Assembly: GCF_032854445.1 (NCBI RefSeq)
Contig: NC_088295.1
Span: 68,801,249 to 68,865,248 of the forward strand
Direction of reading: 5' to 3'
Source: Liolophura sinensis
Lineage: Eukaryota; Mollusca; Polyplacophora; Chitonida; Chitonidae
DNA length: 64,000 nt
Shown here one piece after another: positions 1 to 64,000 of the stretch (within the stretch, counting starts at the first letter, position 1; each line of letters begins with the position of its first letter). The notes below the pieces were generated by a model. That model searched no databases. It was not told where the DNA came from and saw only the letters and a list, made by a program, of their open reading frames with translations. The position numbers were made by a program, and so were the translations under genes.

Positions 1-192
1 CTCTCTCTAACAAAAGTCTTGATTCGTATTTGAATATATCTTGTGTTGAAATAACACAAGGTCTTGTTTGAGGATTTAATACAAACATGTGTTCTTCACA
101 GTTATTTAACCCATGTTTGTGTTGTTGTAATACATTTCTGTGTTGAATGAAACAACACAAGTGTTTGTGTGAATATACCAAAATATAGTCGG

Positions 193-268
193 GGCCTCCG
201 TGGCCGTCATCGTATAAGTGTACTATTCCTCAGTACGGCGTTAAACACCAAACAAATAAATAAACAAA
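193..268 (+). mobile_element. SINE-A remnant with internal deletion
   Basis: The first bases (GGGGCCTCCGTGGC) match the head of the tRNA-derived SINE seen complete at 36676-36935. They join directly to its 3' end: CGTATAAGTG, then a GTTAAACACCAAACAAATAAAT tail in variant form. The middle of the element, including the B box, is missing. It lies in an intron of the leftward gene whose exon is at 362-428. Confidence 0.75.
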
Positions 269-361
269 AATACAGAATGAAAGTCTATTATATACGAATG
301 TTAATGCTACTTGTGAGTTCAGCTCCGGGACCGGGTGACATGTAATTCTGTTTAATCTTAC

Positions 362-428
362 CTCAAGGGTAAGGTTCCCTTTGGGCTCCGCTTGGATGAA
401 TACATTCGGGAATTCCACATCAAAGAAG
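362..428 (-). CDS. Internal exon of a leftward paralog of the He_PIG-EGF-discoidin gene (partial)
   Basis: On the minus strand this exon has a clean acceptor (TCTCAG at 434-429) and donor (GTAAGA from 361 down). It encodes FFDVEFPNVFIQAEPKGN followed by LTLE after one leading base. Exon 2 of the rightward gene (2232-2298) encodes VLDIQFPSIRVRAQPHGN followed by ISLQ. Both exons are exactly 67 bp with the same entry phase and in-frame exit, so I read them as paralogous exons. The rest of this gene must continue beyond base 1. I see no counterpart of the next exon in 1-361, where a SINE remnant sits. Function is by analogy only: a secreted adhesive or matrix protein. Confidence 0.75.
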
Positions 429-1159
429 CTGAGAGGAGATGATGAAAAACATTATATAGAATCAAAAATCTACCTAAGTCCATACAAGGGTGTAATGAGT
501 GATTAACACTATTCTTGGTGTTCTTGGTGATTTTATCGTAATACTTGTGTATTTCATCTGTGTAATTTCGAAACAAAAATATATTCAAACCGAAACGTTC
601 TCAACGAACTGTAAAATTTGAACTTCTGCGATATTGCAAACTGTAGAAAACAATACCATGTTGCAGGATTGTAGGCCTGTATTAAAAACTTTTAAGATGA
701 TATATAGGCCTATAGACTGACCATATTTAATTTGCTCAGTGCCCATTGTACATTTAAAACATTCATAAGGGTAGACATTACATTTTAAGCTTTAAATGCA
801 CTTTAGTCGGTACGTTTGAGACTATCTGGGCGACAAAATAGTGCTGCACATTAAAAATTGTCAAAACACTGCATGCGTGCAGATTGTTTACGCCACACTA
901 CCGAGTGTTTATCTGAGGTTTAACGCACTGGTGTCTGTACACTGTACATATTTAACTTTCAAGACACTGGTGAATTTAAGTTAAGTTCGAAACACTGTAT
1001 AGACTGTATTAATTTTCGAGATGCTGTATATAGACTGAACAAAGTAACTTTCGATACTGTGCAGAGACAATGCATATAGACCGTATATATTAATTTTTCG
1101 AGACCTTATACACTGAACGTTTGTAACAAAGACATTGCAGACTGTTGAACGTCACTGAC

Positions 1160-1378
1160 CTTCCTTGTATCACCTGAACCACCACCATCCCCAGGGTCAA
1201 CCCCAGGGCTAGTTTGCCAGCTACAGCCATGATTCTGATTACTATATCCTTGTGTGGCAGCGTTCAGCTCAGGACATTGCCAGAAACAACGGCCAGTAGC
1301 TCCACATTCCGCAGGATAGCTTATAACATACATTGTTGTGTTACCCAGGTCGGTGTTGACTTTACTTTGTACAGAATG
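1160..1378 (-). CDS. Possible cysteine-rich exon of the same leftward gene
   Basis: The minus strand is open for 73 codons between a plausible acceptor (CTTGTAG ending at 1379) and donor (AAG/GTCAGT at 1160/1159), phase 0 at both ends. The peptide contains PAECGATGRCFWQCPELN and a later NQNHGCSWQ, so four cysteines, then a Gly/Asp-rich tail. I recognise no domain. The phase does not join directly to the exon at 362-428, which needs two bases from the preceding exon, so a further exon would have to lie between them. It could instead belong to a separate gene or be a chance ORF. Confidence 0.4.
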
Positions 1379-1728
1379 CTACAAGTGCTTCATCCAGTCT
1401 AACGACTTTTAACAGTATTCCGGTCACGATGTTCTTCCCATGATATTTCTAAACTCAAAACTTTATTACAAATGCAATTTTTTAGTAAGCTCATGCCAGC
1501 CAGCTGTTACTGATGTTATGCTAAACACAAAAATATTCTCTTATATGTTAGTTGTAAATACATGATACTATCTCCTATAACGTGTAATGTATACAAAGTC
1601 TGAAATGTGGTAACAGAAGAATCCGTCACTTCGAGATCCATACACGTATTCTGCTACCTAGGTTCATGAGCCATTAGGGCACACACCTAATACATGCTGA
1701 CTTCTGGTGCTGAGCTGACAGAGTTATC

Positions 1729-4700
1729 ATGGGATTTCTGGTAGTTTTACTAACCATTTTACCAACTATAGTCATCTGCCAGCATGAAGGGTAAGATTCC
1801 ACCAGACGAACAGGCTCTCTTCGTTTAATTTTATATTACGTATTATTTAGTGCTAAATGCAATGGGGAAGAAGAAAATTTCACTATAACGGAAGGGTATT
1901 TCTATCAATTTCTCCTTTTGCCGGGCGTATCCGAAGGACCAAGTGAATTCGAAAAAGTGCGTATTGCGCAAGCAAATTAGATAATATGGGCGTTACAAAT
2001 GGGTACTGGTACGTAGGAAGGCCTGTCAGCAACCTGCAATTTCCTCCTGGCTCTACGTGGTTTCCTCCCATCACAACGTCATATAAGTCAAATATTCTTG
2101 AATAAGCTCTGTTAAGCCCAGCGATATTCCCAGACCATATTTATAGGTACTCAAAAGGATACATGTATCTTCACTTATCTGTAATGAAAAATCCAGTAAT
2201 TAACACACACTGGTTGATAATTTTGTTTCAGGGTACTGGACATCCAGTTTCCCAGCATACGGGTCAGAGCCCAGCCTCATGGAAATATCTCTTTACAGGT
2301 CAGTACTTACTGTAATGTAGATTTTCGGTGTGATGACATTTTTTCTCGAAAAGTTCGCCTACTGAATCTATGTCAGTAGTCTCTTTATATAACCCTTATT
2401 ATTTTCTGCATGCGACCTTAGTCAGGTACAGGAGGTAACGTGCGTCTCACTCCAGGCAAGAATGGGAGCGTTTTCTTTGAAGATGTAGACTTGCTGGAGA
2501 TCATTGAAGTAAGTAAATATTAAAATTGATGATTTGTTACTGATCATTCGGGAAAGTACTGTTAGAATAAAGATTGCTTTCATTTGTATGGCGTTTAGTG
2601 GGTTAAACATTAAATTACCCTCATCATTAGCCGTAGTTGTTGTAGTTACCCTTAGCTTTGACATTTGGGTATTTTACAAGAAATAAAATTTCATTTGCCA
2701 CTGTCGGTGGATAAATTTTAAATTCTCTTGTAATTCGGAATGTGTTTTCAGTATATCAGAGATAATGTACCATTAAAGCCAAAGATCTCGCCTATTCAAA
2801 CTAAGTGAACATTCGGAAAATATGAGCATCTGAAGATTTAAATGGAACAGACAATAATATATAAAGTGTAATTTTATGGCAAATATTATGGATCTTTATA
2901 CCCGATCCTCTACTGTATCTACTGTATTTAATTTTGTGTTTACAAGAAGAAAGATTAACCTTTAACTAGCAATTGTCAGGAGATAGACACAGTGCGGGTC
3001 GCTGAAACATAGATTGCCTTTTGACCCTAACCTGGTTTCGTAAACATACGTTTGTGTAAACACAGTGTTACTTTTTAATAGTTATAGAGTTTACAAAGTT
3101 TTGCCTAACCGTGTAACTCGTGATACTTTTCTGTTGGATGTTACATGGAAATATCTATAATACCGAAAGCGTTGATGATTTCAGATTGTAAAGAGCTTGC
3201 CTCCAATGTGGCCGGAGCACGATTCGTCTGATAACTTGGGCGTCTTTAGAAGTGGAACGAATTTTAAGTATCAGATGATGGCACAGGTAAAAGCAGGTGG
3301 AATGGGGTGAGGTGGGGGATTATGATATAGCTATTAGAATGACATGTTTTTCTAGTAAAAGAAGGTAAACTTGTGTCTGTATTTATGTTTTCTGGAGGCT
3401 TGTAAGTGATGTGACTGTTTAGGAACTATACATATTGTATACATGGATCGGGATTTACAGTGGTGGCAGTTGTCTGAACCATGCTTGTATTGGAACTTAC
3501 AGTGGTCGCTGTTGTCTGAACCATGTATGTATTGAAATTTACAATAACTGTGGTTTTCTGAGCAATGTATGTATTGGAATTTTAAATGCAGGTGATTATC
3601 TGAACCACGTGCATGTATTGGAATTTACAATGATGGTGGTTATTTGAACCATGCATGAATTGAAAATTAGTGGTGGTGGTTTTCTGAACCACGTACGTGT
3701 TGTAATTTACAATAGTAGCGGTTTTCTCAACCATGTATGTACTGGAATTAAAATGCAGGTGATTGTTTGAACCATGCATGTACTGGAATTTACAGTGGTG
3801 GCGGTTTTCTGAACCATGTAGGTATTGTGATTTAAAATTAAGGCGGTTTTTCTGAACTATACATGTACTGGAATTTACAATGATGACGGTTGTCTGAACC
3901 ATTCATGTATTGGAATTTACAATGATGACGGTTGTCTGAACCATTCATGTATTGGAATTTACAATGATGACGGTTGTCTGAACCATTCATGTATTGGAAT
4001 TTACAATGATGGTGACTGTCTGAATCTTGCATGTATTTGGATTTACAATGATGGCGGTTTTCTAAACCATGTATGTATTGAAATTTACAGTGGTGGTGGT
4101 TGTTTAAACAATGTATGTAATGGTATTTACAGTGGTACCTGTTGTTTAAACCATGCGTGTATTAGAATTTACAATGATGACGGTTGTCTGAACCATACAT
4201 GTATTGGAATTTACAGTAGTGGTGGTAGCACACAACAAAATGGGCGCCTTCGACGGCTTGTTGACTTGAAGGCTTTACAAACAATGAGCTGTGGAATGTG
4301 TAAATGTCCTGCCCATGGCCAGGACTAAACATTCACCTCGCTTCTTAGCCATTGAGAAAAACACTTTCAAGCTAGAATGATACGAGTTTCTTCTTGTGCA
4401 TTGCAATACGTTCGTGTCTCACAAACGGAAGGATTACTTGAAATTTAAACTGCACGGGTTTACATGCGGGAAACATTTCCCATTGAAAGTGTCTTTGCCT
4501 TGACGCATATTGTATTCTCTGTGGCCACTATCCATATCGTTCACAGGAGGCATTCGTGTTCTGACGAATTAATACAGCTCTTCCTGAGCGCAGAAGGTGG
4601 GTGTCGCGTCCAGGCAGAAGATTAGGGAGATCATTCATGCGATCATTATGTTTGCATGCAGAAGTGATGGTAGTACATTGTCTAATAGAGTAATACTTCT

Positions 4701-7700
4701 TGTGCCTGATCGATAACTTTTGCCTGAGGGATAGTTATTGTTCAGCATGCAATAACAGTACAAGTTGTCCACTTATCTGCAATTGAATTGTCAACATTCA
4801 AGGTTGTGGGATAATGAGGAGTAAAATAGCCGTCGCTATTTGCGTAAGTGGATCAGTGGGTACAGTGCAATGTACTCTTTGTGTAGCTGGAATTTATGAC
4901 GGAGCAATGGAGAGAGAAAGCGCTGTTTTCGTAGTTTCCACACAGCTACCCAATCCTCACGGGATAGAGTAGCAATCTACCACAGGCACTTTGGACTAAA
5001 ACGACAGCAGTTTTTACTTTACATTCGAGACCATAAGTAGTGCCTCTAGTTCCTGGATGTTGTAGGACACGCTCTATCAACTGCGAACATATTGCTCTTT
5101 GAATTACGCTCAGGATATATGTTGTTTGGGCACAAACATAGGTCATTTTCAAGTGTATATACGCTGGACTTGACAATTAAAGTGGCATTGGAAGTAAACC
5201 ATTAATGACTTAGAAGATAATCCATATATGGAATTATCTTTAACTCATACTCATGTACTTAATTACACAACGATATGCACCAACTCTAACATGCATTGTT
5301 AAATAATTATTCTCCAAATGGTCATTTGTAACTGGCGATGAGTTAAGTGTGCCACAATAAGTACTTTGATAGGCGACTAAGGAAAGTTGTGGTTTAAGAA
5401 ATAGTTTGAGTTAAGGACTATTTCCCCAGCCGCAAGGATAGTCAGGGCCCCAATCAGCTCGTGATAGTATTGCAGCTCAGACTATAGAGATATTCTGCAG
5501 GGTCACTCTTTTGACAGGTGTCCTGTTTGTCTGTTTATAGTGGTAGCTATGGCAACAAGATTTTTATGTAGCAAAAATTGCAAAATGTGAACATTTTTGC
5601 TTCAAAATTATTATGAAATAACATCATACATCACTTGCTGGCTCCGGTAAAGGTTTGTCTTACCATACGCTATGTAAACACAGTCTTCTGCTACCCGCAC
5701 AGGATCCGGAGGGTGGTAACATCACGTACCAGCTAGTGGCAGGTAGCCTACCCCCGGGAGTCCAGTTACACCCAGCAGGGGAGGTAAGCGGTGTTCTACC
5801 CGAGGCGGACTCTGTGTACCGGTTCACCGTCAGGGCTATTGATGTCCACGGGAAGTTCTCAGACTTGACCTTCAGGCTTGAGATTGAAGGTATACAGCCG
5901 TACATGATACATCCTCAGAAACAGAGCAATTGAGCTGAATAAATCACGACTTGCCTGCCTGTAGGCACCACTGATACTCACTCACCAACACAGTAACTGA
6001 CCTGAATAAATCAAGACTTGCTTAACCACTGATACTCACTCTGAAACACAGTCATTGACCTGAATAAATCACGACAGGCCTACCTGTAGGCACCACCGAT
6101 ACACACTCTGAAACACAGTCATTGACATGAATAAATCACGACTGGCCTGCCTGTAGGCACCACTGATACTCACTCCGAAACACAGTCATTGACATGAATA
6201 AATCACGACTGGCCTGCCTGTAGGCACCACTGATACTCACTCCGAAACACAGTCATTGTCCTAAATAAATCACGACTGGCCTGCCTGAAGGTGCCTTATC
6301 TACATCTATTTTCTTCAAATCCAAAAAAATTGGGTCCACAAGGGACTGACAAGCAGGTACCCATATTATATCGCACATAATGGGCCTTCATACTAAATAA
6401 CAGATACAACATTCTTGATTCTAAACTATATAGGTTCAGAGCCCTTGAAAATCAAACGTTTGGACCTCATGGTTGTGTATGCTGGTATTCATGTTTTTGT
6501 AAAATTGAAGGAAAAACATAAAAGATATTCTCGTTCCGAACTGAGCCGGCTCCTGCCTATATCTGTTCTATGTTTTAAACTCGGTTGTCTTTTTTTCCCC
6601 AGCTAATACCCCCTGTGCTCCTGCCCCGTGCAAAAATGATGGTACATGTGTCCCCAAGACGGACGGAGATCATGACTGCCATTGTATTCTACCTTTTGGC
6701 GGAAAGAACTGCGAGCTAGGTAAGTAGATAGTACTAATATACAGATAACTGTGAATGCATTTTATTTATTCCATGTATGATAAGAACTTTATGAAGATGC
6801 AGATGTTCAGTCAGTGCGGTTGTTAATGAAACAATGATTTGTGTTTTCGTATAGAATCGATATGTTGACGAAAGCCCAGCGAGATCTAAAACTGCTGGTG
6901 TAGAATCGTTTTCTCTGGGCTGTTTTCATGTTTAAATAGTAGCCAATTTTCGTTTTGTGTGATGATTTCATTAACTAAAATACATATATGCAAACGTAAA
7001 TACGTAAATGTCAGGCAAACCATAAGATGGCAGCATATTTTTAAATGAATACTTGAGATTTAACGTCGTACTTAACAATTTTTCCGTCATATGACAACGA
7101 GGAGTCATTAGATGTGTGTATATAGACTGTGTGGTCTTGTGGCAAGGCGAGTCCATGCCACCAAAGTGATGCCGCCACTGAAGTATCATGCTGAAGACAT
7201 TAGACATGAAACCCCATCCAGTCCCATTATACTGACACCGGGCCAACCAGTCATTTTTCCTTGTTCTAACCCCTCAGTGCTAAGTACCAAGCGAGGCTTA
7301 GTACAACAAGTACCATTTTTAAAGTTTTTAGTATGACCCAACCCGGGTTTGATCCCTGGTCTCCCGGCTTTGAAGCGGACGGTCTAACCATTAAGCCAGC
7401 CGAAGAGGTCTGCATATTTTTGACGACTGTAAGTGAAAAAAATTTCTTTCTCTCACACTACAGATTGTGGGAAGACGGCATTTGGGGTAGCCGCTAACGT
7501 CCGGAAGATTCCTGATGCCTTCATGTCCGCTCATAACACGCATGGGACCTATTTGGCAAGTCAAGGCCGTCTGCTGGATGCCTCGGGCTGGATTGGAGCA
7601 GATAACAGCTCCTGGCTTCAGATAGACCTGGGTAAGTGCTGTGCTCAAGGGAATTCTGGAATTCGGTTTGTTCAGTTACGTCATACTTCGCCTCTTGTAT

Positions 7701-10224
7701 GACGTCACGAAAGGACAGCCCGAAAACGTCAGCTGTTAGACTAAAAATAAAAAGGTACACATACCAAAATTGGGCATCAAAGTACTGCAATGTGTACACA
7801 TACAATTAATGACATCTTTCTTTCAATCACGTGAACACATAAACAAAACCTAAACCTATTTCTCTAACAGAGAATGGGCCGTGTTCTAGTGGCTAGAGGC
7901 GCTTTCCTTTTGGTGGTTAAGGTGGGTTCGAACCCGGCCTTGGACAGGGAATTTGTAGATTTCCCAACTCTCTGGTTGTAGGGCCCTGGTGACAATAAAC
8001 GTTTAACGGCGCTGGTGTGTGGCCGGTTGGACACCCGTGTGCACTGAAGATTATTTGTCCTACACCAAATGTTAAATATGTGCTATATTTTTGGCACAGC
8101 GTAACAACAAAAAAACTGCATATTCAAAACAATATCACGATATATAGATCGGTATATAAAAAATTGGCAGAAATGTTATTTACTGATCTATATATATTGG
8201 TGTAGTTTTTTGTTGTTGGCAGTAGCATTTATAAAACGTTCGTATCGGAATTTCTATACTCACAGGTAAACCGTCGTCAATCCACGCCGTGGCTCAGCAG
8301 AGCAAAAGTGCCAGCGCTTACACATCGGTGTTCAATATGGAGTACAGCACGGACGGCAACACCTTCCAGGCCTACACTAACGCTGTGGGACAACCATATG
8401 TAAGTCACAATATACACCCGGATAGCAACAAACAAGAATCCACTTATCTTAGTAAAACACTGTCAGTTTTTCACTTGAATTTAACAGAATTTAACAGCAC
8501 GTAATGGTTTGCAAAGATTTTGTCCTTTGGAACTCCGGACCACTTTGTCCACAGAGATCCCACAATCAAGCTGAACAGTTAACGAAGTTCTCAAATTTTG
8601 ATTACAGTCTAAATATTAAGATAAATTTGAGTAGTTTTCAGAGGACAGACAAAGTCTGGTATCGTTTTTTTTTCAGGTATTTTCCCCAATATGCTTCCAT
8701 AAAATCTAACCTTAATTTTAGACCACTGACGACCAATAAATTGTTCCGGCCCCGATGGCTCGGTAAATTTTCCTCTTCGGAGGCGGGAGATCCAGGGTCA
8801 ATCCTGGGTCGGGTCACACCTAAGGGTTTTAAAAAGAGGAAGTTGTAGCTTCCTCGCTTGGCCTTCAGCATTAAGGGGAAGTGCAACAACTGGTTGACCC
8901 GTATCAGTATAATGGATCGGATGGGGCCGCGCTCTTGCCTTCTGTAACTCGTTTCAGCCAGGCATCACTAGATAAAAGAGCGGTGGAAATCCGAATTGCA
9001 ACAAGGGGGCAAATAACATGCACTCCTTGGTCGTCATCTGACTGAGAGATTGTTATGTACGACGTTAAATCCCAAAAACTCAGTCTAATGAATTGCGAAC
9101 TAAACAATAAAACCCTACCTGAGATAAATGGACAAGACGTCGCATTGAACGTGAGACCAGTTTGCAATCAAACTGTCGTTGCTGCTCTCTTAGTGTAGTT
9201 ATTTTTTAAATATTATATGTGTTGAAGGGATCTGACAGTTATGATTCAAACATGACTTATCTGGAGTTTTCGCCGAGAAATGAAGTTATGTCAGTTTGGT
9301 GGGGGTTAAGGCTGGATCACAAAAGCGAATAGGGATTTATTGTACACTAATGTTTCCATATTGATTAACAGACAAGAAGAATCGATTTTCTGTAGTTAAA
9401 TCAAGAGATTCGTAAAAGATATTGTTGTAATGGTACACTGAGATTATTTTAGTATTCTTAAAATATTTCCTTTGAATCATTGTACTATAAAACAGATGTC
9501 ATTGTCATTACGCCTACGGCTTGTATTCTCTATTCCTTTATTAAATTTTTTATCTATATTCCTGCCAATACAGAAATAAATGGGAGTAATTTATGCCACT
9601 TATTTTGATTTCCGGAAAACACGAACATTCCTTGATGTGGTTTCATCGTTTGTTATCGTTAAATGACTAGAAGCAGTAGCACATTTTATCAGTATTATTG
9701 CTTTTTTTTGTCGACTGCGTTTGTTCAAGGTTCATACAAAGCCTAATATTGTCCAGTCACTGCTTCTAAATATAAACGAGAGCATTGATTCCATGCAGGT
9801 ATATGATATTAATACGCAAATACCACTTATGAGGTGGCGAATTGCTCTTACTGTTCTCTAAGCCATTGTTTTCATTGTTATAATCAAACAATTTCAGACA
9901 GAAAACGGAGTGCAGATATTGAAACAAATACTTTTTGTTTTATAAATGGTTAATGAAACGATTGCTCCAGGGACAATTGACAATTTCTTACTGCTTCGTT
10001 GCATGCAGTTTCATTGGCTATCTGTAAAGCATAATTCACAGGTCGTTACAGGTTTGTTATGTTTCCATTTTCTACAGCCTTTGGCGGGAACAGCTACTGC
10101 GGCCGTTCAGACCACTGCTCTTCCTCAGCCCGTTACAGCCCGTTTTGTACGCTTCCGCCCTGTCACATTCACAGGATATCCGTACATGAGAGTAGAAGTC
10201 TACGGGTGCCGGATATTCGCCTAA
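1729..10224 (+). CDS. Secreted He_PIG / EGF / discoidin (F5/8 type C) protein, complete nine-exon gene
   Basis: Exons are 1729-1790, 2232-2298, 2422-2508, 3185-3286, 5703-5889, 6603-6719, 7464-7631, 8266-8399 and 10078-10224. All have GT/AG borders, and they sum to 1071 bp (356 residues plus TAA). Residues 1-18 form a signal peptide (MGFLVVLLTILPTIVIC). Residues 77-167 resemble a putative Ig/cadherin-like He_PIG module (DPEGGNITYQL, LPPGVQL, YRFTVRAID). Residues 170-207 are an EGF domain with six cysteines spaced CX4CX5CX9CXCX8C. Residues 209-352 are a discoidin domain from DCGKTAFG through SSWLQIDLG and YSTDG to VEVYGC. The EGF exon has phase 1 introns on both sides, typical of a shuffled module. 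No membrane segment is visible. Inferred role: extracellular adhesion or matrix, perhaps binding glycans or phospholipid; EDIL3/lactadherin-like only in domain content. Confidence 0.9.
3430..4225. repeat. 42-bp minisatellite in the intron before exon 5
   Basis: About 19 head-to-tail copies of a 42-bp unit (TGTCTGAACCATTCATGTAT, then TGGAATTTACAATGATGACG and GT). The best preserved copies are at 3855-4010. Because 42 is a multiple of three, long open frames with a 14-residue period appear on both strands; they are artefacts of the repeat. Confidence 0.9.
4230..5640. other. Rest of the intron before exon 5, no feature seen
   Basis: AT-rich intron sequence of the discoidin gene. I found no exon, hairpin or repeat that I can support here. 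Confidence 0.6.
5930..6300. repeat. 67-bp minisatellite just after exon 5
   Basis: Five to six copies of a 67-bp unit beginning TGAATAAATCACGACTGGCC and including TGTAGGCACCACTGATACTC. The central copies (6120-6260) are nearly identical. It starts about 40 bp after the donor of exon 5. Confidence 0.9.
7070..7405 (-). mobile_element. SINE-B, tRNA-derived, nearly full length
   Basis: On the minus strand the element opens with a tRNA-like head (GGCTTAATGGTTAGACCG A box, GATCAAACCCGGG B box). It has a middle block around TGGTTGGCCCGGTGTCAGTA and ends in a GTTAAGTACGACGTTAAATC tail. It matches 8748-9085 and 23185-23508. It sits in intron 6 of the discoidin gene, antisense to it. Confidence 0.75.
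7866..8060 (+). mobile_element. SINE-C, tRNA-like head with distinct body
   Basis: A tRNA-like head (TTCTAGTGGCTAGAGGCGC) is followed by a strong B box (GGTTCGAACCC). The body (GATTTCCCAACTCTCTGGTT, then GGCGCTGGTGTGTGGCC) resembles the diverged copy at 11480-11700. No function as a tRNA is expected, because no acceptor-stem fold is visible. It lies in intron 7 of the discoidin gene. Confidence 0.55.
8748..9085 (+). mobile_element. SINE-B, full length
   Basis: Head GGCCCCGATGGCTCGGTAAA with B box GGGTCAATCCTGG, shared core TGGTTGACCCGTATCAGTAT and AAAAGAGCGGTGGAAATCCG, and tail GTACGACGTTAAATCCCAAA. It aligns with 23185-23508 along its whole length in the opposite orientation. It lies in intron 8 of the discoidin gene. 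Confidence 0.8.
9190..10075. other. Rest of intron 8, no feature seen
   Basis: AT-rich intron sequence ending in the polypyrimidine tract and TTTTCTACAG acceptor of the last discoidin exon. Nothing else could be supported. Confidence 0.6.
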
Positions 10225-10443
10225 TCTTGGGGCAACATGAGCACTTTTGTGAAAAACTCGTAAAAATTGATTTTCTAAAAGATTGGTTTGTTAAGTGTTT
10301 TTCCCTTACAGCAGGACTTTAGTTACCCTAATTTTACATTTGAAATTTGGCTCACATATTGAGATATTTTGCAAAAAATTAAACATCGCGGAATTTATTT
10401 TTGTGGTTGTAATGGCCGAGAATTATAATTCTGAAAATTGCTA

Positions 10444-10460
10444 AATAAATATCCAATAAA
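10444..10460 (+). terminator. Two polyadenylation signals for the discoidin gene
   Basis: AATAAA occurs at 10444-10449 and again at 10455-10460, about 220 bp after the stop codon. A T/G-rich stretch (GTGTGTTTTATTTTCTTGTG) follows within 50 bp, as expected of a cleavage site. Confidence 0.6.
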
Positions 10461-11024
10461 TCTATTTCCAAGTGTGTTTCCAGGTGTGTTTTATTTTCTT
10501 GTGTGTAGGACAATATCTATGCTTCACGGAAGAGCTGGTTCCCATGAATGACCATCTTTGCATAAAGCAAATCTTGTCTTGATTTGACTGTCAGCGAATA
10601 AAAATTCAGGAAGTGGAACACAGCTGATTATTTCTTAAAAGGTTCTTTTAACTGATGACATGAAATATAATAGTACTAAAGATTGCCGCAGAGTTGACGT
10701 TGAGAGTCAAACCTGCAATGGCACCATCCATCGTCAGAAACACAACAAAATGGCGACATTACCTCCTGAAGATGGCAGACATAGATAAAGCATACTCTAA
10801 CTGAACTGTCGACATTAACATGTCGCTTTGTACGGCACAAGACGTCCCAGAACTTTCACACTTTTCAAAGCAAATTATGGATACTTGCATTCGTTTATGG
10901 TCTGCTGCCTGAAGAAGTAATTGCATGCAGGCTCACTTTTGGACTATTCACCGTGAATTTCATGGTGAAAGAAGAAACCTGCACTATTCTGTATTTGCTT
11001 TTTGGCTCTTGGGGCTCCAGCAAA

Positions 11025-11165
11025 TTTTGTTGTAGGCGGCCAGAAATTATGCTGGGAGAAAAGCGGGTAGAGCCCGGGGAAACCCACGACCATCTGCAAG
11101 TTGCTGCAAGACTTTCCCAAGTATGAGCGGAGAGGAAGCCATCAGGAGACGGACATGAGTGCTAG
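11025..11165 (-). mobile_element. SINE-A fragment
   Basis: Contains GTAGAGCCCGGGGAAACCCA, CGACCATCTGCAAGTTGCTG and GCGGAGAGGAAGCCA, the central part of SINE-A in reverse orientation. Both ends are degraded. Confidence 0.7.
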
Positions 11166-11479
11166 CACACTAATTACTCTGCCGTGCAGGCCCGCGGACA
11201 CACCTGAATGATGTCTATAAAATTACCGTCTATAGTTAGTCGACAACTGACAACGTCATGACTGTGAATAAGGAAACTTGAGATAAGTGAACAGACAGAG
11301 GTGAATTAACAATTCATAATTACTTCCAAATGCAAAGAATAGCTTATTGTCAAATTGATGAAATATGATATACAGCTTAGAGAAATAGTTTATGTTGTTC
11401 TTCGGATAGAGTCGAATAGTTCAGAGGACGGCTGTTCACTGATAGGTACACCATTATTGCACTGATGGGAATTAGATTG

Positions 11480-11700
11480 GCGATCGGTTTACAGCCAAGT
11501 GGTTAAAGCGCTTGACTTATGAGGTCGCACCAGATGTAGGGCAGAAAATTCCCAACATTCTTCCGTTGTTCTTGTGGCCCAGCTGGCAGTAAGTGAATGA
11601 CAGTACTTTGTCCTGCACCCAGACATGGATTCGTTGATGGCCACTTTTATTCCACCAATATGACATATGCTATTCACGAAATAATTCGCCAATATAACCT
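11480..11700 (+). mobile_element. Diverged SINE-C-like element
   Basis: A tRNA-like head (CCAAGTGGTTAAAGCGCTTG) is followed by AAAATTCCCAAC and TTCTTGTGGCCCAGCTGGCA, which parallel the copy at 7866-8060. Homology is weak, and it could be an unrelated tRNA-derived repeat. Confidence 0.4.
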
Positions 11701-11896
11701 TCAAAGGTCGGAGGTTTACTCAGTTTATGCACATGCGCAATAGTTCCGACTTTCCACGTATTGGATTTTATGTCGTCTTAAGTGCAGATTTCAGTTCCTT
11801 GGTTATATGAATGACAAAGTTAAAGATGAGAAACCGAGGTTAATTTTGACAGGATGTCGATCTGCTTAGTCGCAGCGAACAATTTAATAAAATGGA

Positions 11897-11995
11897 ATTT
11901 ATTTATTTATTTATTTGATTGGTGGTTTACGCCGTCCTCAAGAATCTCACTTATACGACGGTGGCCACATTATGGTGGGAGGAAACTGGGTAGTT
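11897..11995 (-). mobile_element. SINE-A 3' fragment
   Basis: A TTTA-repeat tail is followed by GATTGGTGGTTTACGCCGTC, CTTATACGACGGTGGCCACA and TTATGGTGGGAGGAAACTGG, the SINE-A 3' end in reverse. The rest is missing. Confidence 0.8.
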
Positions 11996-12799
11996 TAGTC
12001 TAGCAGTCAGAGTGATTGAATAGATAGTATAAACTCGTCATCGTTTATTTAAAAAAAAATGGTATGATGAACGAACAAGGCAGGATTTCCCCTATTTTTA
12101 AATGATTTTATGGCATTTGGATAAGAGGAAAAGATGGTTTTTGTAGACATTTATATAAAGCTAAAAGTTTTCTGCAAATGTGTAATTTTACTTATAATAA
12201 TAGCAATGTGGATTAATTCTCGACATATTTACGAAGTCTGGTCGATGGCAATTAAGCGGGGGAGTAAGTTCGCTACAAGGTACAACCAGAACAATCAGAA
12301 ACACAGATCTTGCTTTTACATCTCCTATACGGTGATATGTTGAGCAATCTAAAATTGTAACAGTGTATGTATCATGCTTTTCCTGTCTGCCTGTTACGGT
12401 GTTTCATGTGACATCCTGTAAGATCTACTATTGGTTAGCTTTAATGGCTTAACACACAAATCGTTTAAGGTTATTGATGCTAAATGTAGGGTAATTGTGA
12501 TTGAATGACTTTTAACCAGCGTGTGTGAATACCTTATCAGTATATCACTTACCTTCGGTTCCAATAGGGCTGTATCCATGTTGATCTTCTGTAAGGAGAT
12601 ACACACTTCAAAGGACACAAATCGATTTTACCAGCTGCGACATTTAACCAATAGTTGTTTGTCTATTGTCACTACATGATCTGGACCACCTGATGGTCAG
12701 TGTCCAGCTAAACAATTATTGTCTGACCTTGTATCTTATTTTATACTGACTTTGAACTTTAAATTGTGGTGACTCGTCCGCCAAGTTCGGTATTTTGTC

Positions 12800-13330
12800 A
12801 ACCCCAAGAATCCTGGTCAGCGTTTATCCGGTCACGTGTCAGAGGGTGATCATACTAACCATCCTGCTGTATCTGTTCACGTGTCAAAGGGAGACCACAC
12901 TGGCCATCCAACTGTATCTAGTCAAGTGTCAAAGTAGGATCACACATGATCGGCATTTATCTGGTTACGGGATAATTGGTGAACCCACATGGGCAGCATT
13001 TATCTGGTCACGTGTCAAAGGATGTTCATAATTTATCTGGTCACGTGACAATTGGTAATCCCACATGGCCAGCCATTTATCTGGTCACGTGTCAAAGGGT
13101 GGTCACACATGACCAGCATTTATCTGGCCACATGACAACTGGTGACCACATGGCCAGCATTTGTCTAGTCACGTGACAGTTGGTGACCACGCATGGTCAG
13201 CATTTATCTGGTCAGGTGTCAAAGGGTGATCAATCTGACCATTGGCTATATACGTGTCAAAGAGTGATCCCACATGACATGGTTAGCATATAGCATTTGG
13301 TCACGTCAGCAAGTTTGATTGCACATGGCC
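12800..13330. repeat. Minisatellite of about 44 bp, degenerate
   Basis: About eleven imperfect copies of a unit containing AGCATTTATCTGGTCACGTG and TCAAAGGGTGATCACACATG. Copies vary by small indels. Confidence 0.8.
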
Positions 13331-13770
13331 AAGGGTGGTCCTACATGACCAACATTTATCTGTCAGACATGTACTATCGAGTGTTCCCGCATGACCGACA
13401 TTTATCTGTCAAATCTGTAACATAAGGTGTTCCAACATGACCGACATTTATCTGTCAAACATGTAACCTAAGGTGTTCCCACATAACCGACATTTATTTG
13501 TCAACCTGTAACATAGGGTTTTCCCGCATCACCGACATTATTTTGTCAGACATGTAACATCGGGTGTTCCCACATGACCGACATTTTATCTGTCAGACAT
13601 GTAACATCGGACGTTCCCACATGACCGACATTTATCTGTCAAAAGTGTAACATAGGGTGTTCCCGCATGACCGACATTAATCTGTCAAACATGTAACATA
13701 GGATATTCCCGCATGACCGACATTTTTCTGTCAAACATGTAACATACGGTGTTCCCGCATGCATGGCCAA
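13330..13770. repeat. 46-bp minisatellite
   Basis: About nine copies of a 46-bp unit (ATGACCGACATTTATCTGTC, then AAACATGTAACATAGGGTGT and TCCCGC). It abuts the preceding array and shares its CATTTATCTG core, so the two probably have a common origin. Confidence 0.9.
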
Positions 13771-13779
13771 CAGTTAATT

Positions 13780-16700
13780 ATTTGTTCATGTTTCAAATCG
13801 TTCATACTTTCTGGTCAGTTCTTTTGGTCCTTGTCATGCTTGTATAATCAAAAGCAAAAACAAAACAAAAAACACATGTTATGTTCATATTATGATCCAA
13901 AATTTATGTCATGTGAGGGCTATTTATAATGGGCATCTACTTTTCCTGTATTCCACTCAGCTGTTACCTTTTTTGTTCAATGTACAACCTGATGGCGTGA
14001 GCGGTGTAAGGCCGTGTATAGAGAACATCTCATACACTTCATCGTAAATACAACATTATTGCTTATAATTTGCAATGAAAAGTTGAACATGCTTCTCCAT
14101 GTTGTTTGTTAGGTTAGGTCGATGCTAATTTTATTCATCAAACTGGAATTTTGAAATTTAACTGTAGATAGTGTTTACCGGGTTGAATTGTGATTTGAAG
14201 ATTTCGTTTAATAACCAGTGACGGCAACATATTTGCAATAATTCAGAGGTTTCTACATTTGAAATTTTTTTCAACTCGTGCTTAGAGCTCCCACCTGTAC
14301 TATGTAGTCTATATTTGGTTTGGAGCACACTGAAAACTTCAAAATGCAATCGGTCTTAAAAGTACAGAGACTCTTGCAATATAGATGACTGAGCCAGCCT
14401 GGGGCTTTTTGACTAAAATTCTTGCTACGATTAAATATGAATTCCTCAAGGGCCGGAGTTCTTACAACCTTGTTTAAGGGCCCAAACGTCTGTTCCTGGC
14501 GACTTCAGACTCCAGTTTAGATTACAGGGCTGATGTATTGGCAAACTAGTGCAGCAATATTGCGGTGTGAGTGCCCCGCCATCTGGAACCGTCGTCTGTG
14601 AGAACCGCCCACGCGTACTACGTAGCTGTCCGTATAGGACATAATAACATGACTAAACCCAAAGTCTGGCTACAAGGAAAAATGATTAATGGTTTACATA
14701 GTCATTTTGTTCCCTGGCAGAAGAGAAGGACGGAGAAAATATACATTTAATAAGTTTTTCAGAAAAAAGAAGCGTTGGCTACCAAGCTTGATACGTTTTC
14801 GTCTTGATAACATTTTCCTGAGGGATAGTTGGCTGGGAAGTAAGTTATCTTTATTGACACAAGAGTACAAAGTGCACGGGAGACAGAAAAAATCATAGTT
14901 CAAGAAAATCAAATTGTCGTATAAATGACATTCGAATGTTATGACAATGCAAAAGTACTACTGATAATGCTATCTAAAACAGGCCTGTATGACTGCCATT
15001 TTCAAAGTCAGTTTGTAATCAGCTCTTTTTGCTTTTGAAAGCCCCAAGCATTAAACTGTCAACTGTCTTTTGATATTTCCGTAAAAATACACGGCAGATG
15101 TGTTGGTGTTTGACATTCGACGATATAAAACAGATCGCACTTATGAATTCGTAAAATCTGCAATGTGCAAAGTATCAAGCGATCCCCGGGGATTTCTTAT
15201 GACTTATTGTATGATTAACAAGGCTAAATATAACTGCTGAATGTGACAAGTTAAGTCATTGTTACACCCTTCTCGATTGATCGGGTCACTTACACGAGGT
15301 TATCTCGATCGGTCTCAAGCAGAACGGGTATCCAACAACAGCTCGATTCTGGGTACACATAAAGAGGGGGAAATCAATTCCGCGAGGAAACCGACGGTAA
15401 AAATAACCAAGTGTCGACACAAATAACGGCACAAAAGCGCGTTCTGGTCAGTTCGGATTTCACCCACAATTGGAAACACTTCTCTTATGATCGCGATTAA
15501 ACCACTCTCTTTCATCTTCCCCATCTAAGCAGTTATTTTATCATCAGTTGTAAAATAAATCCTGATAGGTAATTATCAACAGTATACCTACCAACGCGTA
15601 AAATAAAATGTACATGTTAGTAAACGTGTAGCGAACTCTCCAAATATTAGTCTTAATTTATTAGTAATTAATATAGCAGTGACCCTACCTGACTCTTCGT
15701 TACTAAGACACAGTCTAAAAGGTATCTCCGTATATGTTATGCTAGTGAGGGGCGGGTAATGTTAGTGGTATCTCAATAATACTCCAACATTCGCAAGCTC
15801 TGGGGAAAAAATGCATTAGAACATGTTACAGTGAAGTAAAAAAAAAAAACAAACAAAAAAACAAAAAGAAATGACAAAAAAATCAGAGGAAAGACCACTG
15901 AACAAAATATCTAAACAATCTAAACAAGTTTTACTTGTTTTATTTTTGTTTATTTTTAGTTAAATGCTATGGCGAACTTTACGAACCACACTGGTAATGG
16001 TGGCCATCATTGAAACACATTTGAAATCTAGTCTACGTCTAAATTCTGGTGAAGTGCACAAGTGTACGAGCTATTCCAGTAATAAATACAGTGTTTGGGA
16101 TGAAGAAAGTTGTGTGTCTTTTTAATCTGGCCTGAGGATAGCCAAGTATTTTGTTTGCCATGGCCAACAAAGCATGCCCAAAACGGCAAAATTAAAATTG
16201 TTATCTCAGTAGCATAAAACGAACACTTGATTTGCAACATATCATACTAAAGCTATAACTCGCGTCTTGGATCAGTGTGGCAGATATCAACTGGTGAAGG
16301 TGAGTGGTTTACTCCGAGCAGTCAGATTTCCTCTGCCAATAAACCCGACCGTCGTCATATTAGTATAAAATTATAAAAGTAAATAAATAAAATAAGGGGA
16401 AAAAACGCACTTGACTTACAGATGCATTTGTATGTTTCAACAACAGCAATAATTTCACAAATACCCTTTGTGAATCGAGGTGAATATCTGTATAATCCAT
16501 ATTCTAGGGTATAAGCAACCCCGCAAGTTGCAGGTGACACACAAGAAACTCGAAAGTAAGAAACTTAAACGTTGATCTGAGTACGGGGTAAAACACCAGT
16601 CAAATAAATATAAAAAAAACCCAACATGATTTGTAACTACAATGCCATGCATGCACCAAGCTGTGTTATGCATCTGTTTAAAACTCAGACATATTATGAA

Positions 16701-18900
16701 CCATGTATCGTGTAAAACCATGAACCAAATGTCATCTCTTTGACAAGTATGGTCAACAATCTGTCAACATTTCGCCATGTACCAAGTTTCTGGTCTTCTT
16801 GACACATGCTTAAGAAACTTGGACATGGTCTAAAACTCATCCTGCAAAAACCAAAAGTTTCATTACATTGTGGCAATTTGGTATGAACTCTTGTTTACAG
16901 CATCGTGTAAATATTGCGTCCAGCTATTTGTGAGAAAAGACATGTGTATTTTTAATTCAACATGACAAAGTGTTGAGAAAAAAAATCAAAACTTGTTGTG
17001 TGAGCTTGATTAAAACGGTGCGACCGACTGACAACCCAACAGACGTCCAAACCTTGCAGGTGATTAAATAGCGCCCGGGAATTCTTCTCTGTTAATGGCT
17101 TTATCCGAAATGAAGGATCATATTTTAACTTTGGGCTTCATGTCGTCCTACTAATATCAATAAGTCATATTGTGTACCAGACAGCCTGTCGCCCATTCAT
17201 AAAACGAAAGTCTAACTTATTCATAAAATGACAGCCTGGTCCATTCATAAAAAGATTAGCAAAAAACAAAGTGTTAAATGTGTGTATTCCACTGTTGGTG
17301 ATTATACCTTAATTTGAAACGGTACCCGAGAGATAAATTAACATCAGAGAACACAGAAAACGACCCGGCGCGGAATTTAGGGGAAAAGCGGAAAGTGTTG
17401 GATCATATAGGAAACAAAAACTATCATTATTTCACGGTCCAGTGCATTGTGTATGAACGCTCCTATTTCTGATTTCTGATTGCCTTTCCGTGGAGAGTCA
17501 GGTTTGTCACAATCCTAGTAGCCGGCCAGTTGCCAAGGAGAGTGTAATGATAGGAAGCAACATCAATCACTGGGTATGAACTAGCATTGACTGAAGTGTG
17601 TTACAAGGAGTGGAACGCAAATACAACAGACGGCAGGCGATAAGAGGCCAACAAAATTAAATAAATCTTTACACTATTTTGGGAAATCCAGCGCTTATTT
17701 ATAGTCCAGACAAAAATTCAGACGTTTTGAATACTATCACTTGGAAGGAAATATCAATATAAAGTCTAGGGGCCACACTGGTTTCTCCACAAGTTTTCTG
17801 TATTATGGAGTGGTGGCGAAGGGGAACACTGGATGAACTCTGTATTAACATCAGGACTTTTAGTGTACCAGATCGTAACGAGATTGGAAATAAAACGGAA
17901 AAGTAAGAGTATATTTTGATTGTCATTCAGAGGCATCAATAGAATTGAATTTGTCCACGATATCAGCAGTCTGTTTGGAGAGGAACAGCTGAGTACCACA
18001 AATACTCTCTTTTCCTTACATTTTCTACATATGGTAACTTTCTCCCATAAGATAATATGTAAAGGAGTCAGAAACAGAATAGAAACCTTTCATGAAAATT
18101 TCCCTCCATATATATCAATGACACCTCTGACTGGTTTAATGCCATGGCCTATCCCACTATCTGCTTGTCCAATACTGATAACACTAATTTATCTTGACGC
18201 AGACATACTTTTCCTTTGGCTCACATAGTTATAACTGGCTGCCAAACCATCCTTCTGATCACGAGAAATAACACATGTCTTAGAAAGTGGATAGTCCCTG
18301 AAGATCGAACACGTGCCAATTATAAGCGGATTTAGTACGGAAATAGCGCGCAGGGATAACATAACAAGATGGCAGACTAACTGACAGGCTGGAAGGCGGC
18401 ATGTCCTATCTTGTTCACAACGCTCTATCACAACAGTCCCCTCTTAACTTGGGTAGATGTTACACGATGGTTATTGCAGTTTGCCATTTTTACCTGCAGG
18501 ACTTAACAGGCATCCAGTAATTGGAGGATAATTGCCAGGGCCATTATTATCTTGGCCGCAGCCCGGTGGATATGCCGCCATGACAAACTTGACCGCTGAA
18601 CTCCCGCCAACACCGACGCGTGTGGAAAACAATTGACACTTACCTGAGACGTTTTTTTTCCCTCTTGCAGTCAATATCCCGGACGACAGCCGATGCAATT
18701 ACACGCCCATCGCTTCAATGATCCGCCAATAAACAGAAAATTAATTTCCTCGCAACTTTTGCCGCTGCGTTCCGTCGTCGACTAAGCGGACACGAAATTT
18801 TGGTTAAGGTCAGTTCACACGCAAGCTGTTCGTTAGTTGACAGGAATGACTACCGCCCCCACCCACACTTGACTGGGGTCGATGGAAGGGGGCGACGGAT
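13780..18900. other. Intergenic stretch with little content
   Basis: No exon with supporting splice sites and no recognisable domain on either strand. It holds a poly-A-rich patch at 15836-15880 and a SINE-A tail near 16575. The short ORFs have no protein-like features. Confidence 0.6.
16573..16612 (+). mobile_element. SINE-A tail remnant
   Basis: Only the last 40 bp remain: TGAGTACGGGGTAAAACACC followed by AGTCAAATAAAT. Confidence 0.6.
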
Positions 18901-18910
18901 GAGGCAGTGC

Positions 18911-18916
18911 TATAAG
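18911..18916 (+). promoter_or_regulatory. TATA box of the secreted precursor gene
   Basis: TATAAG lies about 56 bp before the ATG at 18967. Transcription starting roughly 30 bp downstream (near 18940, GTACAGAGT) would make 18967 the first ATG in the message and skip the ATG at 18924. Confidence 0.55.
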
Positions 18917-18966
18917 GTACAGTATGGTCAGAGTACAGAGTGATCGGGCGCTTCCCAACAACAGTC

Positions 18967-19614
18967 ATGTGTCCCCAGGTGAACCAAATGTTGATCTTAC
19001 TGCTGGTTCTCATCTCTGGGACTCTGTCAGCGACTTTGCTCTCACCTGGCCTCTTCCTGAGAAACAAACCGTACCTGACGGAGGGGATAACTCAACAGGA
19101 GAGACAAATCTTGCAAGAAACTTCTCCTCTGTGGTTAAATTGTGTGCTGAAAGGAAACTGTAAACTTCCAGAAACTCAAAAGGATATATTTAAAAATAAA
19201 AATCCTCTGAAACGAAGAAATGTTATGCTGGTGGGCACGAGACTGTACAACTTAAGGAATATTCTCCGTCGGATGTTCAGCTTAGTGATGGTCTTAAGAC
19301 ACCGCGCGGACTCTCCACAGGCCGAGCAATCTCTGAGAAGATTCCTGGACACATGGCAACCTGAAGGTAGACGGCAAAAGAGCTTCATCAAGAGACTACA
19401 TACCTGTCCCTTTCTCAATAGGGTTGGTTTCTCACCCAGTATCTGCACATTACCCCGTGCCCAGAAACTGCGCCGGCAAAGACAAACGGTAACGAATGCT
19501 ATCTCGTCGCCACCGGTACGGCGCTATCCTACAGGCCTCACCCATAGCCTGCACGATTCCTGGCCAGTTCTTCACCTTTTAGGAGGAGCTTTAGGCAAAC
19601 GGACAATAACGTGA
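18967..19614 (+). CDS. Putative secreted peptide-hormone precursor, single exon, 215 residues
   Basis: The frame is open to TGA at 19612. Upstream in-frame codons back to 18940 hold no ATG, so I start at 18967. Residues 1-22 are a signal peptide (MCPQVNQMLILLLVLISGTL, then SA). Basic cleavage sites follow: KRR at 82-84, RR at 101-102 and 124-125, GRR at 134-136, KR at 142-143, RR at 169-170 and 185-186, and GKR at 210-212. The two Gly-dibasic sites predict C-terminally amidated peptides, the last spanning residues 187-209. Cysteines occur in pairs at 59/65 and 147/160; the second pair lies between KR and RR and could form a disulphide-ringed peptide. I do not recognise the family. No repeated peptide copies are seen. 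It could also be an ordinary basic secreted protein. Confidence 0.6.
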   Translation: MCPQVNQMLILLLVLISGTLSATLLSPGLFLRNKPYLTEGITQQERQILQETSPLWLNCVLKGNCKLPETQKDIFKNKNPLKRRNVMLVGTRLYNLRNILRRMFSLVMVLRHRADSPQAEQSLRRFLDTWQPEGRRQKSFIKRLHTCPFLNRVGFSPSICTLPRAQKLRRQRQTVTNAISSPPVRRYPTGLTHSLHDSWPVLHLLGGALGKRTIT

Positions 19615-21680
19615 TGGACACAGAAGGACCGCAGGACAACGGACTTTTTAAAGATATAAGTGCATGGACAGGCAAGCGACAAGAGGAACTTCAACATGTT
19701 TTCTCACGTCTTTTTACCAGAGAAACTCTATTGTGCGGAAACGAGTCAGCTTCCTTTTTAATGCGTTGATCTTACCTGCTGAGGTATGACATTGACTTCG
19801 TAAATATATCGTAGCTGTTGTATGTCTATCTATCTATGGCCACGGACAATATTTATATAGAAATTGAAGTTACTGGCGTAATTTGATATCCTTAAGAACT
19901 GAGTTAAACATATGTGCTTGCCTTGTATATTTTATGATGCTAACGCGTATGAAAATGAATGCAACAATGTGCTATTAGAAATGATATTTATTATTCAAAT
20001 TCAAATGTGTACCGTTCTCTCCCTGAATATATAAATATACAGTAATATTGCATGTGACGGTTTCTTCTAATCCTTACTTACTTGAAGGTAATATATACGA
20101 AAAATTATGAAAAAAGAGAAAGTACAAGAATAAATTGTTTCAACGTGTGCAAGCGATAAACAATCATTAATAACCCTGAACCTTGTCAGGCTGTCTAATG
20201 ACAGTGGTTTCTTCTTGACGATGGGGTTTTATTTTCTTCCCTTTTTTCATTACAAATATATGTACTTGTTAATTTTAAAGCAGACTAAGAGGATTCTTCA
20301 TAAATATTCATTATGCTCACTAGAAGCAGTAAACTCTTTATTGATACTGACAAGGTTTAGCTACGGAATAAAGATGTCCTCCCTAATTAGTGTCAGTTTT
20401 CAAAGTGTGACCTTTAAATAGCATTGACAGACTTGTTAAAGGCCAGGAGCCGTCTTTTAACTGGTCATCTTAATGTGGCTGGCTCAAGTATCTTTGACAC
20501 TAAATAAATGCATGTAATTTATCAAGAACTTCGTTTCCTTCATGGAGAATTCTGTGTTTTGTGTTAAATGTAAGCGCAAACACGGCCAGGCTATTATATT
20601 AGCCGCCCCCGCCAATCTATTGACGATCGAATATGCCGCAGCCGTATATCGCTCGAGTCCAGCATATAAACTCTTCAGAGGCATTGGCTCTTCCTAATCA
20701 CTGGCTTACTCTATTATTTTCACTTTCATATTCTTCACAATATTTCCGGCAGACTGCTAATATGCCGGGTGATGACCTCAAGACTAAGATGTGAGTGACA
20801 GCAATGCTGTCACGTAGAAGGGTACAAAATTACTGTCACACGCCTCCATTCTCCCAGCTGGCCAATACAACCTCTTCCGTCATAATCTGGAGAGATAGAA
20901 TATCAATCCACTGGGGTCAGGGTAAGAAGGTAACACCTAACACATGTAATTACTGCCCAAGGGGCACGCTGATATCAAGAAAGACGATAGCTATAACTGC
21001 ATAGCCATGTTTCTAGTCAAGTTGCTCGTGTGACTTGGGCCAAAGTGACCTTCCATTGCTTCGATGGTGACCATCTCTTTTTCGGGGTGATATTGAGGAA
21101 AGCAAGATTTGTTCATAGTCAGTTATGCAAACGGCTGCATACATGTGCCATATATAGATGTGCGACATATAGATGTGCATGCCAGACCTGCATCACTGCG
21201 ACAAAACGACGGCGACAGGTTATGAAGCTAGCACTAAAGACAATAAAACTATGCTGTTCGTAAAACTATGTTTTATCCTGTCACACATTTTATCAATCAT
21301 ATAATCCATGGAATTTAATTTGTGAAAAGTTTGGACAAATGACTGAATCTGACAACAGTGTAAATGACCGTATATTTATTTCTGATGATTCAGTTGTTTT
21401 GAAAACATCTTGGCAATCCGATCCGTTAATGTCAAGTGAGGTGTAAAATACCATTCAAATTCATATTACGTGCACTGAGTTGAGGATGGCTTCATGGCTT
21501 CCCCAGGTGATGCGCTGCTCCTTAAAGGTTCATATCGCATGCTGTCAATAGGGAAGTTTCGAGTCGGAACTTTTTTTTCGTCAAAAGGTAAAAACAGTCT
21601 TACCGTATCATGTGAATGGTGAAAAGTGTTGGGCGACTTTGTTGAAATCGATTTAGGGTTAGCGAAGAGCCCTGGGCATC
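19615..21680. other. 3' flank of the precursor gene, otherwise empty
   Basis: Apart from the polyadenylation signal at 20129-20134 I see no supported exon or repeat here. Confidence 0.55.
20129..20134 (+). terminator. Candidate polyadenylation signal of the precursor gene
   Basis: AATAAA about 515 bp after the TGA, followed by a T/G-containing stretch (TTGTTTCAACGTGTGC). It is the first perfect signal I found downstream. Confidence 0.4.
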
Positions 21681-21689
21681 GCTGGCTTA

Positions 21690-21930
21690 GTTATAACTCT
21701 GACATGTTGCTGCAACAACCAGTTTTTCGACCAATGAGTTTGTGTGTTGTAATCCATCCCTGTCGGCTTCGGGTGCGACATCGAGTCAGGAGGTTTAGCA
21801 GGTACCCCGCGACGGTCGGTGGTGTTGGCCCCTACTTAAGGCATACCGGTTCCATCTACCCGCAAACCTGACCAACGTCATTTAAATGAAAAATTCTTGA
21901 ACTCCAATGATATAAATAAATATAATTAAA
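21690..21930 (+). mobile_element. SINE related to SINE-A with a different body
   Basis: The 3' end (GAAAAATTCTTGAACTCC, then ATATAAATAAAT) parallels the SINE-A end GAAATATTCTTGAGTACGGC. The body (TCGGGTGCGACATCGAGTCA, GGAGGTTTAGCAGGTACCCC) differs. It probably belongs to a sister family sharing the 3' tail. Confidence 0.5.
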
Positions 21931-22057
21931 TTACCGTAAAAGATGAACTTAATATGTCAAATTTCCGGTTGAATGATTTAAAAGAGGCTCAGGGCTCTGT
22001 ATTATGTATACCTCAAAATCAGAACTCATTAAACACAAAAACAGAATATGTCACTTC

Positions 22058-22115
<58 letters not shown>

Positions 22116-22285
22116 TTAATTTATTTATTTATTTATTTGATTGGTGTTTTACGCAAGAATATTTCACTTATACGACGGTGGTCAGCATTATGGTGTGAGG
22201 AAACCGAGCAGAGCCTGTGGAAAACCATGACTATCCTCAGGCTGCTGGTAGACCTTTCCACGTGGGATCAGAGAGGAAGCTAGCA
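22058..22285 (-). mobile_element. SINE-A with long TTTA tail
   Basis: In reverse orientation: about 80 bp of TTTA repeats, then GATTGGTGTTTTACGCAAGA (lacking the usual CCGTACTC), CACTTATACGACGGTGGTCA, GGTAGACCTTTCCACGTGGG and GAGAGGAAGCTAGCA. The tRNA-like head is missing. The repeat tail creates meaningless Tyr/Leu/Phe-rich open frames. Confidence 0.85.
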
Positions 22286-22294
22286 ACTTTAATT

Positions 22295-23130
22295 TGTTGG
22301 AGGCAACTGTATGGTTACAACATGTGTGGTACAAGAAGTCAGAAAGGTAATGGTACAAATATGCTAATGTCGCCTGGTGAAGTAAATGCTTACACCACAT
22401 GGGTTACAAAAAGCCAGAATGGTAATGGTTCTGATATTGTTCTTATTGTTATTACGTGCGGGGTACAAGTAGCCAGAACGTTATTGATGCTGATGTTACC
22501 AACAGGTATACTCGAACAAATTGTTACAATACGTGGGGTACAAAAACCAGACCGACATATTGATTCTGATATGACGATTCTGATATATATATATACACAA
22601 GCCAGACTGGTATAATGTGTCTGATAAAACGTCTACTCCAACAAGTAGTTACAACATGTGGGATTAAAGAAGCCAGAGCGGTAATGATGCTGATATGGCC
22701 GAGTCGAACAAATGGTTACTGCACGAGGGTTACCAAAAGCCAGACTGGTATAATGGTTCTGATATAACGTCTACTCGAAAAAGTAGTTACAGCATGTGGG
22801 ATACAAAAAGTCATTACGTCCATGATACTGATATCGCCGAGCCAAACAAATAGTTACAGCAGGAGGGGTACAAAAACCCAGACTGATATAATGTGTCTGA
22901 TAACGTATACTCGAACAAGTAGTTACAACATGTGGGATTAAAGAAGCCAGAGCGGTAATGATGCTGATATCGCCGAGTCGAACAAATGGTTGCAGCACGG
23001 GGGTTACCAAAAGCCAGACTGGTATAATGGTTCTGATATAACGTCTACTCGAAAAAGTAGTTACAACATGTGGGATACAAGAAGTCATAATGATAATGAC
23101 GCTGATATCGACGAGTCAAACAAATGGTTA
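22295..23130. repeat. Minisatellite with about 68-bp subunits in a 137-bp higher-order unit
   Basis: Copies alternate between two subunit types: one with GTAGTTACAACATGTGGGAT and AAGCCAGAGCGGTAATGATG, the other with GGGTTACCAAAAGCCAGACT and GGTATAATGGTTCTGATATA. It starts directly after the SINE-A at 22285. Confidence 0.8.
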
Positions 23131-23184
23131 CAAAATGAAGGGTTAGTCAAAGAAACGAGTGAGTGAGGGAGTGAGTGATTGGGG

Positions 23185-23508
23185 CTTAACAATTTAGCAG
23201 TCATATGATGACGAAGGAGTCCCTAGAGTGTATGCAATGTGCCTCCTTGTGGCAGGACGGATTTCCACCGCTCTTTTATCCAGTGCTGCTTCAATGAGAC
23301 GCCTTACCGAAGGCAAGTAAGCAGCCCCGCCCGAACCATTATACCGATACGGGTCAACCAGTCGTTGCACTATCCCTTTCATGCTGAACGCCAACGAGGT
23401 AGTTACAAATTCCACTTTTAAGGTCTTAGGTGTGACTCGACCCAGGGTTGACCCTGAATCTATCGCTCCCGAAGCAGACGCTCTACCAACTGTGCTATCG
23501 GGGCCGGT
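23185..23508 (-). mobile_element. SINE-B, full length
   Basis: In reverse orientation it begins at 23508 with GGCCCCGATAGCACAGTTGG, then GTAGAGCG (A box), and a B box in GGGTCAACCCTGGGTCGAGT. It shares ACTGGTTGACCCGTATCGGT and AAAAGAGCGGTGGAAATCCG with 8748-9085. It is the best preserved SINE-B copy in the window. Confidence 0.85.
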
Positions 23509-23749
23509 CAAAGAAACGAAAAATAGGACAAAAAATTTTTGGCCAGAAAATGACATGAGAATATGGTCTGCTTAGTCGAAAGCTACTTTAATCTAGATGG
23601 TCTGAACAATCGGTTCTTACTATACACCCAGTGTCTTTGTCAGACGAACTGATTTCCCATTGTACAAAATATCTGATCTTTAGTCCTTGTGCGTGGGTGT
23701 TGATCATCGATCGCTAGGTGATTGGGGGTGCATAATCAAGTGTGCTCGA

Positions 23750-24410
23750 TCTGTGCAGTACCTTTATGTAGAAAAGTGTGTCACGTGTGCGTACAATACC
23801 TCCATGTAGAAAAGTGTGTCACGTGTCTGTCTCCATGTAGAAAAGTGTGTCACGCGTCTATGCAGTACCTCCATGCAGAAAAGTGTGTCACGCGTCTATG
23901 CAGTACCTCCATGTAGAAACGTGTCTGTAAGTACCTCCATGTAGAAAAGGGTGTCACGTGTCCGTACAGTACCTCCATGTAGAAAAGTGTGTCACGAGTC
24001 TGTGCAGTACCTCCATGTAGAAAAAGTGCCATGCGTTTGTGCAGTACCTCCATGTAGAGAAGTGTCTCGTGTTTATGCAGTACCTCCATGTACAAAAGTG
24101 TGTCACGTGTCTGTACAGTAGCTCCATGTATAAAAGTGTGTGGCGCATCTGTGCAGTGCCTCCATGTAGAAAAGTGTCACGCGTCTGTGCAGCACCTTCA
24201 TGTAGAAAGGTGTGTCACGCGTCTGTGCAGTACCCTATGTGGAAAAGTGTGTCACGCGTCCATGCAGTACGTGCATATAGAAAAGTGTGCCACGCGCCTG
24301 TGCAGTACCGCCATTGAGAAAAGTGTGTCACGTCTCTGTGCAGTATCTCCAGGTAGAAAAGTGTATCACGTGTCTGTGCAGTAGCTCCAGGTAGAAAAAT
24401 GTGTCATGCG
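23750..24410. repeat. 38-bp minisatellite
   Basis: About 17 copies of CAGTACCTCCATGTAGAAAA followed by GTGTGTCACGCGTCTGTG, with some copies shortened. All six frames show periodic short ORFs that I read as artefacts. Confidence 0.9.
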
Positions 24411-24419
24411 GATATACAG

Positions 24420-26440
24420 AATCTCAGCATTGACTTGCACAAGTGACATGAGTTATGCTAATAGAAGAATAAAGAACGGACGGCTGAAGAGACCTTCTTC
24501 TTACTAACCAGCCCTCGTATTTATCAAATGTCTTAGGTCAAAAATTCAAACGCGGCTGCAAATAAAATGCTTTGCTCTGGAAAGATTAAAATGTGAAAAC
24601 TGATTCCTTACTCCAGCACAATGTACTAACCACAATTCGAGTTGGGCTCCTCCTGGGTTTGGCCTTTTAAGGACTTGGAATTTATGACTTAAGTCTTAAG
24701 TTGCTTGATAATTACAGGCCCTGAGCCTCAGTGGCCCATGGTAAAGGCATTGAACATACTTGGACTGACATCAGTTAAGTCGTTGTCTATTTACATTTAT
24801 ACAAACCTTACAGTATACAGTACAGCGAGGCCTTATTTCATTAGGCCTACCTTCTAGGAGGCCTGATCTGATCGAGTTGTATACAGACCTGAATTTGTTT
24901 CAGCTATATGTTTCATGTACCAACAACCACCTGCATTCATTGATCATCTTATTAAAAGAGCCTGAAATTTGTACTTGCACTACATTCTTTCAAGTTTGGT
25001 CCATACATCCGAATAAAAAAAAGACCTGAGCTTGGTCCTACTTGATCTGGATAAGTTCACATGACATCATAATTATCATACGTTACGTTCACCTATATAT
25101 GGATATAAGTACAAAAGTGGACGCCGAATCCGTTCTCACACCGCCTTTTATGGATTTGTATTTTCCAAATATTATGGAATAACAGCGAAGAAATATTATT
25201 TTATTGAGATAATCTGATAATAGTTTACGCCAAATATATTGTCAGCAGACATAAAATACAAACTATACCAACAAAATTAACCAAATGGGAAATTAATAAG
25301 GGTAGAAGATAAATGTTCCCGCAGAGCATGACCATTAATTCATCATTCGTATATAGCCAGGAATATATCATATATTCACGGACTTGATCCCGATTTCCAT
25401 CACCCAGAACCAAGATGTATAGGAACAGTAGGCCATCTAGGTAAAATTTGTCGAATAAATTATCTAGATCAAGAAGTAAATGCTTTCAGTGATAAAAAAA
25501 ATTAATATCATGGTGTAGCTGATTTAAATTATGAGGCCTACTTCAAATGACTTGACCATCACTGAATACACGTTACACGGCTTGGGTGGGATTTAACTGA
25601 AGTTAGGTACGTAAGATCGTCAGACACCATATGATTTGTGTAAGTTGGCCATATTCCGTTAAAATAACGTTTATTAAATTTACTTCTGATATATAAGGGT
25701 GACTTCCTGCATTTAAAGCTAACTTACGTAAAAACATATGTGCTTTCACCGCAAAGACATTTTTTAAAAAAATCTTGCACACGAATACTTATATTTTTCA
25801 TTTTTTTATTTTTTCATTAATATGAAGGCTGTCATTATGATAGGTAGGAGAAACCAGAGTGCGCCAGGTAAGCCGATGATCATTGGCAACTTACCGAAGA
25901 GCTTTTCCATTTGTGTCATGTACACCATATCCGTGAAAGATCGTCGACTGTTTATTGTCACCAACGACCCACAAGCAGTGAGGACAGGCGAAGCTACAAA
26001 TTCTCTGCTTAAGGCCGGTTTTGAACTTGCAACTCCTATTACCTAGCGATTAAGACATTGTAATTTCAGATGTAAGGTGATTCCGACCGCCGTTTTATTC
26101 AGAATTTGGATTAAACACGGATCACGTCAACAACACAAATGGTTGTCTGGCTTAAATGAGAGCTGATGACTTTAAGCCGGAAACTCGGGTTCATACGATT
26201 ATGTCCTATATGGCAAGCGGAAATTGTGCCGCCTTATTGTACTGCGCATCACCGGTGATGACGGCGTAATAGACATGCAATGGGTCACGTGACCAACACT
26301 AATCCTACCTGTGATTTATAATGCGATGATTTCAGGCCACTTATGAAATCGTTGTTTCACATAGTAATGAGTCAAAGTTATTCCATTAAATGACACTGAA
26401 TTTAACATTTTGGCTTTTTTTGAAATGCCTGTATTTCAAT
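24420..26440. other. Intergenic stretch with one possible degraded SINE
   Basis: AT-rich, no exon supported. At 25845-26065 a block with GGAGAAACCAGAGTGCGCCA and TTGAACTTGCAACTCC faintly resembles SINE-D (62346-62590), but the match is weak. Confidence 0.45.
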
Positions 26441-26448
26441 TCCATTGG

Positions 26449-26600
26449 CCGCCCGTACGTGTGAAGGTCTACCAGCAACCTGCGGATGATCGTGGGTTTC
26501 CACCGGGCTCTGCCATCATAATGCTGGCCGCCGTCGTATAAGTGAAATATTCTTGAGTAGGGCGTAAAACACTAATCAAGTAAATAAATAAATAAATAAA
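26449..26600 (+). mobile_element. SINE-A 3' half
   Basis: GCCCGTACGTGTGAAGGTCT, CAGCAACCTGCGGATGATCG, GCCGCCGTCGTATAAGTGAA and an AAAT-repeat tail. The tRNA-like head is missing. Confidence 0.85.
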
Positions 26601-26609
26601 TTCAATTCG

Positions 26610-28690
26610 ATTGATCCTTTCGTTTTATCCGGTGCTAGGAATTGTGCATGTATCACTCCGTCATTTAATCATTTAAATAAAGTGAAAAAGAGTCGCTGCA
26701 CTGAGTAACCAGACCGGTCATACGTTCAATTTAGAAAGACCTGTACATCAACGACTACTTCGTCTTCCTTAAACACAAACTAAGGTGCAAATGAGGGCAT
26801 ATATATAGAGAGAGAGTTGCTTTGTGTATCTGAAGCCGTTTAAGGTAGATACTTTGCAGTTTTCTTTTCACACACTAATTAAGTAACACCCAAACACTGT
26901 TACAGCACGGAAAAATCTGATTTTGCCCAAGATTAATATATCGAGTATCCACGATACGTGATCCTACGTCAGCAGATCTTGATAAACGAGTGGTGTAATT
27001 TTTGCCCGAAGATATTCCTAACCATGGTCGATTATCGAATCGTCAGCTCTAACTAAATGTCAACGTTAATATCACATTCGAGGCCCATGTGAAACAAACC
27101 TAGAGTGTCAACATCAAATGTTAGAAAGATAAACATTACCTATACAGTGAAACATGCAGGCTACACTTTCCTTTTGATGTTTTCTGAACGCCATGCTCCT
27201 TTTTTATGACTTGGCAAAACCGCTTGGTGTCCGGTTTGATGGCTTGACTAGCTGTCCAAGGATGCATTTTGATTGCTGCATCCGTTTAAGGCTAAGATGA
27301 CCAAAAGTATTTAACTTATATACACTAAATTACATATCGATCGTTTACCTGTTTACAAAATTCGCAGCACTCGTCTCAGTCTGGTTTCGCCAATATGGTG
27401 TAGTAGGAATGTGAGTTTTTGACAAAATCATTAAACAATTGAACAACAACCACCATCGGTGAAAAAGGACTTGGAACCATAACTTACACTCTGAAAAATA
27501 AGCTCTTCAAACGACAGAAGAGTACCGGTAAGTTTTTAGTGATGATAAACGGCTTTACGTTATTGCTACAAACTATGATGGGATGTGGGACAGAATACTT
27601 TTGTTGGTGTAATCGGACATTGTGTTGTCCATAACACAATATTAGAAACATAATCTGCACATTACAGCATCGATCACAAAGCCTTCTAATATTACAAGAT
27701 GTGGTTTCCAGAGTGTACCATTCTTCCTACAAACAGTATTTAGTCTATTTACAGTTGTAATAAAACGTGGAAGAGTAATGGAACCATGGAACATATGAAA
27801 AGAGAGATAACTCGTTATCTCTGGTCTAAAGCCACTGGAATTCTTTCCATTTCATTCAAAAGAAAGAGTGCTCAAACACCCTAAAAAGACGACCAGAAAA
27901 AAAACGGACAAACCAACATAATGATACACTCAAAACGGTGATCAGGAGAACAGAGTAATTAAGTTTCAAATCAAATTTGGCTATTATTAAGCACAGCAGG
28001 TTCTGGAGATACATCGCACGGATCATGCTAATACCACATGCTACGATGCCAAAATACAGACGACAGACTACCAAGCGGGCCGCTAAACGTATTTTTAGAA
28101 GCTGATCAACTTCACTGAGCACCAAGTGGGTTTTATTTTAGAGCGTTACCTAATACATATCCAAACTCACAGAAACATTCTTACAATGTTATAATAAACA
28201 ATCATATAATATAAAGTCCCTGACACAGAATATATAATGGGATCTACCTTATAATGTCCTCGTCGATTTTACAAAAGCCCAACGGAGGTAAAATGTCAAC
28301 CGGCAGAGGTTCACCGAGAAGTAGTGACCAGGTACCCTGTACGTATCCGACTGACATCTCAGCTTGGGTTCATCGGCGTTTGTTGCCGACGATAACATAA
28401 TATATACCATAACATTGTATGGGGTCACAAGATCTGGATTTCGCTATTCGACCTTATCAAAATTAGCTTTATCTTTCAGAAACACACAATTGGGAGTAAG
28501 TCTAGACTGATGTATAACAGGTCTTCTCAGGAGGTCTTCATGGTGATCAGAATGGTAGGCACCAGATTTCCTTATATTCAGCCAGTGGTGTCATTCATTT
28601 CAAAGGCATGGCGATGAGGGGGTTTTAAAGTACACTGTGATGATACAGACGCTACGTGGGATAAAAAGGAGAAACTATATAGTCCATACA
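26610..28690. other. Intergenic stretch, nothing recognised
   Basis: Low gene-like signal on both strands. The longest open frame (minus, 27856-28125) lacks domain features and splice support. Confidence 0.55.
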
Positions 28691-28699
28691 CCTCATTTT

Positions 28700-28930
28700 G
28701 TCGGGGGCCTCCTGGCCTGGTCGTTCGCCTGCTGGCATATCAGACCTAGATACCTTTTACCCATGCGACCGCTATTCAAGTCCAGTTCATGCTGGCTTCC
28801 TCTCCGGTCGTATGTGGGAAGGTCTGCCAGCAACCTGCGGATGGTCGAGGGTTTCCTCCCATCATAATGTTTCCCTCATCGTATTAGTGAAATAATCCTG
28901 AGCTGGGTGTAAAACACAAACCAAAAACAA
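28700..28930 (+). mobile_element. SINE-A, nearly full length
   Basis: Head GGGGGCCTCCTGGCCTGGTC with a mutated A box, B-box region ATTCAAGTCCAGTTCATGCT, GGTCTGCCAGCAACCTGCGG and tail GGGTGTAAAACACAAACCAA. Confidence 0.8.
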
Positions 28931-29114
28931 CTAAATCATTATGATGTTATTTTCAGGAAACTGATCTTCATACAAAAAGAGAAATTCTTTAAAAAAAAAA
29001 AAAGGGAAAATCTAATACCTGGGTGTACACAAGAAATTAAAATTTTCTTAATCTCAGGTCCAAAGAGACTATCCATAATCGGTGCATATACTGAAGCTGG
29101 GCATTAAAAAACTT

Positions 29115-29225
29115 TCTGTAATTTCCAGGTGGTCATGGGTTTCATCGGACGGTGCAAGGTTTCCTCCAACTCTATAAGAGAAATATGCTTGAATACGTAG
29201 TAAACACCAATCAAATAAAATAAAA
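29115..29225 (+). mobile_element. Degraded SINE-A 3' end
   Basis: GGTGGTCATGGGTTTCATCG, CTCTATAAGAGAAATATGCT and GTAAACACCAATCAAATAAA mark a diverged copy. Confidence 0.6.
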
Positions 29226-29239
29226 TACCATAAATGATA

Positions 29240-30340
29240 AATTTCCGATTGCCATAGACAGAACACATTCTCACACTGATATGTCATCAATTAAGGAGCG
29301 TTAAGGTGCACACTATGAATTACTTTTTAGTCACTTCAGGATGACTAAAAGGCCCCAAAACAGAAGGAAGAATAGCGTAATCACATTGTGATTACAACAC
29401 TGGAAACGTTGATGTCGTCTTGCATTGTCGAGATCGTTACGGTAAGTGAATGGCCCATGTTAAAAGATAGGTAGATAAAATTTGAACCGCTGACTGACAG
29501 ATCAACCAACCGACCGATAACCCACCAACCGGCAAGCCAAATGACGACTGCTCCCCGTTGTAACTAAAGATCTGATTTAAAGCCAGATCTGATTTTAAAA
29601 TTTACAGCATCAGTGTTAGCAAGTGCGAACGGGGTACTATTCCATCCTTCATAATGCATCCCACAACGACTGTAATTAACAGAGGGAAGAACGAATTTTA
29701 AAAATGAACAAATCATTGCCAATAAAAAAAACGTTCAAAAGCATTCATAGAACTTATTTCTCATTTTTATTTCAAAAATAAGGAAAAGCTCAGATAACAG
29801 TTGTTATCCTTATACAAACGTATGTTAGATTTCATCATTATTTTTATTTACACTTGAGATCATGTTTTCTAACATATTGCAAATTTCGACGGACACATCC
29901 AGTTGCTATCTAAAATATTCCACAGCAGGTGTGTCAAAAGTAAAACTTTATATATGAAATATCACAGACATATATGAAAACATGAATGTATCATAACATA
30001 GTCAACATTACCTCAAAAACAAAAACATAAAGACGCCAATAACATATCACAGAATTGCAAACAAGTGCTTAACAGAATTAGATTCGTAACATGAATGTAG
30101 GGATTGGTGACATGAACGCAGGGATTATAACAAGCAAAATCCACTAAAACAGTAAGTCAATAAATGCATAAAAATACTTATATTATTTCTGATGAATAAG
30201 AACAAAATTAATTTTACAAGAATATGCCCTTCGGGACACAAATCTTAGAAGAATGTTGGTGACAATTATCACATGTGACACAAACATTAGTGCTAAGAAT
30301 CCTCTTTTTGATAGAAATGATAGCGCTAAGTATTCCTTTA
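29240..30340. other. Intergenic stretch, nothing recognised
   Basis: AT-rich sequence without supported exons or repeats other than single-base runs. Confidence 0.55.
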
Positions 30341-30342
30341 AC

Positions 30343-30875
30343 ATATATGTAGACATATACTTCCTAACCCAAGTCTCTGAAATAGGTCTACATACATACA
30401 TGTAGACATATACTTCCTAACCCAAGTCTCTGAAATAGGTCTACATACATACATGTAGACATATACTTCCTAACCCAAGTCTCTGAAATAGGTCTACATA
30501 CATACATGTAGACATATACTTCCTAGCCCAAGTCTCTGAAACAGGTCTACATACATACATACATGTAGACATATACTTCCTAACCCAAGTCTCTGAAATA
30601 GGTCTACATACATACATGTAGACATATACTTCCTGGCCCAAGTCTCTGAAATAGGTCTACAAACATACATGTAGACATATACTTCCTAACCCAAGTCTCT
30701 GAAACAGGTCTACATACATACATGTACATGTAGACATATACTTCCTACCCCAAGTCTCTGAAATAGATCTACATACATACATGTAGACATATACTTCCTG
30801 GCCCAAGTCTCTGAAATAGGCCTACATACATACATGTAGACATATACTTCCTAACCCAAGTCTCTGAAATAGGTT
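30343..30875. repeat. 53-bp minisatellite
   Basis: About ten highly similar copies of ATGTAGACATATACTTCCTA followed by ACCCAAGTCTCTGAAATAGG and TCTACATACATAC. Copies differ mainly by extra CATA units. High identity suggests recent expansion. Confidence 0.95.
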
Positions 30876-31576
30876 AAAAGGGTCTCACTTTATATTGTCT
30901 CAATATAAAGTAAGGAGGGAAGCACTGGGGGAATTTGGTGCTCATCAGTGGTTTCAAGATAAGACTAGAGTAAAATTAATAATGTAAAGAAACGAATGAA
31001 TACAGGCTTTCTGGGCATTCATCAAGTTGTCATCTTTGTTACACCTGCTAAATAGCCTATATAAAACAATGTGTTTAATCCGTTAGCATAATTCATACCT
31101 GGATAAATCAAAATGCAGTCACAGATCAAAGCATTTTAATCACTTTCTTAAACTATCTGAACACCTTGTTTTAATATGCCACCTTAAGATTTAGCCCAGA
31201 CTGGAACTTGTAACTGCTTATGACAAGAATCAATTGTTGTTGTTTTTTTTTTTAAATTTTTAAAAATTCTTGTTTAATGCCATATTGGCAATGTCACAAG
31301 AAGACTCAGTAAATGCAGCTTTTTGATATTTGTCATTCTTAATTAACTGATTACTGATTAACATTTTCCAGTTATACTATGGCATCTGGTTGCCTCTCGG
31401 GGTAAAGCACTAACCTTCGGCAAATCACTGACAAACTTGCATGCCTTATAGGTGGTCTTCAATGAAAGTTTGATGGCACAAATGACCCTATGAACCTCAC
31501 TGACAGCTTATTGTGACCAACACCCTTGCTACCAGTGCAGAGATCTGAGGAACTGTTGAGCCAAGCCTCCAATCCA

Positions 31577-34500
31577 TCACCACACCATGGCTAAGGCTAT
31601 TTTCTCTGCCATGGTCCTAGTATGATGGCACCCCTTCTCTGCCTTATGCCGTGCATGGTTCATCCTGGCTCTGTTCCTCTCCACCCTCCACTGGCCATCA
31701 GTTAGGTCCTCCAGGGCACTGATCACCTCGCTCTGCTCACACACCCCTGTCAGCTGCTCCTCCTGGTTCTGCAGAGAAGCTACCAGGTCTGGGAATTCCC
31801 TCAAGATGGCTCTACTGGAAGCAGCAAGCTGAACAAAACAAGCTATACACTGATTTGTTTATTTCTTTAATTGATTGTCGTTTAAAGCCATAAGACTTTT
31901 TAAAGTGGTGACCAGTCTTGTGGGTGAAGGAAACCAAAACACCCAGAATAAACCACCGACCTTTAGGGAGTCACTGGCAAACTCTCCCACATGAGGCATA
32001 TTTCAAATTGGAACTTGCAAAACCACAAAAGACAGCCCTGCAGGACATGGATTTCCACCATGGCCCCATGAACAACATAAAAAAATTCATGGACCAAAAA
32101 CCAAATTGTACTAGCACATATTTTTTATACCTTAAGAATGCAGGGCTGGGATAATTTGGATTTGATCTCTGTATCTGTATGACCTTTCTCTGTCACAGAG
32201 AAACTCCTGCATAACATTTTTTTAGTATCAACTTGTTTAGTTTATTAACAAAAACCAAACATGAGGGTATTATAATTCAACAAGAAAACGCACATTTCAA
32301 CATAAAAATTCAGCATGTACCATTTGATGTTAATGTTCCCTTTATGATGTATATTGAGGCTATCATTTCAAAAGATATTTGATGAATAGGTATATTAGCC
32401 TGTAAATAACTAAAATATGTTCAAATGACTACATGCTTAAGTACTCTTTCATTTTCAATTAAAGAAATGTAAGTGTTTTGAGTTACAATTGTATGACCAG
32501 TGTTTCCCATTCTTCTTGTCAGAGTGTGTGTAAATTAATTAAACATGGCCAACAATCAATGTTAGGTGTAAAATTTGTTTGGTTACAAATATCATACCTC
32601 AAACCTCATACATCAAGCAACCATTAGGTCCAATAAATATGAATGTTTCAGTTCCCTAAACTGTATTTACACAGATGATTGCCAGTTGACTCCACGTCTG
32701 GCTATGTAAACATTGCTGTAGAATATGCAGCATCTCTAATTTGTACCATACTGAAAACAAAACAGGTTTAAAACAAAAGTGCTTCTAGTTCAGCTAACTA
32801 TAGGTCCCAACCCCAAAATCCAGAACATAAGGGAGGTAACTGAAGACAACCTACCTCCATGTTGAACACATCAAACACCAGCTTAACATCTTTTCGCAGA
32901 TTTAGCTCCCTTGTTGTCTGCACTTCAAGGTGATAAAACCCATCTTTTTCTACAATCTGTCAATACAAAAAATTGATACCTGTGCAGGACTTTTGGTGGT
33001 GGCAAAATGTACGTGTAACATTATTAGTTTAATGCACTGTGTTTACGTCAACAATCAGAAATTTGATGAGAGTAAAAAATATTACAAAATGAAGGACTAA
33101 TTTCATGGGGGGTTTATCGTCATTTTTCAAACAAAGATACAAGACCTCAAATCTTGCAAAAAATGTGCATTTTTTGAGGCAAATAACTGTGACAGAATCT
33201 TAATCTTTAGGCTGAATGTTTTGCTTAGGATATCATCCAACCTTGCAAACAAAGCTCAAAACACCTTCAGTTGAAGGCTTCAATAGAACTGTCAGAACGG
33301 CGGGAAAAGGAACATCATGGACCAAATTTTAAGTCAATTAAAGATATCCTACTACAGCATGACGCTTACGAATTTCAAATACATCCCACTGTCTCATTCA
33401 AGCATCCCAGCACACTGTCCCAACCAAGACATGATGAGAGCACTTAGTTGTGACATAGATACTCTATAAATGTTAATTTTTATAAAATCGTTCAATAATT
33501 TGGACAAGCCTAAATTTATATCTTTGCTATAAGCAGTTGTTTAAGCAAGGCACACACCTGTAACGGGTTTTCATCTGGGAAGGCCTCTTTCAAACATTCC
33601 ACACAAGTCTCCAGGTTACACTTAATGGACTCCAGCACCCCCAGAAGGAAGCAGGCCTCTCTAAACCTCCTAAAGGCCAGGGACTGATGAGAACACAGAT
33701 CATCCACACGCTTCACAATACGGTCACACCGTTGGAAAATTTCATCAAACTGGAGGAAAAGGGAGAATTAATCATTCACATGATATACTCACTAGTATTT
33801 TGTTACCCTGTAATATTAGCAGACCAGGAGCACACATTGGGCACATAAACGTATTCCTTGTAAAACTGATTCATGTTTATGTATACAAATTATGCTACTG
33901 TACCTAAATAATAATGCAAATACCTTTCAACATTCAAGCATTTACCCTAGTTCTTCAATCTTTTCAACCCCCTATGCTACGAATATATTGAAACATTCTG
34001 AGAGAACTGTGCAGTGTAGAGAAATAATTTGCATAGTTTTATGAAGCCTGCATCTTTAATGAAACAAACAAATCCTTTTACTGTTATTTTCATAATAATT
34101 GTATGCATAAATTCCTCTGAAAAATGTACATTAGTTGTTGAAAACGTCGAAGGTTTACAGTAAGAAAAATCCCAATGTATGGAATGACTGAATACTACAA
34201 ACCGCATGACATATAAACACAACTAGTCTAGATACTGGGCATGTGCTGTGCATGGTATAACCTGATTAATGCCAAGAAGTTCCATGTCAGTAGGGATTGT
34301 CTCCCCTTGTCTGGAGTGCACTGCTGGGCTGGTCACTGGTCTCCATTTCTCCACAGTGTGTGGGTACTTCTTCACGACCAGGTAACGGACCAGACTCTGT
34401 ATGGCTCCCTCCACTGACCCATCATTAGCGCTAGATGATACCATCACACTGTGAACAGACCATGAAGTGTAGACAGAGAAATTAAAGACGAAATTTATGA

Positions 34501-37500
34501 CTGGGAAAGGCGAAGGAAAAAAATTTGTCTGCTGAAACTTAGCACAGTATATTTACCATGTTCTTTCATATTACAGACAGAGCAAGACATCACTGAACTT
34601 TTAAACCTCTTGACATTACTTATTCAACAAAAAAAAATAAAACAACAACACAGAATATGATGAAAGAAATCCGAACTGGATATTTATTTTCAAGCTGGGA
34701 TTAAGATAGGCATCTGTCGCAATCCCAGACGTCTATCTTAAACCCGGATTCACGTTCAGTTGTAATCAGTTGATTATAATAGTACACTTGTATAGTCAGC
34801 TTTTCTCAATTCCAATGGTCCACAATCATGATTCAGTCAGTTATCCCAATTTTCACCAGGCCAAAAGTCATATTAACCAACCTCGCCAAATTGAATGAAA
34901 ATACTCCCCTGACAGACATGAGGTGTGCACATTAGTGTGAGGTGTAGATGAGGTGTACACCCCATCTGTATTATCTGGGGTGTACTGTACCTCAAGTCCA
35001 CCCCTGTCATATGCCTGTACTTCAGATGTACCTCAGGAAAAAAATCAACATTGAGAGGATGTGCCTCAGGTACATCTTAGAAACTTTGGATGTTAAAAAA
35101 ATGAATGATGTACCTCAGGCACACCTTAGAAGCTTTGAGAGTGAGAAAAAGTAAATGATGGACCTCAGGTACACCTTAGAAACTTTGAGAGTTTTTGATT
35201 TTGATTTAGTGGTCATGTACCTCAGCCACTTCTTTGAAAATTTTAAAACAAGAGATCAGATTTATATTTTACTTTGGACAAAATGGTGAGTATAAAATTA
35301 CAAAATTTTTGTGCAAAAGGAAAATGTTTACTAAATAAATAAATCTCACCCTATAATAACTTGCCATTCAGTCTTTAAATATTGACCAATCACAGAGCAC
35401 GGATGTATTTGTCTCTGATTATTCCAAGATGGCTGCCCTGAACAAGGTGCATATATATTCAAGGCTGTGGGAAAACAACCCAATCCTGCACTGATTAATG
35501 CTTTCTGGGACAGAATTTATAACATGTTTGGGCAAATGCACAGTTCTAACAGGCATAGAAAAGGAGTACCACTAAATTATGATCAAGCAGCTAGAAAGCC
35601 TCATGTGAATGTATATTACTGTTGTTGTTGTAAGTCAGCTGAGATTTACAGATACTGTAAACAAAGAACCGCGTGCACTTACAAACTTACTGAAATTTAT
35701 CTATAATTTTTACAGCCAATATTAAAGTATTTTCAGCTTGTTTTCCATCAAAATAAAAGTGAAAACAATTTACACCCACCATGCCTATAAGCATGAACCT
35801 CAGCTATACCTCAGTTGTACCTCAGATACACCTCAGGCATCATTTTTTTTTACCTAATATTTATAGGGTACACTTTCACTGAGGTGTACTTGAGGTACTA
35901 ATATGCATAATTGGCAGTACCTCAGATACACACCTCAGATACACCTCAAGGATAATGTGGACACACCTCAGTTCAGATATGCTACTCCCCAATGGTACAC
36001 CTCAGATGTACCTTATGTATACCTCTAGTACACCTTATAAGGGTAAGGGTTCAATTCACTGAGTGTTCCTACAACAACTGTTTCTCACTTTAATATGGGC
36101 CATATAAGTCATATCAAGTAGTCATTCCCTACTGCTGATGAGTGTGAAGTCATGTTAGAGTCAGATTTCTCAATTTCTCACCTGGCCATGAATCACATTT
36201 TGGTAGTTAAATTTTTCCAATACTGACAGCAATTTCTATTGGATCATCAAGTGATATTACAGTCAGCTTTCCCCACTTATCACCTCGCCAGAAAGTCATG
36301 CTATGGTCACCTTCCCCAACTTCTCAACTGGTCAGGTAATCATGTTACAGTCACCTTTCCCAACTTCTCACCTGGCCAGAAAGTCATGTTCCTCACAGAT
36401 TCTCTCCAGCAATCTCACACATGCTGGTTTCTTCTCTCCAGGTTCAGGACCTCGCTGAGGCGGAAAGGACGGATTATAGCTCCATGGGTCATCTGGACAA
36501 CAACAAATTAGGCTAAAACACAACTCCATAGCAAAAGCAGTTGTTCTCTCATTATATACCTGTCTGTGTACATATAGGGGTTGCAAATTGAGAATGACCA
36601 ATAACAGAACTTTGCTATAAAGGGATGAAGGCTTATGGAGTGGAGAAACAATTTACAATCTCACATCTTTGGAGGGGCCTCCGTGGCTCAGTTGGTTAGT
36701 GCGCTAGCGCAACGTAATGACCCAGGAGCCTCTCACTGATGCGATTGCTGTGAGTTCAAATTCAGCTCATGCTGACTTCCTCTCCAGCCGTACATGTGAA
36801 GGTCCTCCAGCAACCTGCGGATGGTCATGGGTTTCCCCCGGCTTCCTCCCACAATAATGCTGGCCTCCGTAGTATAAGTGAAATATTCTTGAGAACAGCG
36901 TAAACACCAATCAAATAAATAAATAAAATAAATCACATATTTTGTCAATATGATAAGCAATGTGTTAGACTTAGTATCTGAGACTTGGCAACAAGAAGAA
37001 TACGAGCATGGGTAAATTTTAGCAATATCCAAACTTGCTATGATCCACTGTATAACACAAACTGATATTACCTTTAGTTTCTTGGGCGTTCTCATCTTCA
37101 CCAGTACTACCTCTGTCATCATTCATTTGATCAACACAGACATCCTGTACTTCTCTCTCAGCATTCTCTTTGTCTTCTCTAACTTGCTTGTCAATCTACG
37201 TACAGAAAACCCACTACTGTATATTTTACAATTATGTGAGGTCTACTGTCCTTAGACAGATGTTTTGAGATTTGTTTGGAAGGTTTGGTGATATCTTGAC
37301 ACCTAACACACACAGAACTTGAGATATAAACTGACTTGGGCAGGCATAAAGAGAAACTACATGTAACAGCACCCACTCACCACCATATTCCTTCACACAG
37401 ATGTACATGTTTACTGAACAAAAATATAAAGGCGACATTTTTGGTTTTGCAATATTTCAAAAGATAATGCTGTGATTTTTGTCAACATAGTACTACACCC

Positions 37501-40500
37501 TACAAAACCCTACACCAGTGTACATCCCAGTCTCAAAAACCAAAGTGTTGTCGATTTCAAGCCTATTCACCATTTTGACCCATCAGACAGGTGACCCTAT
37601 TTCTTGTTTTTAGTGGTCTGTATGGTCTTTCCTGGTCTTCCCTGGCACTCCTTACACTCAGGTGTACAAAAGGACACCCATACAGTACAAGTTATGTCAA
37701 ATGGCATGATGCCACAGATGACACAAAACCAACGCTGGCATGACCCCTAACCTTAATGTGTCAACGATTAGTCGTCTCAGAAGACATCATGAGAGCGTGT
37801 AACTGCCCCAGACCAAGACTGCCATATTCATCTCTTCCACCTCTGTGACTATTTCAGGCCAGCCACTGCCACAACTAATGAAACAGTTGAGTTCCATAAT
37901 AATCAGATTTTCACCTGAACGGTTTGGAATCACCTCAGAGAAACAAATTTGCAAGCCCATAAGACCACTCCAGGGTATAGACCTTACCCGTGTGCGACGC
38001 CAGAGTCTGCATGACTAGGTTAACATTCATGTTCGTTGGCCTTTGGGACGATGGTGACGTGTTATGTTTTCAGACGAATCTCATTTTCAGCTACACAGAT
38101 GGGAGGCAGTGGGTTTGGGGGTAGGTAAGCACTATGCCACTGTGCGTAGGGTGCAAAACAGTGGTGGTGGGGTACTTGTGAGGGCGGGGATATGTCATGG
38201 CCATCACACTCAACTTCATTTCATCAACGTTAAGTTGAATGCATTAAGATACCTTGATGAAATCCTGCACCCAATTGTCTGGCCCCATGGGGTAACATTT
38301 CAGCTTGACAATGCCCGTTCCCATGTTGCTGTTGTATGCAGAGCATTTCTACAGGCCCAAAATGTTGAAGTGCTTGACAGGCCAGTGTATTCACCTGATC
38401 TGTTCCCAACTAAACACCTGTGGGATGTCCTCGACTGGCGTGTTCATTGGTAACTACCAGTTCTGGGTGACATTGCAGAGTTGCGTTTGGCCCTCACACA
38501 GGACTGGGAAAACATTCTGCAAGTCACAACTGATCATCTCATCTGGTCTAAGCGTCAACAATGTGTAGCAGGCAAAATGGCGGACACATTCAGTTTTAAA
38601 GTGTGGAATTTCCCAAATTGATCTCACCATTGATTCCTAACCTACCTTAGTGTTATCAGTGGTGGTCCATTTCCATCAGTTCTAGAAATGTACATTATGT
38701 ATAAGAGTCTATTTTATGTCCCCCTGGAAAAAGGTATTGAATGGAATTTGATAACGCAGTTACTTTTATCAAGATATTGCGTGTTGCGATTATTTTTTGT
38801 TCAGTTTAGATCCAATATAAAGATAAACATCAAGGTAATGTATACTTCTGCAACACTGACAACTCACGACATCATACTTGTTGCCCAACAGCAGTACAGG
38901 GATGTCACCAGCAGGCACTGGGTTCTCGTCTCTGCTCTCTACCAGACCAGAGCTGTTGGTGGTTACCTCCCTTGGCTGTGTTACCGTTGCCTGATTGAGG
39001 ACTTCCCTCCTCCACACGCCTGCCATTTCTATGCTCGTGTCATCACTCATGTCCACCACCACTGAAAACAAAACAGAGATAGAGGCTATAGTTACAAAAA
39101 CATGTGTATCTAAAACATGCTAGTGAAAGGAAGTGAAAAGGCTCCACCGTTGTATAATTGAAATATTCTTGTGTATAAAACACTAATCAAATAAATAAAT
39201 AAACATTCTCCCTCAATGAGGAGGAGGACTGCATGTTAAGAATAATAATTTGCCTAAATATTGTTTAGCCCAAAAGTGATTATGTCATCAAAGCCATAAA
39301 GGGAGTTTGACCTTGGCTCTAGTACCCTATAAAAATGTGCTACCTGTAACTGAGTATTTCTATTTACCTATGGCAGCATCCACATCCCTGAAGTAGGTTC
39401 TTCTGAGGTCCACGTCCTCTCTGCCTGGCAGATCCCACAATGTGACAGACACAATAGCATGGCCAGGGATATTCAGCTTTCTCACTGAATTCTCTGAACA
39501 ATACAAAATAAATATTGAGTGTTACACAGAAATCCATAATATTTCCCTTATACACAGGTGGTCTGGTTTATGGGAGGAGGAGACATTGGCAAAATTCTAA
39601 AGGGAACCACTGCAACACACTAGATGGTCAGCCAACCAGAGCTGAGACAAGAGGAGCTGGATTTGAACAGTTGACCTCATCGGTAAAAGAGGTTAGAAAA
39701 TAAATCACAACAAAACATTTATACCTGTCAACATTTTTATAAAATACACATACTTCAAAGAAGACTAGTAGTTGGTCAGAAATATGCCAGCTCAAGAAAC
39801 CAACACAGAAATTATCAATGCATCTAAAAGTTATCTTTAATATACATACACAATATCTGACTGTGTAGAGTTACAGGAGTATGCCAATTTTAAATAATAA
39901 ATTTTCAATGAATGTTTCAGATTGGTGTTTTAATATAATAATGCCATACTCAAAAATGTTTTCTCTTACATATAGGCGATTATGGGTGGAGGAAATAGGA
40001 GATGAATGTTTCTGCACTAGTTGTATCTTCATTCACCTTTATGCTAATTCTATTGCTCAACACAATACGACTAGAGAATCACTCCACATGAATTTTTTAA
40101 CCTTAAAGATTTATATGCTTATCTGACTGTTATTAAATGCCATACTAGCCCCAGGCAATACTCAGTAGTTTTCCACTTTACATTATTTGATGGCAGTCAG
40201 TTTTATGGACAGAGGAACTGCACAATACAAAGTGTCAGAAAGACTTACCAATGACAGGCTTCCTTGATGAGGTATAGTAAGGCACATGCTGGTTTTTTAT
40301 GTATCTTAAGAAAACGCTTGATTTACCAGACTTAGGAGCACCTGAAATAGTGAAACTACATATGTAGTAAACTGACAACACATGGATAATAAGAGCCATA
40401 AGTACTGAAAAACCAAATCTACCATGATGCAAAAAAAAAAAAAAACACATTGGTACAGAACAACTGTTGTTACATAAAGGTTTTCTTTCTTAATAAGAAC

Positions 40501-41076
40501 ACATGCAAGAGATTACTGTTTTTTAAATAAGCAAAAAGTTACTTCAAGACTTACCAACAAGTACAATTTTGAATGCTGGAACATCATTTTCTGAAATTTA
40601 ACAACAAAACATTTAGTAACTCGTGTTAAGTTTGTTTTCCTCTAATTTATCTAGCACACAGAACACAAACAGAAAGAATGAAAGTACAAATGTTTTGCAA
40701 CAAAACTTTTTACCTTTTTTTTCATTCATAAACACTTTCTGCTTAAGTAAATATTTATTCTTCTTTACATGTATCAGTCATATTCATGCCTCCACAAGTT
40801 CACACATCTAATTACTGGAAGTTAAAAATTGCCCATAACTCTGGAGACAGGGAGCTGAGAGATTGAGGTTTCCTCAACCTCTGTCACACCTTCTGCAAAG
40901 ATGCCATGGTTTTTAGATTTTTTTGAGTGGAAAAAGTCATAGAGAGAGCTGGGTGAGAGTCGGGTATAGGCCAGTGTAAAGGTAACCGCTGCAGAGTTAT
41001 GGGCCATCAGTTGTACCTCACCATGTCGTTGCAGTGCAAATGTTGCAGCAAGGAAGTTTACATTAGGCCAGATCAT
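31577..41076 (-). CDS. Large Rab32-like GTPase with long insertion and C-terminal extension
   Basis: Ten firm exons, read leftward: 40590-40555, 40341-40249, 39493-39368, 39061-38868, 37195-37072, 36492-36372, 34448-34262, 33749-33558, 32956-32855 and 31828-31577 (TGA). All have GT/AG borders and matching phases. A tentative first exon, 41076-40890, joins in phase and would give 537 residues. Motifs: FKIVLVGAPKSGKSS (P-loop, about 69-83), LWDLPGRE (G3, 124-131), VLLLGNKYD (G4, ending at 211) and VSSSANDGSVEGAI (G5, from 297). The G3 and G5 contexts resemble Rab32/Rab29. A conserved switch I Thr is not evident, and the usual G3 Gln is Arg130. About 80 residues, many acidic, separate G4 from G5. 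The remaining C-terminus is charged and helix-like, ends KIALAMVW, and lacks a prenylation cysteine. Nucleotide binding is likely; membrane anchoring and hydrolysis are uncertain. Confidence 0.85.
31855..32000 (-). mobile_element. Degraded SINE-D-like element in the last GTPase intron
   Basis: TTGATTGTCGTTTAAAGCCA, then CCAGAATAAACCACCGACCT and GTCACTGGCAAACT parallel the copy at 62346-62590 (GGAATAAACCACCGCCCTTC). The 5' end is lost. Confidence 0.5.
34697..34745. repeat. Short inverted repeat in a GTPase intron
   Basis: GGGATTAAGATAG (34697-34709) and CTATCTTAAACCC (34733-34745) are complementary with one mismatch. A second, competing stem can form between CTGGGATT (34695-34702) and AATCCCAG (34721-34728). 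Confidence 0.6.
34915..36035. repeat. Dispersed ACCTCAG-rich repeat region
   Basis: The short phrase GTACCTCAG(A/G)TACACCTCAG recurs many times in two clusters (34915-35230 and 35795-36035). They flank about 560 bp of other sequence. It lies in the large intron between the exons at 36372-36492 and 34262-34448. The repeats are irregular rather than strictly tandem. Confidence 0.65.
36676..36935 (+). mobile_element. SINE-A, full-length reference copy
   Basis: The complete element is present. It has a tRNA-like head with A box (GGCCTCCGTGGCTCAGTTGG, TTAGTGCGC) and a B-box-like GAGTTCAAATTC at about 36753. The body has CCTCCAGCAACCTGCGGATG, CTTCCTCCCACAATAATGC and TAAGTGAAATATTCTTGAGA. The tail is CACCAATCAAATAAATAAAT. 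It lies antisense in an intron of the GTPase gene. Confidence 0.9.
37414..38804 (+). mobile_element. Tc1/mariner DNA transposon, degraded, with both terminal inverted repeats
   Basis: The left end CTGAACAAAAATATAAAGGC at 37414 is complementary to the right end GCGATTATTTTTTGTTCAG at 38786-38804. The element is about 1.39 kb, the usual size for a single-transposase Tc1/mariner copy. TA lies immediately left of the left end; on the right a TA is two bases off, so the target duplication is not cleanly preserved. It lies in a GTPase intron on the opposite strand, and its right end is 63 bp from the exon ending at 38868. Confidence 0.85.
37690..38622 (+). pseudogene. Tc1/mariner transposase pseudogene
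   Basis: The longest intact piece is 38064-38453. It includes VMFSDESHFQLHRWE (first catalytic Asp region), QLDNARSHVAVV (second Asp) and YSPDLFPTKHLWDVL. In the family the last motif normally has Glu before HLWD, as third catalytic residue; here it is Lys. The reading frame is interrupted by a TGA at 38055, a TAA at 38451 and an earlier TAG, and the N-terminal DNA-binding part is only partly readable. After the TAA the same frame continues with LTQDWENI and ends near 38620. The copy cannot encode active transposase. Confidence 0.85.
39141..39204 (+). mobile_element. SINE-A tail remnant
   Basis: CACCGTTGTATAATTGAAAT, ATTCTTGTGTATAAAACACT and AATCAAATAAATAAATAAAC. Only the 3' end is kept, inside a GTPase intron. 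Confidence 0.75.
39545..39690 (-). mobile_element. Possible degraded SINE-D body
   Basis: AAAGGGAACCACTGCAACAC and GGAGCTGGATTTGAACAGTT parallel the 62346-62590 element (GAGCTGGATTCGAATACGC). Weak match. Confidence 0.35.
39908..39995 (-). mobile_element. Degraded SINE-A 3' end
   Basis: GATTGGTGTTTTAATATAAT, GCCATACTCAAAAATGTTTT and GGCGATTATGGGTGGAGGAA follow the SINE-A 3' end in reverse with many substitutions. Confidence 0.55.
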
Positions 41077-41210
41077 GCTATACTACAATTTTAAAGGTTC
41101 CATTACCTTTCCCCTGATTCAATTTCACTCGAGTACTCATGGGGTGAAATGTTTTGTTGTTAGCTTTTTGAAAAACCTGATTTCTGTGTCATATCCCTAT
41201 AGATTGGGTC

Positions 41211-41348
41211 CACTTTCACAAAACTTCGAAATTCATATTTCTCGTCACTTTTTTCCATAAAAGAGACTGTCTAGATTATAGTGCCTTAGGGTTGATGTCA
41301 TTTATGAGCAAAGTTAGGAAAATTGATTTACGAAGGTTTGTGAAAGTG
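41211..41348. repeat. Inverted repeat, about 138 bp overall, MITE-like
   Basis: CACTTTCACAAAACTTCG (41211-41228) and CGAAGGTTTGTGAAAGTG (41331-41348) are complementary with one mismatch and enclose about 100 bp. No obvious target duplication was seen. Confidence 0.6.
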
Positions 41349-42482
41349 TCCAGATCCTTTCAGAAAGATCCTGGAGCTTTGTCTTTAAATGTCTGCTCTC
41401 TCTGCCTTTTGTACACAATGTTATGGAGAAAGGCATTGAAACTGACGCCCAGCCCGTTTTTTGAAGGGTCCCTTTTAATTTCTGGCTTGGGGTGTGTTAA
41501 TATATTAGCGTGCTTTTTTCTACCTGTCACACTGTAAATTTATGTTCTTATTCCAAGTAGATATTCTTATTTTCTATCTTGTCCATGTTCACCTTCCGGG
41601 CCAGATCTCATTCTGGAATTCGGACAAGTTCTAATGGGGTGTCTATGGATATCTAGAACGTTCGTTATGCTTGACCACTGGTATGTCTTTCATGTCTGCT
41701 ACACAGCTAGAATTGTATCTCCCAAGTACAACAACAACAATTTCTACTCAAACACATCTCTACAAAAAAATCCAAATCAAGCTATTCAGACATAAATTAC
41801 AGTACAAGTACCTTTTTCATGTGAGCTATTGGCTGTACCCATTTTCAAGTATTTAAATTTCCTCAGGTTAGTTTGATATCAAGAACTTATTTGCAGAACT
41901 CGAGATTTGTTGATATGTCGCCATAGCTAACCCTATCATCAAATGTGTTGCGCAAAATTTGTGACGTCACTGCAAACCGGGCACCTGTTCGCCAAGGCTA
42001 TCGCCAAAGGTTCACCTTTTCTTGTTTCAAGACAAGCAATCTAAAACCGACTGATTGTGGAAATTACTAAAAAGAATTAAAACTGAATAAACCCATCAAA
42101 CGTGTGGCAATGTTAAATGTAACGATACCTCATGGCGTTTCATAGTTTTGTCCTACCATGATAGAGCTACATGCTGGCCTACATTGAACATGTATCCATG
42201 TATTCAATGAAGCCCCATGGGCCTATATACAGGCCGAGATACATTACTGTGTCAAAAAAAAAGGAGTTGTTCCGACAACTTCGTTATACCTGTGACTAAA
42301 TGAACAAATTAATAAACTAATTAAATGATGAATTTTCTGATTTCCGTCTAGTCATTTGACCCCAAAAGCTGATACGTCGTATAGCCCTAACAGCTAAAAG
42401 CCAAAAATGAAGTCAAGGTCATAAAGTGGCATTTAGCAGTTGGCAAGAGTAACACCACAGGGTTAGGATATGGATGTCATAA

Positions 42483-42483
<1 letters not shown>

Positions 42484-42523
<40 letters not shown>
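42484..42523. repeat. (AAT)n microsatellite
   Basis: Uninterrupted ATA/AAT trinucleotide run of about 13 units. Confidence 0.95.
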
Positions 42524-42595
42524 ATTTTTAATATGTGCCGTAATCATATCATTAAAATTTAGGGATTTGTGTATGTATATGTAAGTATATATGTA

Positions 42596-42800
42596 TGCTT
42601 GAGGTTTAACGTCGTACTTGTCATTTGTGTTTATTCATTTATTTATTTGATTGGTGTTTTACGCCGTACTCAAGAATATTTCACTTATACGACGGCGGCC
42701 AGCATTATGGTGGGTGGAAACCGAGCAGGACCCGGGGGAAACCCATGACCATCCGCAGGTTGCTGAAGGACCTTCCCACGTACGGCCTGAGAGGGCATTT
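42596..42800 (-). mobile_element. SINE-B tail adjoined by SINE-A fragment
   Basis: GAGGTTTAACGTCGTACTT (42601-42619) is the 3' end of SINE-B in reverse. It is broken off by a SINE-A in the same orientation (42640-42800) with tail TTATTTATTTGATTGGTGTT, CGGCCAGCATTATGGTGGG and CCGCAGGTTGCTGAAGGACC. The arrangement suggests that SINE-A inserted into or beside an older SINE-B. Confidence 0.7.
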
Positions 42801-43375
42801 GTGTACCTAAACCCTAAACATGTTACAACGAGATAAAGGCCTACATACATGGACATCCGTCGTAATTCGTTGGTTGCGCTTAAGTTAAGATGTTCAAGGC
42901 TTAGGTCCTGTACAGGTATGCTACCGGTACTTAATTATAGTCTTATTGTAGACTGGATTGATTGTTGTGAAAACTGTAGCCAACCTAATTCCTTATTTTC
43001 TACATGCTCCTTAAAGCTCTCGTAGACAAAAAAAAAAACAAAACAAAAAAACAAATGGAAGACAATGAAAAGACATAGGCTTATGGATATGTCTGATCAA
43101 AAAGTATGTTTAACAGAATACACGGCCACATAGGCCTGTACCGGTAACTAAAATCAACATTCCAATTATATGTATGTCTACATATATACACGCATTAAGG
43201 AAGCGAAGAATGCTTCTAACGTTTCTAACTTGAACAGATGAATCGTAACACATATAAATGTATTTAAACGTAGTCAACAACCGTGTTACATGCCAGCAGG
43301 CTTATATATAGGTATAATTGCGCCAATAAATATTTTTATGTAATTTAACGTCCCCTTCTTAATCTGTATTCTAAT

Positions 43376-43391
43376 CCCCCCCCCCCCCCCC
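43376..43391. repeat. C16 homopolymer
   Basis: Sixteen consecutive C residues; the exact length may be affected by assembly. Confidence 0.9.
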
Positions 43392-43652
43392 AATAAATAC
43401 ACACATGGGATACACATACCAAACAACATGTGAGTAAAAATTGTAATGCTGCTGCTTTAGCTGTCATGTGCAGCATTGTTAAATGCTATTATACGAGTAT
43501 GATATAATGATGGAGTAGCCTAACGACCTCCAATGAACTGTACAGTGCTCTGTTTTCATCCACACTGTATAAATGTTTATATTTAATTTTATTTTATTAG
43601 AAACCCTTCAGTTTAGGTGATCTCCGTGCACGTGCTTTAGGATGGCGTCAGT

Positions 43653-43853
43653 TTGTGTGTTACATCACAGAGGGTTTATGGTAGGCAGGCCTACTCCTTG
43701 GAATTCATGTGGGCCATAAGACAACTTGCAGTCAATAACAATGAATTGATGGTTGATGCTGAAACAAACATGGCTATCATGGTTATATTTAGTACAGGCA
43801 CTGTTACTAGTGCTGTGGTCATTTTAGGCCTACAGATCTACATGAAGGCGTAA
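43653..43853 (+). CDS. Possible small single-pass membrane protein (66 or 48 residues)
   Basis: Open from an ATG at 43653 or an internal ATG at 43707 (MWAIRQLAVNNNEL) to TAA at 43851. The C-terminal half is one hydrophobic segment (MAIMVIFSTGTVTSAVVILG) followed by LQIYMKA, the layout of small mitochondrial or ER membrane proteins. I recognise no family. There is no repeat underneath it. It may be a chance ORF. Confidence 0.3.
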   Translation: MCVTSQRVYGRQAYSLEFMWAIRQLAVNNNELMVDAETNMAIMVIFSTGTVTSAVVILGLQIYMKA

Positions 43854-45255
43854 GGTATATATTAAGATTTAGGCCTCTGTATTTAGTAAGAATTGTACAG
43901 CTGTACAATTCAGATGTTTTGGACAATTTGCCCTCACACTGTAGCTTCACATGTACAATGCATGTGACAGGTCTCTGAGTTTATTTAAATTTATAAGGAA
44001 TGGCGACAAACAATTGGCTACTCTTTTAGGCTTTCTTCTTCGCTAGCAAGATAGGGGGAATAACTCTTCAGGATAAAAGTTCATGTTTCTGTGTGGTACC
44101 TGCTCTGCAGATTCAGATTTAATGTCTGCGTTTCGTATTAAGATGGTAGTGGGGAAAATGGCCGTCGGAAATGTGGAGGACGAAACACAAAAGGGTTTTC
44201 TAAATAAAATAAGTGTTTCTGACAAACATTGTCCTAAGAAAAATAGACAGAATGACTGCACAGACCTGTTTAAACAACGAAATAATACGTTGCATGTGGG
44301 TTTCAGCTCTTTCGTATGAGAAATTTCACAGATTAATAAGTAAACATAAAACCAAACATAAAACATTTGGGGATTAAGTCCCCCAAATTAGGTATATAAT
44401 TTCATAATATTCATCATTAAATAATGGTTATGTGACCAGCTCGACCATTATTTTATCCGATATACATTTGGAGCCTAGGCCCCAATATATATGTTCGAAA
44501 TTATCCATGAATATCGTCCACCGGTCGTGCGAAAACACCAGAAGCTCCTCTCTTCTTTAGCAGTTCGTTCCTTCTTATACAACAAACGGGAATGTACCAA
44601 ACCGAGAGATGCATTTGTGAAAGAAGTCCCAACTTCATGTACATAATTGTCACAAAGTTTACGTTTTCTTTAAATAAATTTGTTGAACAGAACTACAGAA
44701 TTTATTCTAGATGCTTTCCTTTTTCCTAGAACACAAAGAGCGTAACATTGTTAGTCATATTGTTCTATAACAGGAGAGTGAGAATTTTGGTGCAGGGCTT
44801 GTATATTGGCCAAAAGATGCTGTTTTGTGATATATGTATGGGATATGTTCCACATCCATAAGCCTTGGCGCAAGGGTGTACAGATGGTCTGAGGCCTGTG
44901 ATTGGAAATTGATATGTCCATGGCAGTGCTATGCGCTGGCCTACAAAGCACAAACAACTGACCGCTATACTGAGCAAACTGGCCGGAGCCGGTCAGTGAA
45001 TACAGCTTTTCTGGTTGTCCCCTGGGCATGCCCACGGGTAGTGGTCGTGGTGGAAACTCACTTCAAGCCAGGCTACGCTTAATCTTTCTTTTCCGAAATG
45101 TATGCGATACCATTGTAAATCCTCATGTTCACTGCAAAAATAAAATTTAAAAACCCTTTATCGCACTTAAGATTATTTGATTGTTGAAACCCCTAACCGA
45201 GTATAGTGTAAAATTCCATTTAAAACAGGAATGGGTTAGATAAATCGAAGGAGAC

Positions 45256-45387
45256 ATGGGCGAACAGATTGATGTAAGCCCGCTGCGATTTTCACAGCCC
45301 AGAATCGGCGCCATCTTGTTTGACCACCGCAAAGTAATTTCTCTCTGGAAAGAGTCTTTGCGTGGACTTGCTGCGAAACATATTTAA
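45256..45387 (+). CDS. Possible short ORF or first exon (43 residues)
   Basis: An ATG in good context (GAGACATGGGC) opens MGEQIDVSPLRFSQPR and then IGAILFDHRKVISLWKESL, ending at TAA 45385. A possible donor (AAA/GTAATT) occurs after HRK. No downstream exon was identified and no family is recognised. Confidence 0.25.
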   Translation: MGEQIDVSPLRFSQPRIGAILFDHRKVISLWKESLRGLAAKHI

Positions 45388-45604
45388 AGAAGCTGAAATA
45401 AAACAAATAGATAAGACAAAAGCTGTAGACTCGGCAAAAAATAACAAAAACTATTTCTGCGTCACTAAATTATAGGAAGACTGTATCGAAAATTGAAGAT
45501 TATTCACATGCACATCTTATACGCTCCCGATTAATTCGTGCTCCATTCCATGTAAATAGATGAATATATTTACCCTATGACTGAATAAATAGTGAACATG
45601 TATA

Positions 45605-45606
<2 letters not shown>

Positions 45607-45687
<81 letters not shown>
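45607..45687. repeat. (TA)n microsatellite
   Basis: About 40 uninterrupted TA dinucleotides. Confidence 0.95.
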
Positions 45688-45688
<1 letters not shown>

Positions 45689-48600
45689 AACCTATATATT
45701 TACCTATGTATGTATAGACTGTATATGTAACGGTCGATTTCTATCTTTGTTTACATTACCCTAGACAGTAAAAGCCACAGTCAAGTATATAGTAAAATGT
45801 ATCGTGATGTAATTTGTGAAAATGCATGAAAAAAGCAAATTATAAGTCAGACAATGCATGACAATGATGTTGAAATATACAGGTCGTTTTATAAGGGATG
45901 GAGTGATGGGTGCATGGTTGAACTGAAATTATGCCATGTTTTCTTTCAATTTCCACTTTTTGTTCTTCAAGGCGGGATAAAAATTATTTTCTCTGGTCCT
46001 GGTGGTAGAATGGGGATGGTATGATGAAGAATATGGAGAATGGTGGCTAACTTATGAGGAATGGTAGGGCAGATTCTACCGACAAGCCTTGGCCAGAAGC
46101 CAGCAGAGCACGTCCATATGTGACCAACCAATAGAGAGAGCGTGAGAGCTGAGAGAAGCGGTCGGTATGGCCAGGGGTCAAGCTCTGGACAGGAAATAGC
46201 TACGGCCTTCCCGGCTATCTTTATCACACACTTTGGCGCGCAAAGGTCAGGCGGGTAAGAAAGAGGGATCGAATGAAGTCGACCAGATATCCTGGACGAA
46301 GCCAAGCTCATATCACATGCTGGGGGTAACTTGAACAGGATTGGACTATAATTGATAGGTATACTTGACTTACCTACTCCGAATGGAGAAATTAATAACA
46401 TGTTAGAAAAACAAACATGGAACACGCAAAACAATTATCCTGAAAAAAAAACAAAAAAAAAACAAACAAAACAAAACAACAAAAACAAAGGTAACTGTTC
46501 AAAAAGTGGATTTGATTTACATAGAAGGCCATGAAGCGTTCGAGGTATGACCGACCCAGATTTGACAGAGGAAATTTGCTTGCACCCACTGCCCTCTGTG
46601 CATTCCGCGCACTGACCGCATTACTGGCCACTCAATGAAGCGTTCACCCGTCAAGGTGTGAAAACTGGCCGTATCACGTCAAGCACGACGGATCAGCCAC
46701 ATACGAGTTATAGGCTAAACCAGTTTTGTTCTATTTATACTGCGTTTTTCTCCTTGCATTGGCAGGTATATAGAATGGCATTGCACAATGGCCAGCGACA
46801 ATTGCTTTTAAACATATGAACTTTGAATCTACGCGTCTTCTTAGAATAATTTTACAAACATAAAATTGTTAGAAATTAAAAAGGAGTTATTGCAAACAAA
46901 ATCTTTGCCCTGAACACACATCGAGAAATTAATTTTTACGGACCTAAGTTTCTCGAAACTTATTGAAGGTGATTCTTCATATTGACAGTTAGCTATTTTT
47001 GTAGTGAATAGACATTAATTGTATGTATCACTGAAATTCTGTAACATGAATCAAGCATAAGAAGATTAAATACAAATTATGTTGACAGCCAGTTATTTAT
47101 CACATTTTTATAATAGGGCATATACATCAAAGGAAATGTAATCTTGTTTTAATAATATATTTACATGAAGAACCACGGGAATCAGATTAATAAGGTGGAT
47201 TTATTTATTTAAAAATGTGCGCGAAATAATTTGCATTTATACTCTACAGCAAAAGTAAACATGTCTACACACGGATTAATATCACTGATGACCGTTGTCT
47301 TTGTTAAAATGCTAGGAAGTAAAAATATGTTATTTTTATATTAATGAAAATATATTGTGTACATTGATAGTTTTATCATAGCACGGAAATATCATAATTA
47401 TAAGTGTTCAAGTATTGGAGAATTTTTTGGTAATGAAATCAGCTATTTAAGCTGGAATCGTTGCAGATTTGTAACGTTTTTGTTGTTAGTTTTTTTCGCA
47501 CAAATAATACCGTCCAAATGGAATTCAATAATATTGCTGTAGCTGAAAAGTTCCATTAGTCCATTTTTACAATCAAAAAAAAATTATCTCTTACATGAAC
47601 TGATTACTAAATACATAAAATATTACATTATAAAGAAATTTCAGTGCCGTGTTGTACATGTACGTGTTAGGTATTGTCAGATTTTACCGAGAGAATTTTA
47701 TCTTATCGGGGAAGACCAAAGCTTTGTTAAAGGACATTAAAGGATTTAGGAAGCGGGGGTATATGGGTTGTATGGCTGGGCTATAGTGCTTGTGACTGGA
47801 CTGACCATCGGCTACGCTAGGAACATATAGAGGAATAATGGTCAGCCGAACCAAAAGGAAAAAGCAGACATCTTGGTCAATATAGAACATCAGCTGTAGC
47901 TGTGCACATGCACGGTTAGATTATTTTTTCAAATAATTAAGAAAATATGGTGAATAATAAAGGTGAGAAAATGTGAATTATTTGAGAAGAGTTATCCAAA
48001 AGAAGGTAGAGCTTTATACGTAAGCTACCATGCAAGACGGCCATATCGGTCATTTCTGTACAGGCGATATTCAGTCGTGCACGATCATTTATTTGAAGTA
48101 GTACACTGCTAAACAAACTGTTTGTAGCCATTAAATTTGTTTGGCACCAATTATCATACAGAGCACATGGGGCGTATATGGACGGAGATATCTGGGCGAA
48201 TTAAGTGTGCTAACAGAAACCAGTGAAGATACGGAAGTGGACATTGGAAGCTGTATAGTCTCAGAAAGACGAGCGCCACCTCATCCAGTACATGGTTATT
48301 ATTTGCGCCATATGTCCAGCTCAAATTAAGAAGTCGTATCATTTTCTTGGGCATATTTTAATTAGAAGCCTTTGCAGAATGTAAGATTCCTTGAGGATAA
48401 ATTTATACAACAATCCTCGCACTCAACGCTAGATATTTTGCCATGCAGGCACCCTTGAAATTAATAATATAATTACACTTGTAATATTTCATACGTTTCA
48501 TACAGCCAATTTTTAATCTTATAATTACGAAACAAATACTAATGTTCAATATACAGTAGCAGACAAAACTATTTGAAATGTTCGTTATGTATTTGCTGCA

Positions 48601-51600
48601 ATGTGGAAACATTTGTTAGTCAACTGTTACATGTGTGAATGTGTTGGGATGCATTCGTGAAGATGCCTTCAGCTTGAAACTAATTTATCTTACTTTCCGG
48701 TTTGTGTCAAAAATAAACCTTTAATGAAACTTGATTATTTATACCATAGAAAAATATATATAATCTTTCGAACCCTAAATATGTTAACATTATTATGAAC
48801 GCTGATGGATTATTTGGGTCTGACCGATGGTTACTGACCATACATTTTTTGTTCGAAAGCGTGCGGTATAAATACCACTCCAATGGTTATATAGGAATGG
48901 ACAGGGACCATTGAAATAATGTTATCTGTGCAATGTTGTACACATTACGTTATAAATTTTATACTGATATATAAATATATCTACACGTATATTGCATAAT
49001 TATTTTTAAAATTAGCACGGCATGAAAATTTATACCATTGCATTATTTGACATGTAGTGTAAAACAAGGAATGATAGAACTGAAACGTCTAGCACAGGAA
49101 ATTGGAAAAACTTCCGCTGAACACAACCGACAATTATTTAGCGCCTTCGGCAGTATTTTTTGAAAGTGAAATATGTATATACCTTCAGTTGATATTTCAT
49201 AATTTTATTATTGTACCTTATTCCAGTTCAAACCTTTCCGTTAATTTACAGCATATTCGTTAACATTTCAATTATCTCAGTCCCGTTACTGTTTACGGTA
49301 AACTCTCATTCTTTTTGTTTGTTTGTTTTTCGTACATTTTATCTAGGATTATATATCCGCATTCATATATGCAATTTCAGTGTAAATTTTCATGTTAACA
49401 CGTTTCCTTATGTAAGATTTTCTATTTCAGAGGTTTGAAACAAATTGTATTTGCTTATCTATTGTAATTATAAATGTTAACTTTATGAAGATCATTATTC
49501 ACACCGAAAAATTAATGCGCATTTTACATACAATAATTTTATTGAAAAAGATAAGATTTTTGTACGTGATATTCACTGTGTACGGCATCTGTTTCATCAG
49601 TAAAATGGTGTATAAACAGAATTCGTGGTCGCGCATTAACGAAGGCGGCGGACACCATAGGGAATATCTTGAAGATTCTTGGCAGACAAACAGCTGCCGC
49701 ATCTCTCCGCGAATTCACCTTCCTCATCAGCAGCCTTGTTGGCGGACAAAATGGGCGGAGTTACGGATGTGAACATGCGCACTGGAAGATGGTCAGCGGT
49801 CGATCATGGTTTGGTACTCCCGATACTTTATCATGAAGGTTTGCAGAGCCGGGAAGCCAGATGAGCGGCGAGGTAAACACACCAAGTCAAATGCAACCGT
49901 CTAATGGAGATTCGGAACGTCTATCAGTTCACCTGGCTCACTGAGTCTGTGTATATCTTACCAACTTACCGACAAATCAATACTCCACCTTACATAATTT
50001 GAAACATTTTTGATTGATAATATTCACAGTTCCAGAGTGGAATAGGTTCTTTTATCTAATACATTACTATTGGTTAAGTGACTGATTGAATGATTTTTCA
50101 ATCCACATACCACGTGTATATACCATCTCCGAGGCCAGGAGGATTCAGGTTTCTTGACAACGAGGTCGAGACATAAATCTAGGTGTATGTTGAGCACGTT
50201 TTGGAAGGACACATGCAGATCTATGCTGTTTGGCTTATAAGCAAAACACGGGTATTTTAGACTGATTGTATAGGTCTGCTATTTGAAATCCTGCATAATT
50301 TCTGCTAGGATAAGTGGAGTGCACATCTCGAGAACGTCTGCCGTTCAATTATCTTGGAGGTATCTTGGAATGTGGATTGTTGCTGTTTGTAAAGTTGTGT
50401 TGAATTCTCGAAAAATGTAGCATGTCTTGACCGGCGATGTTTCTAAGCAGTTTTGCTTTGTTCAGAAAATGTATTTTATAGCAATCTTATGTTGATGTAT
50501 TCTAATCACATAACGCATTCAAACTACAACTATATTTATAAAGAGGAAGAATTAAATCATGCAAACCAATGCGTTATCTTTTTATCTAAGTATTTATATC
50601 ATTCTCGTTGTCAAATCTGAAGAAATCTGAAGCCTCCTGGTCTCGGAGATGGTATATGCACGTGGTAGTTTCCTATGTGTATTGAAAAATCATTCAACCA
50701 GTCACTCAACCAAAAGCAATGTATTAGATAAAAGAACCAATTTCTTCCTGTTTTTATAAACCCTCTTTTAAAAACCCTAATCAGTGTAAACGTCAAATGA
50801 AGACGTCATATCCAATGGACATATGCCAACATCTGAACGTTGTATCCAATACATTATAATTACGCTTCATTTTAGGCCGAACAAACAAAGCAGTATGGGC
50901 AACTTGGCTCCGGCCTCGTACAACAAGAGTCAAGGCACCTGCTTTTCTACACCCAAGGCCGGCCAGTGGTGTGCTGCTAGAGAAATGCCTCGGACTATGA
51001 CAGGTGTTACAGTTCATTCAATAGCAGGAAGGTAGCTCACTCACACCTCTTCAGGGCCAATCTTATTGTACTGCCAGGCTTTCCGGACACAAGGTCCTAC
51101 ACACAATGAGACCCCTTGTTCAACCTGCAGGAACATTTCACATGTTGACCAAGATCAAGCGTGAATTAAATTGAAACACTTTAAAATTAACATAGAAATG
51201 GGTTGAACAGGGGTGGGGGAAAATGGACAATGTGTCTTGCCGGCAACTAGACTTTTATATGCCCAAAACACAAACAGGAAAATGTTGGCATTACACACAC
51301 AACCTCAATAATCAAGAATACAAATACTTATGAAGAGGTAAACGAACAAAGGTTAATTAAAGATCCAAAATTACCAAAATTGTAACGAGTCTGTAGAGCA
51401 CGTAAAAGTGACACTTAAGTATACCTTAGTGTGAGAAAGCGATCCTTTCTCCAGCTAGCGATACGAAATGGAAATGTCTGACCTACCTACCAAATAAGTT
51501 CACGTTTACCTTACACTGCAGTACTAAGCCAATACCTCATGCAAAACACCACTCTGTCACAGGCATCCAAAGCCAGCAGTTAGTTAACATGGTTGATCGT

Positions 51601-53154
51601 ATAACACTAGATGCTGGTATGTTGGCCTTTTGGCACCATTTGAGTTGTGGAAGGAAGGGGGGCCATTTTCCACGTCTCTGTAATGTCTGTGGCCAGCGAC
51701 AGAGGAGCTGTTTACCAGCCGTCACAGGGGAATCATCCATCACCGTATGGCGAGCTAGTCTCTTTTGCCTCATAATGGTAGGTAAAAATGAAAAATCTCC
51801 GCTCGAGTCTCTTCACATTACACCTTGAACGTTGTGCGGTCAGATAGCGTTTTGATTAATGGCTTCGGAAGAATGGTTTTAGCCGTAGATTCCATGTCTC
51901 TAGTTGGTGTCTTACGAAATCAGCCTGATGTATGCATCTTTATGTTACAATGCGTGACAAGGGACTGATATTGTCTGAAGTGACCAGTGGGTAGATTACA
52001 CCAGATAACTGTATAATACTGAACTGCATGCCACTGTCTTAATTCAGAAACTTGCTCCAACTTAGTATCTTCAATTGCCCGAAAGGCACAACTATGACGT
52101 CACTTTGCAGTTATTTGGAAACGAAGATCAAATAACGTGTATGTTGATACGCCATAGAAGCGTATATACATTCACCATCCTAGAAGAATGGAAGAAAGAC
52201 AGTTATATTATACATGTATATATTAATATATGGTAAAACAGTAATCTTGGGAATTCCCATATATCCCATTCTTCAAGTGAAGACTGTGGATTCACTATCA
52301 GCGCATCTTTTCCCCAAACTATCCAGATTTAAATACCAATGGTGATACAGAAATGTGAAATTGTCTTTGACATATAAGACGTGGGCCATTTCGATCATAG
52401 AAAACACTGCAACTTATGAAATGAAAGCTTTAGAACTTTCTGCAGTTCCGTGCATATGGTTAATGTACTTTGATGCAATCAGTGAGTTATGCAGCTCTTG
52501 TTCATCAAGGAAACCCTTTGCTATATCCATGATCAAACCATTGATTGCTCGCTCAGTGTTAAATGCTGTAGTGAGAAGTGTTTCAGTTCATAGTATGATA
52601 ATATGAATACATGGTTGCTAAAACTATTTAGCATTCCTAATTTCTGTTGAGAAAAAAGTACACGTAATAAATTGGACAGTTGACTGGAAACAAAACATCC
52701 ATCCTGTTTTTACAGAGATATGTCGAAAACGTTCCGTAGTGTTTGTGTCACACCCTTTACGCAATGGCTGAACGATGGACAGATGGCCCGATTTTATGCC
52801 GGCCTCCTATTCTTTCCATTGAGGTGGAATGAACAAAGAGCTGATTATCTGATGGCATTTTTATTTAACGAAGGTGTTATACAACTTTCGACTGCGGTCA
52901 CTTACACTAAAGGCGACCAAAAATGTTCCACTACAAATGACATCAAGTCTCCGAATATATATTTATTGCTGATTAATTATTATTGATTAATACTAATACC
53001 AGTATACCATTAAAAAGTGACAAAGTTGCCATGTATAACACAAAAACTTGTTTCAGTTCCACAAAGGACCATCGCTTGATCAGGTGATTAAAACACTGTT
53101 TCGCTGCAACTGTTATGCTCATGACCATTGAAATCACGTGTTTGGATCGACCAC

Positions 53155-53430
53155 GGTTTTATTTATTTATTTATTTATTTGATTGGTGTTTTATGCCGTG
53201 TTCAAGAATATTTCACTTATACAACAGCAGCCAGTATTATGATGGGAGGGAACCGGACAGAGCCCGGGCAAAACTCACGACCATCCGCAGGTTGCTGCCA
53301 GACCTTCCCACGTACGGCCAGAGAAGAAGCTAGCATGAGCTGGAGTTGAACTCATAGCGACCGCAATGACGAGAGGCACCCGGGTCATTATGCTGCGCTA
53401 GGAAGCTAACCAACTGAGCACCACCGTTTT
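53155..53430 (-). mobile_element. SINE-A, full length
   Basis: TTTA-repeat tail at 53157-53180, GATTGGTGTTTTATGCCGTG, CCGCAGGTTGCTGCCAGACC, GAGTTGAACTCATAGCGACC (B box in reverse) and AACCAACTGAGCACCACCG (A box in reverse). Confidence 0.9.
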
Positions 53431-53894
53431 AAGTCAGAAAATTCACTAGGTACCTGACGACGGCGGTGGTTTGTTTATAAGTGAAATTAGAAAAAGAAAA
53501 TGATAATTAAAATAATATAATTTATAGAATATTGTTGTATACTAAAAGATAGGTATGTCAGGTGCATACGTAAAACTTTCAGGTTTTTTGTCATGTTGAA
53601 CATTTTACTTGCACATGGATTTTACCTGTATGGCTTCCAATTAAGGAAAGTTGTTGTTGTCAACATATGAATTAACTACGCTTACAGCACTGATAAAAGT
53701 GAAGGAAATTCAGTTTGTTTGTTGTTCAGGGAGATCTGTCGGGTGTTCCTTAGCAGTGTATAAAAACAAGATTAATTCAGGCTTTTTAGGCGTCGTGTGT
53801 TACAAGATTTAATATTTCACGATATTATTACAATAAAACGTCAAGACGGTCAGCATGGCCCTCTTTTCACTTATGACGCAACTGGTTAAGATGC

Positions 53895-54530
53895 TCGTTT
53901 TTCAACCAAACATGATTGTGTGGGACCGATAGTTCAGACGTTTGTCATTCAATCGCTCGAGCTCATGACGTGATGGGTTTAGCTCAAATGTCGGTCCCGT
54001 GGATCTCGTCTTTCAATCGATCCAGCCTGGGGTTGGCGCAGTTGTGGGATCCGTGGTTCAGACGCTTGCCTTTCAATCGCTCGAACTCATGATGGGTTCA
54101 GCTCAAGTGTGGGACCGATAGTTCAGACGCTTGTCGTTCGAACTCCTAGCGCATTCTGATCAGTTGTAGGATCCGTGGTTCAGACGCTTGCCTTTCCATC
54201 GCTCGAACTCCTGGCATTATGGATTTAGCTCATCATGGGTTTAGCTCACTGATGGGACAGGTGATAGAGACGCTTGTCTCTCAATCTCAATAGCTCGATG
54301 GCATGAAACCACAATCATTCATTCCACAGTTCCACTAATGAGGTGATAGGTTTAGTTTATGGGACCGGTCGTTCAGATGCTTGTCTTTCAAACGCTCCAA
54401 CTCATGACATCTTGGATTTAGCCAAGTTGTTCAGACGCTTCTCTTTCAATGTCAATAGCTCGATGGCTTTTGGCCATAATCATTCATTCAATAGCTCAAA
54501 CTCATGAGGTGATGGTTCTGCCCCATTCTT
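53895..54530. repeat. Degenerate minisatellite of about 65-75 bp
   Basis: Repeated phrases GGTTCAGACGCTTGCCTTTC, AATCGCTCGAACTCATGA and GGGTTTAGCTCA recur about eight times with variable spacing. Confidence 0.75.
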
Positions 54531-54545
54531 GGACGAGGAATTATT

Positions 54546-54760
54546 CCAGTCACCAGTGCTCTCGGGGCCTTAGAGGCGATTGGATGTCAACACTCATGTG
54601 ACAGTTCTTATGGGCTAACATGAAGTTTGTTGTTCAGGACCAGAAATTGTGGAAATACTCCAGTCAACAGTGTTCTCTGGGCATTCGTGGCGATCAGAGA
54701 CGTCAACACTCATAGGACAGACAGTTCATGTGGGCTAATATTAAGTTTGTTGTTCAGGAG
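54546..54760. repeat. 114-bp tandem duplication
   Basis: The block starting CCAGTCACCAGTGCTCTCGG at 54546 is repeated from 54660 (CCAGTCAACAGTGTTCTCTG), and both copies end in AAGTTTGTTGTTCAGGA. Confidence 0.8.
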
Positions 54761-55263
54761 ATTACTTGCCTTCCATCAATATGCCACACAGTCACGCGTG
54801 GGAAAGTTCGGCAGTACCTTGCCAATGGCCGATATACTAAAACCCCATTCAACAGACCGGTTTTATGTAAGTGAAACATTCTATTGCCCTTGAACTCAAT
54901 CAAGCAACAACTACAGCATTCCGCATAAAGTCGATGTGGTCTTACACTTGTGGGTCTCGCTAAGTGAATGGCCCACGTTAAAAGCTAGTCAAAATTGACC
55001 CACCGATCCCAGGAATATGATCTGATTCTGAACTATTTCACACACCTGTATATGAATGAATCTTTCACCGGACCTTTCCATATAAGGTCATACTTTATGC
55101 AAAGAATGGAATTCATCCGATCAATGAGATCGAACATCCAGTTCAATCCTTAAAGAGGAGCTCATGGTAAGTACAACAAATCGTCCAACTTGTTACTGAC
55201 GCAAAAGTACAAATACTCTTAAAGAAAGTCAAAGACAGTCTGCAATAAAATAATTTTTCTTCC

Positions 55264-55269
55264 TTTATT
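55264..55269 (-). terminator. Distal polyadenylation signal for LIN28 homolog (candidate)
   Basis: AATAAA on the minus strand, 130 bp beyond the last miR-125 seed match. Use of this site would give a 3'UTR of about 3.2 kb. Confidence 0.4.
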
Positions 55270-55398
55270 TTTTTTTCAATATCATAACACATTCATGTTC
55301 TACTCTCCTTATATAATCTACAGATAGAAAATAAACCTGACTGCCCCGACAGGTAAGTAACAAGTCCTGATAGATTTGTAATAACAAAGTTTTAAACG

Positions 55399-55406
55399 TC
55401 CCTGAG
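55399..55406 (-). promoter_or_regulatory. miR-125/lin-4 8mer seed match
   Basis: The minus strand reads CTCAGGGA, the complement of miR-125/lin-4 bases 2-8 with the A opposite base 1; base 9 also pairs. It lies about 3.1 kb after the LIN28 stop codon, so it counts only if the long UTR is made. Confidence 0.4.
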
Positions 55407-56093
55407 ATGATCCAGCAATCGCCTAGGACTTACACATGGTGCCGGGCCAGAGTCCATTTACATACACATGGTACCTGGCCAAAATCGAATAATACAATAT
55501 ACATAGGGCCATTGGGTGACTTGTTGGCCAGGCAAAAAAACAGGAAAAAATCACAGAGGACTCAAAATTAACAGCCCTTTGCAAACAGAAAATTACCACA
55601 AAAATAAACATGGCAAAACGGTTTTATATTCAACGAGAACTACTATGCATACAATGGAATAATGTGTTATATAATAACCAAATCTACTCCACATGAAAAT
55701 AGGTTAGCCGTACAAATCAAACAAAAATACAGAGTTATGATAAACAAATAAGCATTTACCCAAGAAATTACAAGAACAGGTTCTCAAAATCGGCAGATAC
55801 CATACGTTGTAACCATGTATTATTTTCTTGATAATATTACAGCTTTGGACGACGTCTTTCATTCAGAAACGATGAGGTGGCTTTTGTGTAGTTTCATCAC
55901 TAGGGGACCTCAGCAAATCTTGTCAAGAGTACCAAAAACAAAGAGAACCTTTGGTAGGTTCACCATAACTTTACCTATCGCAGACCTGTACCAATCACTT
56001 TCACAGTGTACTTTTCATACGCCTATATTACGGCTTTAACTTTGGATTCATCCAGTTTTAGTATTTTAGTTATTTGTCTTCACCCATATGTTG

Positions 56094-56115
56094 AAAAGAA
56101 AGAAAGAAAGAAAGA
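56094..56115. repeat. (AAAG)n microsatellite
   Basis: Five AAAG units in a row. Confidence 0.9.
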
Positions 56116-56891
56116 CATGATATTATTTTCTGACATTAAGATCAAAACTAGTTTCTGTAAGTGACCAGACATATGGGTGACTGTTGTCTACAGAAAACAC
56201 CCACCCACCCTTAGTCCCACCCAGTAGAATGCCAGAAATGGCAAGGAATGGAAAGCAACCCAAAACAGTCTCTTTCAAACCCCATTGAGGCCCCCTACAG
56301 CATTCCATTATATCATTTTCTTTGGTTTCAGATCACAGAATCTCAAAATGTAAGCAGAAAATGCAATATGTTGCAGATAAATTTATAATGTTCGTTAATA
56401 ATCCCGGACATACAGTTGACTAACCTGGATTCACAATGGCGGTGATGTTATAGTAAATGACGGTAGCTGACATCAGCTCAGGTCATCTCCAAAGCTTGTC
56501 GCATAGCCGCTAGGCGGCGCCAGCAACGTTTAAATTCGAAGCCAGCGACACCTAGTGGCTGACTGCGCAGCTAAAGCTTTTCCAGCCAGATCATACAGAC
56601 AACTAGCAGACTGATACAATAAGCCAATCAAACAACTTGGCACAACCACGTTTAGGGTGTTCACGTATCACCATATACATTTCTCTCTTGAAGGCAGTGA
56701 TTTTATCAAAAGGAAGGAGCTACAAAATGCGGTACTATACTCCACGTAAACCACTTCCTCTACAGTTAAGTAACCATTACTCTGTTAATATCATTACACC
56801 AACTCATATACTCTTACGAGCACGCAGGCACACAAACAAGCCACGATCACTCATACCAACAATCGCACTGACGATTCGACAGAGCCACATG

Positions 56892-56898
56892 CCCTGAG
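56892..56898 (-). promoter_or_regulatory. miR-125/lin-4 7mer-m8 seed match
   Basis: The minus strand reads CTCAGGG, complementary to bases 2-8 of miR-125/lin-4, with base 9 also paired. It lies about 1.6 kb after the stop codon. Confidence 0.35.
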
Positions 56899-57222
56899 AT
56901 GATAGCCTCTGTACTGACAACGTTTCAAGAAATCTCGGCCATTCCCGTCCCGGCGCGAGAATTCCGCCAAATTAAAACGACAAAAAAGCGCATGGGACGA
57001 CACAATAGGCTATACACTGTTACATTCCAAGTAAAAATAACTGTTCATGCTGCCAAAATGTTTCTCATAGATTAAGTGCTGCTCAAGTGTTTAAAATAAA
57101 AAATAAATGCGCGTGTATGATGAAATGATATGCAATATACGCCAGCATATTCTAAAATGGCCATGCATGCTCTCTGTCAAGCTTCTACTAGCGTCGACGA
57201 TGGTAAAATGCTGCATACTTAT

Positions 57223-57230
<8 letters not shown>

Positions 57231-57255
<25 letters not shown>
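57231..57255. repeat. A25 homopolymer
   Basis: Twenty-five consecutive A on the plus strand (poly-U in the inferred LIN28 message). No retrocopy is visible next to it. Confidence 0.9.
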
Positions 57256-57397
57256 CGTTTTCTAGACGAAAATCTTATTTTAGGGAGACTACGCAAAAAA
57301 CATGACACAACTAAATCCACTGAGCTCCAAAATTGAGTTGAGGTTCGCCGTTTTCCAGTGAGCTCATGACACCAATACTGGGTTATGATGAATATAA

Positions 57398-57416
57398 GAG
57401 GTAGACTTGTATAGTT
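57398..57416 (-). promoter_or_regulatory. let-7 target site with seed and extended 3' pairing
   Basis: On the plus strand GAGGTAG (57398-57404) equals let-7 bases 2-8 and TTGTATAGTT (57407-57416) equals let-7 bases 13-22, separated by two bases instead of four. The leftward LIN28 message therefore pairs with let-7 over a seven-base seed and ten 3' bases with a small internal loop, as in classical let-7 sites. It lies about 1.1 kb after the stop codon. Confidence 0.7.
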
Positions 57417-57516
57417 TGATAACGGGGACCGAGCCCACACAGAATTTGCTGCCAACAATGAAATACCTTTCTCCTTAAGGACAATGGATATCTACACAGT
57501 ATAGTTTCTGTACAAA

Positions 57517-57523
57517 TGAGGTA
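57517..57523 (-). promoter_or_regulatory. let-7 7mer-A1 seed match
   Basis: The minus strand reads TACCTCA (bases 2-7 plus A1). A short stretch complementary to let-7 TTGTAT lies at 57537-57542, offering weak 3' pairing across a larger loop. Confidence 0.4.
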
Positions 57524-57807
57524 TGGTCTAGAGACCTTGTATTTGCACACCTTTCCCATCAAAGGCCCATTTATGCTTAACGCCGGTGAAATACTTAGAA
57601 GGAGCGACAACAACTACAAAGCGATAAAGCTAGATAGCGAGCAAGCGGGTAGGCAAACGTTTTAAAACTGCAATATAATCAAGCCAGTGGAGTGCCGAAA
57701 ACATGAAACACTTAATATGCATTCTTGGATGAGTTATAAACGTTGTCGGTGACTTTAGAATGTTGCAAGAGTTTGGCTGACATGAATGTGGCTATATGGT
57801 ACAGAAA

Positions 57808-57813
57808 TTTATT
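57808..57813 (-). terminator. Proximal polyadenylation signal for LIN28 homolog (candidate)
   Basis: AATAAA on the minus strand about 690 bp after the stop codon, just beyond the first let-7 site. Its use would keep only the site at 57830. Confidence 0.4.
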
Positions 57814-57829
57814 CTTTTGGGGTTAAAAT

Positions 57830-57837
57830 TGAGGTAG
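57830..57837 (-). promoter_or_regulatory. let-7 8mer seed match
   Basis: The minus strand reads CTACCTCA, a perfect 8mer (bases 2-8 plus A1) for let-7. It lies about 665 bases after the LIN28 stop codon and is present in both predicted UTR lengths. Confidence 0.6.
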
Positions 57838-58502
57838 AACAATTTTGAAGGGGATGGAAACTCGGAAACCCTCATCCACACCTCGAGTACCATTCTCGTC
57901 CCCAGGAGAGACGATTCGCCCCTGCCTTGAGAAACTTCCTTCTTCATCCCTCTCGTCCCCTGCTGAGATTTACGGTTTATCACCACTTCGAAGACATATA
58001 TATTTATCAGCCATTTCGACAGGGTGTGTATAAAATGGCGATTTTACCCGTGTGGTTCGAATGCCAATACTGAATCTGTTTCCTTTCCCTCTAATGTCAT
58101 ACATCCACAACATACAATACACGGCGAATGTTCAAGCAAAAACAAACAACATCCATTTCTCATAACAACACCCTCCAATACCAAGTAAGTCCAAGGAGAC
58201 ATTCGCTTTGAACAATAATCGTCACGTGACTGGTCAAAACATTCACACTTTGTCCACGTGACCATGGCGTCACGAGCTTGCAGAACTACATGCAGTCCTG
58301 CATTGATCTCATTACATTACCTCACACGTGATGACGTCACTGCTTCTGGTCGACGTAGCAGTTTATTTCTTGGACATATATTGATGTCAGATAATTGATC
58401 TCAGCACAACTAGCAGTGTCTCCTATAGCAGACAGTTTCGGTTCCATTTGACACGGACATTTCGGGAGCAGGTTCCTGATAATGTTCCTAGAGACCTTCT
58501 GG

Positions 58503-58728
58503 TCAAACGAGACCTTGGCCCATTCCAGAAAATCCCTCATTACCATTACTGTCGTTGCCATGGTCACCAGATCGGCTTCCGTTACTTCCGCTCCTCCTAG
58601 AGTTGTCCTTCTCGGGGCAGTCCGCGATCAGATGGTCGGTGGACTTGCAGCTGTGGCATCGTTTTGGAAGAGGACCATGGGGACATTTGGCAGCCATGTG
58701 ATTCCCGAAGTCACCACAGTTATAACAC
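58503..58728 (-). CDS. lin28: Last exon of a LIN28 homolog: tandem CCHC zinc knuckles
   Basis: The minus strand has a clean acceptor (TATTATTGCAG ending at 58729) and encodes 74 residues to TGA. The first knuckle is CYNCGDFGNHMAAKC and the second, ten residues on, is CHSCKSTDHLIADC, joined by the linker PHGPLPKR. The order, the linker with its PKRCH and the closing DCP are those of LIN28, whose knuckles bind the GGAG motif of pre-let-7 and block its processing. The second knuckle fits CX2CX4HX4C; the first has five residues before His. A Ser/Gly/Asn-rich tail follows. The exon is entered in phase 2, consistent with Arg before CYNC. The cold-shock-domain exons are not seen to 64000 and should lie beyond the edge. 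Nuclear/cytoplasmic RNA-binding role is from the family. Confidence 0.88.
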
Positions 58729-58744
58729 CTGCAATAATACAAAC

Positions 58745-61700
58745 ACAGTAGTATTTAGTGCACTGTGACTTCAAACTCCTTCACAATATCACAATAAGCA
58801 GCACAAACTGATGCTGTAAATTCACAGAATGTACAACATAAAATAGCGTGTCTGGTTGTACATGGGATAAAAATAACGAATGCAGCGCACGTTTTCTCCA
58901 AAAACGTAGCCCTAGTGTGCTTACATAACAGATTGCGACATCATTAAGCATATCTTCTTAAATGGAATAGCATCAAATGTCCTCAAGATCATGTCCAAAA
59001 GAATTCCCCTATAGCCGTAATGTTTCTCCCAAGGTCGCAAATTAGCTTCATCATTGTTAACAAGTGAAGCTATACAAGTCGTGATCCCTTCGGTGCAAAG
59101 AGTCCAGTTCAATTCTGGCGATTATATGCTTACTCCACTTGACAAGATATGCTTTTAATAACTGCAGAATAAACATTAAAACAATTAGCACGTGACATTT
59201 ATGCCTGATAACGTTCACAAGATTTATATTTAAATGAAATTAGAATTATGCATAGAAATCCAATGAATTTTAGAATATTAGAAGGTGAGGTGCAGTAATA
59301 GGAAAGTAAGATGCACATTTTTCCCAATTATTCTTTTTGAGCAAAGTCATAAGACGAAAGACGAAACACAAGTTTAATATAAGGACACCAAAAAGGTTCA
59401 GCATAGCCTCTACCGCTGAGGACTTAACAACTGACTAGCGACTAAACAGTTCCCTAAACACGTTCTGGATACCCTTTATAACCAACACGGTAGACGACAT
59501 ACAACAACGTAATGGAATCACTTAACTTCATCACCAAACAATACAATCAGAATTACCTGAAAATACCTCAATTTTGGTACAGGGGCTCAATAATAACATC
59601 ATATGGTGATACACTGACTGATGCAATCCCGCTCATTATTGATGGTCAAGGTCAAAGATGACGAAAGAGGAACACTAACATTATCTAGTGTAAGCCGACG
59701 CAACCATGTTTGGTTATGTCAACGTTTCGAATTCCAAGATGAACAAACGACGGTTATGTTGCAGACGGAGCAACATACTGCATTCCAACACGAGGCACAC
59801 AACAAGCAGAAGTCCAACACACTGAATACTCATAATCCTTCATGCAAATCTTCTGGCAATGACGGATACCACGCTTTGTGCATCAAGCAACCAATTTGAT
59901 TAAACATTAAATCCGTTTATTAAAGTGTCTCGAGGCTGTCCGCAATTTTGCATGGTATTTTCAAGACATAAAACATCAGAATTGTGTCAAAATATGCCTG
60001 TTAGAGATCCTGCTCTTTTTCAGTTAATAGATGGCTGGATCATATTGTTGTTCTTGCTGTTATCGTGGTAGTCCTTGAAATGTATTGAACAACAAATCTA
60101 CTCGTCACACAAACTGCTCAAGATTATACCGCAACATGAACCCATTTACAGAATTTTGTTAAATGAAATATTGCGGTGATCAGAAGTCCGCAAAACCATT
60201 GTCCAACAGGATTATGTTACAAAGAATAGTGCGGAAAACACTACCGACAAGATACAGGAGAAAAGCCACGAACCGTTATATTAGACAAAAAATCCACAGT
60301 CAAATTTTGAATTCACGGTGTCCACTGATAATCGATGAAGATAACCTTACTGGGCATCACAGAGATACAGTCGATCTTCAAAGGAAGTGTAGCAATGAGA
60401 CCGATCTAAACTAAACGGCTTCAATTCGAATAACGCGGGCTTCCCGTTCGCACGGAAAATTAGCAATAAGGTATTGGCCGGGCAAGGAAACAATGGAGTA
60501 TGCTGACTTAGATTGTGATACAAGCTTCCAGCAAAAAGAAACAGCATGGATAGGCCACGAACTAAACACTCCCGAGTCCACTCACCAAATAATCGATTAA
60601 TAAGTGAACGGTACAGTTGCACTTAAGCAGGTTCAGTCGTTGGCTCCAGTCTGAACAACAGTTGTAGTTTTTCTGTTTTCATTTTTTACTTTCCTACAGG
60701 AATCGGTATTGATCAGTTTATCACTTGTCATTATCATTCAAAGTAAAAAAGAAAACTGACATTGCTACAATGCTGTTGGGTATGATAAAAACAAATGGCC
60801 CCTAACCCGTGACCTGTGACTTTCCCATCCATCAGTATACCTTACATTTAGTTTTCCCTCATCCCAGTTGTCAAATGACGTAAGTGATTGTAACCCACTG
60901 TGGGCTACGTTTGGGTTCATCTAGTTTAACGGAAACAGCGCTGTTAAACCAGAAACCTATTACTGTCTTGTTATTGAACCTTGCAACAGATGCAGATTAA
61001 ATGCTTATCGTGTTATCTATGTTATTATGTTGTTGTTGCTGCGTTCACCATGTCGGCTCTCTAATCGATAGGCATGTCTGATCTTGTGGACGCCATCATC
61101 GTGAAACGACCTTGAACTGTGGTCAACCATAGGAATAACATGACCCAGTGACCGAACGAAGGAGAGGTCAATCCGCGGTTATGCAATTTACATTGAAACA
61201 TCAACAAAGGCAAAGGTACGACACTGCTGTTATGCGTAGGACGCTTGTGAGAAGAGCAAACTTGTTGAAAGAGGATTACACAAGGAGTTAAGAAAACGTA
61301 AGACAATGTTTGATCACTACCGAAGACGGTGGTGAGCACATGCCCTCAATAACAATACCACCTACCATTGTCTACTGCCATCGGGCCATCTGCACCGGGA
61401 ACACTGTCCTCGGGGAACCGCGCGTCTCAACGCTTACGGCGAGGCTTGTACCATTCTATACCTAAATACACCACTCCAATGTTTACAAATATCTTCTCTG
61501 CCAAGTGCACACGATATATTATGCAATGTTGTGCTCATGTTAGCAATGATACTAAGATTGCCCAAGCGGGTGTCCCCTCTTCCCATTGGTGGGGAGGGAG
61601 AACATGCTCCAAACGGCTGACTGGATAAAATTAGTGCCATGGCCAATATTAGCTTGTCACATGATTGGTAGGAAGCTGGCTCCAAGCCAGGCCTTTTTTC

Positions 61701-62345
61701 GCAGCATTTCACAGCCTCTTTCACCTATTAATGTTTGCTATATTGCGTGTTCCAGAAACCCAGTGAATTTGACCTACATTTAAGACCTTGTACCCATTGT
61801 TTCTCAGAAAAGCTCCCGTGCGAGCTATGGTGCCAAAACCGAAGACCTGTGATCCTAAACGGTTGTAGTTGATTTATTGGGTTTTCGACGATATATATAT
61901 CTGACCCAAATTAGACCGACTAGTAAACACTGGGTCTCTGGTAGAAGTGCACAAAAAAGGTCCTATCAAAACACAATCACGCCGATGTGAATTGGGCCGA
62001 TTCCTTGTGCCCCTGTTATCTGTCGAAGTCTGTGTTTAATGTACAGCACGACGATAACGCTCGCGGGCAATCAAGAGAGCGATTTCACTTACTCATTACC
62101 CAGGATTAACCACAAGAGAAACATCGCTGCATTTTTTTTTATTTTTTTTTTTATTTGCTTTGTTCTGACCTCAATTTAGTACTTACATGTTTTTCTTTCT
62201 GGCCTCAGTTTCGAAGTTATAGGCGTTTAGCTTATCTCTTATGCATATACTTCTCTGTGTTTACTATGCACCATCAGGCAAACACAATGACGGCAATATT
62301 TTGCTACATGGAAAAAACTGATTTCGCTTGATGTGCTCAACAATG
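58745..62345. other. Probably intron of the LIN28 homolog, no exon found
   Basis: I looked on the minus strand for cold-shock-domain motifs (KWFN, GFGFI, FVHQS) and found none in a workable frame. No repeat family is evident. A small alternative exon could be missed. Confidence 0.45.
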
Positions 62346-62590
62346 TTGGGGTCATTTATTTATTTATTTGATTAGTGTTTAACGCCGTTCTGAAGAATTT
62401 TTACTTTTATGACGGCAGGGAACCCGGAGTAATGCTCGGAATAAACCACCGCCCTTCACCAATTACCAAAGAAACCCACTAACACAAAGCCGCAGCCGAA
62501 ACAGTGAGAGCTGGATTCGAATACGCGGTCTTTTTGGTCAATAACCTGAAAGTCGCATTGAGCCAGCGCTTTAATCACCTGATCCACTGA
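62346..62590 (-). mobile_element. SINE-D, tRNA-derived, with SINE-A-like tail
   Basis: The tail TTTATTTATTTGATTAGTGT followed by TTAACGCCGTTCTGAAGAAT resembles SINE-A. The body (GGAATAAACCACCGCCCTTC, CAAAGAAACCCACTAACAC) and the head (GAGCTGGATTCGAATACGC B box in reverse) differ. Related pieces are at 31855 and possibly 39545. Confidence 0.65.
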
Positions 62591-62599
62591 AATCCCTCA

Positions 62600-64000
62600 A
62601 AAAACGCGCTGGTAACGTTAAACCTATATATAGCATACACATTCATTAGGAGTTAGACCAAGACAAAAAAATAAAGCTAGAACTATGACCGCTTTGATAC
62701 TACATTAACATCGTGATATTCGTAGATCACAATACGTCTCTACTCGAACCGGTTCCACACAACCATTTTTGACATAAGTCAAAATTTTGAACTTCAATAT
62801 AATGCGAAGGAAGTTTAAATGTGGACAGGTTGTCTTTACCTACCACTTATACAGGGTTCTTTATTTTGCCTCCTCCTTCAAATATAAGCGTTTATCATGT
62901 TCCAAATACTGACATATAGACACTACATTTGTGGAATGGACAACACACACAATACAGTTTTCATCCGACTAGGTGTTGGTACGCAGCAGATTGTTGGGTT
63001 GCAAGAACTGTGTACCCCTTAAACCAAGAAGATCTGTGCACAGCCATTTGATGTGTCAAGATCAAAGAACAAAAAGTTCCTTCCCTGACATAACCTAAGC
63101 GACTTGCATGTACAAAAAGTCAATAAAAGCAAGGATAAAGATGAGAAAAAATAATTCCTGTATATCGCTGAAACTTTCTTGGTCCAGTCTAACTTTTCAA
63201 TACTCGCCACAAACAGAAGTTTCATGCTCCACGTGTGAAGGACACCTCAACGTTTGCCACCAAACATAAAACTTTTCACACTTAAGGGTTGCCACTACCA
63301 GCTCCCATCCTCCATAGCAGCCCCCAACTACATTTAAAGCCATTTTTCATACGTGGTAATAGAATTTGCCTACACCAGCATTTAATTCATAGACGCTACA
63401 ACGGTAATAAGACTAATAACTGTTTTAGCCTTGGGCCTTGGCAGTCATTCAGTTAGAAGGAGTCGATACGGTATGTCCAGTAGTTATTGTTCAGGTACCG
63501 CCAAAGACTTTTATACCAGATCACATACATCTCAATACTGAGCAAACCAGTGAATGATTCGAGTGAGAACTTGGTATTGTGATCGAGCAAAGCTTATGAC
63601 AAAGGCTTTCTTTTCAACCAAATTCACATGAACCAACACTGCTATTGTCTCTGCAAAAGGTCCGCATCAGTTGGCCAAGTGAATGGTGCAGTAAATCCTA
63701 TTCCAGAGACACAATAGCCGCATTTCCACTGTCCTTCCTGTCCAAGAATACAATGGTGTGTGCTGAAAATAGCCTCAGTGAGTAGAAGTGCTCGGTTTGT
63801 TATTACTGCCCACACTGACCTGAGGTCTCAAGTTGGCCGATGGCAGCACACACCTGCCTTTCCGGGGCTAACATGTCAAGGATAAAAAAAGACAAACAGT
63901 CATGTCTTAGTTATTACTTGGGCGATTAGCCCAAAGAAACTGCCATAGAATAGAATTGCGGTCAGTTGGACAGTAGTCGCGTGCCTCTGAGCGGTCAGCT
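62600..64000. other. Right edge, no feature seen
   Basis: Mixed-composition sequence without supported exons or repeats on either strand. Confidence 0.5.

Follow-up and report, generated by a model that had tools for sequence, protein, structure and literature searches.

A candidate let-7 response element with extensive 3′ pairing in the presumed LIN28 3′ untranslated region of the chiton Liolophura sinensis

We propose that a short segment downstream of the LIN28 gene of the chiton Liolophura sinensis, at positions 57398–57416 of the 64-kb stretch of DNA analysed here (the window), is a let-7 response element of the seed-plus-3′-pairing type (site 1). The element would lie in a long LIN28 3′ untranslated region (3′UTR) and act within a bistable LIN28/let-7 switch, a reading to which we assign a probability of about 0.8 on the basis of the sequence. 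LIN28 blocks the maturation of let-7, and let-7 represses lin-28 in nematodes and mammals, which makes the pair a textbook timing switch. Site 1 is accompanied on the same strand by additional let-7, miR-125 and miR-9 sites (Table 1), which were absent from a preliminary description of this DNA.

Its domain order marks the host gene as a genuine LIN28: a cold-shock domain precedes two CCHC zinc knuckles. The zinc-knuckle exon has a splice acceptor immediately upstream and ends with a stop codon at 58503–58505 (minus strand); its best match to a LIN28 structure in the PDB has an E value of 8.8e-10, and 21 of 44 residues are identical to a LIN28A probe. The cold-shock domain was not found inside the window, and two upstream exons carrying it were found in the sequence beyond. 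Spliced by hand, these exons give a protein of 167 residues that starts after the first exon, which was not located. This protein matches LIN28A (PDB 8ops) with an E value of 4.2e-35 in an alignment that spans both knuckles, and its Pfam matches to CSD (8.3e-21) and Lin-28A-like_zf-CCHC_2 (3.9e-07) both exceed the cut-off. A look-alike, such as another CCHC protein, was rejected on the strength of the cold-shock and Lin-28A-like zinc-knuckle matches and the LIN28A E value. Within the genome, the zinc-knuckle exon has a single match, which is itself.

The message is read from the minus strand; the plus-strand letters at 57397–57416 are AGAGGTAGACTTGTATAGTT. The preliminary description had reported a 7-base seed match plus ten contiguous bases over a 4-versus-2 loop, 17 pairs in all, downstream of a LIN28 homologue. 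This pairing proved exact on the minus strand, and the site lies 1,087 bases past the stop codon of the genuine LIN28 gene. The ten contiguous pairs engage let-7 bases 13–22, and bases 9–12 are unpaired and face two target bases. let-7 base 1 does not face an A, which makes the seed (57398–57404) a 7mer-m8; it is one of two perfect matches to let-7 bases 2–8 on the message strand, the other being at 57831–57837. RNAduplex gives site 1 an energy of −22.1 kcal/mol, compared with −35.6 kcal/mol for a perfect complement; because 52 of 2000 shuffled let-7 tails attain −22.1 kcal/mol, the energy alone is less extreme than the pairing. The 3′ helix is AU-rich, with −9.1 kcal/mol for the 10-mer and −10.1 kcal/mol when neighbouring bases are included. 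Predicted accessibility places the seed of site 1 at the 79th percentile.

Site 1 could instead be functionless, either a chance complementarity or a segment beyond the true end of the LIN28 mRNA, which we consider unlikely. Seed matches alone are common in the window, which contains five for let-7 (3.8 expected) and four for miR-125 (3.95 expected), but sites as long as this one are not: about 5e-6 are expected in the 3,261 message-strand bases after LIN28, and 2.1e-4 in both strands of the window. These expectations follow the density of a reversed control pattern, which matched twice in the genome (609,464,459 bases in 632 contigs). The true pattern, GAGGTAGN{0,6}TTGTATAGTT, likewise matched twice, at the let-7 gene and at site 1; both counts are from a DNA search that skips some common words. 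A looser form of the pattern is GAGGTAGN{0,9}TTGTATAG. When the stretch was shuffled, 13 of 323,100 positions (about 4e-5) had a 10-base let-7 tail match within 12 bases. The 621 bases surrounding site 1 match only themselves genome-wide and are thus unique DNA, and an origin of the site from a repeat was rejected on this ground.

Another reading takes its cue from the plus strand, which departs from let-7 solely by a change of TAGG to AC and at the first base: the segment might be a decayed or young antisense copy of a let-7 gene and no target site at all. We give this almost no credence. The stretch from 57385 to 57475 lacks a let-7-like hairpin (fold z 0.36), and the same 621 bases have no second match in the genome, not even at the let-7 locus. 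Rfam searches gave no gathering-level match in the window and, around the site, no let-7 match up to an E value of 10. The plus strand at 57340–57430, which encloses site 1, is indeed predicted to fold with unusual stability (z −2.79, equalled by 2 of 200 shuffles), but this fold pairs the site with itself and with bases just upstream, and offers no let-7 star arm. A let-7 pseudogene or antisense hairpin was rejected on the basis of these folds, the Rfam search and the let-7 match searches.

As a let-7 response element, site 1 would be reached by a LIN28 transcript with a long 3′UTR. Between the LIN28 stop and position 55,000, the message strand carries AATAAA at 58362, 57808 and 55264. The first two signals are nearer to the gene than site 1 and favour an mRNA end short of it: a transcript ending at 58362 would be without any of the listed microRNA sites, and one ending at 57808 would retain, of these, let-7 site 2 alone. 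Use of the nearer signals could thus also produce isoforms that escape let-7 site 1. Against an early end, the strand skew persists to about 54.8 kb. Within 50,000–58,500, the G+T share of the plus strand has its change point at 54,773 (54.6–55.1 kb), and 5 of 1000 block permutations gave a change as strong; no other break in the right part of the window is as strong, and over the whole window the strongest is at 14,857. Minus-strand transcription to about 55 kb fits both this change and the distal AATAAA with its U-rich downstream sequence. The two features suggest, circumstantially, that the LIN28 transcript passes let-7 site 1.

Table 1 Features of the LIN28 3′ region, in the direction of the message.
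Feature	Position	Strand	Basis or remark
LIN28 last coding exon: both CCHC zinc knuckles, C-terminal tail and stop	58503–58728	−	translation; PDB LIN28 matches
Presumed long LIN28 3′UTR, running past the poly(A) signal at 55264–55269 (exact end approximate)	55245–58502	−	AATAAA; strand skew
Proximal AATAAA, about 140 bases past the stop	58362–58367	−	signal scan
let-7 site 2, 8mer seed match	57830–57837	−	3′ match of at most 3 bases; 57808–57813 signal 16 bases further on
Middle AATAAA	57808–57813	−	signal scan
Possible let-7 site 3, 7mer-A1, weak alone	57517–57523	−	most accessible of five sites tested
let-7 site 1	57398–57416	−	pairs let-7 2–8 and 13–22, loop 4 versus 2
miR-125/lin-4 site, 7mer-m8	56892–56898	−	seed match
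miR-9 site, 8mer	56319–56326	−	seed match; miR-9 hairpin in genome
miR-9 site, 7mer-m8	55949–55955	−	seed match
miR-125/lin-4 site, 8mer	55399–55406	−	seed match; predicted poorly accessible
Distal AATAAA, most likely of the three to mark the long 3′UTR end	55264–55269	−	U-rich sequence downstream

The microRNA sites of the presumed 3′UTR include a let-7 8mer that lies 433 bases closer to the LIN28 stop than site 1. Predicted accessibility is middling overall: this 8mer falls at the 51st percentile, and of the other sites the let-7 7mer-A1 (97th) and the miR-125 7mer (64th) rank above it and the miR-125 8mer (15th) below. In the segment 57517–57550, which includes let-7 site 3, a small hairpin (GGUC UCUA GACC) separates the seed match from AUACAA, 13 bases upstream of it, and could place AUACAA 3′ pairing beside the seed. 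The extra match is not significant, as tail matches of at least six bases occur at 2.1% of shuffled positions.

We compared the number of sites from 58500 to 55240 with that expected for 43 microRNA families, which, together with their sequences, were hand-picked; the P values cover 7mer-m8 and 8mer sites only, and the 3′ end of the tested region was set when the distal miR-125 seed was already known. let-7 and miR-125 ranked joint first, with two such sites each against an expectation of 0.06–0.10 (for each family, 1 of 400 shuffles, and P 0.003 over 3000). miR-9 ranked third (P 0.0075 over 400 shuffles and 0.013 over 3000), and the next families, miR-8 (P 0.04 and 0.03) and miR-2 (P 0.04 and 0.05), were mildly high. 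The distal part, 57789–55240, taken by itself, was enriched for miR-125 (P 0.0017) and miR-9 (P 0.007), with let-7 at only 0.054; the first two values speak against a LIN28 mRNA that ends before site 1. Among three control stretches of equal length, the best family was bantam in the antisense stretch (P 0.008, the only family there below 0.1), miR-153 in the intron (0.19) and miR-252 downstream (0.15), so that in the latter two no family reached P<0.1. When windows of 3,261 bases were slid along the DNA, 16 of 1,215 on the message (minus) strand held at least two let-7 and at least two miR-125 seeds, compared with 0 of 1,215 on the other strand. All 16 cover the LIN28 3′ stretch, since the strand has three seeds of each family and one of each is near 24 kb.

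Several other features were noted in the window. A SINE-like interspersed repeat is present at 53165–53213 and 62354–62402, where a TTTATT run is followed by GATTGGTGTTTTATGCCGT; the two copies are 86% alike over 49 bases, and we take them to resemble the RUDI/V-SINE elements of molluscs. A 53-base unit (around GTTCAGACGCTTG) occurs at 53915–54406 as six diverged, irregularly spaced copies. The open frame at 38058–38453 matches the DDE_3 endonuclease domain (E 3.3e-11) and is probably the remnant of a Tc1/mariner-like element. At 3442–4215, a 42-base unit is repeated in tandem about 18 times and is partly in frame as a 14-residue protein repeat (CIGIYNDDGCLNHS), for which Pfam gave no match.

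The microRNAs that would act on the LIN28 mRNA are encoded in the same genome. An exact 22-base let-7 lies on the minus strand of C1, flanked by miR-100 and miR-125 in one cluster; no other exact let-7 gene turned up in a 15-base exact search, a method blind to diverged copies. All three fold into hairpins (miR-100 −38.8, let-7 −37.7 and miR-125 −48.4 kcal/mol), and a miR-9 hairpin (−42.7) is found on C8. Of these three cluster stretches, only let-7 contains GGAG, located on the 3′ side of its hairpin loop; in the pre-let-7 loop, this motif is presumably the element bound by the LIN28 zinc knuckles. A 15-base let-7 match on C7 was rejected because it diverges after TTGTAA and lacks a let-7 hairpin fold, as were two further miR-125-like matches (C10 and C11) with no miR-125 hairpin fold. 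Scanning the let-7 locus for tRNA genes gave no hit, and the 19-base core of miR-1985, a mollusc microRNA, had 0 matches in the genome.

These elements can be arranged into a circuit. As development proceeds, let-7 and miR-125, encoded in one cluster, would increase. let-7-loaded Argonaute would then bind site 1 and the 8mer nearer to the stop, provided that the transcript reaches them, and miR-125 would bind the two distal sites in the LIN28 3′UTR; translation and abundance of the LIN28 mRNA would be expected to drop. In the opposite direction, LIN28 protein would bind the GGAG-bearing loop of pre-let-7 and block its maturation, so that LIN28 and let-7 together may form a bistable developmental switch. 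The preliminary description had suggested that the double-negative loop is encoded here too, and the sequence elements of both arms are indeed present: let-7, miR-125 and miR-9 sites on LIN28, and GGAG in the let-7 hairpin loop. As to the timing, figures given in a study of another mollusc, the rapa whelk, have reads of miR-100, miR-125 and let-7-y peaking after metamorphosis, and a passage elsewhere in the text of that paper has let-7-y decreasing (PMC5714496). Our guess is that the let-7-y label may refer to the other hairpin arm.

The extensive 3′ pairing of site 1 also raises the converse reading, in which the site acts mainly in reverse and the LIN28 mRNA triggers target-directed destruction (TDMD) of mature let-7, as an RNA arm beside the LIN28 protein. 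As one review describes it, most validated triggers share the architecture seen at site 1 (PMC10899785): a seed and at least six contiguous 3′ pairs from base 12–13 with positions 9–10 unpaired, realized here as ten contiguous pairs from base 13 with bases 9–12 open. Those triggers typically have an 8mer seed, and site 1 is a 7mer-m8; known 3′ helices range from −9.6 to −17.1 kcal/mol, and the AU-rich helix of site 1, at −9.1 to −10.1 kcal/mol, sits at the weak edge of that range (PMC10899785). Furthermore, in the HSUR1 tests that this review cites, pairing to the terminal bases, as occurs at site 1, raised tailing and did not lower the microRNA (PMC10899785). We therefore regard a predominantly let-7-destroying role as very improbable. 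A broader proposal would combine both directions: by complementarity, LIN28 would be the strongest let-7 partner of the animal; its mRNA would be silenced by let-7, miR-125 and miR-9 and, through the 17-pair element, would also trigger the destruction of mature let-7; and the action of this microRNA trio on lin-28 would descend from the bilaterian ancestor. We offer this only as speculation and think it improbable. If it were true, one LIN28 mRNA would attack let-7 twice, as RNA and through its protein.

A lin-28 mRNA regulated by let-7 and lin-4 is of a known kind, and the putative let-7 response element described here would be, to our knowledge, a new instance. Among the literature matches listed, as judged from titles and the beginnings of abstracts with partial coverage, there was no account of such regulation of LIN28 in a mollusc or annelid. 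Site 1 is an exact target for reporter testing and for comparison across species.

Its closest parallels are in nematodes and vertebrates. According to a comparative study (PMC13286352), the let-7 and lin-4 sites of C. elegans lin-28 are semi-redundant, and in the Elegans group a lin-4 site comes after a let-7 site; here, too, let-7 sites come first and miR-125/lin-4 sites after. Unlike in C. elegans lin-28, at least two let-7 sites and two miR-125 sites are spread over about 2.4 kb, and one of the let-7 sites has 10 contiguous 3′ pairs. In this last respect site 1 is like the let-7 sites of C. elegans lin-41, in which a seed-region match is joined to long 3′ pairing over a small central loop. 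The lin-41 sites have imperfect seeds, unlike site 1 with its perfect match to bases 2–8.

In vertebrates, the same three families recur on the 3′UTRs of LIN28A and LIN28B. Two reports give let-7/LIN28B and miR-125/LIN28 as predicted targets conserved in four or more of the five species human, mouse, chicken, fly and worm (PMC2833159) and, for the mouse retina, list Lin28b with let-7, miR-125b and miR-9 together with luciferase assays (PMC9918188). Unlike vertebrates, which have two LIN28 genes, this genome gave one LIN28 match and, by the 15-base exact search, one exact let-7 gene. Many Caenorhabditis species are reported to have no let-7 site in lin-28 (PMC13286352), which bears on how far the let-7/LIN28 switch is ancestral. 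A well-formed set of sites for let-7, miR-125 and miR-9 on the LIN28 of a chiton, whose genome also encodes a let-7 hairpin bearing GGAG, speaks for a circuit of ancestral origin.
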